Of a stretch of DNA of 49,713 nt, positions 1 to 49,713 are shown one piece after another. The translations under genes and the position numbers were made by a program. The notes below the pieces were generated by a model. The model had not been told where the DNA came from, made no database searches, and worked only from the letters and a program-made list of their open reading frames with translations. Positions within the stretch are counted from its first letter, which is position 1; each line of letters starts with the position of its first letter. Origin of the DNA: an uncultured Gammaproteobacteria bacterium (lineage in GTDB: Bacteria; Pseudomonadota; Gammaproteobacteria; Pseudomonadales; Litorivicinaceae); NCBI GenBank assembly GCA_913057215.1, contig CAJXNQ010000011.1:1-49713 (forward strand). Direction: 5' to 3'.

Positions 1-137
1 GCCATGGTGACGCCAGTCACTGTCAAGATCACGATCGCGGCGATAAAGATCAAGGTATAGATCATCCGCGTCCGCGCCAACGCGTTCAGCTGGTTTTCAA
101 TCTCAATGAGATGCGGTGGAAGTGAAGATGTTGTCAT
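1..137 (-). CDS. phnE: phosphonate ABC transporter permease PhnE, N-terminal fragment cut by window edge
   Basis: Only the first 45 codons are present. The ATG is at 137 and the frame stays open to the window edge. The fragment has a short polar N-terminus followed by a hydrophobic stretch (MIYTLIFIAAIVILTVTGVT), the first membrane segment expected of a PhnE-type permease. The identification rests mainly on position: it is the third gene after phnC and phnD on the same strand, the classic phnCDE order. It would form the inner-membrane channel of the importer. A stable hairpin at 161-183 separates it from phnD. Confidence 0.75.
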   Translation of the reverse strand, partial: MTTSSLPPHLIEIENQLNALARTRMIYTLIFIAAIVILTVTGVTM

Positions 138-160
138 GTTGTTGTCCGTCACATTAAAGA

Positions 161-183
161 CGGGGCAGGCGATGCCTGCCCCG
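161..183 (-). terminator. perfect 10-bp stem-loop between phnD and phnE
   Basis: The arms CGGGGCAGGC and GCCTGCCCCG pair perfectly around a 3-nt loop. On the minus strand the stem is followed by TCTTTAAT, a weak U-tract. It lies 22 nt past the phnD stop and 23 nt before the phnE start. Such hairpins after a binding-protein gene commonly act as partial terminators or protect the upstream mRNA end, giving more binding protein than permease. The structure is seen directly; the role is inferred. Confidence 0.65.
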
Positions 184-205
184 TACGCTTAAGTTCGCAA
201 ACGAA

Positions 206-1174
206 TTAGCTTCCGCTTTCGAGCTTCGCTTTACGTGCCTTGATGATTGACTCATAGAAGGACTTATCAACTGGAACCCACGCACGAACCTGACCTGCAG
301 CCACGTTCTCGTTACACTTTGGATCGTTCTCGATGAGCCACTCTTTCATGCCAACCATGACATCACGCGCTTCCTGTGGAAGTGACGCAGGCATGACGAT
401 TGGGCCGTTCGGGATCAACTTTGAAGACCACACCTGGTGAATGTCGTCCATGTTCAAGATGCCCTTGTCAACCATCTTACGAAGGTTGCCTGATGTGTAG
501 CCTTCAGACCACTCACCAACACCTGAAACCCAAGTCACGGCAACATCAACGTCGCCATTGAGAACACCCAATACACCGTTTTCGTGACCACCCATGAACT
601 GAGTTGACTCGAAGTATGAGTCGAGATCGCCATACTCTTCAGCAAGCTCAATTGAAGGAATCAAAAATCCAGACGTTGAGTTTGGATCTGCGAAACCAAG
701 CTTCTTACCCTTCGCATCTTCGATCGTGCGGATGCCAGAATCTTTACGTGCCACCATCACTGAGTAGTAGCCTGTATCACCTGTTGGCTGCATACGCGTC
801 AAAACAGGAACTGTGAAGCCAGGCTTCTCAAGCTCCATACCGGCATAACCAGATGAGCCATACCATGTGTAGTCAAGGTTTCCACCCAACATGGCTTCCA
901 TGTTGCCTGCATAGTCCTTGAAGAAGAACATCTTCGCTGGAACGTTGTACGCCTGCTCAACATAGGTACCCAAGCACTCGTTACGTGCCAAGATGTCTTG
1001 TGCTGATTCGTCACCCAAGAATCCAACACGGAACTCAGGCTGGAATTGGCTCAAATCCATTTTAGGACCTGTGTAAGGGACTGAACCCGCTTCAGGCGCA
1101 TTGCTGTGGCCGCCGGCCATTACGAAAGACGAAGCAACCAAAGCCGCCGCGCCAAAGATCTTAGAAATCGACAT
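206..1174 (-). CDS. phnD: phosphonate/phosphite ABC transporter periplasmic binding protein PhnD
   Basis: Periplasmic solute-binding protein of the PhnD family (type 2 periplasmic fold) that hands phosphonate or a related reduced-P compound to PhnE/PhnC. It is 322 residues from the ATG at 1174, which has AGGAG (1182-1186) 7 nt upstream; a TTG five codons earlier lies inside that ribosome site and is rejected. Residues 1-20 form a signal peptide with no lipobox cysteine. Family hallmarks include DPNSTSG (163-169) in the ligand-binding region and a GGHENG segment near 195-200. It lies between phnC (34 bp away) and phnE. The exact ligand (2-aminoethylphosphonate, methylphosphonate, phosphite) cannot be read from the sequence. 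Confidence 0.92.
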   Translation of the reverse strand: MSISKIFGAAALVASSFVMAGGHSNAPEAGSVPYTGPKMDLSQFQPEFRVGFLGDESAQDILARNECLGTYVEQAYNVPAKMFFFKDYAGNMEAMLGGNLDYTWYGSSGYAGMELEKPGFTVPVLTRMQPTGDTGYYSVMVARKDSGIRTIEDAKGKKLGFADPNSTSGFLIPSIELAEEYGDLDSYFESTQFMGGHENGVLGVLNGDVDVAVTWVSGVGEWSEGYTSGNLRKMVDKGILNMDDIHQVWSSKLIPNGPIVMPASLPQEARDVMVGMKEWLIENDPKCNENVAAGQVRAWVPVDKSFYESIIKARKAKLESGS

Positions 1175-1208
1175 CGAATGTCTCCTCAATTGAAGTATTT
1201 ACGCGTTT

Positions 1209-2024
1209 TTATCCTGCAGCCTGCATAGCCTCAGGTTTTGGGGTTTCCCCCAAAGACGTGGATGTGACCCCCGGCTCGAACGCCTCATCCGCTTCCGCAC
1301 CATAAATTTCACGTGCTTTTTCATCACTGAGCTGATCTGGGCTGCCATCGAATACGATTTCGCCCTTGAACATCCCAATCACGCGGTGGCAGTAGTTTCG
1401 TGCGGTATCGAGTGTGTGGAGGTTACAAATAACGGTCATCTGCTCGTCTTCGTTGATGGATTTCAAGGCATCCATCACCAGACGTGCATTGAGTGGATCG
1501 AGTGATGCAATAGGCTCATCCGCCAATAACATTTTTGGCTCTTGCATCATGGCCCGACAGATGGCGACGCGCTGCTGCTGTCCGCCTGAGAGACTCTCCG
1601 CCCGTTGCAGCGCAGCTTCAGCCACTCCGAAACGATCCAGTAGCATCAGCGCACGCGCGCGCTCTTCATCGGAGAACAGCTTCAGTGACGCACGAAGTGT
1701 CGATTGCGTGTTCAGGCGACCCAACATCACATTGGTCAGCGCATCCAAACGATTCACCAGATTGAACTGTTGGAAAATCATGGCGCAGTCTTTATGCCAA
1801 CGGCGCTTGGCGGCACCTTTAAAGGACAGCACATCTTGCCCATCGACAATGATTTGACCTGAAGTCGCCTTGTTCAGACGATTAATACAGCGGAGCAATG
1901 TCGATTTACCTGCTCCCGAGCGGCCAATGATCCCGATCACTTCGGGCTGATCCGACGAGAACGACACATTGTTCAGTGCAATGTTGGATCCGAACTTTTT
2001 AATGAGGTTTTTAACTTCAAGCAT
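1209..2024 (-). CDS. phnC: phosphonate ABC transporter ATP-binding protein PhnC
   Basis: Cytoplasmic ATPase that drives phosphonate import with PhnD and PhnE. It is 271 residues. Walker A is GRSGAGKST (34-42), the ABC signature is LSGGQ (145-149) and Walker B is MLLADE (165-170). The ATG at 2024 has an AAGGGAG-type ribosome site just upstream. It has a C-terminal tail of roughly 25 residues beyond the ATPase core, rich in E, P and T, of unknown role. It is first gene of the phnCDE operon. No C-P lyase genes (phnGHIJKLM) are visible, so the fate of the imported compound is not shown by this window. Confidence 0.93.
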   Translation of the reverse strand: MLEVKNLIKKFGSNIALNNVSFSSDQPEVIGIIGRSGAGKSTLLRCINRLNKATSGQIIVDGQDVLSFKGAAKRRWHKDCAMIFQQFNLVNRLDALTNVMLGRLNTQSTLRASLKLFSDEERARALMLLDRFGVAEAALQRAESLSGGQQQRVAICRAMMQEPKMLLADEPIASLDPLNARLVMDALKSINEDEQMTVICNLHTLDTARNYCHRVIGMFKGEIVFDGSPDQLSDEKAREIYGAEADEAFEPGVTSTSLGETPKPEAMQAAG

Positions 2025-2087
2025 GCGCCTCTCCCTTTTCTGATGGAGGAGGCTATCCAGACAAGATGACCATCACGTGTCGTTTAT

Positions 2088-2105
2088 GTGAAAAATTGAT
2101 GACAA
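2088..2105 (-). promoter_or_regulatory. Pho-box-like site upstream of phnC
   Basis: On the minus strand this reads TTGTCATCAATTTTTCAC. It resembles the PhoB box of two 7-bp direct repeats (CTGTCAT, 4-bp spacer, CTGTCAY): the first repeat matches 6 of 7 and the second 5 of 7. It sits about 64 nt upstream of the phnC ATG, a suitable place for PhoB activation under phosphate starvation. The match was made by eye and only one box is clear. Confidence 0.4.
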
Positions 2106-2138
2106 CTTGAGACCTTGGTCGACAAGGCGAACTATCGG

Positions 2139-3272
2139 CTACTTGGCTGCGTCGATGCGCTGAAAAATCCGGATTTGGCCCAGCCAAGGTGGGGTCTCAA
2201 CGGACCGAAGTTGTGCCTCAGTCACTGCCTGAGAAGTAATCAGATCCACGTCCACACGACCTTTCAAGTAATGCAAATTGAATTGATCAATCTCACAGAG
2301 ACCAGTCCATACTGCTGTGAGCTCGGATTCAATCTCTTCTCGCAGTGGTCGCAAACTCGGCGGCAGATCCTGATCCATCTCTGCATCATCTTCGGGATCA
2401 ACGTGAAAGGTAATGTCACTGATTTGAGGGAACTGTGCGCGCAAGGTTGCTGCAACCCAACAGCCGATCTCATGGCCTTCAGACACCGACACCTTCGGAT
2501 TGACCTGCAAATGCATGTCAAGCAGTGTCTTGCCGCCCATTGTCCGTGTCCGAATGTGGTGAATATCTCGAAGACCGGGAATGGCTAAAGCAGCTGCGCG
2601 CATTGCCTCAACATCTTCATCAGGCAGGGCCGTATCAATTAATTCCGCCATCGACTCCCACAGCAGCTCGACCGCAATTTTGGCAATCAGCAGGGCCACA
2701 ACCAAGGCCGCCAAGGCATCAAGCCACACCTGATCAAAGGCCACACCGACAAGGCCAATCAACACCGCAATCGAAGACAAACTGTCGCTTCGAGCGTGCC
2801 ATGCATTGGCCTCGAGAAGTTTTGATTTCAGCTGCTTTGCATAGTGCAGCGTGTAATGAAAGAGCCCCTCTTTGGCAAGAATCGAGGCGATGGCAACCGC
2901 AAACGCCAGCGGTCCAAGGATGACCTCAGCGGTCTCATCAAATAACCGTTGCACCCCATCAAACAAAATGCCCCCGGCCACCACCAAGAGCACCACACCG
3001 AGCGCAAGCGTCGCCAAAGTTTCGATCCGATCATGGCCGTAGGGATGATTGGCATCAGGTTCCTCGCGACTCCACTTTGCGGCCAGAACCACGAGGATGT
3101 CGGTGCCTAAATCCGATAACGAATGCACCCCGTCAGCGATCAAGGCATGACTGTTGGCCACCCATCCCACGGCAATTTTTGATGCACCGAGTAAGCCATC
3201 GACAACTGCACCGATGACCGTCACACGCGTCATCAACTGCGTGTCCTGTTGGTGTTGTGTTAGCCGATCCAT
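2139..3272 (-). CDS. cation diffusion facilitator (CDF) family efflux transporter
   Basis: Inner-membrane divalent-cation/proton antiporter, 377 residues. The ATG at 3272 overlaps the stop of the upstream HupE-like gene by 13 nt and has GGAG about 10 nt before it; the open frame runs 33 codons further upstream but that part lies inside the neighbour and is rejected. Two HxxxD metal-site motifs are visible: HSLSD (50-54) in TM2 and HARSD (159-163) in TM5. This His/Asp-His/Asp pattern is typical of zinc-type CDFs, whereas E. coli FieF has Asp at the first position. A cytoplasmic C-terminal domain with several His follows, longer than the minimal family form. It is probably translationally coupled to the HupE-like gene, suggesting joint metal handling. 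Confidence 0.88.
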   Translation of the reverse strand: MDRLTQHQQDTQLMTRVTVIGAVVDGLLGASKIAVGWVANSHALIADGVHSLSDLGTDILVVLAAKWSREEPDANHPYGHDRIETLATLALGVVLLVVAGGILFDGVQRLFDETAEVILGPLAFAVAIASILAKEGLFHYTLHYAKQLKSKLLEANAWHARSDSLSSIAVLIGLVGVAFDQVWLDALAALVVALLIAKIAVELLWESMAELIDTALPDEDVEAMRAAALAIPGLRDIHHIRTRTMGGKTLLDMHLQVNPKVSVSEGHEIGCWVAATLRAQFPQISDITFHVDPEDDAEMDQDLPPSLRPLREEIESELTAVWTGLCEIDQFNLHYLKGRVDVDLITSQAVTEAQLRSVETPPWLGQIRIFQRIDAAK

Positions 3273-4387
3273 CCCAAGCGCTCCACGAGCCAGTAAAGGC
3301 CCAACCCACCAATCAAAACAGACACCGGCATCGCCACCCGGGTGCGGTACCAAGGCGCCTGAAGCACCCAAATTCCGACGGCGAAATAGGCCAGCGCGAT
3401 AATAAACAGCTGACCCAATTCCACGCCCAGATTAAACGCGAGTAAGCCTACGACAAAATCCCGTGCCGGCAACCCAAGTTCAGTCAATACACTGGCAAAC
3501 CCAAGCCCATGCAGCAAGCCAAATGCAAACACAATGACGGTCCGAGAGCGCTTCACCTGGGTTTGTAGACAATTCTCAAATGCAATAAACACAATCGAAG
3601 CCGCGATCAGTGGCTCAACGATCGATGCCGGCAGGGTCAATACACCGTACAAGCCCATGGCAAGCGTCACCGAGTGTGCCACTGTAAAGGCGGTCACCTG
3701 AATCACCAGATCAATCAAGCGCTTGGAGATGAGCGTCAAGCCGAGAATAAAGACGATGTGATCCAAGCCTTTGGGTACGATGTGGGTAAAGCCCAGTTCG
3801 ATGTATTCCCAAACAATGGCTGTGACGGATCGAGTCACACCTTCACGCAATACAAAGGGGTCTGAGGTTTGACCATGACGCACGTATTGGACAGACGGCT
3901 CAGCCTCACCGAGGTATACCCGCACTGCTGTATCAGGCAGCGCATCACCGGTTGCGTAGCTTAGGGTCTGCGCGCCATCAGGCAACGCACCCACCAATCG
4001 GATTTGAGTATCGCGTGGCAGCTCTGGATCGGCCTCAGGAAGCACATCAAGACCGATCGTGGTCAACCGAATGCGTTGGCCGTCGGAGCGGATATCCACT
4101 GCCCGCGCAAAGGCACTGAACTGAGGGGCAAATTCCGCCGCCAATGCCTCGGCCGACAACGCGCGAAGCCGATCATAGGCATCCACATTGGGGGAATCAT
4201 CGGTATCACTGAGTGTCGGATTGACGTCCGCCATCCAGGCCTCAAGGTTGGTCTCGAGCGTCAGTTCAAAGACCCCATCGGCTTCAAGCTGGATGGTGGC
4301 AATGGCCGGGCGCATTTCATGTGCCATTGCGCCCATCGACACAAGGCCCAACAACAAACCAAACAGGGTACGATGTACGATACTCAC
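3260..4387 (-). CDS. HupE/UreJ-family membrane protein with N-terminal periplasmic domain
   Basis: It has 375 residues. A signal peptide (1-22, ending AMA) is followed by a periplasmic region of about 160 residues and then a C-terminal membrane domain with about six helices. Family motifs are GFTHIVPKGLDH (199-210), TAFTVAHS (232-239) and HGLGF (293-297); the histidines could ligate a metal. Relatives are linked to nickel/cobalt uptake (HupE, UreJ), but this longer two-domain subfamily has no settled function. The start is GTG at 4387, because a stop codon directly precedes it in frame; the ribosome site is weak. It overlaps the CDF gene by 13 nt and is divergent from a DUF4198 gene only 27 bp away. 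Confidence 0.82.
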   Translation of the reverse strand: MSIVHRTLFGLLLGLVSMGAMAHEMRPAIATIQLEADGVFELTLETNLEAWMADVNPTLSDTDDSPNVDAYDRLRALSAEALAAEFAPQFSAFARAVDIRSDGQRIRLTTIGLDVLPEADPELPRDTQIRLVGALPDGAQTLSYATGDALPDTAVRVYLGEAEPSVQYVRHGQTSDPFVLREGVTRSVTAIVWEYIELGFTHIVPKGLDHIVFILGLTLISKRLIDLVIQVTAFTVAHSVTLAMGLYGVLTLPASIVEPLIAASIVFIAFENCLQTQVKRSRTVIVFAFGLLHGLGFASVLTELGLPARDFVVGLLAFNLGVELGQLFIIALAYFAVGIWVLQAPWYRTRVAMPVSVLIGGLGLYWLVERLGWIG

Positions 4388-4414
4388 TCAATGACACCAC
4401 GGGATAATCGGGCC

Positions 4415-5206
4415 ATGACGATACACCAGAAATTCGGATACTTCATTGCGGCGCTGAGTCTGAGTGTGTCTGCAAGCGCACATGAGTTTTGGATTGAACC
4501 CAGCACCCATCACCTGGACGCACCCGCGCCTGTCGAAGTCACACTCCGAGTCGGTGAAACCTTTCGCGGCAGCCCACAGTCGTATCTGCCGAGTGAGATT
4601 CAGGCCTTTGCATTGGTCAACCAGACCACCGAAACCATCTCAGGAGTACTCGGTGATTCACGGCCTGCTGCCACAATCACGCCAACCACAGGCTTGAATC
4701 AAATCATGCACTGGACCGCTCCGTCGGTGATCCGGTTCTCCGAAGGTGACGTCCGCTGGCCGGACTATGTTGAACTCGATGGCTTGGCGCGCCAACTGGC
4801 GCGCCACCCCGAGATTCAACAGGTCACCCCTGTCACCGAGCACTACATCCGCACAGCAAAAAGTTTGGTGACCGTTGGCCCGGGGCCGTTTGAAGACCGA
4901 CTGACCCAAACCATGCCCTTTGAAATCGTGCGTCAAGGCCGCTTTGATCGACTGACTCCGGGCGCGCACACCTTTCAATTACACACCACAGATCACCCCA
5001 AGGACGATGTCCTCATCAAAGCGTTTCGCTACAGTGATCGCGCTGTGGTGGATGAGGCCTACACCAATGCAAGCGGCCAGGTTACATTGGACTTGCCGAG
5101 TGCTGACACCTATCTCATCAGCGGTGTCGTGATCGCGCCCGACCCGGATCCATCATCCGACTGGATCAGTCACTGGCCAAGTCTGACGCTCGCAGTCGTT
5201 GAGTGA
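4415..5206 (+). CDS. secreted DUF4198-family protein
   Basis: It has 263 residues. Residues 1-22 form a signal peptide ending ASA, so the mature protein would begin His-Glu-Phe-Trp, the usual start of DUF4198 proteins. The rest looks like a beta-rich periplasmic domain with no membrane segments. DUF4198 proteins often sit near metal-uptake genes and the family was once annotated as a nickel-uptake component, but its function is unproven. The ATG at 4415 is chosen for the clean signal peptide; an in-frame ATG at 4391 is the alternative. Its 3' end overlaps the opposite-strand tcdA by 41 bp. The adjacent HupE-like and CDF genes suggest a role in metal binding or delivery (inference). Confidence 0.8.
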   Translation: MTIHQKFGYFIAALSLSVSASAHEFWIEPSTHHLDAPAPVEVTLRVGETFRGSPQSYLPSEIQAFALVNQTTETISGVLGDSRPAATITPTTGLNQIMHWTAPSVIRFSEGDVRWPDYVELDGLARQLARHPEIQQVTPVTEHYIRTAKSLVTVGPGPFEDRLTQTMPFEIVRQGRFDRLTPGAHTFQLHTTDHPKDDVLIKAFRYSDRAVVDEAYTNASGQVTLDLPSADTYLISGVVIAPDPDPSSDWISHWPSLTLAVVE

Positions 5207-5969
5207 GTAAATCATCCAGCACCCGGGCTGTCGCATAGAACCCAAAGGTCGCTGTCACATGTGTCACCGCGCCCAGGCTTCCAGCACAATCGAGGCGGCT
5301 CGCACCTCCCGGTTTTTGCTGGCCGATTTGACCATCGGCTTGGAGATAGCGCGTTTGTTCATCGGAATACACAGCCGGCACCGAAAAACGCTTCCCAGGC
5401 GTTCGTGAAAAGCCATGGCGATTACGAAGCGTCTGGCGGACGGATGCCAAGAGCGCATCGCCATCTGTCTTCGACAGGTCGCGCACTTGGATTTTTGATG
5501 GATCGATGCGCCCGCCGGCCGCGCCAACGGTCAGCACCGGGATGCGCAGGCGACGACAATGGGCAATCAACGCGGACTTCGCCATCTGATTGTCACCACA
5601 GTCAATGACGTAATCCAACCGATCGGTAATCTGTTCAGCCACTGTCTTTTCAGTGACAAACCCATGGATCAGGGAGATCTGAAGCTGAGGATGGATGGCC
5701 TGTGCGCGATGCGCCATGGCTTCAATTTTCGACTGGCCAATGGTGTCGCGCGTGGTGTGCACTTGGCGATTGGTGTTGGTGACGCAGATATCATCAAGAT
5801 CAGCCAGTGTGAGATGACCGACTCCCGAGCGCGCCAAGCTCTCAACCACCCAAGAACCGACACCACCGACGCCAACAACCGCCACGTGAGCCGCCTGAAA
5901 CACAGCATAGGCGCCCTGTCCGTACAGACGATCGATGCCTGCAAAGGCATCAGGTGTCGTCGCGGACAT
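5166..5969 (-). CDS. tcdA: tRNA threonylcarbamoyladenosine dehydratase TcdA (CsdL)
   Basis: E1-like (ThiF/MoeB fold) enzyme that uses ATP to cyclise t6A37 to ct6A in tRNAs decoding ANN codons. It is 267 residues from the ATG at 5969, which overlaps the lysC end by 20 nt; the open frame extends upstream only in lysC shadow. The nucleotide-binding motif GVGGVG is at 33-38, followed by DLDDICVTNTNRQ (57-69), and DCGDN lies further on, all typical of this branch. TcdA usually works with CsdA/CsdE for sulfur supply; neither is in the window. The gene is last in a recX-alaS-lysC-tcdA run and its tail overlaps the DUF4198 gene. Confidence 0.9.
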   Translation of the reverse strand: MSATTPDAFAGIDRLYGQGAYAVFQAAHVAVVGVGGVGSWVVESLARSGVGHLTLADLDDICVTNTNRQVHTTRDTIGQSKIEAMAHRAQAIHPQLQISLIHGFVTEKTVAEQITDRLDYVIDCGDNQMAKSALIAHCRRLRIPVLTVGAAGGRIDPSKIQVRDLSKTDGDALLASVRQTLRNRHGFSRTPGKRFSVPAVYSDEQTRYLQADGQIGQQKPGGASRLDCAGSLGAVTHVTATFGFYATARVLDDLLTQRLRASDLASD

Positions 5970-7188
5970 CCTCGTCTGCCAAGTCAAACGCGGAATGCAA
6001 TGCGCGGACGGCCAGCTCCAAATACTTCTCATCCACCACCACTGAGATTTTGATCTCACTGGTGGAAATCATCTGAATATTGATGCCCTCAGCAGCCAAG
6101 GTTTCAAACATTTGGCTGGCCACGCCTGCATGAGAGCGCATCCCGACACCCACTACCGAGACCTTGCAGATCTTGGCGTCCTTGCGGACCTCGCGTGCAC
6201 CCAAGGCCGCCGACACACCCTCTAAGACCTCATAGGCGGTCTCTACATCGTTTCGATGCACGGTAAAGGTGAAATCGGTGGTCTGATCCGCCCCCACATT
6301 TTGTACGATCATGTCGACTTCGATATTTTGCGCGCCAATCGGTGCCAAAATCTTGGCCGCCACACCCGGCACATCAGGCACACCTAATAATGTCAGCTTG
6401 GCCTCATCCCGGTTAAAAGCGATACCAGAAATCACTGGCTGTTCCATGGAATCCAACTCCTCGGTCGTAATCAGTGTGCCAGGCCCCTCTTCAAAGGTGG
6501 ACAGCACACGCAGTGGCACGTTGTATTTTCCTGCAAATTCAACAGATCGAATCTGCAACACTTTGGATCCGAGAGACGCCATCTCAAGCATCTCTTCAAA
6601 GGTGATTTTGGGTAACCGGCGCGCCTGATCCACGACACGGGGATCGGTGGTATAGACCCCATCCACATCGGTGTAAATCTGACACTCATCAGCACCGAGA
6701 GCCGCCGCCAAGGCAACCGCTGTGGTATCCGAGCCGCCACGTCCTAAGGTGGTGATGTTACCGTCTGCATCCATGCCCTGAAATCCAGCCACAATGACGA
6801 CCGAACCGGCATCCAAATCTGTGCGCATCTTGGCGTCATCAATGGCTTGGATCCGCGCCTTGGTGTGCGCGGAGTCTGTATGAATCCGCACCTGTCCACC
6901 GGTGTATGATTTGGCATTGCAGTTCAGTTCACTGAGCGCCATCGACAAGAGCGCAATCGTGACCTGCTCACCGGTTGAAACCAGTACGTCCATTTCCCGT
7001 GGGATCGGTCGATCTGAGATCTCATTGGCCAACCCGATCAACCGGTTGGTCTCACCACTCATGGCAGAGACCACCACGACAACATCGTGTCCTGCCTCGC
7101 GGAAGCCTTTGACTTTACGCGCAACCCCTTGGATGCGCTCAACGGTCCCGACGCTGGTCCCGCCGTATTTTTGTACGATTAATGCCAT
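5950..7188 (-). CDS. lysC: aspartate kinase LysC
   Basis: Cytoplasmic aspartokinase: aspartate + ATP to 4-phospho-aspartate, the entry step to lysine, threonine, methionine and diaminopimelate. It has 412 residues, the monofunctional length. The N-terminal kinase motif KYGGTSV is at 7-13 and STGEQV follows at about 70-76; the C-terminal third carries two ACT domains for feedback control. The ATG at 7188 has AGGA about 6 nt upstream and lies 8 bp after the alaS stop. The alaS-lysC pairing is common in gammaproteobacteria, where csrA often follows; here tcdA takes that place. Confidence 0.96.
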   Translation of the reverse strand: MALIVQKYGGTSVGTVERIQGVARKVKGFREAGHDVVVVVSAMSGETNRLIGLANEISDRPIPREMDVLVSTGEQVTIALLSMALSELNCNAKSYTGGQVRIHTDSAHTKARIQAIDDAKMRTDLDAGSVVIVAGFQGMDADGNITTLGRGGSDTTAVALAAALGADECQIYTDVDGVYTTDPRVVDQARRLPKITFEEMLEMASLGSKVLQIRSVEFAGKYNVPLRVLSTFEEGPGTLITTEELDSMEQPVISGIAFNRDEAKLTLLGVPDVPGVAAKILAPIGAQNIEVDMIVQNVGADQTTDFTFTVHRNDVETAYEVLEGVSAALGAREVRKDAKICKVSVVGVGMRSHAGVASQMFETLAAEGINIQMISTSEIKISVVVDEKYLELAVRALHSAFDLADEDVRDDT

Positions 7189-7196
7189 CCTTGATC

Positions 7197-9794
7197 CTAA
7201 TTCAGTCGCTGCTCAAGCCAACCGGCAACCGAGTCCAAGGCCTCTGGCAACGACTGCGGTTCGGTTCCTCCGGCCTGCGCCATGTCCGCGCGCCCGCCAC
7301 CGCGACCGCCCACTTGCTCAGCGACAAATCCAATCAACTCACCGGCTTTGATACGATCGGTCAAGTTGTCGGTGACACCTGCAATTAAATTGACCTTGTC
7401 ACCCCGTACAGTGGCCAACACCACAACGCCTTGATTGAGCCGGTTCTTCACGCGATCTAAGGTGTCGCGCAATGTTTTAGGATCTTGGCCATCCAAGGTG
7501 GACACCAGACATTGGATGCCGCCGACCTCAACGACGTCATCGAGCAAATCGCCACCGGCCTGTGTCGCCAATTTCATTTGCAACCGCTCAATGTCTTTTT
7601 CAGATGCCTTTAAGCGTGCATTGAGCTGATCCAATTTATCAAGGAGTGTATCCGGCGCCGTTTTCAGCGTCTGGGCCGCAGATTGCACCGTCGCTTCAAG
7701 CCCACGCATCACAGCGAGCGCGCCGGCTCCTGTGACTGCCTCAATACGACGCACGCCGGCTGCGACGCCACTTTCTGAAACAATTTTGAATAATCCGATA
7801 TCACCGGTGCGTTGTACATGCGTGCCGCCGCACAGTTCAATCGAAAACTCACCCATCGACAGGACACGCACCTCATCGTCGTATTTCTCACCAAACAATG
7901 CCATCGCACCGGCCGCCTTGGCTTCATCAATGGGCATCAACTGTGTCTGTACCGGATGATTCTTGCGAATCTCATCATTCACGAGATCCTCGATGGCCCT
8001 CAATTCCTCAGACGACACCGGTGCGGTGTGCGAAAAATCAAAGCGCGTGCGCTCATGTGTCACCAAGGAGCCCTTTTGCGTGACATGCGTCCCCAATACC
8101 TGACGGAGCGCCGCATGCAACAAATGCGTTGCCGAGTGATTCAATGCGGTCTCAGTGCGTCTTGGGCCTTCCACGCGCGCTGAGATGGAATCGCCCACGT
8201 TCAATTGGCCCATGGTCAGACTGCCCTGATGAGCAAAATGACTGCCAATTTTTTGCGTGGTCGTGACCTGAAAGGCTGCGTCATTGGAGATCAGGCTGCC
8301 TGAGTCCCCTTGCTGCCCCCCGCTCTCGGCGTAAAACGGCGTCTGATTCAAAACAACCCATCCGGATTCACCTGGATTGAGGGCATTCACCGACACACCA
8401 TCCTTGACTAAAGCGAGAATCACACCGGACGCCTCAAGGTGTGTGTATCCTAAAAACTCAGTGGCTCCATCGAGGTCCAGCTTGATCTGCTGATCACCGG
8501 CAAAATTCGATGCCTGTCGTGACTTCTCACGCTGGCTCGCCATGGCCGCCTCAAATCCTTCAATATCCAGCTCAAGATCCCGCTCGCGGGCGATGTCATT
8601 GGTCAGATCCACCGGGAACCCATGGGTGTCATACAGTTTGAAAATCAGCTCACCCGGCAGTTGCTTAGTCGGCAGATCGGCAATGGCATCTTCAAGCACT
8701 TTCATGCCCGCATCGAGTGTTTTCGCAAACTGGGCTTCTTCCTGTTTTAAGGCCGACACAATACGGTCTTCTGCATCTCGAAGTTCAGGATAGGCCTCGC
8801 CCATTTCAGCGACCAAGGGGTGGACGAGTTTGTGGAAAAAGGCCTGTTCACAACCGAGTTTATGACCATGGCGGATGGCGCGACGAATGATCCGGCGCAG
8901 AACATAGCCGCGTCCTTCATTGGAAGGCAGCACGCCATCGCAAATCAAAAATGCACAGCTTCGGATATGGTCTGCGATCACACGCAAGCTCTTCGCTTCC
9001 AAGTCCTCGGTCTTGGTTGCGTTGGCTGCCGCCTTCAAAAGCGCCTGAAATAAGTCAATTTCATAGTTTGAATGCACGCCCTGCATGACCGCTGCAATGC
9101 GCTCAAGACCCATCCCGGTATCAACTGACGGCTTGGGGAGCGGTGTTCGAGTGCCATCGGCTGCCTGCTCAAACTGCATGAAGACAAGGTTCCAAATCTC
9201 AATATAGCGATCCAGATCATCATCCGGTGAGCCCGGCGGGCCACCTGGCACCTCCGGTCCGTGATCGTAGAAAATCTCACTGCATGGACCGCATGGACCG
9301 GTGTCGCCCATCGACCAGAAATTATCTTTGTCACCAAGACGCGAGAATCGAGCCGGATCGACACCAATGGTGTTGATCCAAATATCCTCAGCTTCTTGGT
9401 CACTGGTGTGCACCGTGACCCACAGCTTGTCCTCTGGAAGACCCAACCGCTTGGTCAAAAAGTCCCAGGCAAATCGAATGGCCTCTTCTTTGAAGTAGTC
9501 ACCAAAACTGAAGTTGCCTAACATCTCAAAAAACGTGTGATGTCGCGCGGTGTAGCCGACGTTTTCAAGATCATTGTGTTTGCCGCCAGCGCGCACGCAG
9601 CGCTGTGACGTCGTTGCTCGGCTGTAGGCGCGCGCCTCGTCACCTGTGAAGACATCTTTGAACTGCACCATGCCGGCATTGGTAAAAAGCAACGTCGGGT
9701 CATTCCCAGGAATCAGCGGGCTCGAACGCACCACGGTGTGGCCGTGCTCTGCAAAGAATTGAAGGAATTCGGACCGAATTTCAGCGCTTTTCAT
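7197..9794 (-). CDS. alaS: alanyl-tRNA synthetase AlaS
   Basis: Class II aminoacyl-tRNA synthetase charging tRNA-Ala. It has 865 residues, the full bacterial length, with the catalytic core at the N-terminus (start [11 protein letters not shown]). The editing domain contains [12 protein letters not shown] and the CGGTHV zinc-site motif, and the C-terminal DHHA1-type domain ends in a Gly-rich [14 protein letters not shown] segment. The ATG at 9794 has only a weak ribosome site. It follows recX by 39 bp and precedes lysC by 8 bp. Confidence 0.97.
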
Positions 9795-9833
9795 ATCAAT
9801 GTGTGTGTCTTGATCGATTGGAGATGCGAAAGC

Positions 9834-10271
9834 TTAACGGAAAATCGCTTTGACTGCCTCGGTTGCATCGGAAAATTCAAATCCACGCGATGCTAAAAAT
9901 CGAAGTGCCTTGGCGCGGTCGGGCTCAGCCTTCCCCCGCATCCATTTTTCAAGTGCGGCCTGACATCGCTCGGCTTCGCTGTCTCCATCTGCCCAGAGAT
10001 CCGATACATCCGACGCATCGATCTGGTGCGTTGCCAATTCACGGATGATCTTCAGACGACCCTGACCCTGATGAAGACGGGTTCGGATGAGCATCTCGGC
10101 AAATCGATGATCGGATTGCAGACCCTGTTCAACCAACCGGTCCAGCACCTCGTCAAGGGTGTCTGTCGACACATCCGCAAACCGATCTGCGAGCTTTCGC
10201 GCGAGCTCAACGCGCGAGTGCTCTCGACGCGTCAACCAACGAATGCAGGCATCATAGGGCTCAGTGGTCAC
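9834..10271 (-). CDS. recX: RecA regulator RecX
   Basis: Small cytoplasmic protein that inhibits or caps RecA filaments. It is 145 residues from GTG at 10271, giving the usual RecX length; a longer open frame upstream runs through the dehydrogenase gene in another phase and is rejected. The three-helix repeats typical of RecX are visible (YDACIRWLTRREHSRVELAR near the start, then QGLQSDHRFAEMLIRTR and GRLKIIREL). The GTG overlaps the upstream stop by 11 nt, so translation is probably coupled. RecX usually follows recA directly; here recA is 20 kb away while recX keeps its other usual partner, alaS. Confidence 0.88.
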   Translation of the reverse strand: MTTEPYDACIRWLTRREHSRVELARKLADRFADVSTDTLDEVLDRLVEQGLQSDHRFAEMLIRTRLHQGQGRLKIIRELATHQIDASDVSDLWADGDSEAERCQAALEKWMRGKAEPDRAKALRFLASRGFEFSDATEAVKAIFR

Positions 10272-11145
10272 TGTGCGTGCGCATGGCCTCAAGTCGTGCG
10301 AATAAACTCGAGGTATCCCAACGCCCCCCACCCATGGCTTGGACTTCACCGTAGAGTTGATCGACCGCTGCCGTGATTGGCAAGGCGGCGCCGTTTTTAC
10401 GGGCCTCAGCCAAACAAATCGACAGGTCTTTGCGCATCCAATCCACCGCGAAGCCATGTGCAAACTCATCGGCGAGCATGGTTTGGTAGCGATTCTCCAT
10501 CTGCCAAGATTGAGCGGCGCCTTTACTGATGACATCCACCACCTTGTGGGCATCAAGCCCTGCAGCCCGTGCAAACGACAGACCCTCAGAGAGCGCCTCG
10601 ACAAGCCCGGCAATACAGATTTGATTGACCATTTTTGTCAGTTGACCACTGCCGACAGGTCCCATCAGGGTGCAGGCTTTGGCGTAAGCATCAATCACGG
10701 GCGCCACCCGATCAAAATGCGCTTGTTCTCCTCCCACCATGACAGTGAGTGCGCCGTTTTCTGCACCCTGTTGGCCACCGGAGACCGGGGCGTCCATGAA
10801 GACCAGATGTTGACGACTGGCAACCTCAGCCAGTTCACGCGCCACCTCAGCGCTCGCCGTGGTGTGATCAACAAAGATGCATCCCTCACTCATCCCCGCG
10901 AAAGCACCGTCTTCGCCCAAGGTGATGCTGCGCACATCATCGTCGTTCCCGACACAGGCGAACACAATATCCTGACCGACGGCTGCCTTTTTGGGTGTGT
11001 CTGCCGATGTGCCTCCGTGGGTTGATACCCACTGGTCTGCCTTGTCGGCTGTTCTGTTATATACCGTGACTGAATGTCCTTGAGATACCAAGTGGCCTGC
11101 CATGGGGTATCCCATGACACCTAAGCCTAAAAATGCGACGTTCAT
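10261..11145 (-). CDS. mmsB: 3-hydroxyisobutyrate dehydrogenase (beta-hydroxyacid dehydrogenase family)
   Basis: NAD-dependent oxidation of 3-hydroxyisobutyrate to methylmalonate semialdehyde in valine breakdown. It has 294 residues. The Rossmann motif GLGVMG is at 7-12, the substrate loop DAPVSGG at 118-124, and the catalytic lysine is K171 in GSGQLTKMVNQ. The ATG at 11145 is preferred over one three codons earlier because AAGGA lies 8 nt before it. The upstream neighbour (24 bp) is a 3-hydroxyisobutyryl-CoA hydrolase, which makes the substrate, supporting MmsB over other family members such as tartronate semialdehyde reductase. mmsA is not in the window. Confidence 0.8.
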   Translation of the reverse strand: MNVAFLGLGVMGYPMAGHLVSQGHSVTVYNRTADKADQWVSTHGGTSADTPKKAAVGQDIVFACVGNDDDVRSITLGEDGAFAGMSEGCIFVDHTTASAEVARELAEVASRQHLVFMDAPVSGGQQGAENGALTVMVGGEQAHFDRVAPVIDAYAKACTLMGPVGSGQLTKMVNQICIAGLVEALSEGLSFARAAGLDAHKVVDVISKGAAQSWQMENRYQTMLADEFAHGFAVDWMRKDLSICLAEARKNGAALPITAAVDQLYGEVQAMGGGRWDTSSLFARLEAMRTHSDH

Positions 11146-11169
11146 GCAATGCATCCTTTTTAAATCATG

Positions 11170-12300
11170 TTATTGGTGGAAATAGCCGTGGCTCTGTAAT
11201 CGATGTCGGAGTGGATGGCCATCTGACCAAATCATGGGGGCTAACATCGCTTCAATCCAGTCCTCAGTCACAGACTCGATCTTTGAAAAACGCCATTGTG
11301 GATTTTTGTCTTTGTCGATTAAGAGCGCTCGGACTCCTTCGCACCACTCCCCATCAGTCAACATGCGCATCCCAATGTCATGTTCTTGGATAACAGCATC
11401 CATCAAACTTCCATAGCGCGACCGCTGAAATTGAGCCCCAGCCACCAAGGACGCGCCTGGACTTGCCTGCTCAAGACCGACAAATAATTCAGGCACCTCG
11501 TGATGCCAATGCTGCATCACAGACCACACACCTTTGGGCGTCTGATGGCGGATCGCATGCGCGAGTTTCAAGCCATGTGTCTCCCAAGGCCCTTGTCGCG
11601 GCGCCTCACCGGTGGCTGCTGCTAACTGAGACCCGAGCGAGCTCAGCGCGGTGGCCTTGTGTGCAAAAGGCAACCCAAGAATGGATTGATACAGCGTATC
11701 TTTTTCAACCCGAGGCATGAGCCAATCGGCCAGATTCAACCAACAGGCATCAGCGGCTGACACCGTCACCCCGCTCATTGATAAACAGATGCCAAGTCCA
11801 CCCGGAACACGATGCAAGAACCAACTGCCTCCGCAATCGGGCACGAAGCCAATACGAACCTCAGGCATCGCAAGATTGGAATGTTCAGTCACAAAGCGCA
11901 CATCCGCCCCCTGAAACACACCCATGCCGCCACCCATGATGTAACCGTCTCCCCAGGCAAATACCGGTTTTGTACAGAGTCTTAATGCAACATCCAGCAG
12001 ATACTCATCGGCCAGGTAATCAGATGCATGCGACAAATCGGTCAGCCCACCCCGCTGTCCTTGATTGGTGACATCTCGAACATCACCGCCGGCACAAAAC
12101 GCTTTTTCTGCGGATGACTCAATCCAGAGACCTCGAATGGTCGGGTCAGCCTCAACACGCGCAACAATCTCAAGTAACTCTCGAATCATCTGATGATCAA
12201 GGGCATTCAGGGCCTTCGGCCGGTCGAGGGTCGCCACGCCCAATACCCCGTCATCGTGGTGTAACGCATCGGTATGAAATCGAACAGTGGGCTCAGTCAT
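11170..12300 (-). CDS. 3-hydroxyisobutyryl-CoA hydrolase (enoyl-CoA hydratase/isomerase superfamily)
   Basis: Crotonase-fold enzyme releasing CoA from 3-hydroxyisobutyryl-CoA in valine catabolism. It has 376 residues, longer than simple enoyl-CoA hydratases and right for the hydrolase group. The oxyanion-hole regions AFCAGGDVR (68-75) and GYIMGGGMGV (119-128) are present. PEVRIGFVPDCGGS supplies E147 and D155, the acidic pair expected in hydrolases of this type. The ATG at 12300 has AGGAG 5 nt upstream. It forms an operon with mmsB and recX downstream. It is divergent from the ArsR-methyltransferase gene, with 48 bp between the starts. Confidence 0.85.
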   Translation of the reverse strand: MTEPTVRFHTDALHHDDGVLGVATLDRPKALNALDHQMIRELLEIVARVEADPTIRGLWIESSAEKAFCAGGDVRDVTNQGQRGGLTDLSHASDYLADEYLLDVALRLCTKPVFAWGDGYIMGGGMGVFQGADVRFVTEHSNLAMPEVRIGFVPDCGGSWFLHRVPGGLGICLSMSGVTVSAADACWLNLADWLMPRVEKDTLYQSILGLPFAHKATALSSLGSQLAAATGEAPRQGPWETHGLKLAHAIRHQTPKGVWSVMQHWHHEVPELFVGLEQASPGASLVAGAQFQRSRYGSLMDAVIQEHDIGMRMLTDGEWCEGVRALLIDKDKNPQWRFSKIESVTEDWIEAMLAPMIWSDGHPLRHRLQSHGYFHQ

Positions 12301-12317
12301 GCACTCTCCTATTGAAC

Positions 12318-12333
12318 ATAAGGATATCTTTAT
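12318..12333. promoter_or_regulatory. 16-bp palindrome, candidate ArsR-family operator
   Basis: ATAAGGATATCTTTAT pairs with its own reverse complement at 7 of 8 positions and is followed by an AT-rich run ending in a second GGATAT/ATATCC-type arm. It lies in the 48-bp gap between two divergent starts, 16 nt before the ArsR-methyltransferase ATG. The position suits self-regulation by that protein, possibly also acting on the divergent hydrolase operon. The dyad is seen; the binding protein is inferred. Confidence 0.5.
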
Positions 12334-12348
12334 ATTATTATATCCAGC

Positions 12349-13284
12349 ATGTGGACATCATTCGACGACTATATTGACGCATTAAAGGCGGTTGCAGAAC
12401 CCACACGCCTTCGTTTGACGCGTCTGTGCGCCCGAGGCGAACTCACTGTCAGTGAACTCATGCGCATCATCGGTCAGTCACAACCGCGCGTATCGCGCCA
12501 TCTGAAGTTATTGCAAGACGCAGGGATTTTAGAGAGTTTTCGAGAACAACACTGGGTGTTTTATCGACTCACACGCGACGGAGCCCAACAGGCACTGATC
12601 CAACGCATCTTGGATGGCGTTCCATCGGAAGATGAACAAATGAGACTCGATGCTGCCCGACTTGATGAACTTCAGGCCGCGCGCGCCAAGCTCTCTGAAT
12701 CCTTCGTGGAAACCGAGGTACCCGATTGGTTGAAACTCCATGAATACCATGGTGATGCCGCACGATTTGAAACAGCGGTTCACGAGGCACTCGGCGACAA
12801 ACCAGTTGGACACCTCCTCGATATCGCCACCGGCACAGGTCGCATGCTGAAACTTGCAGGACCATTGGCTGCGAGTGGCGTGGGCATCGATTTGTCGAAA
12901 AAAATGGTCATGGTCGCCCGCACTGTGTTGGCTGAGGCTGGACTTGCACACCTGACCGTCCGCCAAGAGGACATGTATCAAATGCGCTTTCCGGCACGCC
13001 ATTTCGATACGGTGACGATCGATCAGGTGTTGTATTTTGCGGACAATCCAGATGCGTTGATCAAAGAAGCGACGCGTGTGTTAAAGCCGGGCGGCCGCCT
13101 GTTATTGGTGGCCTTCACCCAATCCCAAACAGCCACCCAAGCACCTGCAGTGGGTATTGAAATCTCCGAGATTCGAGGTTGGATCGAAGACGCCGGACTC
13201 GCCATCCAAACCACCAACATCCTGCCAGGTGACGCACTGGATATCAGTCTCCTGGTGTCTGAAAAAACAAAGGAACGCGCATGA
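12349..13284 (+). CDS. ArsR-family regulator fused to SAM-dependent methyltransferase
   Basis: It has 311 residues and two domains. Residues 1-85 form a winged-helix ArsR domain with the recognition helix SQPRVSRHLKLL (44-55) and AVAEPTRLRL near the start. The paired-cysteine metal site of ArsR/SmtB sensors is absent, so it is probably not a metal sensor. Residues 120-300 form a class I methyltransferase with motif I LDIATGTG (157-164) and VLKPGGRLLLV in the post-motif region. It overlaps metF by 4 nt (ATGA). ArsR-type SahR regulators sense S-adenosylhomocysteine and control methionine-cycle genes in Proteobacteria. By context this protein may sense SAM/SAH through its methyltransferase fold (inference). 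Whether the enzyme is active is unknown. Confidence 0.85.
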   Translation: MWTSFDDYIDALKAVAEPTRLRLTRLCARGELTVSELMRIIGQSQPRVSRHLKLLQDAGILESFREQHWVFYRLTRDGAQQALIQRILDGVPSEDEQMRLDAARLDELQAARAKLSESFVETEVPDWLKLHEYHGDAARFETAVHEALGDKPVGHLLDIATGTGRMLKLAGPLAASGVGIDLSKKMVMVARTVLAEAGLAHLTVRQEDMYQMRFPARHFDTVTIDQVLYFADNPDALIKEATRVLKPGGRLLLVAFTQSQTATQAPAVGIEISEIRGWIEDAGLAIQTTNILPGDALDISLLVSEKTKERA

Positions 13285-14132
13285 GTGCACCCAAGGTCTC
13301 GTTTGAATTCTTTCCACCAAAAACTGAGGCTGCCGAAGCCGCACTGTGGAAAACGGTTGAGCGCTTGGCGCCTTTGAACCCCGAATTTGTATCTGTGACC
13401 TACGGTGCGGATGGCTCGACCCGAGAGCGCACACATCAAGTCATCGCCCGTCTCCTCGAAGACACCACGCTGCCAGCTGTTCCACACCTGACGTGTGTGG
13501 GTGCACCGCGTGCCGAAATCGATGCGATCGCAGACAGTTACTGGGATCTTGGAGTGCGCTCGCTGGTGGCACTTCGAGGCGATCCCGAAGGCGGCGCAGA
13601 GGCCCAATATCAGCCGCATCCAGAGGGCTATGCCTATGCATCTGACTTGGTGTCGGGCTTGCTTGAACGACACCCGTTTGAGCTGTTTGTTGGCGCCTAT
13701 CCAGAAACCCATCCACAGGCAGTGTCCAGTGAGGCAGATCTTGAGAACTTACGCCGCAAAGTCGACGCCGGCGGGCACCGTGCGATCACCCAATTCTTCT
13801 TCGACAATGCGTGTTATTTGCGGTTTCGGGATCGTGTGGCAGCAGCTGGTATCGAAGTCGAGCTGATTCCGGGCATATTGCCGGTCACCAACTTCAACAC
13901 ACTGGTTCGGTTTGCCGGTGCCTGTGGTGCCACTATCCCGAAGAGCTTGGCGAGGTTATTTGAGGGGCTCGATGAAGACCCGACCACTCGCCAACTCATT
14001 GCCGCCCACGTCGCCGTCAACCAGGCTGAGGCGCTGCGTCGTGAGGGCGTGGATGACTTTCATTTTTACACTTTGAATCGCGCAGACTTAAGCTTTGCGG
14101 TCTGCCATGCCTTGGGAGTGCAGGCATCATGA
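13281..14132 (+). CDS. metF: methylenetetrahydrofolate reductase MetF
   Basis: Flavoenzyme reducing 5,10-methylene-THF to 5-methyl-THF, the methyl donor for MetH. It has 283 residues, within the bacterial MetF range, beginning with the family pattern [10 protein letters not shown] (6-15). Other marks are [17 protein letters not shown] and the RGDP segment typical of the FAD site. It overlaps the ArsR-methyltransferase gene by 4 nt upstream and metH by 4 nt downstream (both ATGA), so all three are probably translated as one unit. Confidence 0.95.
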
Positions 14133-17100
14133 CCCGAGACCAACGCATCGACTGGCTCGAAACAGCGCTTGGCGAGCAAATTGTCATATTAGACGGTGGC
14201 ATGGGTACCATGATCCAGGGCGCGGGCCTTGGTGAATCCGACTACCGAGGCACTCGGTTTGCTGACTACCCCAGTGATTTAAAGGGCAACAACGACCTGT
14301 TAACCCTGACTCAACCGGATTTGATTGCCTCTATTCATCGGCAATACATCGAAGCCGGCGCATCCATTATTGAGACCAACACCTTCAACGCCAATCGGCC
14401 CTCAATGGCCGACTACGCGATGGAATCCCTTGTCGCTGAACTCAACCGCGAGGCAGCAAGCCTTGCACGCAATGTAGCAGACTCATTTGACCGGCCTGTA
14501 CTCGTTGCAGGGGTTCTTGGGCCAACCAACCGCACCTGTTCAATCAGTCCGGATGTCAACGACCCGGGAGCACGAAACATTACCTTCATGCAATTGGTTG
14601 AAACCTACATGGAGGCCACTGAAGCACTGCTCGAGGGCGGCGCCGATTTAATTCTGGTTGAGACCATTTTTGATACCCTCAACGCCAAAGCGGCACTCTA
14701 TGCCATCGATGAAGTCGCCCGCGCCACAGGCATCCAAATCCGAATTATGATTTCAGGCACCATCACCGATGCCTCAGGACGCACGCTGTCTGGACAAACC
14801 ACTGAGGCGTTTTGGTTCTCCGTACGCCATGCCAAACCGCTGAGTGTCGGCTTGAACTGCGCACTCGGGCCCAAAGAACTCAGACCATTTCTGGCTGATC
14901 TATCGCGTGTCGCCGATACCCATGTCTCGGCACACCCCAATGCAGGACTCCCCAATCAATTTGGCGAGTATGATCTCGAAGCCGCTGAAATGGCCGACAT
15001 CGTTGCCGAATACGCCTCAGCAGGCCTTGTCAATATCATCGGCGGCTGTTGCGGAACCACGCCAGAGCACATCCGACAGATCAGCGAGCGGGTCACACAG
15101 ACCACACCGCGAGCGATCCCAACGCATCCGCCCGTGATGCGCTTATCCGGACTCGAGCCCTTTGTCGCAGATGACACCACAGGCTTTATCAACGTCGGTG
15201 AGCGGACCAACGTCACCGGCTCAGCCATGTTTAAGCGGTTGATTTTAGAGGGACAGTTTGATGAAGCCCTCTCGGTCGCGCGACAACAGGTCGAAAACGG
15301 GGCGCAAATTATCGACATCAACATGGACGAGGGCATGCTGGATTCGAAGTCAGCCATGGTGACCTTCCTGAATTTAATTGCCTCAGAGCCTGATATTTCC
15401 CGCGTCCCGGTGATGATCGACTCCTCGAAGTGGGACATCCTCGAAGCCGGCATGCAGTGCGTGCAGGGGAAAGGCATTATCAACTCAATCTCGCTGAAAG
15501 AAGGTGAGGCGCAATTCATCGCGCAGGCAGAGAAAATCAGGCAATACGGCTTTGCCGTTGTAGTGATGGCCTTTGACGAAGACGGACAAGCCGACACCCA
15601 GGCAAGAAAACGTGACATCTGTAAGCGGTCCTACACCATCTTGACCGAGACCGTTGGCTTTCCGCCTGAGGACATCATTTTTGACCCCAACGTATTTGCT
15701 GTGGCTACAGGGATTGAAGAGCACGATGCCTATGCGTTGGATTTTATTGCGGCCTGTCAGGACATCACAGACGCCTGTCCGCATGTGTCAATCTCAGGCG
15801 GAATTTCAAATGTATCCTTTTCATTTCGTGGCAATAATCCCGTCCGTGAGGCCATGCACTCGGTGTTTCTGTATCACGCCATCCAAAACGGCCTCTCCAT
15901 GGGCATCGTCAATGCCGGACAACTGGCTATTTACGAGGACATTGAGCCTGCACTGAAAACCTTGGTTGAGGATGTGATCTTAAACCGGCGCAGTGACGCA
16001 ACCGAACGGTTGGTCGAGGCAGCCCCGACCTACAATGTAGGTACAGCCGAAGTCGATGACACGGTGGCCGAATGGCGATCCACGCCTGTTCAGGAGCGAC
16101 TGGCTTATGCGTTGATCAAAGGAATCGACAGCTTTGTTGTCGAGGACACCGAAGAAGCACGACTTGAGGCGACCCGTCCACTGGATGTGATTGAAGGCCC
16201 CTTGATGGACGGCATGAATACGGTCGGTGACCTCTTTGGTGCTGGAAAGATGTTCTTACCACAGGTGGTGAAGAGTGCGCGCGTCATGAAAAAAGCAGTC
16301 GCACACCTCATTCCATACATCGAAGAGGAAAAGGCAGCTGCTGGCGACACCAGTGGCGAACACGGCGTCATCATCATGGCCACCGTCAAAGGCGATGTGC
16401 ACGACATTGGCAAAAACATTGTTGGGGTGGTGCTTCAGTGCAATAACTTCAAAGTGATTGACCTCGGCGTCATGGTGCCAACGCAAACCATTTTGGATGC
16501 CGCAAAAGAACACAATGCCGACATCATTGGCTTATCTGGATTAATCACCCCCTCGCTCGATGAAATGGTCACCGTGGCTTCTGAAATGGAGCGCCAGGGC
16601 TTTACGTGTCCACTCTTGATTGGGGGTGCAACCACCTCACCGGCGCACACCTCAGTCAAGATCGATCCGGCGTACTCAGGGCCTGTCATTTACGTCAAAG
16701 ATGCATCCCGTGCGGTTGGCGTGGCCTCGAAACTGTTAAGTGACGAGCGTGCCGCCTATCACGCTCAAATCGTCACAGAACACGAAGCCAAACGGGCCGC
16801 CCATGCTGGGAAGACCCCGAAAAAACTGATCGACATTGAATCAGCCAACGGCAAGCGCGCCGACTTACGATTCGATGAAGAAACCATCGCCGTGCCGAAG
16901 GTGTTGGGGCGCGCCGTCCTGAACGACTATCCCCTCGATGCACTTCTCGACACCATCGACTGGATGCCCTTTTTCAATGCCTGGGAATTCAGTGGCAAAT
17001 TCCCTGATATTTTAAATGATCCGCGCAAAGGACCGGAGGCTCGGAAACTCTTTGAAGACGCACAAACCATGCTCGATCAACTGATTGATGAAAAGTGGTT

Positions 17101-17797
17101 GCGCGCCGATGCTGTATTTGGCTGCTTCCCTGCAGTGTCTGAAGGCAACAGCATTTTAATTCTTGATCCCGATGACACCTCAAAGGTACTTCAGACAACG
17201 CATTGGCTCCGACAACAGCGGCCCATGCCAGATGGACAACCACAACTGTGTCTTGCTGACTTTATTGCACCGGCAGACTCAGGGAAGATCGACTACATCG
17301 GTGCCTTTGCCGTCACCACCGGCCATGGCATTGATGCACCTGTCGCCAAATTTGAGGCCGAACACGATGACTACAGTGCGATTCTTTTAAAAGCGCTGGC
17401 AGATCGATTCGCTGAAAGCTTTGCAGAGCATTTGCATCGGCGGGTACGCACTGAGTTCTGGGGATATGCGCCGGATGAAGCGCTGTCCAACGAAGCGCTG
17501 ATACGAGAGCACTATCGTGGCATCCGCCCGGCACCGGGATATCCCGCATGCCCTGATCATCGAGAAAAACACACACTTTGGACATTGCTGGATGTCGAGG
17601 CGGCAACCGGAATTTCACTGACAGAAAGCCTGGCCATGTGGCCAACTGCATCAGTCAGTGGGTTTTATTTTGCACACCCCGATGCACGCTATTTCACCCT
17701 CGGCACCATTGGGCGGGATCAGCTGACAACCTACAGTGCACTGCGCCAAGAATCCGAGGATGACAATGCCCGCTGGCTCGCGCCGATTCTTGGCTAA
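14129..17797 (+). CDS. metH: cobalamin-dependent methionine synthase MetH
   Basis: It transfers the methyl group from 5-methyl-THF to homocysteine through cobalamin. It has 1222 residues with all four modules in order: homocysteine-binding domain (zinc cysteines in GLNCALGP and GGCCGTTP), folate-binding pterin domain ([14 protein letters not shown]), cobalamin domain ([10 protein letters not shown] supplies the lower-ligand His), and C-terminal SAM-binding reactivation domain (ending with [12 protein letters not shown] and the following region). The organism must therefore make or import B12. The gene's last 4 nt overlap the opposite-strand small orphan gene. Confidence 0.97.
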
Positions 17798-18042
17798 TGC
17801 TTCGCCTGAAACAGTAACGTCCGTTTTTTTGGCCCGAGTCGATGGCCGGTCATGTGGATTTCACCGCGCCAGCGACAAAAAACGCAAAAATTCGCCACCA
17901 TGTGATAGAGCGTATACAGGGGACGTAAGCGAGCAAGCCGTCCGTGTTTGACCAAGGCATCGATCTCATCGGCACGCATGCCTCGCCGAGCGACCGAATC
18001 GCCACGGGCACTCCCATCCCAATCTGCTAACTTGACTCGCAT
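17794..18042 (-). CDS. small basic hypothetical protein (82 aa), family not recognised
   Basis: I do not recognise this protein. It has 82 residues, is strongly basic and has one Cys pair (C53-V-F-C56) and several His. It has no signal peptide; residues 42-58 are moderately hydrophobic but contain both cysteines. The ATG at 18042 has GGAG 7 nt upstream, and a good promoter (18075-18102) and an upstream terminator (18106-18131) isolate it from pdxB, which argues that it is a real separately expressed gene. Its stop overlaps the metH stop by 4 bp. A zinc-binding or nucleic-acid-binding role would fit the composition but is only a guess. Confidence 0.6.
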
Positions 18043-18074
18043 TGAATGACTCCATTCAGACAAATCGAGACCAA

Positions 18075-18102
18075 AGTATAAGATAAATTTTGTGCAATGC
18101 AA
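18075..18102 (-). promoter_or_regulatory. sigma70-type promoter for the 82-aa orphan gene
   Basis: On the minus strand the -35 is TTGCAT (18097-18102), the spacer is 16 bp and the -10 is TATACT (18075-18080, 5 of 6 to consensus). It ends about 32 nt before the ATG at 18042, leaving a leader of roughly 25 nt that contains the GGAG ribosome site. It was matched by eye. Confidence 0.45.
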
Positions 18103-18105
18103 AAC

Positions 18106-18131
18106 AAAAAATTCGTTTAATAAACAGAATT
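18106..18131 (-). terminator. AT-rich terminator overlapping the pdxB stop codon
   Basis: On the minus strand the arms AATTC(T)GTTT and AAACGAATT pair around an ATT loop and run into TTTT. The pdxB stop codon (18117-18119) lies in this structure. The stem is weak because it is AT-rich, so termination may be partial. Confidence 0.45.
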
Positions 18132-19169
18132 CTTCGATTCACGGCGCAGGACGTACTGACTCCGACAGGCATCAAATGCAGCCGCGGACTCTGTGTGATG
18201 CGCGAGTGCGTGTCGAAGTGCACGATCCACTGACATCAATGAACACTGTGCGCGCACATCCGACCAGACATCCGCCCCCCGAGGGAGCTCAGGTGTGGCA
18301 ATGGTGTTTAAATAGGTGTGGACATCCAATTGCTGAAGCGGCTGACCGGAGTGTGCCGACCAGGCCTCCAAGACTGCACGGGTGCCATTGAATTTCCCCT
18401 CCACCGAGTGTCCGGCAATATGGGGTGTCACTTGCCAAGCACGTTGTAAAAGCGCTTCTGAAATGACAGGCTCCTCTGGAAATACATCGAGCGCCCAATC
18501 GAGTTCAACCGACGCCAATATCGCAGACTCTGGAATCACCGAGCCTCGCGCGGCATTGATGATCAAACCGCCGGGTCGAACGGCGCGGAGGTCGTCCTCT
18601 TTCAGGAGCGCTGTCGTGCAATCACGACCTGCGGTGATTTTCGGTACGTGCACACTGATAACATCCGCCTCGCCTAACACAGACGTCAGCGATTGGTGGC
18701 GCGGACACAGACCGTTCCGCGCCTTGGGTGCATCGGTCAGTACGCACCGGAGACCAAGCGCCTCAGCGCGTTTGACCAAGAGCCCACCGACATGGCCGAC
18801 GCCCACGACGCCGAGTGTCAAACTGTCGCGATCACGTCCGCGCGCCTCAGCCCAGGCTGCCAAGGTTGAGAGCACATAATCCGTCACGGCCCAGGCATTA
18901 CACCCGGGTGCCGAAGCCACTTCAATTCCGCGAGCCGCAAGCGCTTCCAGTGGAAGGTGATCGACGCCGATGGTCGCTGTGCCAATGAAGGTCACGGATT
19001 CAGGCAGCCGCGACACGTCAATCTCGGTCGTGGAGCGCACAAAGACAGCATCTGCATCAGCCAAGACAGCGTCCGGTATGGATCGACCGGAATACGCACG
19101 CTGTTTCGCATCCAAGGGCGCGAGCGCTTGAAATCCAAGCATTCCTGCATCATAGACCAGAGTCGTCAT
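18117..19169 (-). CDS. pdxB: erythronate-4-phosphate dehydrogenase PdxB
   Basis: NAD-dependent enzyme of the DXP-dependent pyridoxal phosphate pathway, oxidising 4-phosphoerythronate. It has 350 residues. The substrate loop GTATIGVDH, the Rossmann motif GVVGVGHVGG, the DVFPEEP segment and the catalytic histidine in TPHIAGHSVEGK are all present and match PdxB rather than SerA. The C-terminal dimerisation region of PdxB follows. The ATG at 19169 has AAGGA 5 nt upstream. It is divergent from mfd with 69 bp between the starts. Confidence 0.93.
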   Translation of the reverse strand: MTTLVYDAGMLGFQALAPLDAKQRAYSGRSIPDAVLADADAVFVRSTTEIDVSRLPESVTFIGTATIGVDHLPLEALAARGIEVASAPGCNAWAVTDYVLSTLAAWAEARGRDRDSLTLGVVGVGHVGGLLVKRAEALGLRCVLTDAPKARNGLCPRHQSLTSVLGEADVISVHVPKITAGRDCTTALLKEDDLRAVRPGGLIINAARGSVIPESAILASVELDWALDVFPEEPVISEALLQRAWQVTPHIAGHSVEGKFNGTRAVLEAWSAHSGQPLQQLDVHTYLNTIATPELPRGADVWSDVRAQCSLMSVDRALRHALAHHTESAAAFDACRSQYVLRRESKNSVY

Positions 19170-19238
19170 GGGATTCCTTCTAAGCCAAGTTATCGATTCT
19201 CGCCTATACTCTACGCCGAAACCAAACCAGACCCACAG

Positions 19239-22200
19239 ATGCTGATATTTGACCCACCACTGATAGACACACGCCCCGCACCGGGCGGCCCCTCCATCAC
19301 CATTGATACAGCACCGCCTGAGGCGACGGCTGTCTTAGTCGCTGACTTGGCCATCCAGGCCCATCAGCTGGTCTTGGTGATTGTTGAGAAAACTCAAGAC
19401 GCCAACATGCTCGCCAATGCCTTACATTGCTTGTTGGGGCAGGAGCATATTCTCGACGATGCCGGAGAGGCACAGGGTGCAAGCGACCTGCCCATCTTAA
19501 GCTTGCCGGATTGGGAAACGCTGCCTTATGACAGTTTTTCACCGCATGAAGACATCGTTTCAGAGCGGCTGAAAGCGCTTAGCCAATTGGCAGCGATTGA
19601 TCGCGGCATTTTGATCTTACCCATTCAGACGCTGGCACATCGTTTACCGCCAAAAACCCACCTGAGCGGTCAAACCTTTGTGCTTCGAACCGGTGACCGG
19701 TTTGATCTACACGCAGAGCGAAGACGGCTTGAGCAAGCCGGATATCATGCTGTCGAGACTGTGCGCGAGCATGGCGAATTTGCCGTCCGTGGTGCCATTT
19801 TAGATGTGTTTCCGATGGGCTCTCAGCAACCGCTGCGTGTTGAGCTCTTTGACCAAGAAATCGAGAGTCTCCGCGCTTTTGATCCCGACACGCAGCGAAC
19901 CGTCACCAAGGTCGAGGACATCACCCTGCTGCCTGCACGCGAAATTCCACTCACCGAAACCGGGATCGCCACCTTTCGCCAGAATTGGCATGAGACGTTC
20001 GAGGGCAACCCACGAGACTGTTCGATCTATCAGGATGTCTCTTCCGCGCTGGCGCCCCCGGGCATTGAGTACTACGCACCCCTGTTCTACAACCAAATGG
20101 CCACCCTGTTTGACTACCTGCCCGAGGCGACAACCACGGTGCGTGTTGGCGCAATCCACGAGGCACTCGAACAATTCTGGAGCGATGTAAACACCCGTTA
20201 TGAAAGTCTCAGATACGATCGCAGAAAACCGATCCTGCCACCGGAGCGGCTGTTCTTACGCACCGAAGAATTATTTGCCGCACTGAAACCGCTGGCAAGC
20301 TGTGTCATCGCACCGGCCACCGGTCAACATCCGCGGCTGAAACCATTGCCTGAGGTGGCTTTCAACGCGCAGGCAGACGATCCAACTGGACCACTCAAGG
20401 ACTTTTTAGCCAAGGGCTATCACACCGTCTTCATCGCGGAGTCAGCTGGGCGTCGTGAGGCCTTATTGGAACTGCTCGCTAAGCACGGCATTCGCCCTGC
20501 AGTGATTACACATCTTGGCGAACTGGACCGGAACCTTGAACAGCCATCGATGACGCTTGGCCTCCTCGAAAGAGGGCTGATCGTCGATGATCTGGCACTG
20601 ATTCCGGAAAGCCAGCTGTTTGGTCGACGGATTCCTCAGCGCAGGCGCCGGAAAAACCATGAGATCGCAACCGACCTGATTGTTCGCGATCTGTCTGAAC
20701 TCGAGCTCGGTGACCCGATTGTGCACATCGATCACGGTGTCGGTCATTACCGTGGTCTTGAGACCATCGCCTTGGGCGATGACGTGAATGAATTTGTCAC
20801 TGTCGAGTACCAAGGCGGATCTAAGCTGTACATTCCGGTGACCAATTTAGGCGTCCTGAGTCGATACGCAGGCTCTGACCCCGACTACGTGACTGCACAT
20901 AAGCTCGGCACAGACCGTTGGAGTAAAGCCAAACAAAAAGCCGCTGAGGAGATCCGAGACAAAGCGGCTGAACTCTTGGATATTTACGCTCGACGCGCGG
21001 CCCGTGAGGGGCATGCACATGCCATTGATGAAGCACAATATGCGCGCTTTGCCGACGGCTTCCCGTTTGAACTGACTCCAGATCAAGACACCTCGATTGA
21101 GGCGGTACTTGCAGATCTCAGAGCGCCCAAACCCATGGATCGGCTGATCTGTGGTGATGTTGGGTTTGGTAAGACAGAAGTCGCCATGCGCGCGGCCTTT
21201 GCATCGGTCTCAAGCGGCAAACAAGTCAGCGTCTTGGTTCCAACGACCTTGCTTGCACAACAACATTTCGAAAGCTTCCGTGATCGGTTTGCCGAATGGC
21301 CTGTGGTGGTCGAGGTGTTAAGTCGGTTTAAATCGGCCAAAGAAACCAAAGCGGTCATCGAGCGAGTCAATGCAGGCAAAGTCGATATTTTAGTCGGGAC
21401 CCACAAGTTACTCACCAGCGATGTTCGACCTCCAAATTTAGGTCTCTTAATCATTGATGAAGAACATCGATTTGGTGTGGCACAAAAAGAAGCACTGAAG
21501 AAATTTCGAGCAAACATCGATGTGCTGACACTGACGGCCACGCCTATCCCGCGGACTTTAAACCTTTCCATGGCGGGTATCCGTGATTTGTCTGTGATCG
21601 CAACACCTCCAGCGCGCAGGCTCTCTGTGAAGACTTTCATCAAACAAAAAGACAATGCACTGATCAAAGAAGCCATTCTTCGCGAACTGCTGCGTGGCGG
21701 TCAGGTGTATGTGCTCCATAACGAAGTCAAATCGATTGAGCGCGCCGCCGATGACATTCGAAACCTCGTTCCTGAGGCCCGGGTGATCGTCGCACACGGA
21801 CAAATGCGCGAGCGCGAACTCGAAGATGTCATGAGTGATTTTTACCACAAGCGCTACAATGTCCTTGTCTGCTCAACCATCATCGAAACGGGCATCGACA
21901 TCCCGTCAGCCAATACCATCTTGATTGAACGTGCAGATCAGTTTGGACTGGCCCAACTGCATCAGCTCCGCGGCCGGGTTGGCCGAAGCCACCACCAAGC
22001 GTATGCCTACCTGCTCACTCCTGACCCGCGCTCGATGACGGCCGATGCACTCAAGCGCTTGGAAGCCATCGAAGCAGCCAGTGATCTCGGGGCCGGTTTT
22101 CAACTGGCCACCCATGATCTGGAAATCCGAGGCGCAGGCGAGCTCTTGGGCGAAGATCAATCCGGAAATATGCAAACCATCGGCTTCTCGCTTTACATGG

Positions 22201-22718
22201 AAATGCTCGATGAGGCGGTGACCGCGATTCGGGAAGGTCGCACTCCGGATTTTGATCAAACAGAATCCAATCACACCGAGGTCGACTTGAAGATTCCAGC
22301 CTTGATCCCGGATGACTACCTAAACGATGTTCCGATTCGACTTGAGCTGTACAAGCGGATCAGTTCGGCCGACTCAACAGAGGCGTTGTCGGAGATTGAG
22401 GTCGAAATGATTGATCGATTTGGATTACTGCCTCCGCAGGCAAAAAATTTATTCCGACAAGCTGAAGTCAGACTGCGCGCCGAGGCTCTCGGCATCAAAC
22501 AGATCACCTTGGGTGCACAAAGCGGTCGCTTTGAATTCCGAGAAAAAACCAAAGTGGATCCAATGGTTCTCATCAGTCTGGTACAGTCCAAGCCACACCA
22601 ATATCAATTAGATGGAGCCACGGCGATGAAAGTCGTTTCCGAAACCCACAACACAGAAACACGTTTGAAATTGGCCCATACGGTGCTTGATCAGTTGAGT
22701 GGGTCAAAGGCCGCATGA
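19239..22718 (+). CDS. mfd: transcription-repair coupling factor Mfd
   Basis: ATP-driven translocase that removes RNA polymerase stalled at DNA lesions and recruits UvrA. It has 1159 residues from the ATG at 19239, close to E. coli Mfd; the open frame extends upstream only through pdxB antisense. The N-terminal UvrB-like region (SLPDWETLPYDSFSPHEDIV), the RNA-polymerase-interacting CarD-like domain (DPIVHIDHGVGHYRGL), and the helicase motifs GDVGFGKTE and IIDEEHRFG are visible, with the C-terminal TRCF domain. No clear ribosome site precedes the start; a TATACT -10-like hexamer lies at 19205-19210. Its stop overlaps csiV (ATGA). Confidence 0.96.
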   Translation: MLIFDPPLIDTRPAPGGPSITIDTAPPEATAVLVADLAIQAHQLVLVIVEKTQDANMLANALHCLLGQEHILDDAGEAQGASDLPILSLPDWETLPYDSFSPHEDIVSERLKALSQLAAIDRGILILPIQTLAHRLPPKTHLSGQTFVLRTGDRFDLHAERRRLEQAGYHAVETVREHGEFAVRGAILDVFPMGSQQPLRVELFDQEIESLRAFDPDTQRTVTKVEDITLLPAREIPLTETGIATFRQNWHETFEGNPRDCSIYQDVSSALAPPGIEYYAPLFYNQMATLFDYLPEATTTVRVGAIHEALEQFWSDVNTRYESLRYDRRKPILPPERLFLRTEELFAALKPLASCVIAPATGQHPRLKPLPEVAFNAQADDPTGPLKDFLAKGYHTVFIAESAGRREALLELLAKHGIRPAVITHLGELDRNLEQPSMTLGLLERGLIVDDLALIPESQLFGRRIPQRRRRKNHEIATDLIVRDLSELELGDPIVHIDHGVGHYRGLETIALGDDVNEFVTVEYQGGSKLYIPVTNLGVLSRYAGSDPDYVTAHKLGTDRWSKAKQKAAEEIRDKAAELLDIYARRAAREGHAHAIDEAQYARFADGFPFELTPDQDTSIEAVLADLRAPKPMDRLICGDVGFGKTEVAMRAAFASVSSGKQVSVLVPTTLLAQQHFESFRDRFAEWPVVVEVLSRFKSAKETKAVIERVNAGKVDILVGTHKLLTSDVRPPNLGLLIIDEEHRFGVAQKEALKKFRANIDVLTLTATPIPRTLNLSMAGIRDLSVIATPPARRLSVKTFIKQKDNALIKEAILRELLRGGQVYVLHNEVKSIERAADDIRNLVPEARVIVAHGQMRERELEDVMSDFYHKRYNVLVCSTIIETGIDIPSANTILIERADQFGLAQLHQLRGRVGRSHHQAYAYLLTPDPRSMTADALKRLEAIEAASDLGAGFQLATHDLEIRGAGELLGEDQSGNMQTIGFSLYMEMLDEAVTAIREGRTPDFDQTESNHTEVDLKIPALIPDDYLNDVPIRLELYKRISSADSTEALSEIEVEMIDRFGLLPPQAKNLFRQAEVRLRAEALGIKQITLGAQSGRFEFREKTKVDPMVLISLVQSKPHQYQLDGATAMKVVSETHNTETRLKLAHTVLDQLSGSKAA

Positions 22719-23311
22719 AATCAATTGTCACGCTCTTCAGCCTGTGGATGATGGCATCGCACGTCGTAGCGGAGGTTCGTCCCTACGCGCTTGAAGTGTT
22801 GATCTTCGCCCGTCCTGAACCTGTGCATTCGATCAGCGAGTTGTTTCCAACCGAAGCACCCGACGGACCCGAGCAGCATTTCGATTTCGACTTCGCGCTG
22901 CAAACGAATTACCAAAACCTGCGCGCACTTCCCAACTACTCGCATGTCCTCGCCAATGAAGCCTCACGGATCCAGTCGCAACTGGGCGGGCGCATCCTAT
23001 TTCATACACGCTGGGTGCACCCGTTGACAGAAGGCCAAGCCAACAACCCTTGGTTTCGGATCCAGGGACTCTCAGGCAACTTCTCACTCGATGGATACAT
23101 GCGATGGTCTATTGATCGATTCATCGAGCTCGACGCAGATTTGAGAGTCAGCCGCGCCGGTGTTCGGATGGCGCCGGATGGCACATCAATCGACGAGGTC
23201 TACCGACTCTCTGAATTCCGAAAAATGGCCTCGGCCGACGTGCACTACCTGGATCATCCGGCGTTTGGTGTGCTCATTGCGTCTGAGGCAATTGAGCAGG
23301 CATCGGAGTAG
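22715..23311 (+). CDS. csiV: CsiV-family peptidoglycan-assembly associated protein
   Basis: Exported protein of the CsiV family; in Vibrio cholerae CsiV acts with LpoA and penicillin-binding protein 1A in cell-wall synthesis. It has 198 residues. Residues 1-19 form a signal peptide (ending VVA), and the mature protein begins EVRPYALEVLIFARP, the typical family start. The position directly after mfd, with a 4-nt ATGA overlap, is conserved in gammaproteobacteria and supports the call. Its 3' end overlaps the opposite-strand channel gene by 38 bp. It is somewhat shorter than the Vibrio protein. Confidence 0.75.
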   Translation: MKSIVTLFSLWMMASHVVAEVRPYALEVLIFARPEPVHSISELFPTEAPDGPEQHFDFDFALQTNYQNLRALPNYSHVLANEASRIQSQLGGRILFHTRWVHPLTEGQANNPWFRIQGLSGNFSLDGYMRWSIDRFIELDADLRVSRAGVRMAPDGTSIDEVYRLSEFRKMASADVHYLDHPAFGVLIASEAIEQASE

Positions 23312-24416
23312 CCTGCTCGGGCTCCACTTGCAGATGCAATGTCTGGGTCGGAAAGGCCACATCGGCACCCTGTTGGCTGATGAGGTCGTATACCTGGAAT
23401 AACACATCTTGTTTCACGCGATGATACTCCGTCCACACCGTGGTTTTGGTGAAGCAATAGATGAAGAAATCCAGTGAACTCGCGCCAAACGCATTGAAAT
23501 ACACCATCAGCGTCTGATCACTGTCGATGTCTGGGTGCTGTTTCAGCATCGTTTCCACATCAGAGACGATTGCCTTCAATTGCGCTGCATCGTCATAACG
23601 AATGCCGATGGTTTCAAAAATGCGCCGATGCGACATGCGACTGGGGTTCTCAACGGCGATCGATAAAAAGGTGGCATTGGGGACATAAAGCGGGCGCTTG
23701 TCGAAGGTCCGAATCGTCGTCAGACGCCATCCGAGGCTCTCGACCGTCCCCTCAATATCACGATCTGGAGAGCGCACCCAGTCACCGACACCAAAGGGGC
23801 GGTCTAAAAAGATCATCAACCCACCGAAGAAATTCGATAGTAGGTCTTTTGCAGCAAAACCAACCGCAATTCCGCCAAGGCCTCCGAAGGCCAGCACACC
23901 TGAGACTGAGAAGCCAAGCGTCTGCAAAATAATCAAGCCACTGGTGATTAACACCGTAATCCGAATCAGTCGGCCAATCGCCTCAACAGTGGTCAGATCG
24001 AGATCTTCCGGACCCGCCTCGCGCATCATGCGTCGTTGCACGCGGTCGATAAATCGAATCAAGGCCCAGGTCAGGGTCGCCACAACAAGGGCTGCACGGA
24101 GCGGCGCAAAAATTGTCTGGATGTCGAGCCCAACTGCAGCGCGCTCGAGTGCGAAGGTCAGCCCGACCACCCAGACAAGTGTGCGGGCAGGACCTTGGAG
24201 TGCTGCAAAAAAGGTGTCATCCCATTTGCTTTTAGTCCGTTCGGCGCGCTGTTTGAGCGACACGATAAAACGACGGACGAAATAGGCCCCAAAGACCGTC
24301 AACAGCACGATCACAAAGAGCTCCACACCGCGGAGCACCGCAATCGGTGCAATTCCGAGACCTGTAAGCGGAGCTTCGAGTAAGGACAAAAGCGATTCGA
24401 TCAAAAGTTCAATCAT
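23274..24416 (-). CDS. MscS-family mechanosensitive ion channel
   Basis: Inner-membrane channel that opens on osmotic downshock. It has 380 residues. Four to five membrane helices are followed by the pore-lining helix (GVLAFGGLGGIAVGFAAKDL), the beta domain (DRPFGVGDWVRSPDRDIEGT, then YVPNATFLS) and a C-terminal alpha/beta part. The size and extra N-terminal helices fit the YnaI/MscM-like group better than the 286-residue E. coli MscS. Its start overlaps the L,D-transpeptidase stop by 8 nt, so the two form an operon and may share a cell-envelope theme. Its tail overlaps csiV. Confidence 0.88.
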   Translation of the reverse strand: MIELLIESLLSLLEAPLTGLGIAPIAVLRGVELFVIVLLTVFGAYFVRRFIVSLKQRAERTKSKWDDTFFAALQGPARTLVWVVGLTFALERAAVGLDIQTIFAPLRAALVVATLTWALIRFIDRVQRRMMREAGPEDLDLTTVEAIGRLIRITVLITSGLIILQTLGFSVSGVLAFGGLGGIAVGFAAKDLLSNFFGGLMIFLDRPFGVGDWVRSPDRDIEGTVESLGWRLTTIRTFDKRPLYVPNATFLSIAVENPSRMSHRRIFETIGIRYDDAAQLKAIVSDVETMLKQHPDIDSDQTLMVYFNAFGASSLDFFIYCFTKTTVWTEYHRVKQDVLFQVYDLISQQGADVAFPTQTLHLQVEPEQATPMPAQLPQTQ

Positions 24417-24903
24417 GCTGTGATTCCGTAATCAACACTGGACAACCGACTGTGACCGCGTCGGCAACCTGACACACATCCTGCATCCGCATCCGGATGC
24501 ATCCATGAGACCGCGGGATACCCATGGGCTCAGAGTCCGGCGTACCGTGGATGTAAATATACCGCCGCTGCGAGTCGACTGCCCCCCCGCGGTTGAACCC
24601 CACGTCCTCACCACAAAGCCACAAAATACGACCCAAGATCCAATCGCGTGTTGGCTCGAGTGCATGCAGTGCTGGGGTCCAGACTTCGCCGGTCGGTCGT
24701 CGACCGACAAAGACGGCGTTCGGCGCACATCCCCGACCGATGATGGCCCGAATACGATGCAGTCCTCGCGGCGTACACCCAGAGCCGTCGCGTTCGCCAG
24801 GGCCATTGAGTGCCGTTGAGCAGGCGTATTCAGTCACCTGATTTGCAGACACGACCCGACAAATTTGCGCCTGAAGATTGATCTCAATGCGGTCGATAGC
24901 CAT
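24409..24903 (-). CDS. L,D-transpeptidase (YkuD/ErfK family) without visible signal peptide
   Basis: Cysteine transpeptidase fold that cross-links or anchors peptidoglycan. It has 164 residues from the ATG at 24903. The catalytic motif SHGCIRM (132-138) supplies H133, C135 and R137, with HGT at 119-121 as the preceding conserved histidine. No signal peptide is seen; a TTG ten codons upstream would add a short hydrophobic stretch (LCLGVRLL) but lacks a ribosome site. A single-domain group of this size without a leader exists in gammaproteobacteria. It overlaps the MscS-type gene by 8 nt and is divergent from the quinone oxidoreductase, 47 bp apart. Confidence 0.85.
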   Translation of the reverse strand: MAIDRIEINLQAQICRVVSANQVTEYACSTALNGPGERDGSGCTPRGLHRIRAIIGRGCAPNAVFVGRRPTGEVWTPALHALEPTRDWILGRILWLCGEDVGFNRGGAVDSQRRYIYIHGTPDSEPMGIPRSHGCIRMRMQDVCQVADAVTVGCPVLITESQHD

Positions 24904-24950
24904 AGTGAGGAGTCTAACACCCAAACATAACAAAACTGGATGGAATACCC

Positions 24951-25946
24951 ATGAAAGTCATGACAATTTCGGCCTGTGGCGGCCCAGACGTGTTTACCCA
25001 AACAGAGGTTGCTGAGCCGACCGTTGGTGAGGGACAAGTCATCATCGACGTCCACGCAACCAGCGTCAATCCAATTGATCTGAAAATTCGGGGCGGCCTG
25101 GTCCCGCCAGCAACGCCAGAGATGCCCGCCTGCTTGCACGCAGACGTGGCAGGTGTTGTCTCCGCAGTCGGCGCAGGCGTCGATCACTTAAAAGTCGGCG
25201 ATGAGGTCTGGGGATGCGCGGGAGGCTTTAAGGGCTTGCCGTCCGGTGGCTTGGCCGAGCGGATGTTGACCGATGCAGCCTTGGTGACTCAAAAACCGAA
25301 AAACTTAAGCTTCGCGGAGGCGGCCGCACTGCCTTTGGTCTCACTGACAGCCTGGTTTGCATTGGCTGATCGTGCCGATGTCAGTGCTGGAGACTCGGTG
25401 CTTGTCCATGCAGGTGCCGGTGGTGTCGGGCACGTGGCGGTCCAAATTGCCAAACATTTGGGCGGGGTTGTGCATACCACCGTGAGTTCAGAGGCGAAAG
25501 CGCAGATCGCAAACACCTTAGGTGCAGACGCCGTGATCAATTACACCGAACAGACAGTCGAAGAGTATGTCAATCACCACACCGAGGGACGGGGATATGA
25601 CGTTGTGTTTGACACGGTCGGTGGCGGCAATTTAGACGCCAGTTTCCAAGCCGCGCGTTTTGGCGGCACCGTGGTCAACATTGCGGCCCGTTCAACACAT
25701 GATCTTTCGCCCATGCATGCGCGCAGTCTGACGCTGCATGTCGTATTCCTCGTCGGACAGGTTGCCAATCCAGCGAATCGACACAGTATCCGCCCGCGGC
25801 TTGAGAAGCTTCGCGCATTGGTCGAGCAAGGGGAATTAAAACCCGTTTTGGATCCACAGCAGTTCAATGTGCATGATGTGGCAAAAGCCCATGCCCATCT
25901 CGAATCTGGACAGGCCGTGGGCAAGGTCGTGCTTACGCGCGGATAG
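24951..25946 (+). CDS. NADPH:quinone oxidoreductase / zinc-less medium-chain dehydrogenase
   Basis: Medium-chain dehydrogenase/reductase of the quinone oxidoreductase type, 331 residues. The GroES-like N-terminal domain contains the NPIDLKIRGG segment, and the Rossmann motif AGAGGVGHVAVQIA follows. The structural-zinc cysteine cluster of true alcohol dehydrogenases is missing, pointing to an NADPH-dependent quinone or enone reductase; the substrate is unknown. The ATG at 24951 has GGA about 9 nt upstream. Its stop lies inside the opposite-strand glcF end (14-bp overlap). Confidence 0.85.
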   Translation: MKVMTISACGGPDVFTQTEVAEPTVGEGQVIIDVHATSVNPIDLKIRGGLVPPATPEMPACLHADVAGVVSAVGAGVDHLKVGDEVWGCAGGFKGLPSGGLAERMLTDAALVTQKPKNLSFAEAAALPLVSLTAWFALADRADVSAGDSVLVHAGAGGVGHVAVQIAKHLGGVVHTTVSSEAKAQIANTLGADAVINYTEQTVEEYVNHHTEGRGYDVVFDTVGGGNLDASFQAARFGGTVVNIAARSTHDLSPMHARSLTLHVVFLVGQVANPANRHSIRPRLEKLRALVEQGELKPVLDPQQFNVHDVAKAHAHLESGQAVGKVVLTRG

Positions 25947-27150
25947 CCTGATCGACCCATTCGATCCAATGCTTCACCGGGGTCTCGGCCCCGGTGGAGA
26001 GATGCAACTGACACCCCACATTTGCCGTAGCAATGGCCGGCGCTCCTGAGCCCTCGAGTGCCTTGAGCTTATTCTTCAATAACTTCTGGCTGAGGTCAGG
26101 TTGCAAAATGGAATAAGTGCCTGCGGATCCGCAACACAAATGTGAATCAGCCACTGGCTTGAGCTCAAATCCCAAATCGCGCAGGATTTTTTCAGGTGTG
26201 CCATTGAGCTTCAGTCCATGCTGCAGTGTGCACGGCGAATGGAACGCAATCGTACCGGGGTTGCGCACTTTCAATTGGCCGAGATCTTCGTCGCTTAAAA
26301 TCTCAGACAGATCTTTGGCAAGTGCTGTCACGCGCTTGGCCTTATCGGCATAGGCGGCATCATCGGCGAGTAAGTGGGCATAATCGTTGACCATGACTCC
26401 ACATCCAGAGGCTGTGATGACAATGGCTTCTGCGCCGGCTTCAATGTAAGGCCACCAGGCATCGATGTTCCGCCGACATGCATCGAGACTCCGTGCATGG
26501 TCACTCAAGTGATGCGCAACCGCACCACAGCATCCAGCCTTGGGGGCACGAATCAATTGGACGCCGAGCTGATCAAGCACGCGTGCAGCAGACGCGTTGA
26601 CATTGGGTGTCGCCGAGGGCTGCGCACAAGCATCCAGAACCAACATGGTTCGGGTGTGTGTCGTGGTTGGCCACGAACCGGCCCGCTCTGGTTTGGGAAT
26701 CTTTTTTCGGATAACCGACGGCATCACAGGTCGCATCCACTGACCGAGCTTTACAAGTGCACTGAACAGCGGGCGATTGGGGATGACAACAATCAGTGCA
26801 CGCCGAATCAGACGTTGCAACAGACTCCGCCCGACCTCCTCTTCAACGATCTTGCGACCAATGTCGGCAAGCCGTCCATAATCGACACCCGAAGGACAGG
26901 TGGTCTCACAGGAGCGACAGGTGAGACAGCGGTCCAAGTGCGTCTGAATCTCAGGCGTTGCAGGCTCGCCCTCAAGGACGCCTTTGATCTGATAAATCCG
27001 CCCACGCGGACCGTCGAGTTCATCGCCCAACAACTGATAGGTCGGACAGGTCGCCGTGCAAAATCCACAGTGCACACACTTTCTGAGGATCGCTTCAGCC
27101 TCTTGACCCTCGGCTGTATTGGCATAGCGTTCAACCACATTGGTTTGCAT
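25933..27150 (-). CDS. glcF: glycolate oxidase iron-sulfur subunit GlcF
   Basis: Electron-transfer subunit of the membrane-associated glycolate oxidase. It has 405 residues. Two [4Fe-4S] motifs are seen: C25, C28, C31, C35 (CVHCGFCTATC) and C75, C78, C81, C85 (CLTCRSCETTC). Two CCG-type cysteine motifs follow (GCCGAVAHH, LCCGSAGTY) near the middle and C-terminus. The start overlaps the glcE stop by 1 nt (TGATG). It is the last gene of the glcDEF operon. Confidence 0.95.
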   Translation of the reverse strand: MQTNVVERYANTAEGQEAEAILRKCVHCGFCTATCPTYQLLGDELDGPRGRIYQIKGVLEGEPATPEIQTHLDRCLTCRSCETTCPSGVDYGRLADIGRKIVEEEVGRSLLQRLIRRALIVVIPNRPLFSALVKLGQWMRPVMPSVIRKKIPKPERAGSWPTTTHTRTMLVLDACAQPSATPNVNASAARVLDQLGVQLIRAPKAGCCGAVAHHLSDHARSLDACRRNIDAWWPYIEAGAEAIVITASGCGVMVNDYAHLLADDAAYADKAKRVTALAKDLSEILSDEDLGQLKVRNPGTIAFHSPCTLQHGLKLNGTPEKILRDLGFELKPVADSHLCCGSAGTYSILQPDLSQKLLKNKLKALEGSGAPAIATANVGCQLHLSTGAETPVKHWIEWVDQAIRA

Positions 27151-28196
27151 CAGTGCGCCTCCTCCAAAAGTCGTCCTCGGTTCAACAGTCCATGCGGATC
27201 CATCGCCTCTTTTACGCGTTGATTCAGTCGCAGTACACCACTCTCAAGCGGTTGCATCCCCGTGCCAACATGACGGTTTTTTGCATAACAGGTGGCATGA
27301 CCACCGACTCGAGCCGCCATCTCAAACACATCAATTCGATCTGGCTCAGCGAACACCCACCGTTGTCCACCGGCCCAGTCAAAGGCAACGCTTGGTAAAC
27401 CATCAACCGGGGTATTTGGCGGCACAGACATCCGCCACAACCAGCGATCTGCCGACTGAAAGACGGGATGCGTCAGGTCACGAATCGACCGCCAAAGGCT
27501 CTCTGCATCCTCAACCAAAGCGCCACCGATAGCCTCTGCAGCCGCATCCACGCCACGACCTGCGCCTGAGATTCGAAGATACAATTGCCCATCAATCCAA
27601 CTGGCCGCCGATATCGGGTATGGCTTCCGTCCCAATGTGCTCAGTAAAGCCAATGCGTCGGACTGGTTGACCTCACAGACGACCGTGGTTTCTTTTTCCG
27701 GGCGCGGGAGAACCTTGACCGATATTTCCGTCAGAACACCAAGCGTACCGAGGGCTCCGACAGACAGTCTCGAGAGGTCGTAGCCTGCGACATTTTTCAT
27801 CACTTCGCCGCCAAATTTGAGGTGCTGGCCGAGCCCATTGATTAAACGCACCCCAAGAATCGCATCGCGACAACTGCCAAGATGCATCCGCCTCGGACCG
27901 GAGAGTCCACTGGCCATAATACCCCCGAGGGTGGATGTCTCACCGAACACAGGCGGCTCAAAAGGCAGCATTTGACCTGCCTCATCCAAAACCTGCTGAA
28001 TCTCGGACAGGCTCGTCCCTGCCTTGGCAGATAGAACAAGCTCAGTCGGCTCGTAGCTCAAAATGCCAGCATACTCAGTCATGGCCAGTGGCTCATCGAC
28101 CAGTCGACCGCCGAGAAATGCTTTGGTGTTGCCGCCGACAACAGACACGGGCTCGCCGGCGGCCAATTGACCGCAGATGTGTTCAATCAAGGCCAT
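27150..28196 (-). CDS. glcE: glycolate oxidase FAD-binding subunit GlcE
   Basis: Second flavin-binding subunit of glycolate oxidase, 348 residues. It has the PCMH-type FAD fold with VVGGNTKAFLG near the N-terminus and TLGGIMASGLSGPRR for the pyrophosphate region. It lacks the long C-terminal domain of GlcD, as GlcE proteins do. It overlaps both neighbours by 1 nt, so production of the three subunits is likely coupled. It is required with GlcD and GlcF for activity in E. coli. Confidence 0.94.
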   Translation of the reverse strand: MALIEHICGQLAAGEPVSVVGGNTKAFLGGRLVDEPLAMTEYAGILSYEPTELVLSAKAGTSLSEIQQVLDEAGQMLPFEPPVFGETSTLGGIMASGLSGPRRMHLGSCRDAILGVRLINGLGQHLKFGGEVMKNVAGYDLSRLSVGALGTLGVLTEISVKVLPRPEKETTVVCEVNQSDALALLSTLGRKPYPISAASWIDGQLYLRISGAGRGVDAAAEAIGGALVEDAESLWRSIRDLTHPVFQSADRWLWRMSVPPNTPVDGLPSVAFDWAGGQRWVFAEPDRIDVFEMAARVGGHATCYAKNRHVGTGMQPLESGVLRLNQRVKEAMDPHGLLNRGRLLEEAH

Positions 28197-29650
28197 TAGA
28201 ACCGCTCCAGTTCCGGATGTGGCATCTGACCGTGGTGGATGTGCATTTTGCCAAACTCAGCACAGCGATTCAGTGTCGGCACTGCTTTCCCTGGATTTAG
28301 AATACCGGTTGGATCAAATGCCGCTTTGACGCTGTGAAATTGTGTCAATTCATCGGATGAGAACTGGACACACATTTCATTGATCTTTTCGACTCCTACG
28401 CCATGCTCGCCTGTAATCGTCCCGCCAACCTCGACTGAGAGCTCGAGGATTTCAGCGCCAAACTGCTCTGCGCGTTGGACCTCTTCGGGGTCATTGGCAT
28501 CAAACAAAATCAGTGGGTGCAAATTCCCATCACCGGCGTGAAAGACATTCGCGCACCGAAGCCCATAGCGTTTTGACATCTCGCGCATGCGATTTAGAAC
28601 CAGCGACAAATGCTTTCTGGGAATGGTGCCGTCCATGCAGTAATAATCGGGTGAGATGCGCCCTACCGCTGGAAATGCGCTCTTCCGTCCCTTCCAAAAC
28701 AGTAACCGCTCTGCTTCATCGGACGCCACACGCAACATGGTGGCGCCAGAATCACGCAAGATCGATTCAACGCGTTCGAGCTCGTCAGCCACTTCATCGA
28801 CCGTTCCATCCACTTCACAGAGCAATAACGCCTCAGCATCCAGGGGATAGCCCGCCTTCACGAAATCTTCAACAGCCGCCACTGCAGGGCCGTCCATCAT
28901 TTCAAGCCCAGCCGGGATGATGCCGGCTGCGATGATGTTGCCGACCGAGTCACCGGCTTTGGTGACATCATCAAAAGCGGCCATCACAACACGCATCTCT
29001 TCAGGCTTTGGCAAGAGCCTCACTGTGACTTCGAGGACAACTCCTAAGAGCCCCTCACTGCCGATACTCAAAGCCAGTAAGTCATAGCCTGCTGAATCAA
29101 GTGCATCTGAGCCAACGGTGACCACAGACCCATCGTCCAAGGCGAGTGTGACAGACAGCACATTGTGGACCGTTAAACCGTATTTGAGACAATGCACACC
29201 ACCTGAATTCTCCGCGATATTGCCGCCGATGGTGCATGCAATTTGTGATGACGGGTCTGGTGCATAGTAGAGATTTAAATCACTCACCGCCTCTGAGATG
29301 GCGAGATTGCGAACACCGGGCTCCACGCGGGCAATCCGCGCATCTGCATCAACCTCGAGAATCCGATTGAATTTGGCCATCACCAACAACACACCGTCTG
29401 CGTGCGGCAAGGCACCACCTGATAATCCGGTCCCCGCGCCGCGGGCGACCACGGGCACACCATGCGCCTTACAGGTCTTTAAGACATGACAGACCTCAGC
29501 ACGTGTCTCAGGCAACACCACGACCTTCGGTTTGGCTTTGAACATTGTCAGGCCATCACATTCATACGCGGCGACATCTTGCGATTTGAATAGCACACGC
29601 TCACGGTGCATGCCGGTTGCGAGCGCTGAGACGAGCTGCTGTGTATCCAT
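28196..29650 (-). CDS. glcD: glycolate oxidase catalytic subunit GlcD
   Basis: FAD-linked oxidation of glycolate to glyoxylate. It has 484 residues. The PCMH FAD domain contains VVARGAGTGLSGGALP and IGGNIAENSGGVHCLKYG; the C-terminal FAD-oxidase domain ends with GTITGEHGVGVEK. The ATG at 29650 has AGGG 7 nt upstream. A 61-bp gap (29651-29711) before it must hold the operon promoter; I see no strong promoter or operator there. The product glyoxylate could enter malate synthase or be aminated to glycine for GlyA. Confidence 0.96.
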   Translation of the reverse strand: MDTQQLVSALATGMHRERVLFKSQDVAAYECDGLTMFKAKPKVVVLPETRAEVCHVLKTCKAHGVPVVARGAGTGLSGGALPHADGVLLVMAKFNRILEVDADARIARVEPGVRNLAISEAVSDLNLYYAPDPSSQIACTIGGNIAENSGGVHCLKYGLTVHNVLSVTLALDDGSVVTVGSDALDSAGYDLLALSIGSEGLLGVVLEVTVRLLPKPEEMRVVMAAFDDVTKAGDSVGNIIAAGIIPAGLEMMDGPAVAAVEDFVKAGYPLDAEALLLCEVDGTVDEVADELERVESILRDSGATMLRVASDEAERLLFWKGRKSAFPAVGRISPDYYCMDGTIPRKHLSLVLNRMREMSKRYGLRCANVFHAGDGNLHPLILFDANDPEEVQRAEQFGAEILELSVEVGGTITGEHGVGVEKINEMCVQFSSDELTQFHSVKAAFDPTGILNPGKAVPTLNRCAEFGKMHIHHGQMPHPELERF

Positions 29651-29711
29651 CGATCGACCCTTTGTTTTTCTACGATTTATGCTCTTAAGATATCACAGAG
29701 GGTTTCTGGAT

Positions 29712-30473
29712 TCAGAGCTGATTGGTCAGACCAATTGACAGCAAACGCAGGCTGGTCAAGACCAGCGCGAAGTAACACAACCGATAAAACCAAAGGACTG
29801 AAATTCTTTGATTTAAATAGATTCCAAGGCGAACGGCCAGCGGCCCTATGGGCGCCAGAATCAGCGCAGTGATCACCACGTCTGTACTAAACTGGTCTAA
29901 CCAGTAATACGGAGCCACTTTGGCGAGATTCACCACGGCAAAAAACACAACCGTGGTTGCCGCATAGGCTTCGGGCGCCAAGCGCTGCGGCAATAAAGCC
30001 ACCTGCAACGGCGGACCACCTGCGTGCACGCTAAAACTCGTAAAGCCAGCCACCATACCCCAAAAACCGGTTCGCATCGGGCCGGGTCTCGACTGATTTG
30101 GATCGGGTATCCAGCCCAGGTGTTTTAGCCACCAGTGCAGACCAAAGGCACATCCAATGCCACCAATCAGGATGCGAAGCATGTCATCGGTCATCCAATG
30201 GAAACTCAGCGCGCCTAGAAAAATCCCAACCAGAGCAGCTGGAATCAATTGTTTCAGATGCGGGATGCTCCAGCGGCCACGCCATCCATGCAGGCCCGTG
30301 AGATCCATGATGATCAAACATGGCAACATGATCGCCGCGGCCTGTTGCACGGGAATAGCCGCTGAAATCAATGGCACGCCAACGACTCCCAAGCCGCCGC
30401 CAAACCCGCCTTTTGAGATCCCAACGATGCCAAGACCAAGAATGGCCAGAATCCAAAACAAGGGGTCTGTCAT
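29712..30473 (-). CDS. TauE/SafE-family sulfite/anion permease
   Basis: Inner-membrane protein with about eight hydrophobic helices, 253 residues. The family pattern is visible as GIVGISKGGFGGGLGVVGVP near the N-terminus and GFTSFSVHAGGPPLQVALLP in the second repeat. TauE/SafE proteins are linked to export of sulfite or organosulfur anions; the substrate here is unknown. The ATG at 30473 is chosen because AGGGG lies 5 nt before it; an ATG five codons earlier has no ribosome site. It follows recA by 18 bp and may be co-transcribed with it, in the place recX often takes. Confidence 0.85.
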   Translation of the reverse strand: MTDPLFWILAILGLGIVGISKGGFGGGLGVVGVPLISAAIPVQQAAAIMLPCLIIMDLTGLHGWRGRWSIPHLKQLIPAALVGIFLGALSFHWMTDDMLRILIGGIGCAFGLHWWLKHLGWIPDPNQSRPGPMRTGFWGMVAGFTSFSVHAGGPPLQVALLPQRLAPEAYAATTVVFFAVVNLAKVAPYYWLDQFSTDVVITALILAPIGPLAVRLGIYLNQRISVLWFYRLCYFALVLTSLRLLSIGLTNQL

Positions 30474-30491
30474 CAAGACCCCTGTCATGAC

Positions 30492-31535
30492 TTAGGATTC
30501 TTCAGGTGGAGCCTCGGCAGGTACGTCTTCCGCCTCAGGCGCGTCTGGCTTCGTCAGCAACTTATCGCGCAACATGGTCTCAATCTCGTCAGCCATCGCC
30601 CGATTGTCTTCAAGAAATTGAGCCGCATTGGCCTTCCCTTGACCGATTCGCTGGCCATTGTAGGAATACCAGGCACCGGCCTTTTCAACCAATCCCTCTT
30701 GTACACCCAAGTCGATCACTTCACCCAATTGATAAATGCCCTTGCCGTACATGACCTGGAATTCAGCCTGACGGAACGGCGGTGAAACTTTGTTTTTCAC
30801 AACTTTCACACGGGTCTCGTTACCGACGACCTCATCACCCTGTTTGACGCTGCCGATACGGCGAATATCCAAGCGAACAGACGAGTAGAATTTCAGCGCG
30901 TTACCGCCGGTTGTGGTCTCTGGATTCCCGAACATGACACCAATCTTCATCCGAATTTGGTTGATGAAGATCACCAAACAGTTGGAGCGCTTGATATTTC
31001 CGGTGATTTTCCGAAGTGCCTGACTCATCAAGCGGGCTTGTAGACCCACATGCGTATCGCCCATGTCTCCTTCAATCTCAGCTCGCGGCGTGAGGGCTGC
31101 TACTGAGTCAACCACGAGGATGTCAACACTTCCCGAGCGCACCAACATGTCCGCGATTTCGAGCGCCTGCTCACCGGTATCGGGCTGTGAAACCAACAAA
31201 TCATCAACGTTGACACCGAGCTTCCCAGCATAGACTGGATCCAGTGCATGCTCTGCATCCACAAAAGCGGCTGTGCCTCCCGCCTTTTGACATTCCGCAA
31301 TGGTTTGCAGTGTCAGCGTTGTTTTACCAGATGATTCAGGACCGTAAATTTCGACGATTCGACCTTTCGGCAATCCACCAATTCCCAATGCGATATCCAA
31401 GCCAAGTGATCCGGTTGAGATCGCAGGAATCGCCTCTCTCGGTGAATCCCCCATGCGCATCACAGCGCCCTTACCAAATTGACGTTCAATCTGGCTCAAT
31501 GCGGCATCGAGCGCTTTACGGCGGTTATCGTCCAT
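30492..31535 (-). CDS. recA: recombinase RecA
   Basis: DNA strand-exchange ATPase and SOS co-protease. It has 347 residues. Walker A is GPESSGKT (65-72), and the conserved VDAEHALDP and [17 protein letters not shown] segments are present, with an acidic C-terminal tail. The ATG at 31535 lies 95 bp downstream of the hda stop, in an intergenic gap containing a LexA-box-like palindrome and a promoter. LexA itself is not in the window. Confidence 0.98.
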
Positions 31536-31572
31536 TCACATACCCTTTTTTGTCGGAGATCAATCAGTGCAT

Positions 31573-31601
31573 AGACTACCGAGGATGCCAACAACTGTCA
31601 G
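31573..31601 (-). promoter_or_regulatory. recA sigma70-type promoter
   Basis: On the minus strand the -35 is CTGACA (31596-31601, 5 of 6), the spacer is 17 bp and the -10 is TAGTCT (31573-31578, 3 of 6). The predicted leader is about 30 nt. The -35 begins 9 bp from the LexA-like palindrome at 31610-31627. The -10 match is weak. Confidence 0.4.
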
Positions 31602-31609
31602 CAGAAAAT

Positions 31610-31627
31610 ACTGAAAATATTGTCAGT
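31610..31627. promoter_or_regulatory. LexA (SOS) box-like palindrome upstream of recA
   Basis: ACTGAAAATATTGTCAGT is an 18-bp palindrome with 8 of 9 pairs. It keeps the gammaproteobacterial LexA spacing CTG-N10-CAG with an AT-rich centre. It lies just upstream of the putative recA -35 and 4 bp past the hda stop. This is the expected place and form for SOS control of recA. Confidence 0.6.
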
Positions 31628-31630
31628 GTT

Positions 31631-32323
31631 TTAAGACAGCGAGACGAGCAGTCGTTTCAACCAAGGCACCGTGATTCGACGTTGATCTCGTAAGCTTTCT
31701 TGATCCATGGCATCGATCAACGCCATGACTTTTGCGGGATTGCGTGGAATGCGCGGGCTTAAAAATCGATACACCTCAGGCGCAAGGTCCAGGCCGCGCT
31801 GATCGATGTGACAGCTGAGGAGTCTCTCAAGCTCAGCGTCCGTCAATGGATCGATCGACAGTACCAGCGACGCGTGCGCGCGACTGGCCAAATCTGGCAA
31901 TACAAATAAGCCGTCCATCCGCGGCGAAACACGTGCAATCAGACAGTGTCCCGCTCGATGTCGCTTCCACCACGAAAACAGGTCTGATTCGCTCTCTCGA
32001 TTTCCCAACCAATGCTCAATGCGATCAAAGATGACCACCTGATCCGGATCCAAGGCCTCCAACAATTGGGCGCGGTTGTGTTGTTCAATCTCAGCACAGT
32101 CAAAATAGAGCGCACCGGACTCGGTTGCCGCTCGCATCAAAGTCTGGGTTTTACCGACACCGGGCGCTCCAAACACCCACAACACATCGTGTGCTTCCGT
32201 CACCTGCATCGCGAAAGCCTCTGCAACAGCCATTTGCGAGGACGTCGCGACCCAGCAGGGGTCATCCAGGCCCCGTCTGGCGAACAATCTCAAAATCTCT
32301 TGCGTGGGTGATGTCCGACTCAA
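31631..32323 (-). CDS. hda: DnaA-related regulator Hda
   Basis: AAA+ protein of the DnaA family; Hda with the DNA sliding clamp triggers DnaA-ATP hydrolysis and so limits re-initiation. It has 230 residues. Walker A GAPGVGKT is at 52-59, VVIFDRIEH forms Walker B, and LPDLASR carries the box VII arginine; the C-terminus RDQRRITVPWLKRLL aligns with E. coli Hda. It has no DnaA DNA-binding domain. The start is TTG at 32323, overlapping the DUF2066 stop by 4 nt. The N-terminal QLxLP-type clamp-binding motif of Hda is not evident; QEILRLF at 8-14 is the nearest match. Confidence 0.85.
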   Translation of the reverse strand: MSRTSPTQEILRLFARRGLDDPCWVATSSQMAVAEAFAMQVTEAHDVLWVFGAPGVGKTQTLMRAATESGALYFDCAEIEQHNRAQLLEALDPDQVVIFDRIEHWLGNRESESDLFSWWKRHRAGHCLIARVSPRMDGLFVLPDLASRAHASLVLSIDPLTDAELERLLSCHIDQRGLDLAPEVYRFLSPRIPRNPAKVMALIDAMDQESLRDQRRITVPWLKRLLVSLS

Positions 32324-33333
32324 TTCAGTGCGTAGACCAAGGGTGAGACAAATTGGATCCCTTCAAACGATGAAAGGATCTCATCAACTGCCTCGAGCGA
32401 GAGATTTGTGGTCACTTGAACATCCGCTTGATTCGCCGCGAGTGAGAAGGTCGCTACCTTTAAACCATCAGTGTCCGTTGAGAGATAATCCAACAAGGCC
32501 ATCAAATCGATCACGTCAGAAAACCGGATTTGCAGTTGTAGCGGTTCACCGTCCAGGGGCAGTTGGTTGGGCACAATCGCTCTATCTGTCAACGCATCAC
32601 GCGCCCTTTCAGTCTGTTTCTCAGAAATTGCCCGCGCATAGGCCATCAGACGGCCAATCAAGGCCTCAGTACGATCACTGGGCGTTGGGCCTGATACATC
32701 TCCGGAGACGGTTTCACCGTCTGTTGAATACAACCAGTATCGCAACATCTGACGGTCCGGACGCTCACCCAAAACAAGGATGTGGTCGGATCCGTAGCGC
32801 GCCGATGCAGTCTCAACTGCACCTGCAAACTCTCCCCAGATCTCAGCCGGCGATAGGGCCAAGGTATCTTCAAGGTCCATCAAGGGGCGACTGATGCCGA
32901 TATTGAATCGTGCGCCGGCCTCCAGAACCTGATCAATCACCGGATGCGGCTCGGCGCCCACCATCACGCGTTCAAGACCCCGCTCCTCGGTGACCCACAT
33001 CAAAAACGACGGCCTTGGACCCTCCCATACGGAGATCCCAGAGCTCTCAAGGCGGTCTTTTAGGCCTTCAACATCGATGTCCACCAAAAAAGCCTCATCT
33101 TCAAAGCCGTATGAATTGACGAAGGCTTCGGAGAGGCTAAATAAGTCCGGCGCATCGGCTGTCAGTTCATCCGAAGGAATGCCGGTCATTTGTTCTGCAG
33201 CGCGCACAACCGCCTGTTGCAACGCGATGTCGATTGAAAATTCAGAGGTGTCTTCAACCGGCAGACGAAACTCAACCGCATGTGCAGCTGAGGCCCAGCC
33301 GATGAGCAACGTAAACAACCAACGTAATGCCAT
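32320..33333 (-). CDS. exported DUF2066 protein
   Basis: Predicted periplasmic protein, 337 residues. Residues 1-19 form a signal peptide (ending AHA). No enzymatic motif is recognised. DUF2066 genes are widely found between purM and hda in gammaproteobacteria, which is the arrangement here: divergent from purM (76 bp between the starts) and overlapping hda by 4 nt. Function is unknown. Confidence 0.82.
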   Translation of the reverse strand: MALRWLFTLLIGWASAAHAVEFRLPVEDTSEFSIDIALQQAVVRAAEQMTGIPSDELTADAPDLFSLSEAFVNSYGFEDEAFLVDIDVEGLKDRLESSGISVWEGPRPSFLMWVTEERGLERVMVGAEPHPVIDQVLEAGARFNIGISRPLMDLEDTLALSPAEIWGEFAGAVETASARYGSDHILVLGERPDRQMLRYWLYSTDGETVSGDVSGPTPSDRTEALIGRLMAYARAISEKQTERARDALTDRAIVPNQLPLDGEPLQLQIRFSDVIDLMALLDYLSTDTDGLKVATFSLAANQADVQVTTNLSLEAVDEILSSFEGIQFVSPLVYALN

Positions 33334-33409
33334 GCAGATCCTCTATCTCAATCGCAAGTGGCCTGATGATACACTCTCACTTCGATTCACGCAGGAAGCG
33401 ACGACCTTG

Positions 33410-34465
33410 ATGAATAAACCTCACACCGCCGGCCTCTCGTATCGTGACGCCGGTGTGGATATCGATGCTGGAAACGCCCTCGTTGAGCGCATTAAACCCC
33501 ATGCCAAACGCACGGCTCGCCCCGAATCGCTGGGTGCGCTTGGCGGTTTTGGCGGACTATTCAAAATCCCAGCCGGCTACACCAACCCCGTATTGGTCTC
33601 AGGCACAGACGGTGTTGGTACCAAACTCCGACTGGCAATTGAACACCAAAGGCATCGCACGATTGGCCAAGATCTGGTCGCCATGTGCGTCAATGATCTC
33701 ATCGTCGCCAATGCCGAACCGCTGTTCTTTTTAGATTATTACGCCACCAGCCAACTTGATGTGGACGTGGCCGCGACCGTGGTCGAATCGATCGCTGATG
33801 CCTGTCTACTCGCCAACTGTACGCTCGCCGGTGGCGAGACCGCTGAAATGCCAGGCATGTATCACACCGGAGATTATGATCTGGCTGGCTTCTGTGTGGG
33901 AATTGCCGAGGAATCCAAGCTCATACACGGAGACCAAGTGGCTCCCGGCCATCTCGCCATTGGGCTGCCCTCCTCTGGTCCTCACAGCAATGGGTATTCA
34001 TTGATCCGAAAGATTTTTGACCATGCAGCCGTTCACCCCGAAACGCATTCCCTGACGGAGACAACGACGCTCTTAGATGCTGTCATGGAGCCAACTCGGA
34101 TTTACGTGAAATCGGTCTTATCCGCCATGGCGACAGGCCAGGTCACGGGTGCTGTACACATCACAGGCGGTGGCTTCCAGGAAAACATCCCACGCGCATT
34201 TGATGATGCGCTCTCCTGCCGAATCGATCTCGATCAATGGATCCGACCTGATATTTTCAATTGGTTGGAACAGGCTGGAGATGTCGGTGCCGAGGAAATG
34301 CTCAAAACATTTAACTGTGGCATCGGGTTTGTACTCTTTGCTCCGCCCGAGCATACCGAGACTGTGATGCAAAGGCTCCGTGAGGCCGGCGAGGAACCCA
34401 TTGTCATCGGCGAGATTACGCCACGAACTGACGCACCTGTTGTCTTTACTGGCGCCTTTGCTTAA
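33410..34465 (+). CDS. purM: phosphoribosylformylglycinamidine cyclo-ligase PurM
   Basis: AIR synthetase, the fifth step of purine synthesis. It has 351 residues from the ATG at 33410; the longer open frame upstream runs antisense through DUF2066 and is rejected. Family marks are SYRDAGVDIDAGN near the start, LVSGTDGVGTKL (ATP site), GGETAEMPGMY and HITGGGFQENIPR. Its TAA overlaps the purN ATG by 1 nt. The ribosome site is weak (GGAAG about 11 nt upstream). Confidence 0.96.
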   Translation: MNKPHTAGLSYRDAGVDIDAGNALVERIKPHAKRTARPESLGALGGFGGLFKIPAGYTNPVLVSGTDGVGTKLRLAIEHQRHRTIGQDLVAMCVNDLIVANAEPLFFLDYYATSQLDVDVAATVVESIADACLLANCTLAGGETAEMPGMYHTGDYDLAGFCVGIAEESKLIHGDQVAPGHLAIGLPSSGPHSNGYSLIRKIFDHAAVHPETHSLTETTTLLDAVMEPTRIYVKSVLSAMATGQVTGAVHITGGGFQENIPRAFDDALSCRIDLDQWIRPDIFNWLEQAGDVGAEEMLKTFNCGIGFVLFAPPEHTETVMQRLREAGEEPIVIGEITPRTDAPVVFTGAFA

Positions 34466-35052
34466 TGCGCGTGGTGTGCTTAATCTCGGGGAGTGGAAGT
34501 AATCTGCAAGCCCTGATCGATTGCGAGCGTCATGGACAGCTCGGCACCGCCACACTGGTCGGTGTCATCGCAAATCGACCGGATGCTCAGGGTCTCAAGC
34601 GCGCTGAATCGGCCATGATTCCAACGCACGTGGTTGACCACCGGTCTTACGCCGATCGACTCGCATTCGATCGCGCTTTGATCGATGTCATCGATCCCTT
34701 AAAACCAGATCTCGTGGTCTTGGCCGGCTTCATGCGAATCCTATCGGATCACTTTGTTGAGCATTACAAAGGTCGACTGATCAATATCCATCCGTCACTG
34801 CTTCCCAAGTACAAGGGCCTTGATACACATCAACGGGCACTGGCGTCAGGCGATAAGACAGCCGGTGCCACAGTGCATTGGGTCACTCAAGCGCTTGATT
34901 CAGGCGAAATCATTCGCCAAGTCGAGGTGCCAATTCTCCCCGACGATACAGCCGACTCGCTGCAAGCACGGGTACTCGCGGCCGAACATACCCTGTATCC
35001 TTCGGTCGTACGGGATTTATCACTGGGAGTGATCTCACCATGCGATGCATAA
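34465..35052 (+). CDS. purN: phosphoribosylglycinamide formyltransferase PurN
   Basis: It transfers a formyl group from 10-formyl-THF to GAR in purine synthesis, linking to the one-carbon pool. It has 195 residues. VCLISGSGSNLQALID starts the phosphate-binding loop, and INIHPSLLPKYKGLDTHQRA carries the catalytic Asn-His pair; the conserved Asp lies in the region TVHWVTQALDSGEII. It overlaps purM by 1 nt and the DUF3108 gene by 13 nt. Confidence 0.95.
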   Translation: MRVVCLISGSGSNLQALIDCERHGQLGTATLVGVIANRPDAQGLKRAESAMIPTHVVDHRSYADRLAFDRALIDVIDPLKPDLVVLAGFMRILSDHFVEHYKGRLINIHPSLLPKYKGLDTHQRALASGDKTAGATVHWVTQALDSGEIIRQVEVPILPDDTADSLQARVLAAEHTLYPSVVRDLSLGVISPCDA

Positions 35053-35717
35053 CCCTCGGTCTTTGCATGCTCATCAGTGTCTCAAGTTGGGCTGCCTCCT
35101 ACGAAGCGCGTTATGCCATGCGTTGGAGCGTGGGCATTACCTTGGAAGCAGACGCTGTGGAGCGGCTGACAGAAGACGGAGATCGACATCAGATTGAACT
35201 CTCTGCTGAGGCGGGTATTGGCTCAGCAACCGAAACAACGCATCTGTTATTTGACCCAGAGACCGGGTGGACACCGCTTGATTACAGCTACACCCAGAGT
35301 GTGCTCGGGCGCACCACCGGGCGGCATTTTCGTTTTAACTGGAACAAAGGCACAGCCACACGTCTACATGAGCCAGACACGGCTGAGCTTGTGATCCCAG
35401 CCGGTACACTGGATCCACTTGGGTTTCGACTGCAATTGGCCCACCGCCTTCGAACGGAACAGCCATTGCCCGCACAAATCACCATGTTAGATGGCAATGA
35501 TCTCAAGACACGCCAGCTAAAACGTCATGGCTCAGAGATGATCGAGACACCGGCGGGCTCATTTAATGCGCTGAAATTCTCCCTTGAAGACGACGCACCC
35601 TCGCCGGATCGCTCATTTTTCTTTTGGCTGGCTCCTGAACTTGATTATCAACTGGTCAAACTCGACAAACGAGACAAGAAAAGACGCTTGGCATTGACGC
35701 TGACGTCCTATCAATAA
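35040..35717 (+). CDS. exported DUF3108 protein
   Basis: It has 225 residues. A signal peptide (about 1-18) is followed by a beta-rich domain typical of DUF3108 proteins (YEARYAMRWSVGITLEADA at the mature start, later TPAGSFNALKF). It commonly follows purN in gammaproteobacteria, as here with a 13-nt overlap. Function is unknown; an envelope role is likely from the signal peptide. Confidence 0.82.
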   Translation: MRCITLGLCMLISVSSWAASYEARYAMRWSVGITLEADAVERLTEDGDRHQIELSAEAGIGSATETTHLLFDPETGWTPLDYSYTQSVLGRTTGRHFRFNWNKGTATRLHEPDTAELVIPAGTLDPLGFRLQLAHRLRTEQPLPAQITMLDGNDLKTRQLKRHGSEMIETPAGSFNALKFSLEDDAPSPDRSFFFWLAPELDYQLVKLDKRDKKRRLALTLTSYQ

Positions 35718-35745
35718 GCAAGGATGCGCCGCCGACGAGGGACGC

Positions 35746-36921
35746 ATGCAGACGCAACTTCACCGATCGATCCATGCTGTGGACCGAGATGCCTGGGATC
35801 ATCTGAATCCAAGTCGCTACCCAGGCCTATTGCATGGATTTCTATCTGCACTTGAGGACTCTGGGAGTATTGGTGAGGGGACGGGATGGCGTGCGCTCTA
35901 CGCCACGTGTTCGGATGCAACCGGACTCTGTGCCGCGATGGCCTGCTTTTTTAAAACAGATTCCTACGGCGAATACGTATTCGATTGGGCTTGGGCGGAT
36001 GCTTATCACCGACACGGGCTTGAGTACTACCCAAAATGCATCACCGCCGTTCCATTCACACCTGCAACCGGTCCTCGAATTCTCATTCGCAAGGATGTTG
36101 ACCAGCAGGCCGTCAGCGCACACCTCATCAACAGTGTGTTGGATGAGCTCAAAACACGCGTCTCCAGTTGGCATATTTTATTTCCAGATGAGGAGAGCAC
36201 GGCGCGATTTCAGGACCAAGGCGACTGGATTGAACGCCATGGTGTGCAATTTCATTGGTTCAACCAACACTTTGCCGACTTTGATGCACACCTCGCCACC
36301 TTTAACTCAAAGCGACGCAAAGAAGCACGACGAGAGCGCCGGCGTGTGGCTGAACAAGGCATTACGTTTGAGCGTTTGAGCGGTGCTGAGCTCGATGAGG
36401 CAGCATTAGAGGCACTGTTTCAGTGTTATCAGATGACGTATCGCGTGCGCGGCAGTCGGGGCTATCTGACACGCGCATTTTTTGAGCTGGCCGCACAACG
36501 GATTCCGGACAGCTTGCTGGTGGCGTTTGCCCTGCATGCTGGGCGTCGCATTGCAATGTCCTTGTGTTTCAGGGATCACGCGACACTGTACGGCCGCTAC
36601 TGGGGCGCGCTCTATGATGTCGATTGTCTGCACTTTGAGACCTGCTTCCACCAGTGGATCGAGTATGCGATCGAGCACGGCATCACACGATTTGACCCAG
36701 GTGCGCAAGGCGAGCACAAGATCGCGCGCGGATTTCAGCCGGTCAAAACGCGTTCACTGCATTGGATCGGCGAGCCTGAATTTGCCCGTGCGATTGGAGA
36801 ATTTGTGGCCCGCGAGCGCGCGCATGTCGGCCAGTACTTCGCGGCCTGTGATGAGGCCACGCCATTTAGGGCACTCGAGGATCCTTTAAATTCCGACACC
36901 GGCAAAGCGCCCCTTGAGTAG
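35746..36921 (+). CDS. FemAB-like/GNAT-fold acyltransferase (COG3146 type)
   Basis: It has 391 residues and is cytoplasmic. The pattern matches the FemAB_like family: an early WDHLNPSRYPGLLHGFLSALE segment, WHILFPDEES in the middle, KRRKEARRERRR as a basic helix, and FDPGAQGEHKIARGFQPV near the C-terminus. Members are annotated as peptidoglycan-related or N-acyltransferases, but the acceptor is not established. It lies 28 bp after DUF3108. Its last 36 bp overlap the opposite-strand pabB. Confidence 0.8.
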   Translation: MQTQLHRSIHAVDRDAWDHLNPSRYPGLLHGFLSALEDSGSIGEGTGWRALYATCSDATGLCAAMACFFKTDSYGEYVFDWAWADAYHRHGLEYYPKCITAVPFTPATGPRILIRKDVDQQAVSAHLINSVLDELKTRVSSWHILFPDEESTARFQDQGDWIERHGVQFHWFNQHFADFDAHLATFNSKRRKEARRERRRVAEQGITFERLSGAELDEAALEALFQCYQMTYRVRGSRGYLTRAFFELAAQRIPDSLLVAFALHAGRRIAMSLCFRDHATLYGRYWGALYDVDCLHFETCFHQWIEYAIEHGITRFDPGAQGEHKIARGFQPVKTRSLHWIGEPEFARAIGEFVARERAHVGQYFAACDEATPFRALEDPLNSDTGKAPLE

Positions 36922-38004
36922 GCACTCCTTCCATTCTGCCTCTGTCTCGGAATCCGCGACAACGCCACTGCCGAGACCCAATTGCACAGCATCTCCCCGC
37001 TGATCGAGCGTCCGAATCGCAACTGACCATGTAAAATCACCATCGGGCTCTAAGACACCCACGCTGCCGGTGTAAATTCCCCGAGGTGCAATTTCAAGCG
37101 CCTGAATCAACTCAAATGCTTTGGCCTTCGGCGCACCCACAACAGAGCCGCATGGAAACAACGCGCGCAGAATATCCACAATACTCTGATCTGGCTTCAC
37201 ACGCGCCTCAACGACTGAAGACACTTGATGGACTGATTTCAGCGGGCGCGACTCAAACAGCGTTGGAACGGACACTGAACCGGCCTCAGCAACACGGCTG
37301 AGATCATTGCGGATTAAATCAACAATCATCAAATTCTCGGCGTGCATTTTTGGATCTGCCAGTAAGGTTTTTAAAATCTCGGCATCGCACGCTGGATCTC
37401 CAGAGCGTGGTGCCGTGCCTTTCATGGGCTCAGAACGCAGCCAATCATCCCGTTTTTTGACAAAGAGTTCAGGTGAGCGCGACAAAATCTGTCGCCCTGG
37501 CCAATCAATGAACCCACCATAGTCCGCAGGCTGGTGCTTGATCAGCGTTTGATACAGCATCCAAGGATCGATTGAACTGGTACCGAGCAGTTGAAAGGTC
37601 TGATTCACTTGATAACAGACCCCAGAGGCAATGGCCTCGCGCACCTGATTCAATGCCTTCACATAGACTTCATGATCCGCCTCGCACCACGTAGGGAATG
37701 CATCCGACTCAGACGCCTCAACGACAATGGGTTCTGGATCTGCCTCAAAGATCCAAGCATCAAGCCAGATATCCGGTTGATGCCTCGGCTTTAAATGTGC
37801 GGGTAAATCCATCAAGACCCATCCGGCTTCATAGGCAAGTGCGATCACAACCCAGGCACCGGCACGCTGCATGGATTCGAGCGATTGAAGCGATTCGATG
37901 AGTTGACTTGCATCCGTCACACGCACATGGCGGCCGGGCTCAAGCCAGCCGGCTGGCCTGCCGTCTTTAAAAAACCCGGAATCCAAATAAACCGTGGGGT
38001 GCAT
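36886..38004 (-). CDS. pabB: aminodeoxychorismate synthase component I PabB
   Basis: Chorismate-using enzyme of the anthranilate/aminodeoxychorismate synthase family, making 4-amino-4-deoxychorismate for folate. It has 372 residues from the ATG at 38004, which has AAGGGAG about 4 nt upstream; the longer frame is rejected. Conserved parts include SRSPELFVKKRDDWLRSEPMKGT (active-site region, given here only as the SRSPE to MKGT span), IVDLIRNDLSRV and PCGSVVGAPKAKA. It lacks the extended N-terminal part of long PabB or TrpE proteins. A small PabA-type amidotransferase is not in the window. Confidence 0.88.
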   Translation of the reverse strand: MHPTVYLDSGFFKDGRPAGWLEPGRHVRVTDASQLIESLQSLESMQRAGAWVVIALAYEAGWVLMDLPAHLKPRHQPDIWLDAWIFEADPEPIVVEASESDAFPTWCEADHEVYVKALNQVREAIASGVCYQVNQTFQLLGTSSIDPWMLYQTLIKHQPADYGGFIDWPGRQILSRSPELFVKKRDDWLRSEPMKGTAPRSGDPACDAEILKTLLADPKMHAENLMIVDLIRNDLSRVAEAGSVSVPTLFESRPLKSVHQVSSVVEARVKPDQSIVDILRALFPCGSVVGAPKAKAFELIQALEIAPRGIYTGSVGVLEPDGDFTWSVAIRTLDQRGDAVQLGLGSGVVADSETEAEWKECLLKGRFAGVGI

Positions 38005-38070
38005 GGAACTCCCTTCAACCAATGCCCGTGATACTCTGTGCGTATTCATTACTGACACCATGGACCCTGA

Positions 38071-39792
38071 ATGCGCACATCCCAACTGCTATTTCCGACA
38101 TTACGCGAAGACCCAGTCGACTCCGTCGTCATCAGCCACAAACTCATGCTCCGGGCTGGCATGATTCGCCAGCTTGCCTCTGGGCTCTACACCTGGCTGC
38201 CATTGGGCTTACGTGTCTTGAGAAAAGTTGAACAAATTGTACGCGAAGAAATGGACCGTGCGGGCGCCCAAGAGGTTTTGATGTCCGGCGTTCAACCCGC
38301 TGAGCTCTGGCAGGAATCTGGGCGCTGGCAACAATTTGGCCCGGAGCTGTTGCGCCTTCAAGACCGCCATGCGCGCGATTTTTGTTTGGGCCCAACACAC
38401 GAAGAGGTGATCACGGATCTCATCCGACGTGAAGTCAATTCATACAAACAATTGCCGCTGAATCTCTATCAGATCCAAACCAAGTTCCGAGACGAGGTTC
38501 GACCTCGATTTGGCGTGATGCGCTCACGTGAATTCATCATGAAAGACGCCTACTCGTTCGATGTATCTCCTGAGGGTATGAAAGCCAGCTACGACGCCAT
38601 GTACCAAGCCTACTGTCGTATTTTTGATCGACTCGGTCTGGATTATCGGGCCGTACTGGCTGACTCCGGTGCCATTGGTGGCTCGGGTTCCCAGGAATTC
38701 CATGTGTTAGCCGAGTCGGGTGAGGATGACATCGTCTTCTCTACAGGATCGGATTTGGCCGCGAACATCGAAAAAGCCGAATGCATCGCACGCGGATCAC
38801 GCCCAGAGCCCACAGAGAGCCTGCGTGAAGTCGAAACACCGACCCAAAAAACCATTGAGGCGCTGGTGCGCGACTTTGACCTACCCATTGAGAAAACCGT
38901 GAAAACACTGATTTGTAGGGCGTCAGAGGCGATCGATGCGGCCTTTGTTGCATTGGTGATCCGCGGTGACCACACCCTCAATGAAGTCAAAGCAGAAAAT
39001 CATCCCGCGGTGGCGACTCCACTGACCTTTGCAACTGAAACAGAGGTTCGCTCCAGCATGGGCGCAGGACCTGGTTCTCTCGGTCCAATCGATTGTCCAA
39101 TCCCGGTGATTGCCGACCGTGAAGCGGCCGTGACTGCCGACTTTGGAGCAGGCGCCAACCGGGATGGGTGGCACTACTTTGGCATCAATTGGGGACGCGA
39201 TTGTCCAGAACCCGAGGTCGCTGATCTCAGAAACGCAGTCGAAGGTGATTTGGCGCCCGACGGATCTGGAACCTACCAAATCCGACGCGGCATCGAAGTT
39301 GGGCACGTGTTTCAGTTGGGACAAAAGTACTCCGATGCGATGGATGCGACAGTTCTCGATGAGCATGGAAAACAAGCCACGCTCTTTATGGGGTGCTATG
39401 GCATTGGTGTGACACGCATCGTCGCTGCAGCCATCGAGCAGCGCCACGATGATCGCGGGATTTGCTGGCCAGCGTCACTGGCCCCGTTTGACGTATGTAT
39501 TGTGCCAATCGGTGGAAACAAAAATCCGATCGTCGATCAGGAGGCCATCGACATCAAAGAAACGCTGGAAGCGCGTGGTCTTGAAGTCTTGCTCGATGAT
39601 CGAAACTTGGGCCCAGGCCCGCGCTTTGCCGATATGGATCTGATTGGGATTCCGCTTCGGATCGTTGTCAGCGGCAAAACACTTGAATCTGGTGAAGTTG
39701 AGCTCAAACATCGCACTGAGGGCGAGGCCCAACGGGTCAGTCGCGAGGCAATTGTAGACACCATCATGGAATCTGAATGGCTCAGATCTTAA
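38071..39792 (+). CDS. proS: prolyl-tRNA synthetase ProS
   Basis: Class II synthetase charging tRNA-Pro. It has 573 residues, the bacterial long form with the INS editing domain inserted between motifs 2 and 3 (about 225-400). The start [13 protein letters not shown] is typical. Motif 2 is near [17 protein letters not shown] and motif 3 near [16 protein letters not shown]. No clear ribosome site is seen before the ATG. It is divergent from pabB (66 bp between the starts). Its end overlaps wrbA by 16 nt. Confidence 0.97.
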
Positions 39793-40358
39793 TCCTGTTT
39801 TATTCGCGCTCAGGCCATGTCGCCCAACTGGCCGAGGCGATTGCACGTGGTGTCGAGCAAGCGGGTTCTGAGGCAGTTTTGAGAACGGTGCCCTCCGTCA
39901 CGCCCGCACATGCCACGCCAAGCGGCAATGATTTAGAAAGTGACCAAGGGTATCTGTTCGCAAGCAAAGACGACCTTCGACAGTGCGACGGACTCGCGCT
40001 TGGATCACCCAGTCGATTTGGCACCATGGCTGCGCCATTAAAAGCCTTCTTAGAAACCACCTCAGACATGTGGCTATCCGGTGCCTTGATTGACAAACCG
40101 GCAGCCGTCTTCACCAGTGCGTCGTCACTGCACGGCGGCCATGAGGCTGTGTTGCAATCCATGATGACACCACTTTTACATCATGGATTGGTGGTGATGG
40201 GCTGTCCATATACCGATCCTGGTCTGGCAGCGACTGAGGGAGGTGGAACGCCCTATGGACCCAGTCACTTGGATCAGGACAGTCTCCGCCCCCATGAAGA
40301 GGCCATGGCGGTTCGATTGGGCGAGCGCTTAGCAACCTGGAGTCACAGACATGATTGA
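39777..40358 (+). CDS. wrbA: NAD(P)H:quinone oxidoreductase WrbA
   Basis: FMN-binding flavodoxin-like protein that reduces quinones by two electrons. It has 193 residues. [19 protein letters not shown] (9-27) is the FMN phosphate loop; [18 protein letters not shown] and [12 protein letters not shown] are further family marks. It starts inside the proS end and overlaps the DUF2069 gene by 8 nt, giving a proS-wrbA-DUF2069 operon. Confidence 0.9.
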
Positions 40359-40752
40359 GACCTACGCGACACGCAAGCGATTTTTCTACCAGTGGCTCCG
40401 CATTGCATTGGTTGGGTTGATTGGGTTGCGCATTTCAGGACTTTGGCTGCTTGAGCCCACACCGCCAGTGTCTGGCGCCATCGGACTGACGATGATTTTG
40501 GTGTTGTTCCTGTGGCCCGTACTTCGACAGGACATCAAAGGCTGTCTGTGGCTGTCGTTCGTGTCTTGTCTATTTTTCACAACCGCCGTTTTAAATGCCA
40601 TGACCGAGGGACGCGAAGTCTTTGGGATTGTTGAGTCGGTCTTGGCAGCCAGCGTCTTTATCGCCTCGATGTTTTTTGCAAGAAATGCCTACCGAGAACT
40701 GGAAGCTACAGCAGAAGCGTCAGCCCAAGAACCCACATCAGACACCCAATAG
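40351..40752 (+). CDS. DUF2069 inner-membrane protein
   Basis: It has 133 residues with four hydrophobic helices and short loops, and a charged C-terminal tail rich in E, A and T. DUF2069 proteins often follow wrbA in gammaproteobacteria, as here with an 8-nt overlap. Function is unknown. Its last 47 bp, coding the polar tail, overlap the opposite-strand exporter gene. Confidence 0.8.
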   Translation: MIETYATRKRFFYQWLRIALVGLIGLRISGLWLLEPTPPVSGAIGLTMILVLFLWPVLRQDIKGCLWLSFVSCLFFTTAVLNAMTEGREVFGIVESVLAASVFIASMFFARNAYRELEATAEASAQEPTSDTQ

Positions 40753-41314
40753 CCACATCCAAGACCTGCCAAGCCCTCGGGTTTTCAAACCAGGGCCTCA
40801 GTAGGCGCGCGCCGTAGCCCAGGGCAAAAAACCAGACCCAGCTTGCCGAGACGGCGCCAAGCGTGAAACTGGCACGATCCGCCGGCGCGTACTGCGCCCC
40901 AATCCCACCAATTAATACCAGCGTGTCAAGATACACGTGTGGGTTGAGTAATGTGATCCCAAACATGGTCGCAAGTGCCGGCCAAAACCCGGTGACCACT
41001 CGACCCGCCGTATCCAATGCCTGAAACTTCAGTGCAGCGCGAAAGCACAACCCACCGTAACCGAACAAGAACAATGCACCCCCCCACAGCGCGATCGTCT
41101 CAAGTGACGGCCACTGCGCAAGCAAGGTCCCCATGCCGTACACACCGGCACTCATCAACAGTGTGTCGCATACGATGCACACAAAAACCGATTCAGAAAC
41201 CCGATGACCTGCAATCCCTTGACGCAACACATGGGCGTTCTGCGCACCAATGGCGGCAATCAACCCAAGTGCCACAATAAAGCCTGAGGCAAACACCCAT
41301 CCATCAAAGGTCAT
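40706..41314 (-). CDS. ArgO/LysE-family amino acid exporter
   Basis: Inner-membrane exporter of basic amino acids or analogues, 202 residues with six predicted helices. The family start is GFIVALGLIAAIGAQNAHVLRQG; TLLNPHVYLDTLVLIGG is the second conserved repeat. The ATG at 41314 gives the normal ArgO length; the open frame continues 75 codons upstream without family similarity and is rejected. No ribosome site precedes the ATG, and the start lies within a perfect inverted repeat (41309-41329). A strong promoter at 41333-41361 predicts a very short leader. It resembles arginine exporter ArgO more than lysine-specific LysE, but specificity is uncertain. Confidence 0.85.
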   Translation of the reverse strand: MTFDGWVFASGFIVALGLIAAIGAQNAHVLRQGIAGHRVSESVFVCIVCDTLLMSAGVYGMGTLLAQWPSLETIALWGGALFLFGYGGLCFRAALKFQALDTAGRVVTGFWPALATMFGITLLNPHVYLDTLVLIGGIGAQYAPADRASFTLGAVSASWVWFFALGYGARLLRPWFENPRAWQVLDVAIGCLMWVLGLTLLL

Positions 41315-41329
41315 ACGATAAATATGACC
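41309..41329. repeat. perfect 7-bp inverted repeat covering the argO-like start codon
   Basis: GGTCATA and TATGACC flank a 7-nt spacer (CGATAAA on the plus strand). The exporter start codon lies in one arm. It could be a repressor or LysR-type binding site, or a hairpin in a very short leader that hides the start. Confidence 0.5.
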
Positions 41330-41332
41330 GAA

Positions 41333-41361
41333 AATATACGATTGGTCACTGATAATACCAA
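41333..41361 (-). promoter_or_regulatory. sigma70-type promoter of the ArgO-like exporter with an overlapping dyad
   Basis: On the minus strand the -35 is TTGGTA (41356-41361, 4 of 6), the spacer is 17 bp and the -10 is TATATT (41333-41338, 5 of 6). Transcription would start near 41326, about 12 nt before the ATG. The dyad TTGGT-N10-ACCAA (41342-41361) covers the -35 and spacer and is a candidate operator. Confidence 0.5.
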
Positions 41362-41377
41362 ATATGTGAATTCGTTT

Positions 41378-41383
41378 TATATT
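41378..41383 (+). promoter_or_regulatory. candidate -10 element for isocitrate lyase
   Basis: TATATT matches the -10 consensus at 5 of 6 positions, but no good -35 lies 16-18 bp upstream, so an activator or another sigma factor may be needed. Starting here gives an aceA leader of about 220 nt. This is the best plus-strand candidate I see between the divergent genes. Confidence 0.3.
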
Positions 41384-41408
41384 GCGGTGCACACTCTCGA
41401 CCGGTCCG

Positions 41409-41574
41409 CTGAAGTTCATGGACGAACTCAGGCTAATGGCCAATGGAAAGGAGCCAGCAGGATGGGGAGTATACACACCATCCGTCGGGTGATGGGTCAA
41501 CAGGATGACTGACCTCCGGCTGGTTGTGCGCAAGCACACAATTGAGGGCCAATCGGGACTCGCGTACCGATTGG
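41409..41574 (+). promoter_or_regulatory. structured 5' leader region of aceA with several hairpins
   Basis: Four stem-loops can be drawn on the plus strand. 41409-41431: CTG(A)AGTTC with GAACTCAG, loop ATGGAC. 41460-41483: GGATGG with CCATCC, 12-nt loop. 41524-41541: GTGC-GCAA-GCAC core with a GNRA-type loop. 41549-41574: CCAATCGG with CCGATTGG, a perfect 8-bp stem followed by TATTTATTT, terminator-like. The last ends 34 nt before the aceA ATG. I cannot assign it to a known riboswitch class. Confidence 0.45.
41462..41512 (+). CDS. possible 16-codon leader peptide upstream of aceA
   Basis: An ATG at 41462 follows AAAGGAG with 8 nt spacing, the best ribosome site in the region. It opens a 16-codon frame, [16 protein letters not shown], ending TGA at 41510-41512. 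The start codon lies in the left arm of the 41460-41483 hairpin. Its stop overlaps the start of the next small frame. It may simply be chance; no similarity is recognised. Confidence 0.3.
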   Translation: MGSIHTIRRVMGQQDD

Positions 41575-41618
41575 TATTTATTTCACCTGATGCAGAGGGG
41601 GTGATTTCATGGAAATGA
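41505..41618 (+). CDS. possible 37-residue small protein overlapping the aceA start
   Basis: An ATG at 41505 opens 37 codons (beginning [18 protein letters not shown], ending VISWK). The stop at 41616-41618 lies inside aceA and overlaps its third codon, an ATG, in ATGA form. The start overlaps the preceding 16-codon frame, so 16-codon frame, 37-residue frame and aceA could be translated in chain. The product is soluble-looking with no signal peptide or known motif. No strong ribosome site of its own is seen. It could be a leader peptide, a real small protein, a remnant of a gene, or chance. Confidence 0.3.
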
Positions 41619-42919
41619 CACGCGAACAGCAGATTGCTGCGATTGAAAAGGATTGGGCTGAAAACCCACGTTGGACCGGTGTGACGCGGACCTATTCCGC
41701 AGAAGACGTGGTGCGTTTACGTGGCAGCATTCAGCCTGCAAACACCATTGCCGACCGGGGCGCCAGAAAACTCTGGGATCTCGTCAACGGCGATGCCAAA
41801 AAAGGCTATGTGAACTGCCTGGGTGCGCTGACTGCAGGTCAGGCCATGCAACAGGTCAAAGCCGGCATTGAGGCGATTTATCTGTCAGGGTGGCAGGTGG
41901 CTGCGGACAACAACACCAGCTTGTCGATGTATCCCGATCAGTCGCTGTATGCGGTGAATTCGGTCCCGACTGTGGTCCAGCGTATTAATAACGCGTTCCG
42001 TCGTGCTGACCAGATTCAGTGGAAAGCAGGTAAGAATCCAACAGACGCCGATTATGTGGATTATTTCGCACCCATCGTCGCTGATGCAGAAGCAGGTTTT
42101 GGTGGCGTTCTCAATGCCTATGAATTGATGAAAGCCATGATCGAAGCCGGTGCGGCTGGTGTGCACTTCGAAGACCAGCTGGCGTCTGTGAAAAAGTGTG
42201 GCCACATGGGTGGAAAGGTATTGGTACCCACCCAAGAAGCGGTTCAAAAATTGATCGCGGCCCGTTTGGCAGCCGATGTTGCCGGCGTCCCAACCATTGT
42301 CTTGGCGCGGACGGATGCCAACGCAGCCGATCTCCTCACCTCAGACTGTGATCCGTATGATCAGTCATTCACCACAGGTGAGCGCACAGCCGAAGGCTTC
42401 TATCGCGTTCGTGCGGGTATCGACCAAGCCATTTCACGTGGACTCGCGTATGCACCCTATGCAGATATGCTCTGGTGTGAAACAGCAACACCGGATCTTG
42501 ACGAGGCGAAGAAGTTCGCAGAAGCGATCAAGGCCGAATATCCGGATCAGCTGTTGGCGTATAACTGTTCACCGTCGTTTAACTGGAAGAAGAACTTGGA
42601 TGACGCCACCATTGCGAAGTTCCAAGCGGAACTCTCAGCCATGGGCTACAAGTATCAGTTCATCACCTTGGCGGGTATTCACAACATGTGGCACAACATG
42701 TTTGAGCTTGCGTATAACTACTCACGCGGCGAAGGCATGAAGCACTATGTTGAAATGGTACAGGAGCCTGAGTTTGCAGCGTCTGAGCGCGGCTACACCT
42801 TTGTTGCACACCAGCAAGAAGTTGGAACCGGCTACTTTGACGATGTCACCACTGTGATCCAGGGTGGCACATCAAGCGTCACAGCCTTGACGGGCTCAAC
42901 TGAAGAAGAGCAGTTCTAA
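41609..42919 (+). CDS. aceA: isocitrate lyase AceA
   Basis: It splits isocitrate into succinate and glyoxylate, the first step of the glyoxylate shunt used on acetate and fatty acids. It has 436 residues, close to E. coli AceA. The catalytic motif KKCGHMGGK spans 195-203 with C197 as the active-site cysteine; [14 protein letters not shown] supplies metal-binding acids. The ATG at 41609 has AGAGGGGGT about 6 nt upstream; an in-frame ATG at 41615 is an alternative. It is a single-gene unit: a long structured leader before and a strong bidirectional terminator after. Malate synthase is not in the window. Confidence 0.97.
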
Positions 42920-42936
42920 GTACGTCTGCGCTTCTT

Positions 42937-42965
42937 AAAAAGCCGCTCTCTGAGCGGCTTTTTTT
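42937..42965. terminator. bidirectional intrinsic terminator between aceA and the sulfatase gene
   Basis: AAAA-AGCCGCTC-TCT-GAGCGGCT-TTTTTT: a perfect 8-bp GC-rich stem with A-tract before and T-tract after, so it works on both strands. It lies 17 nt past the aceA stop, and its T-tract touches the stop of the convergent sulfatase gene. It is the clearest terminator in the window and serves the only convergent pair here whose coding regions do not overlap. Confidence 0.9.
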
Positions 42966-44469
42966 ATGCGTGAAACCGAGGTCCCGGTGTTGATTGCATG
43001 ATCTGACCAACTCGAAGACAGGCATCGCTCCGGCTCTGTTGATTCAGCCGATGCCGCAACAAGGCTTCAGTCATCTGCGCCTGATGTACTGGATCGTTCA
43101 CTGGATGCTCACCGCCTGCGCTGTCGATTTCAAACAACAGACTCTCAAACGCCTGAAACACCACCAGCTTGTGCGTGCGGGTGCGATAACACACCACGCC
43201 CAACTGATCCGATGGAATCTGCAACAGTTGCTCATATCCCTGATCGATCGGATCGCCCACATGCAACTCACACATCACTGCATCACGCCATTGGCCTGGT
43301 ATTTCCCCGTCACACAAGGCTCTAAGTGAACGGCCATTGATATCCGGATGAATGTGCAAACCACAGTAATCCAGAATGGTGGGCAGTATATCGACCGACT
43401 CGGTCAAGGCATCGACGACGCGCGGTGTGTGGCATCCAGGTGGCTTAACCAAAAGCGGAATCCGCCATGCCGGATCCAACACATGGGTTTTCCCCCAAGC
43501 GCCATAGTCGCCCAGCAACTCACCATGATCAGAGGTCAAGACAACGAGCGTCTCATCATAGACGCCTTGTGTTTTCAGAGCTGTCATGATGTGACCGATC
43601 CATTGGTCCAGTTCATAGATCAGGCCGTAATAGACGGCACGCGCTTCCAAGACCTGCTCAGGCGTTAAGATGCCGAGATTCATTTCGGCATCAAAGGTCG
43701 TTGAATCCGCTTGCAACGTCGAAAACGCCTCGAAAAACGGGTGATCCACGGCAAGCGGTGCCCGAGGGCGCGGCATGTCGGCTGCGCTGAACATGAGATT
43801 GTATGGTTCTGGAGCCTGAAATGGCGGATGCGGCTTCAGAAATGCAGCGTGGATACAAAATCCGGTGTCACCGGTGGTTTCAATCTCTTCAATCACGCGG
43901 CGTGCCAAGAAGGCAGTATCGGAATCCTCAGCACTGTACCGCGTCGGCGCGCGTGAGAATCCCTCGCTGCGCGATACGCCCCGATCCCAAATACTGAACG
44001 GATCATCCGTGGTGGGATGCACACCCTGATCCGCCAAGTGACGAATCCAGTCGGTCGGACCCTCATAGTTTTGCAACAGACCCACACGAAAATCGGGCAA
44101 GGTGTCTGCTGAAAACGGTCGATGCAGTGCTTCAAGCGTAAGGGGTGCATTGCGGGGCGCGACAGGGACATCCGTATAACCAAACAACGTGGGATCAAAG
44201 CCCGCATTGCGGAGCATGCGCGGCAGCGTTGGGATGTCATCCGGCATCGGCGCACCATTTGCAACCACACGATGCAACATCGGATAGGTCCCGGTATGCA
44301 GGCTTGCCCGTGACGGCCCACAGGGCGATGCACAGGTGAAATGATTTCGGAACTGGATCGCGCCGGCGGCCAGTGCGTCGAGATGTGGCGTTTTGACGAC
44401 CTGATTGCCAACATATCCCAGCGCGTCGGCACGCAGTTGATCGACACAGATGAACAATAATGACTTCAT
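42964..44469 (-). CDS. sulfatase-family hydrolase, phosphonate monoester hydrolase-like
   Basis: Alkaline-phosphatase superfamily hydrolase with formylglycine chemistry, 501 residues. The motif CGPSR (50-54) places C50 as the residue to be oxidised to formylglycine; metal ligands include the early FICVDQLRAD (D10) and SDHGELLGD further on. It has no signal peptide, so it is cytoplasmic. The flanks RNHFTCASPCGPSR and LFGYTDVPVAPR resemble phosphonate monoester hydrolases and phosphodiesterases rather than carbohydrate sulfatases. A formylglycine-generating enzyme is needed but not seen here. It lies 19 bp downstream of the K+ channel gene. The substrate is unproven; arylsulfates remain possible. 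Confidence 0.8.
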   Translation of the reverse strand: MKSLLFICVDQLRADALGYVGNQVVKTPHLDALAAGAIQFRNHFTCASPCGPSRASLHTGTYPMLHRVVANGAPMPDDIPTLPRMLRNAGFDPTLFGYTDVPVAPRNAPLTLEALHRPFSADTLPDFRVGLLQNYEGPTDWIRHLADQGVHPTTDDPFSIWDRGVSRSEGFSRAPTRYSAEDSDTAFLARRVIEEIETTGDTGFCIHAAFLKPHPPFQAPEPYNLMFSAADMPRPRAPLAVDHPFFEAFSTLQADSTTFDAEMNLGILTPEQVLEARAVYYGLIYELDQWIGHIMTALKTQGVYDETLVVLTSDHGELLGDYGAWGKTHVLDPAWRIPLLVKPPGCHTPRVVDALTESVDILPTILDYCGLHIHPDINGRSLRALCDGEIPGQWRDAVMCELHVGDPIDQGYEQLLQIPSDQLGVVCYRTRTHKLVVFQAFESLLFEIDSAGGEHPVNDPVHQAQMTEALLRHRLNQQSRSDACLRVGQIMQSTPGPRFHA

Positions 44470-44488
44470 GCGTGGAGACTAACGGTCT

Positions 44489-46192
44489 TTAATGACCATC
44501 TCTTGACGGTTGCATGACGTTTGCTAAGACAGACTCGAAGATATCCTGTCGACCGAGTAACCAATCGATGCGGCCACGCACTCCGACTTCACCCCATATC
44601 AGGAGTTCATCACCCTCTTGAAGGCCACAGCCCTCACCAGGAAATGGAATGAGGTCACCATTGAGTCGACGCACCAGCAGACAAATGGCTGGAAGTTGTC
44701 GGTGCCCATCGCCAGGATCACTCAACAGCACTCGCAATGGAATCGATGATCCATGCGCCAAGGCCTCGATGACTCCAGGGGCCTGCGCCTCAACCAAGTG
44801 CACCGCAAAATGTGACAGCTCGGCGTCTTGATCGGTGCGCCTTGCTGCCAACCGCTCAAAAATGCCTGCAACCAAGGGCTCGGGCATGCTTTCAAGCTGA
44901 CCTAAAAACTCGTGCAGAAGCGGTGTCTGAATGCGCGCAAACAATTCTTGGGCAATCAACCGGCCTTCTCGCAGAACCACTGAAAAATTTCCCTGACTGA
45001 ATACGGGCTCACTTGTTGGACGATTGCGTCGAGCAACGGTCACCAGTTTGGGATGTTCAGCCTGTGCAGTGAGCAGAATCGATAAATTATCACCGTCATC
45101 CTCGGTCGCTGCGATGATGCCAGACGCACCATCCACATCGGCATCTCGAAGTGTCGAGGCCTCCGTACCCAAGCCCGCGACCCAGCGGATGGCGGCCTCA
45201 ACGGGTTCGGGACTCACCAAACAATAGCGCACGTTGTGGTGGTTGAAGGCATCCACTATGATCCGAGCCAATCGACCTGATGCACAGACAATCCAGTGGC
45301 CATCGTCTGGGATCGAGATCAACTTGAGACGATTCAAATCCGGGTCAACCAGCTCATGATAGATCGCATAGGCATTTGGGCGCTGGATGAGTTGCACCAG
45401 ACTGTGGGTCGCGGTTCGATCTGGGTCGACCACCACTTCAGTGTCAAAGCTTCTTAAGTTCCGGGTGTTGGCATCATCACTTGAACGCGCATACACCGGA
45501 AGACGCGGCGCAAGGATCCGCACATTGGTCGCAACCGTCAGATTGACCTGATTTTGATCGGTCAAGGCCAACACACCCCGACATCGACTGTGTGTCACAC
45601 CGGCATCGACCAGTGTCTGTGGTTCTGCCACGTCACCGGTAATGACATCCACTTCGTAGGATAAATCCGACAAGCGCGCCGTATCAGTCCGCGTCTGATT
45701 GTCATCGACCACTACACAACGAATACCGCTTTGATCCAAAAATCGGATCAACTGACTGCCGGCGCCGCCAAACCCACATAACACCCAAAACGGAAACTTA
45801 TGGTGATGAATCCGACTGACAGTCCGCTGATGTGCGCGAAGTCGCCGAAACTTCGGGTCGGACAAAACCGAAAACACCGACCCAATCGAATACAGCCACG
45901 CGATGACCGTGGCATACATGACAAACAGCATCCACAGTTTCTGCGTCTCCGTGAATGCATAGGGGATCTCACCATATCCAATGGTGGTGGCTGTGTAGCT
46001 GACAATGTAGAAGGCATCTAAAAAACTGACCGCGTAGGGCTCGCCTGCGGTTGTCTCGCCTGGGATCAACACCAAGCCCAAGACACTCACAGCATACGTC
46101 AGAATGAGTGTCACTAAGGGCGCACGAAGCTCCATCAACAGAAGCCACATCGGAGCTCCTTTGATTTGCGAGCGTGCGCGCGTATCACCCAT
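44489..46192 (-). CDS. two-TM potassium channel with two RCK (TrkA-type) domains
   Basis: Inner-membrane K+ channel, 567 residues. Two membrane helices (about 25-44 and 86-108) flank the pore with selectivity filter TIGYGE (70-75). A first RCK domain follows with FGGAG nucleotide-binding loop (WVLCGFGGAGS), then a second, more diverged RCK domain (HWIVCASGRLARI) and a C-terminal TrkA-C-like part ending with GDELLIWGEVG. This layout suits a ligand- or NAD(H)-gated channel. Its ATG overlaps the DUF6394 stop by 1 nt (TGATG), so the two are co-translated. Confidence 0.88.
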   Translation of the reverse strand: MGDTRARSQIKGAPMWLLLMELRAPLVTLILTYAVSVLGLVLIPGETTAGEPYAVSFLDAFYIVSYTATTIGYGEIPYAFTETQKLWMLFVMYATVIAWLYSIGSVFSVLSDPKFRRLRAHQRTVSRIHHHKFPFWVLCGFGGAGSQLIRFLDQSGIRCVVVDDNQTRTDTARLSDLSYEVDVITGDVAEPQTLVDAGVTHSRCRGVLALTDQNQVNLTVATNVRILAPRLPVYARSSDDANTRNLRSFDTEVVVDPDRTATHSLVQLIQRPNAYAIYHELVDPDLNRLKLISIPDDGHWIVCASGRLARIIVDAFNHHNVRYCLVSPEPVEAAIRWVAGLGTEASTLRDADVDGASGIIAATEDDGDNLSILLTAQAEHPKLVTVARRNRPTSEPVFSQGNFSVVLREGRLIAQELFARIQTPLLHEFLGQLESMPEPLVAGIFERLAARRTDQDAELSHFAVHLVEAQAPGVIEALAHGSSIPLRVLLSDPGDGHRQLPAICLLVRRLNGDLIPFPGEGCGLQEGDELLIWGEVGVRGRIDWLLGRQDIFESVLANVMQPSRDGH

Positions 46193-46572
46193 CAGCGCTT
46201 TAACTGGATGGTTTCAGCGAGCAGTAATACAACACTGGTCAAATTGGCGAGCATCGCGCCCCCGGCTAAGGAGACCACACTGGCCATCACACTGGGCGAT
46301 ACCACGCCCGTGACTTGAGACGCATATCCCCAAACGATGGCCGCCGCGATCAACTGAAAGTCAGCCACCAAGCTCGTCGCCAAAAGCACCGCGCCCATGT
46401 GCGAGCGGTCGCCAATCTTGAGAACGGTCGCAATTAAAGACACCACCAGGGCACAGAAAAATTCAATCGGATGATGATGCAGCGGATTGTCGATTTCGCC
46501 GACGAAAAATCCAAAATTGAGGGTTAAGGCAAGGACAATAAAAAATGCAAACCAGACGCGCTGGGTATTCAT
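46192..46572 (-). CDS. small membrane protein of DUF6394 type, upstream of the K+ channel
   Basis: It has 126 residues with about four hydrophobic helices and a short HHH cluster (32-34) in a polar loop. The ATG at 46572 has GGAG 6 nt upstream and is preferred over a GTG/TTG four codons earlier. The stop overlaps the channel start by 1 nt, which suggests a partner or subunit of the channel (inference). The family label is from general resemblance to small DUF6394 membrane proteins; function is unknown. Confidence 0.65.
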   Translation of the reverse strand: MNTQRVWFAFFIVLALTLNFGFFVGEIDNPLHHHPIEFFCALVVSLIATVLKIGDRSHMGAVLLATSLVADFQLIAAAIVWGYASQVTGVVSPSVMASVVSLAGGAMLANLTSVVLLLAETIQLKR

Positions 46573-46582
46573 AGCCAACTCC

Positions 46583-46615
46583 AAAACGATCGGGGGCCCT
46601 GCCCCCTTTCGTTTA
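46583..46615 (-). terminator. strong stem-loop between mdh and the DUF6394 gene
   Basis: A 6-bp GC stem (GGGGGC/GCCCCC, 3-nt loop) stacks on an outer 6-bp stem (AAACGA/TCGTTT) across a 2x2 internal loop. On the minus strand it is followed by a short T-run, but this lies 11 bp past the mdh stop and only about 11 nt before the DUF6394 start, so it would end mdh transcripts or reduce read-through into the channel genes. Confidence 0.7.
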
Positions 46616-46625
46616 TCGTCGCCGA

Positions 46626-47648
46626 TTATCGCGTTGGATGCGAGACCGACGTGAGCTGTGCCTCAGTTTCTGCCGGCAGCAAATCCGAAATTGCATCGCG
46701 TTCGCTGACCAGTTCGTCGTTCGTGGCATCCATCTTACCGCGTGAGAAGTCACTGATCTCAATGCCTTGGACGACCTGATAATCGCCTCCCTCACAGACC
46801 ACTGGGTAGGAATAGATCACACCGGGTGCGATGCCATAGGAGCCATCTGCTGGGACCGCCATCGACACCACCTTGCCGTCTGTGCCGAGGATCCAATCGT
46901 GCATGTGATCAATGGCCGCCTGAGCCGCAGAGGCAGCAGACGATGCACCGCGGGCTTCAATAATCGCCGCTCCACGCTTGGCAACCGTCGGAATGTAATC
47001 GGTTTCATACCAAGTCCGATCCACCTGATCCAGCGCCGGCTGACCCTTGACGGTCGCCTGATGCAAATCGGGGTACTGTGTGGGCGAGTGATTCCCCCAG
47101 ATGATTGCATGATCGACATCGGTCGGTTGCACCGACAGATGATTGGCCAAAATCCCAACAGCACGGTTGTGATCAAGCCGCGTCATGGCGGTGAATTGAC
47201 GTGGATTCAAATCCGGCGCATTACGTGCCGCGATCAGCGCATTGGTATTGGCTGGATTACCAACGACCAGTACGCGCACATCCCGCGAGGCATGCTCATT
47301 CAATGCCTGGCCTTGCACCGAGAAAATCTTGGCGTTTTCTTTCAGAAGATCCGCGCGTTCCATGCCCGGTCCACGTGGACGTGCTCCGATCAAAAACGCG
47401 ACATCTGCGTCCTGAAATCCAGATGCTGGGTTGTCATGTGTGGTGATTCCAGCCAGTAACGGAAATGCGCAATCGATCAGTTCCATGACCACGCCATCCA
47501 GTGCCGTCATGGCTGGTGGGATCTCGACCAACTGGAGGATGACGGGCTGGTCTGGTCCTAACAATTCGCCTGCTGCGATTTTAAATAAGATTGTGTAGCT
47601 GATCGCACCGGCTGCACCAGTGACCGCAACGCGTACGGGTTGTTTCAT
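46626..47648 (-). CDS. mdh: malate dehydrogenase (cytosolic-type)
   Basis: NAD-dependent malate/oxaloacetate interconversion in the TCA and glyoxylate cycles. It has 340 residues. The Rossmann motif [10 protein letters not shown] is near the N-terminus; [20 protein letters not shown] and the catalytic His in [11 protein letters not shown] follow. These features match the group 2 (cytosol-like) MDH, not the lactate-dehydrogenase-like type. The ATG overlaps the esterase stop by 4 nt (ATGA). The C-terminus is slightly extended compared with usual members. Confidence 0.93.
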
Positions 47649-48328
47649 TCCTTGCTCCTTGTTGGGGAATCAAATGTGAAGTGACGAGCCATCCAATCGC
47701 CGATGGCTCGCAATTGCTCAGGCACCACACTGTGTGGCATGTCAAAGGCCTGAAATGTCACCGGATAGCCAAGCGCTTTGAGTGTCTCAAATGCTTGCTC
47801 ACCCAGTTCATAGGGAACCACGGGATCTGCCGTCCCGTGATGAATTTCAATGGACACATCCGACGGATCACGCCCTGATTTGAGCGTCGGATCTTGCGCA
47901 CCGACCCAATAGGTCGACAGCGCCAAAATGCCGGCCAATGGCTCCGTGGTGCGCACGCCCGCATAGAGGGCAACCGCACCACCCTGGCTAAAACCAACCA
48001 AGGCAATCTGATGGGCCGGGATACCGGCTGCCATCTGTGCAGCAATGATGTGATCCACACGATTGGCTGATTCTTGAATCCCGGAGACATCAATAGTGCG
48101 CTCAATATCCATGTGTTCGATGTCGTACCAAGCAGGCATCACCATCCCACCATTGACCGTGACAGGCCGTTCTGGAGCGTGTGGAAAAATAAATCGAATG
48201 GGCCGATCACTGAGGCCCAGCAATGGAACGGCAGGTTCAAAATCATGTCCGCTGGCGCCTAAGCCGTGCAGCCAAATGACTGCAGCCTCTGCGGGCTGAT
48301 TGGGTTCAATGACGACCGCGTGATCCAT
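47645..48328 (-). CDS. alpha/beta-hydrolase carboxylesterase (phospholipase/carboxylesterase family)
   Basis: Cytoplasmic serine esterase, 227 residues from the ATG at 48328 (AGGA 5 nt upstream); the 84-codon upstream extension of the frame is rejected. The oxyanion motif [12 protein letters not shown] (19-30), nucleophile elbow GFSQGGA, and the late HGTADPVVP and [10 protein letters not shown] give the Ser-Asp-His triad. The family includes short-chain acyl esterases and acyl-protein thioesterase-like enzymes; the substrate is unknown. It overlaps mdh by 4 nt and is divergent from the acyltransferase gene. Confidence 0.88.
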
Positions 48329-48384
48329 ATGCGTCCTAACGAATAACAGCGCCGAGAGCCTAATCAGGTTAATCTTAGAGGGCA

Positions 48385-48408
48385 ATGACACTTTGGCTTT
48401 ACGAATGA
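48385..48408 (+). CDS. possible 7-residue upstream ORF coupled to the acyltransferase
   Basis: ATG at 48385 opens MTLWLYE with a stop at 48406-48408 overlapping the acyltransferase ATG at 48405 as ATGA. AGAGGG lies only 2 nt before it, closer than ideal. If translated, it could couple translation to the downstream gene, which lacks a nearby ribosome site of its own. Confidence 0.25.
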   Translation: MTLWLYE

Positions 48409-49280
48409 TTGGCAGTTTACGCTTTTTTCTTCTCGCAGTCGCAACAATTCTCGGCGGCACACTGATCGCACTGGTCGCACCTTTGAAGTGGATTCCAGCC
48501 ACTGAAGGCGTCGCGTTTCGGACTGCATCACGAATCGCTGGAGTGTGGGCCGGTGTGATCCGCACCCTTATGAAAACCACCCGTACGCATTTTCAGATTG
48601 AGCACCCTGAGATTGATCCGAAAGGCACCTATCTCGTGATCGCCAATCATCGCAGTTGGATCGACATCTTAGTGGTCATGATGACGCTGGGTCCGAACAC
48701 CACGCTGCCGCGCTTTTTTATGAAATGGGAACTGATCTATGTGCCTGTCATTGGGCTCTGTGCGTGGATCCTCGACTTCCCAATCATGCGCCGCTATTCG
48801 GCAGAATTTCTGAAAGATCATCCCGAACTTAAAAATCGCGATTTTGACTACGCACAACGGGTGTTGAGGCGACACCCAGACGAGTCCTGTGTGGTGGTGA
48901 ACTATGCTGAGGGCACTCGGTTTTCTGATGAGAAAAGACAACTCAATCGGTCACCCTACCGGCACCTCCTAAAACCGAAAGTTGGTGGACCCCAATTGGC
49001 GCTTGACTGCTTACGCGATCGACTCGACGGCATCATCGATATGACCATTGCCTATCCCGGGGGGGATCTCAGTGTGTGGAATCTGATGCACAATCGAGTC
49101 CCGCACGTGATTGTCGAGACTCAGATGATCACATTGCCTGAGCATCTTCAAAAACGACCCGAAACACTTCAGGAATTGAAAGCGTTTCGGGCCTGGATGA
49201 ACGATCTCTGGGACGCCAAAGATCGACGCCTCGACCGATTACTTACCGATACACCGGCAGGCGATCACACATTGTCTTAA
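48405..49280 (+). CDS. PlsC-like 1-acylglycerol-phosphate acyltransferase (YihG type)
   Basis: Membrane-associated acyltransferase of phospholipid synthesis, 291 residues. An N-terminal hydrophobic helix (about 5-28) is followed by the HX4D motif NHRSWID (81-87, with H82 and D87) and the YAEGTRF motif that binds glycerol phosphate. FPIMRRYS between them is typical of the YihG branch. The ATG at 48405 is used; a TTG at 48393 with GAGGG 10 nt upstream is the alternative. The last 38 bp overlap the opposite-strand glyA. Confidence 0.88.
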
Positions 49281-49713
49281 CCGCGTCGCGGACGCGCGAT
49301 TTCACAGACTCGTCATCCAGTGCATCCAAGACATCGCAGATGAGATGGCACAGGGTTTGGCAGTCACTCTCAATAAATCCACGCGTCGTCACCGCCGGTG
49401 TACCGATCCGGATCCCGGAGGTCACAAAGGGTGACTGCGGATCATTTGGAACTGCATTTTTGTTGACCGTGATATGACTCTCACCAAGCGATGCATCGGC
49501 GGCCTTGCCTGTAATACCTTGAGCGACAAGATCCACCAACATCAGATGGTTGTCAGTTCCGCCGGAGACAATTTTGAAGCCGCGCTCAATAAAAACAGCC
49601 GCCATGGCCTGTGCGTTCTTGACCACCTGCTCTTGATAGGTTTTGAACTCAGGCTCCATCGCTTCTTTAAAGGCAACCGCTTTCCCGGCCACCGCATGCA
49701 TCAGCGGGCCGCC
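49243..49713 (-). CDS. glyA: serine hydroxymethyltransferase GlyA, C-terminal part cut by window edge
   Basis: PLP enzyme converting serine + THF to glycine + 5,10-methylene-THF. The last 156 residues are present, from [18 protein letters not shown] to the stop. [34 protein letters not shown] (NAVPNDP to GIRIGT) and AVTTRGF are standard SHMT segments. The PLP lysine lies outside the window. It feeds methylene-THF to MetF. The stop overlaps the acyltransferase end by 38 bp. Confidence 0.95.

Follow-up and report, generated by a model that had tools for sequence, protein, structure and literature searches.

A conserved structured RNA leader upstream of isocitrate lyase in the marine OM252 clade, a candidate for CsrA-type translational control

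The stretch of DNA analysed here (49,713 nucleotides, hereafter the window) is contig C11 of genome G000 (1.58 Mb, 53 contigs), a genome that is placed by its sequence in the OM252 clade ("Ca. Halomarinus") of the Litoricolaceae. The region of interest is the divergent gap between a minus-strand gene resembling lysine/arginine exporters, which scored under the NCBIfam cut-offs, and the plus-strand gene aceA, encoding isocitrate lyase. This enzyme decides the fate of acetyl units, which are either burned or kept as biomass. The aceA product was assigned with NCBIfam NF011645 (789.5 bits, cut-off 562) and TIGR01346, and its homologues in seven members of the genus were 94-95% identical. The features of the locus are as follows (coordinates in the window, strand, description and basis):

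41342..41361, no strand assigned: conserved imperfect palindrome TTGGTCACTGATAATACCAA, putative operator for a transcription factor of aceA (sequence conservation)
41378..41383, plus strand: TATATT, putative -10 element (kept in five of seven relatives)
41403..41441, plus strand: hairpin H1 (comparative pairing; ANGGAN loop)
41460..41483, plus strand: hairpin H2, stem GGAUGG/CCAUCC, loop with AGUAUACAC (z -3.1; conserved loop)
41484..41520, plus strand: hairpin H3, lower stem GUCGG/CCGGC, upper stem GGUCA/UGACC, asymmetric internal loop (two-sided changes in both stems)
41524..41541, plus strand: hairpin H4, UGUGC-GCAA-GCACA (100% of cells paired)
41549..41574, plus strand: hairpin H5, stem of 8-9 bp, loop with CGCGU (covariation; z -3.6)
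41583..41604, plus strand: Shine-Dalgarno (SD) hairpin UCACC-UGAUGCAGAGGG-GGUGA (22 nt identical in 8/8 leaders)
41609..42919, plus strand: aceA, isocitrate lyase, 436 aa, ATG at 41609 (NCBIfam NF011645 and TIGR01346)

The two promoter-proximal elements were compared among the genus relatives. The first 19 nt of the palindrome were identical in G001, G008, G002 and G009, with one change in G015 and five in G020; the contig of G013 stops short of it. The palindrome sits directly upstream of the -10 element, and GGTCA...GACC words resembling it occur in the sister genus; it probably serves as an operator through which a transcription factor controls aceA. As for TATATT, the G013 contig ends before the element and the G020 sequence differs. 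An aceA transcript starting near 41390 would fit the conserved TATATT and, because this -10 element is conserved, we infer a transcribed leader of approximately 220 nt.

In H1, the window carries an upper stem GUUC/GAAC (41414-41417 and 41424-41427) closed by the hexaloop AUGGAC (41418-41423), which is of the ANGGAN type bound by CsrA/RsmA. This upper stem and its loop are intact in the window, and three of the nine lower pairs are non-standard in the register of the model; in five relatives, the lower stem is completely paired. Taken together with a closing helix P0 (GCAGUGCA/UGCACUGC), H1 (9 bp + 5 bp) had 99.1% of its cells paired in these five relatives, with a single two-sided change and a covariation score that was reached by 95/500 shuffles, i.e. 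no excess; the G013 contig ends within H1. The comparison supports the H1 helix in the relatives more weakly than H3 and H5. P0 was rejected as a part of the window structure: 5/8 of its pairs are non-standard there and, although paired in the five relatives, it showed zero two-sided changes.

The arms of H2 vary among lineages but, as judged by eye, still pair, and the loop motif AGUAUACAC is present in 7/8 leaders. H3 presents at its apex (41501-41507) the word CAGGAUG, the word of CsrB-type CsrA sites; the energy model favours a slightly different pairing, GGUCA/UGACU with the hexaloop ACAGGA. Changes in H4 are one-sided (G-C/G-U) only. In the window, H5 reads CCAATCGG-GACTCGCGTA-CCGATTGG: a perfect 8-bp stem at 41549-41574, with TATTTATTT next to it on the 3' side and 34 nt between the end of the hairpin and the ATG, as the original prediction had described it. 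Three versions of its stem were found, namely CCAAUCGG/CCGAUUGG (window), GUUCUUCGG/CCGAAGAAC (relatives) and GUCGCCCGA/UCGGGCGAC (G020), with 100% of cells paired, two-sided changes in 6/9 pairs and the loop motif UCGCGUAC fixed in 7/8 leaders. Downstream of H5 lies an unusually strong SD sequence, AGGGGGUGA (41596-41604), and the region that contains it, UCACCUGAUGCAGAGGGGGUGA, is identical in all eight leaders, G020 included.

Single-sequence folding was compared with shuffled controls. The 225-nt leader of the window, taken alone, folded no better than chance (z -0.95, 35/200 shuffles as good), and its minus strand gave z -1.63 (11/200). Individual hairpins differed: H5 (z -3.6) and H2 (z -3.1) were each equalled by 1/500 shuffles, and H3 (z -0.7, 108/500), H1 (z -1.0, 67/500) and the SD hairpin (z -1.6, 40/500) were unremarkable in the window. 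In relatives, z ranged from -1.6 to -2.4 for H5 (four sequences) and from -1.2 to -4.1 for H3 (three sequences). The evidence for structure in these sequences is thus comparative, and folding of the single window contributes to it in part.

Alignment A2 covered the 3' part of the leader in six relatives, with the helices H3 lower, H3 upper, H4, H5 and the SD hairpin. Standard pairs made up 97.9% of its cells and seven cells changed two-sidedly (0/500 shuffles for each measure); the number of two-sided pairs (four) was equalled by 43/500 shuffles and is not decisive. A covariance model, R1, was built from A2, so that neither the window nor G020 contributed to it. R1 gave a full-length match to the window leader (100.5 bits, E 2.7e-25); in the divergent G020 leader it matched H5 and the SD hairpin only (37.8 bits, E 1.7e-8). 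A sequence-only model of the same alignment, R2, gave 63.9 bits for the window and 18.9 bits for G020; the gain of R1 over R2 is indicative because the effective sequence numbers of the two models differ (1.08 and 1.32). In G020, the segment with H5 and the SD hairpin is kept (L009 1442-1495), and the upstream leader is largely replaced.

Alignment A4 extended the comparison to eight sequences from approximately four lineages (32 pairs, 237 cells) and was fitted to the structure; a ninth, spurious row contributes no cells. In A4, 97.5% of the 237 cells pair and 12/32 pairs change two-sidedly (21 cells), and 0/500 shuffles reached the paired fraction, the two-sided pairs, the two-sided cells or the covariation score. 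When the structure was slid along the alignment, 33-47% of cells were paired, with six two-sided pairs at most. The two-sided pairs fall in H3 lower (four), H3 upper (two) and H5 (six), and none in H4 or the SD hairpin. Further pair types (21) showed no excess over shuffles in A4 (167/500), and the same was true of A2. Cells with G.U outnumbered those with A.C by 21 to 4 (A3 and A4), as expected for an RNA of the aceA sense.

A plain MAFFT alignment of seven sequences was also scanned against column shuffles. H5 alone covaried, the other stems of the window being misaligned. Four five-bp helices had at least two two-sided pairs (mean 0.23 and maximum 2 in 100 shuffles), and the top score of 4 was reached by one shuffle; helices with at least one two-sided pair (five) were not unusual (shuffle mean 2.9, maximum 11). 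In 14 control windows of the aceA coding sequence, helices with at least two two-sided pairs numbered 0 in twelve windows, 1 in one and 2 in one, and between 1 and 11 helices per window had one or more. The original prediction of a structured, cis-located RNA thus holds: compensatory changes, whose absence in related genomes had been named as grounds for dismissing it, are present in those genomes (12/32 pairs in A4). From the aligned sequences it is near certain that the leader forms a conserved RNA structure in cis, and the comparison establishes the H3 and H5 helices, their conservation, the preference for the aceA sense and the restriction to aceA.

Within the genus, the leader accompanies the gene. 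Among 22 genomes of the genus, aceA was found in eight, in agreement with the published split into subclades I and II, and two more held 3' fragments at contig edges; the leader was present in 8/8 genomes holding the 5' end of aceA. R1 matched 8/25 genomes of the family, once each and always at aceA, in a scan that scores only its best candidates, and no extra copies of the leader were found across these 25 genomes. On 390 genomes of the order, searched with stricter filters, R1 returned the same eight and a weak match in G082 (E 0.031), which was taken as chance because it lies inside a Rho gene. In the sister genus, three genomes with aceA, whole or partial, gave no R1 match. Two of their aceA leaders (G023 and G024) were seen to be shorter and different, with GGA words, and both carry GAG-GGA-CUC immediately before the start codon. 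Two further observations concern the gene itself: the open frame around aceA has 461 codons in G020 vs 442 in other genus members, and G019, a genus member that lacks aceA, has a weak match to the aceA C-terminus (G019:C3:86538-86723, 55% identity, E 2.4e-13) with three internal stop codons, perhaps a decayed remnant of the gene.

The SD-region 20-mer, searched for exactly in 84,980 species genomes, occurred in seven contigs: LSUCC0096, HIMB30, two Litoricola MAGs and three other gammaproteobacterial or Oceanospirillales MAGs. Their leaders are those of the seven genus relatives, which had been identified independently, and the two sets are identical over 180 nt. Rfam 15 gave 0 matches at gathering score in the window; with E up to 10 across 41200-41800, MicA alone was returned (E 0.75, minus strand), and a search of four loci (the window's site and those of three relatives) gave five sub-threshold matches, none within the leader. 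A blast search of the leader against plasmids gave no match. The original prediction could not match the element to a known class, which agrees with the Rfam search, and by sequence the leader is an RNA of one marine genus without an entry in Rfam 15. The leader is not described in the titles and abstract openings among the literature matches listed, a source with few subscription journals, and the words riboswitch, CsrA and isocitrate lyase are absent from the main text of the OM252 paper.

The original prediction drew an analogy with SAR11, where a glycine riboswitch reportedly controls malate synthase. On that account, the likeness lies in a structured leader upstream of a gene of the glyoxylate shunt, in marine bacteria with streamlined genomes; unlike that system, the aceA leader has no glycine-riboswitch match, and both the gene and the architecture differ. 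The upstream regions of malate synthase in five genus genomes seemed, by eye, unrelated to the aceA leader, and a leader common to both genes was rejected, R1 finding only the aceA site in the genus genomes. For this leader, the analogy is thus weak.

The conserved SD block bears on the level of control. Mean unpaired probabilities of the SD were 0.10-0.46 across the eight leaders, so that it is predicted to be more paired than not. Its predicted partner varies among the eight sequences in modelled folds of the ligand-free RNA with nested pairs, and because the partners differ the occlusion model is not conserved in silico; a conserved long-range switch has little support on the same ground. 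The UCACC/GGUGA pairing of the SD hairpin is a model-based reading: nothing varies within the block, so the comparison is unable to prove its pairing. Given that the SD hairpin is invariant in 8/8 leaders, control by the leader is probably exerted on translation. Three other pairing schemes were considered, none of which had support in the full sequence set: a pseudoknot or kissing interaction of the H2 loop with the H5 loop, a dimer through a palindromic loop (GUAUAC), and base pairs between the loops of H3 and of the SD hairpin (AUCAGG/CCUGAU), which number 6 in relatives and 4 in the window.

For the regulator that would act on such a leader, we give about an even chance to a CsrA-controlled translational leader, with the binding predicted from sequence motifs. 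The ANGGAN hexaloop of H1 is found in 6/8 leaders (G013 is cut off and G020 lacks it). The six loops are AUGGAC, AAGGAU, AUGGAU, AGGGAU, AGGGAA and AGGGAU: the A and the GGA are fixed, and variation occurs at exactly the two N positions of ANGGAN. The chance of such a hexaloop on at least four pairs was 0.02-0.04 per leader in shuffles, and in the 49.7 kb of the window two were found on the plus strand, H1 included, and four on the minus strand. H3 provides a candidate second site for the CsrA dimer, with CAGGACG or CAGGAUG in 7/8 leaders; the shuffle chance per leader was 0.06-0.11 for CAGGA(U/C)G and 6-12% for CAGGA(H)G, and in the window a further copy lies outside H3. G000 encodes two CsrA (PF02599) matches, and at least one is found in 24/25 genomes of the family. 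In the sister genus, the aceA leader of G023 has one ANGGAN hexaloop when at least three pairs are required (by eye, AGGGAC on GAUC/GAUC), and that of G024 has none.

These motifs agree with published CsrA sites. RsmE targets ANGGAN hexaloops and the repeats of CsrB present CAGGA(U/A/C)G in their loops (PMC7652899), aceA of E. coli is under positive CsrA regulation (PMC3856055), and the SD hairpin of ymdA is opened by CsrA (PMC7492729); aceA is absent from the main text of another E. coli CsrA study (PMC5694010). UvrY activates CsrA-antagonist sRNAs in E. coli (PMC7492729) and positively affects aceAB in Shewanella (PMC3171408). The direction of control cannot be borrowed from either organism because the two signs oppose each other if both act via CsrA.

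Several observations fit the CsrA reading less well. GGA occurs eight times in the window leader vs 7.4 expected, i.e. without overall enrichment, and the other leaders are similar. The SD hairpin UCACCUGAUGCAGAGGGGGUGA has no GGA, unlike the commonest CsrA repression sites; a GGA overlapping the SD is not required by other CsrA mechanisms (PMC7492729, PMC7652899). The H3 stems are longer than CsrA prefers, its SELEX hairpins having mostly four contiguous pairs or fewer (PMC7652899). G020 has neither the H1 hexaloop nor a CAGGA(H)G word, and the sole possible stand-in, picked out by eye in the fold predicted for it, is an ACGGACA loop. In a search limited to the RsmZ family (RF00166), 0/5 genomes had an sRNA above cut-off. 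The fixed loops of H2 (AGUAUACAC) and H5 (UCGCGUAC) are unaccounted for by CsrA; they might make tertiary contacts or be recognised by a ligand or a further protein.

Compared with known CsrA/RsmA-controlled leaders (E. coli ymdA and glgC, P. aeruginosa psl; PMC7492729, PMC7652899), the aceA leader shares GGA in a loop of the 5' leader, an SD sequestered in a hairpin (predicted for aceA) and an encoded CsrA. It differs in its GGA-free SD hairpin, in having two more hairpins whose fixed loops contain no GGA and in its confinement to one genus. Hairpins with CAGGA(U/C)G or ANGGAN in the loop are also shared with CsrB/RsmZ-type sRNAs; those are free sRNAs with many such hairpins, whereas aceA has an mRNA leader with two. 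The proposed mechanism would run as follows, with the transcription start, the SD occlusion and the CsrA binding all inferred. The aceA mRNA would begin near 41390 and carry a leader of approximately 220 nt, consisting of H1-H5 and a hairpin that hides the SD, which would act in cis on the translation of isocitrate lyase. CsrA/RsmA would bind H1 (ANGGAN) and H3 (CAGGA(U/C)G) at their GGA loops, tethering or bridging them, and the resulting remodelling would set the accessibility of the SD and so link the carbon-status circuit with the glyoxylate shunt.

Other explanations of the same leader were weighed against CsrA control. Transcription attenuation, with H5 as an intrinsic terminator, had been suggested because H5 is strong and TATTTATTT comes after it in the window; the U-run is absent in relatives (ACAUUAAUUUC, ACAUUCAUUUC, ACAUAACUUC), a terminator scan of 41000-42000 found no plus-strand site, and the invariant SD hairpin lies directly 3' of H5. 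Because H5 has no U-run in relatives, control is likely at translation and not at termination, and the attenuator, as originally proposed, is very improbable. Scarcely any weight is given to a small protein or leader peptide whose frame would run across the start of aceA: a 37-codon ORF spans -104 to +9 relative to that start in the window and frames with a start codon exist in G013, G008, G015 and G002, against which stand an in-frame stop in G001, the lack of any such ORF listed for G009 and G020, and start positions that vary between sequences. It is unlikely that the leader is simply a stable 5' structure which senses nothing and determines basal translation or the half-life of the mRNA. 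In its favour, an mRNA can be protected by structure at its 5' end, and in all eight leaders the SD is predicted to be mostly paired; against it, the fixed loops inside covarying stems suggest specific recognition.

In another reading, the leader would be a new metabolite- or ion-sensing RNA, in which H1-H5 would form the aptamer and the SD hairpin the expression platform. Loop motifs are fixed in 7/8 leaders while the stems of H3 and H5 covary, the SD hairpin is invariant and the enzyme stands at a metabolic branch point. This reading is nonetheless improbable: the RNA is confined to one genus and one gene and has no Rfam class, no conserved mutually exclusive pairing was seen among the eight sequences, and R1 recognises no more of G020 than H5 and the SD hairpin. 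A protein-controlled leader is the better reading because CsrA-type sites are present. The two ideas could be combined in a clade-specific two-input switch, improbable in our view, in which H2 and H5 would form or flank the binding core for a metabolite from glyoxylate or one-carbon metabolism and the CsrA loops of H1 and H3 would add a protein input. Finally, the SD block may be the pairing target of a trans-encoded Hfq-type sRNA, with the upstream hairpins protecting or presenting it, a quite unlikely arrangement. In its favour, the 22-mer is identical in 8/8 leaders, even in G020 with most of its leader changed, an invariance that such pairing would explain; against it, a search of both strands of the 22 genus genomes with the full 20-mer only (three mismatches or fewer) found the eight aceA sites and one other. 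This extra copy (G000:C1:97516-97535, three mismatches) falls within the coding sequence for an ornithine carbamoyltransferase and is likely due to chance.

Solid as a structure, the leader is most simply read as a CsrA-type translational leader. A conserved aceA leader of approximately 220 nt, found in OM252 genomes possessing the shunt, implies that mRNA-level control of the glyoxylate shunt has been kept in a small-genome ocean bacterium. Since two of its carriers, LSUCC0096 and HIMB30, are isolates, the leader is directly testable. If the CsrA reading is true, it would be a natural CsrA target whose architecture can be traced through compensatory evolution.
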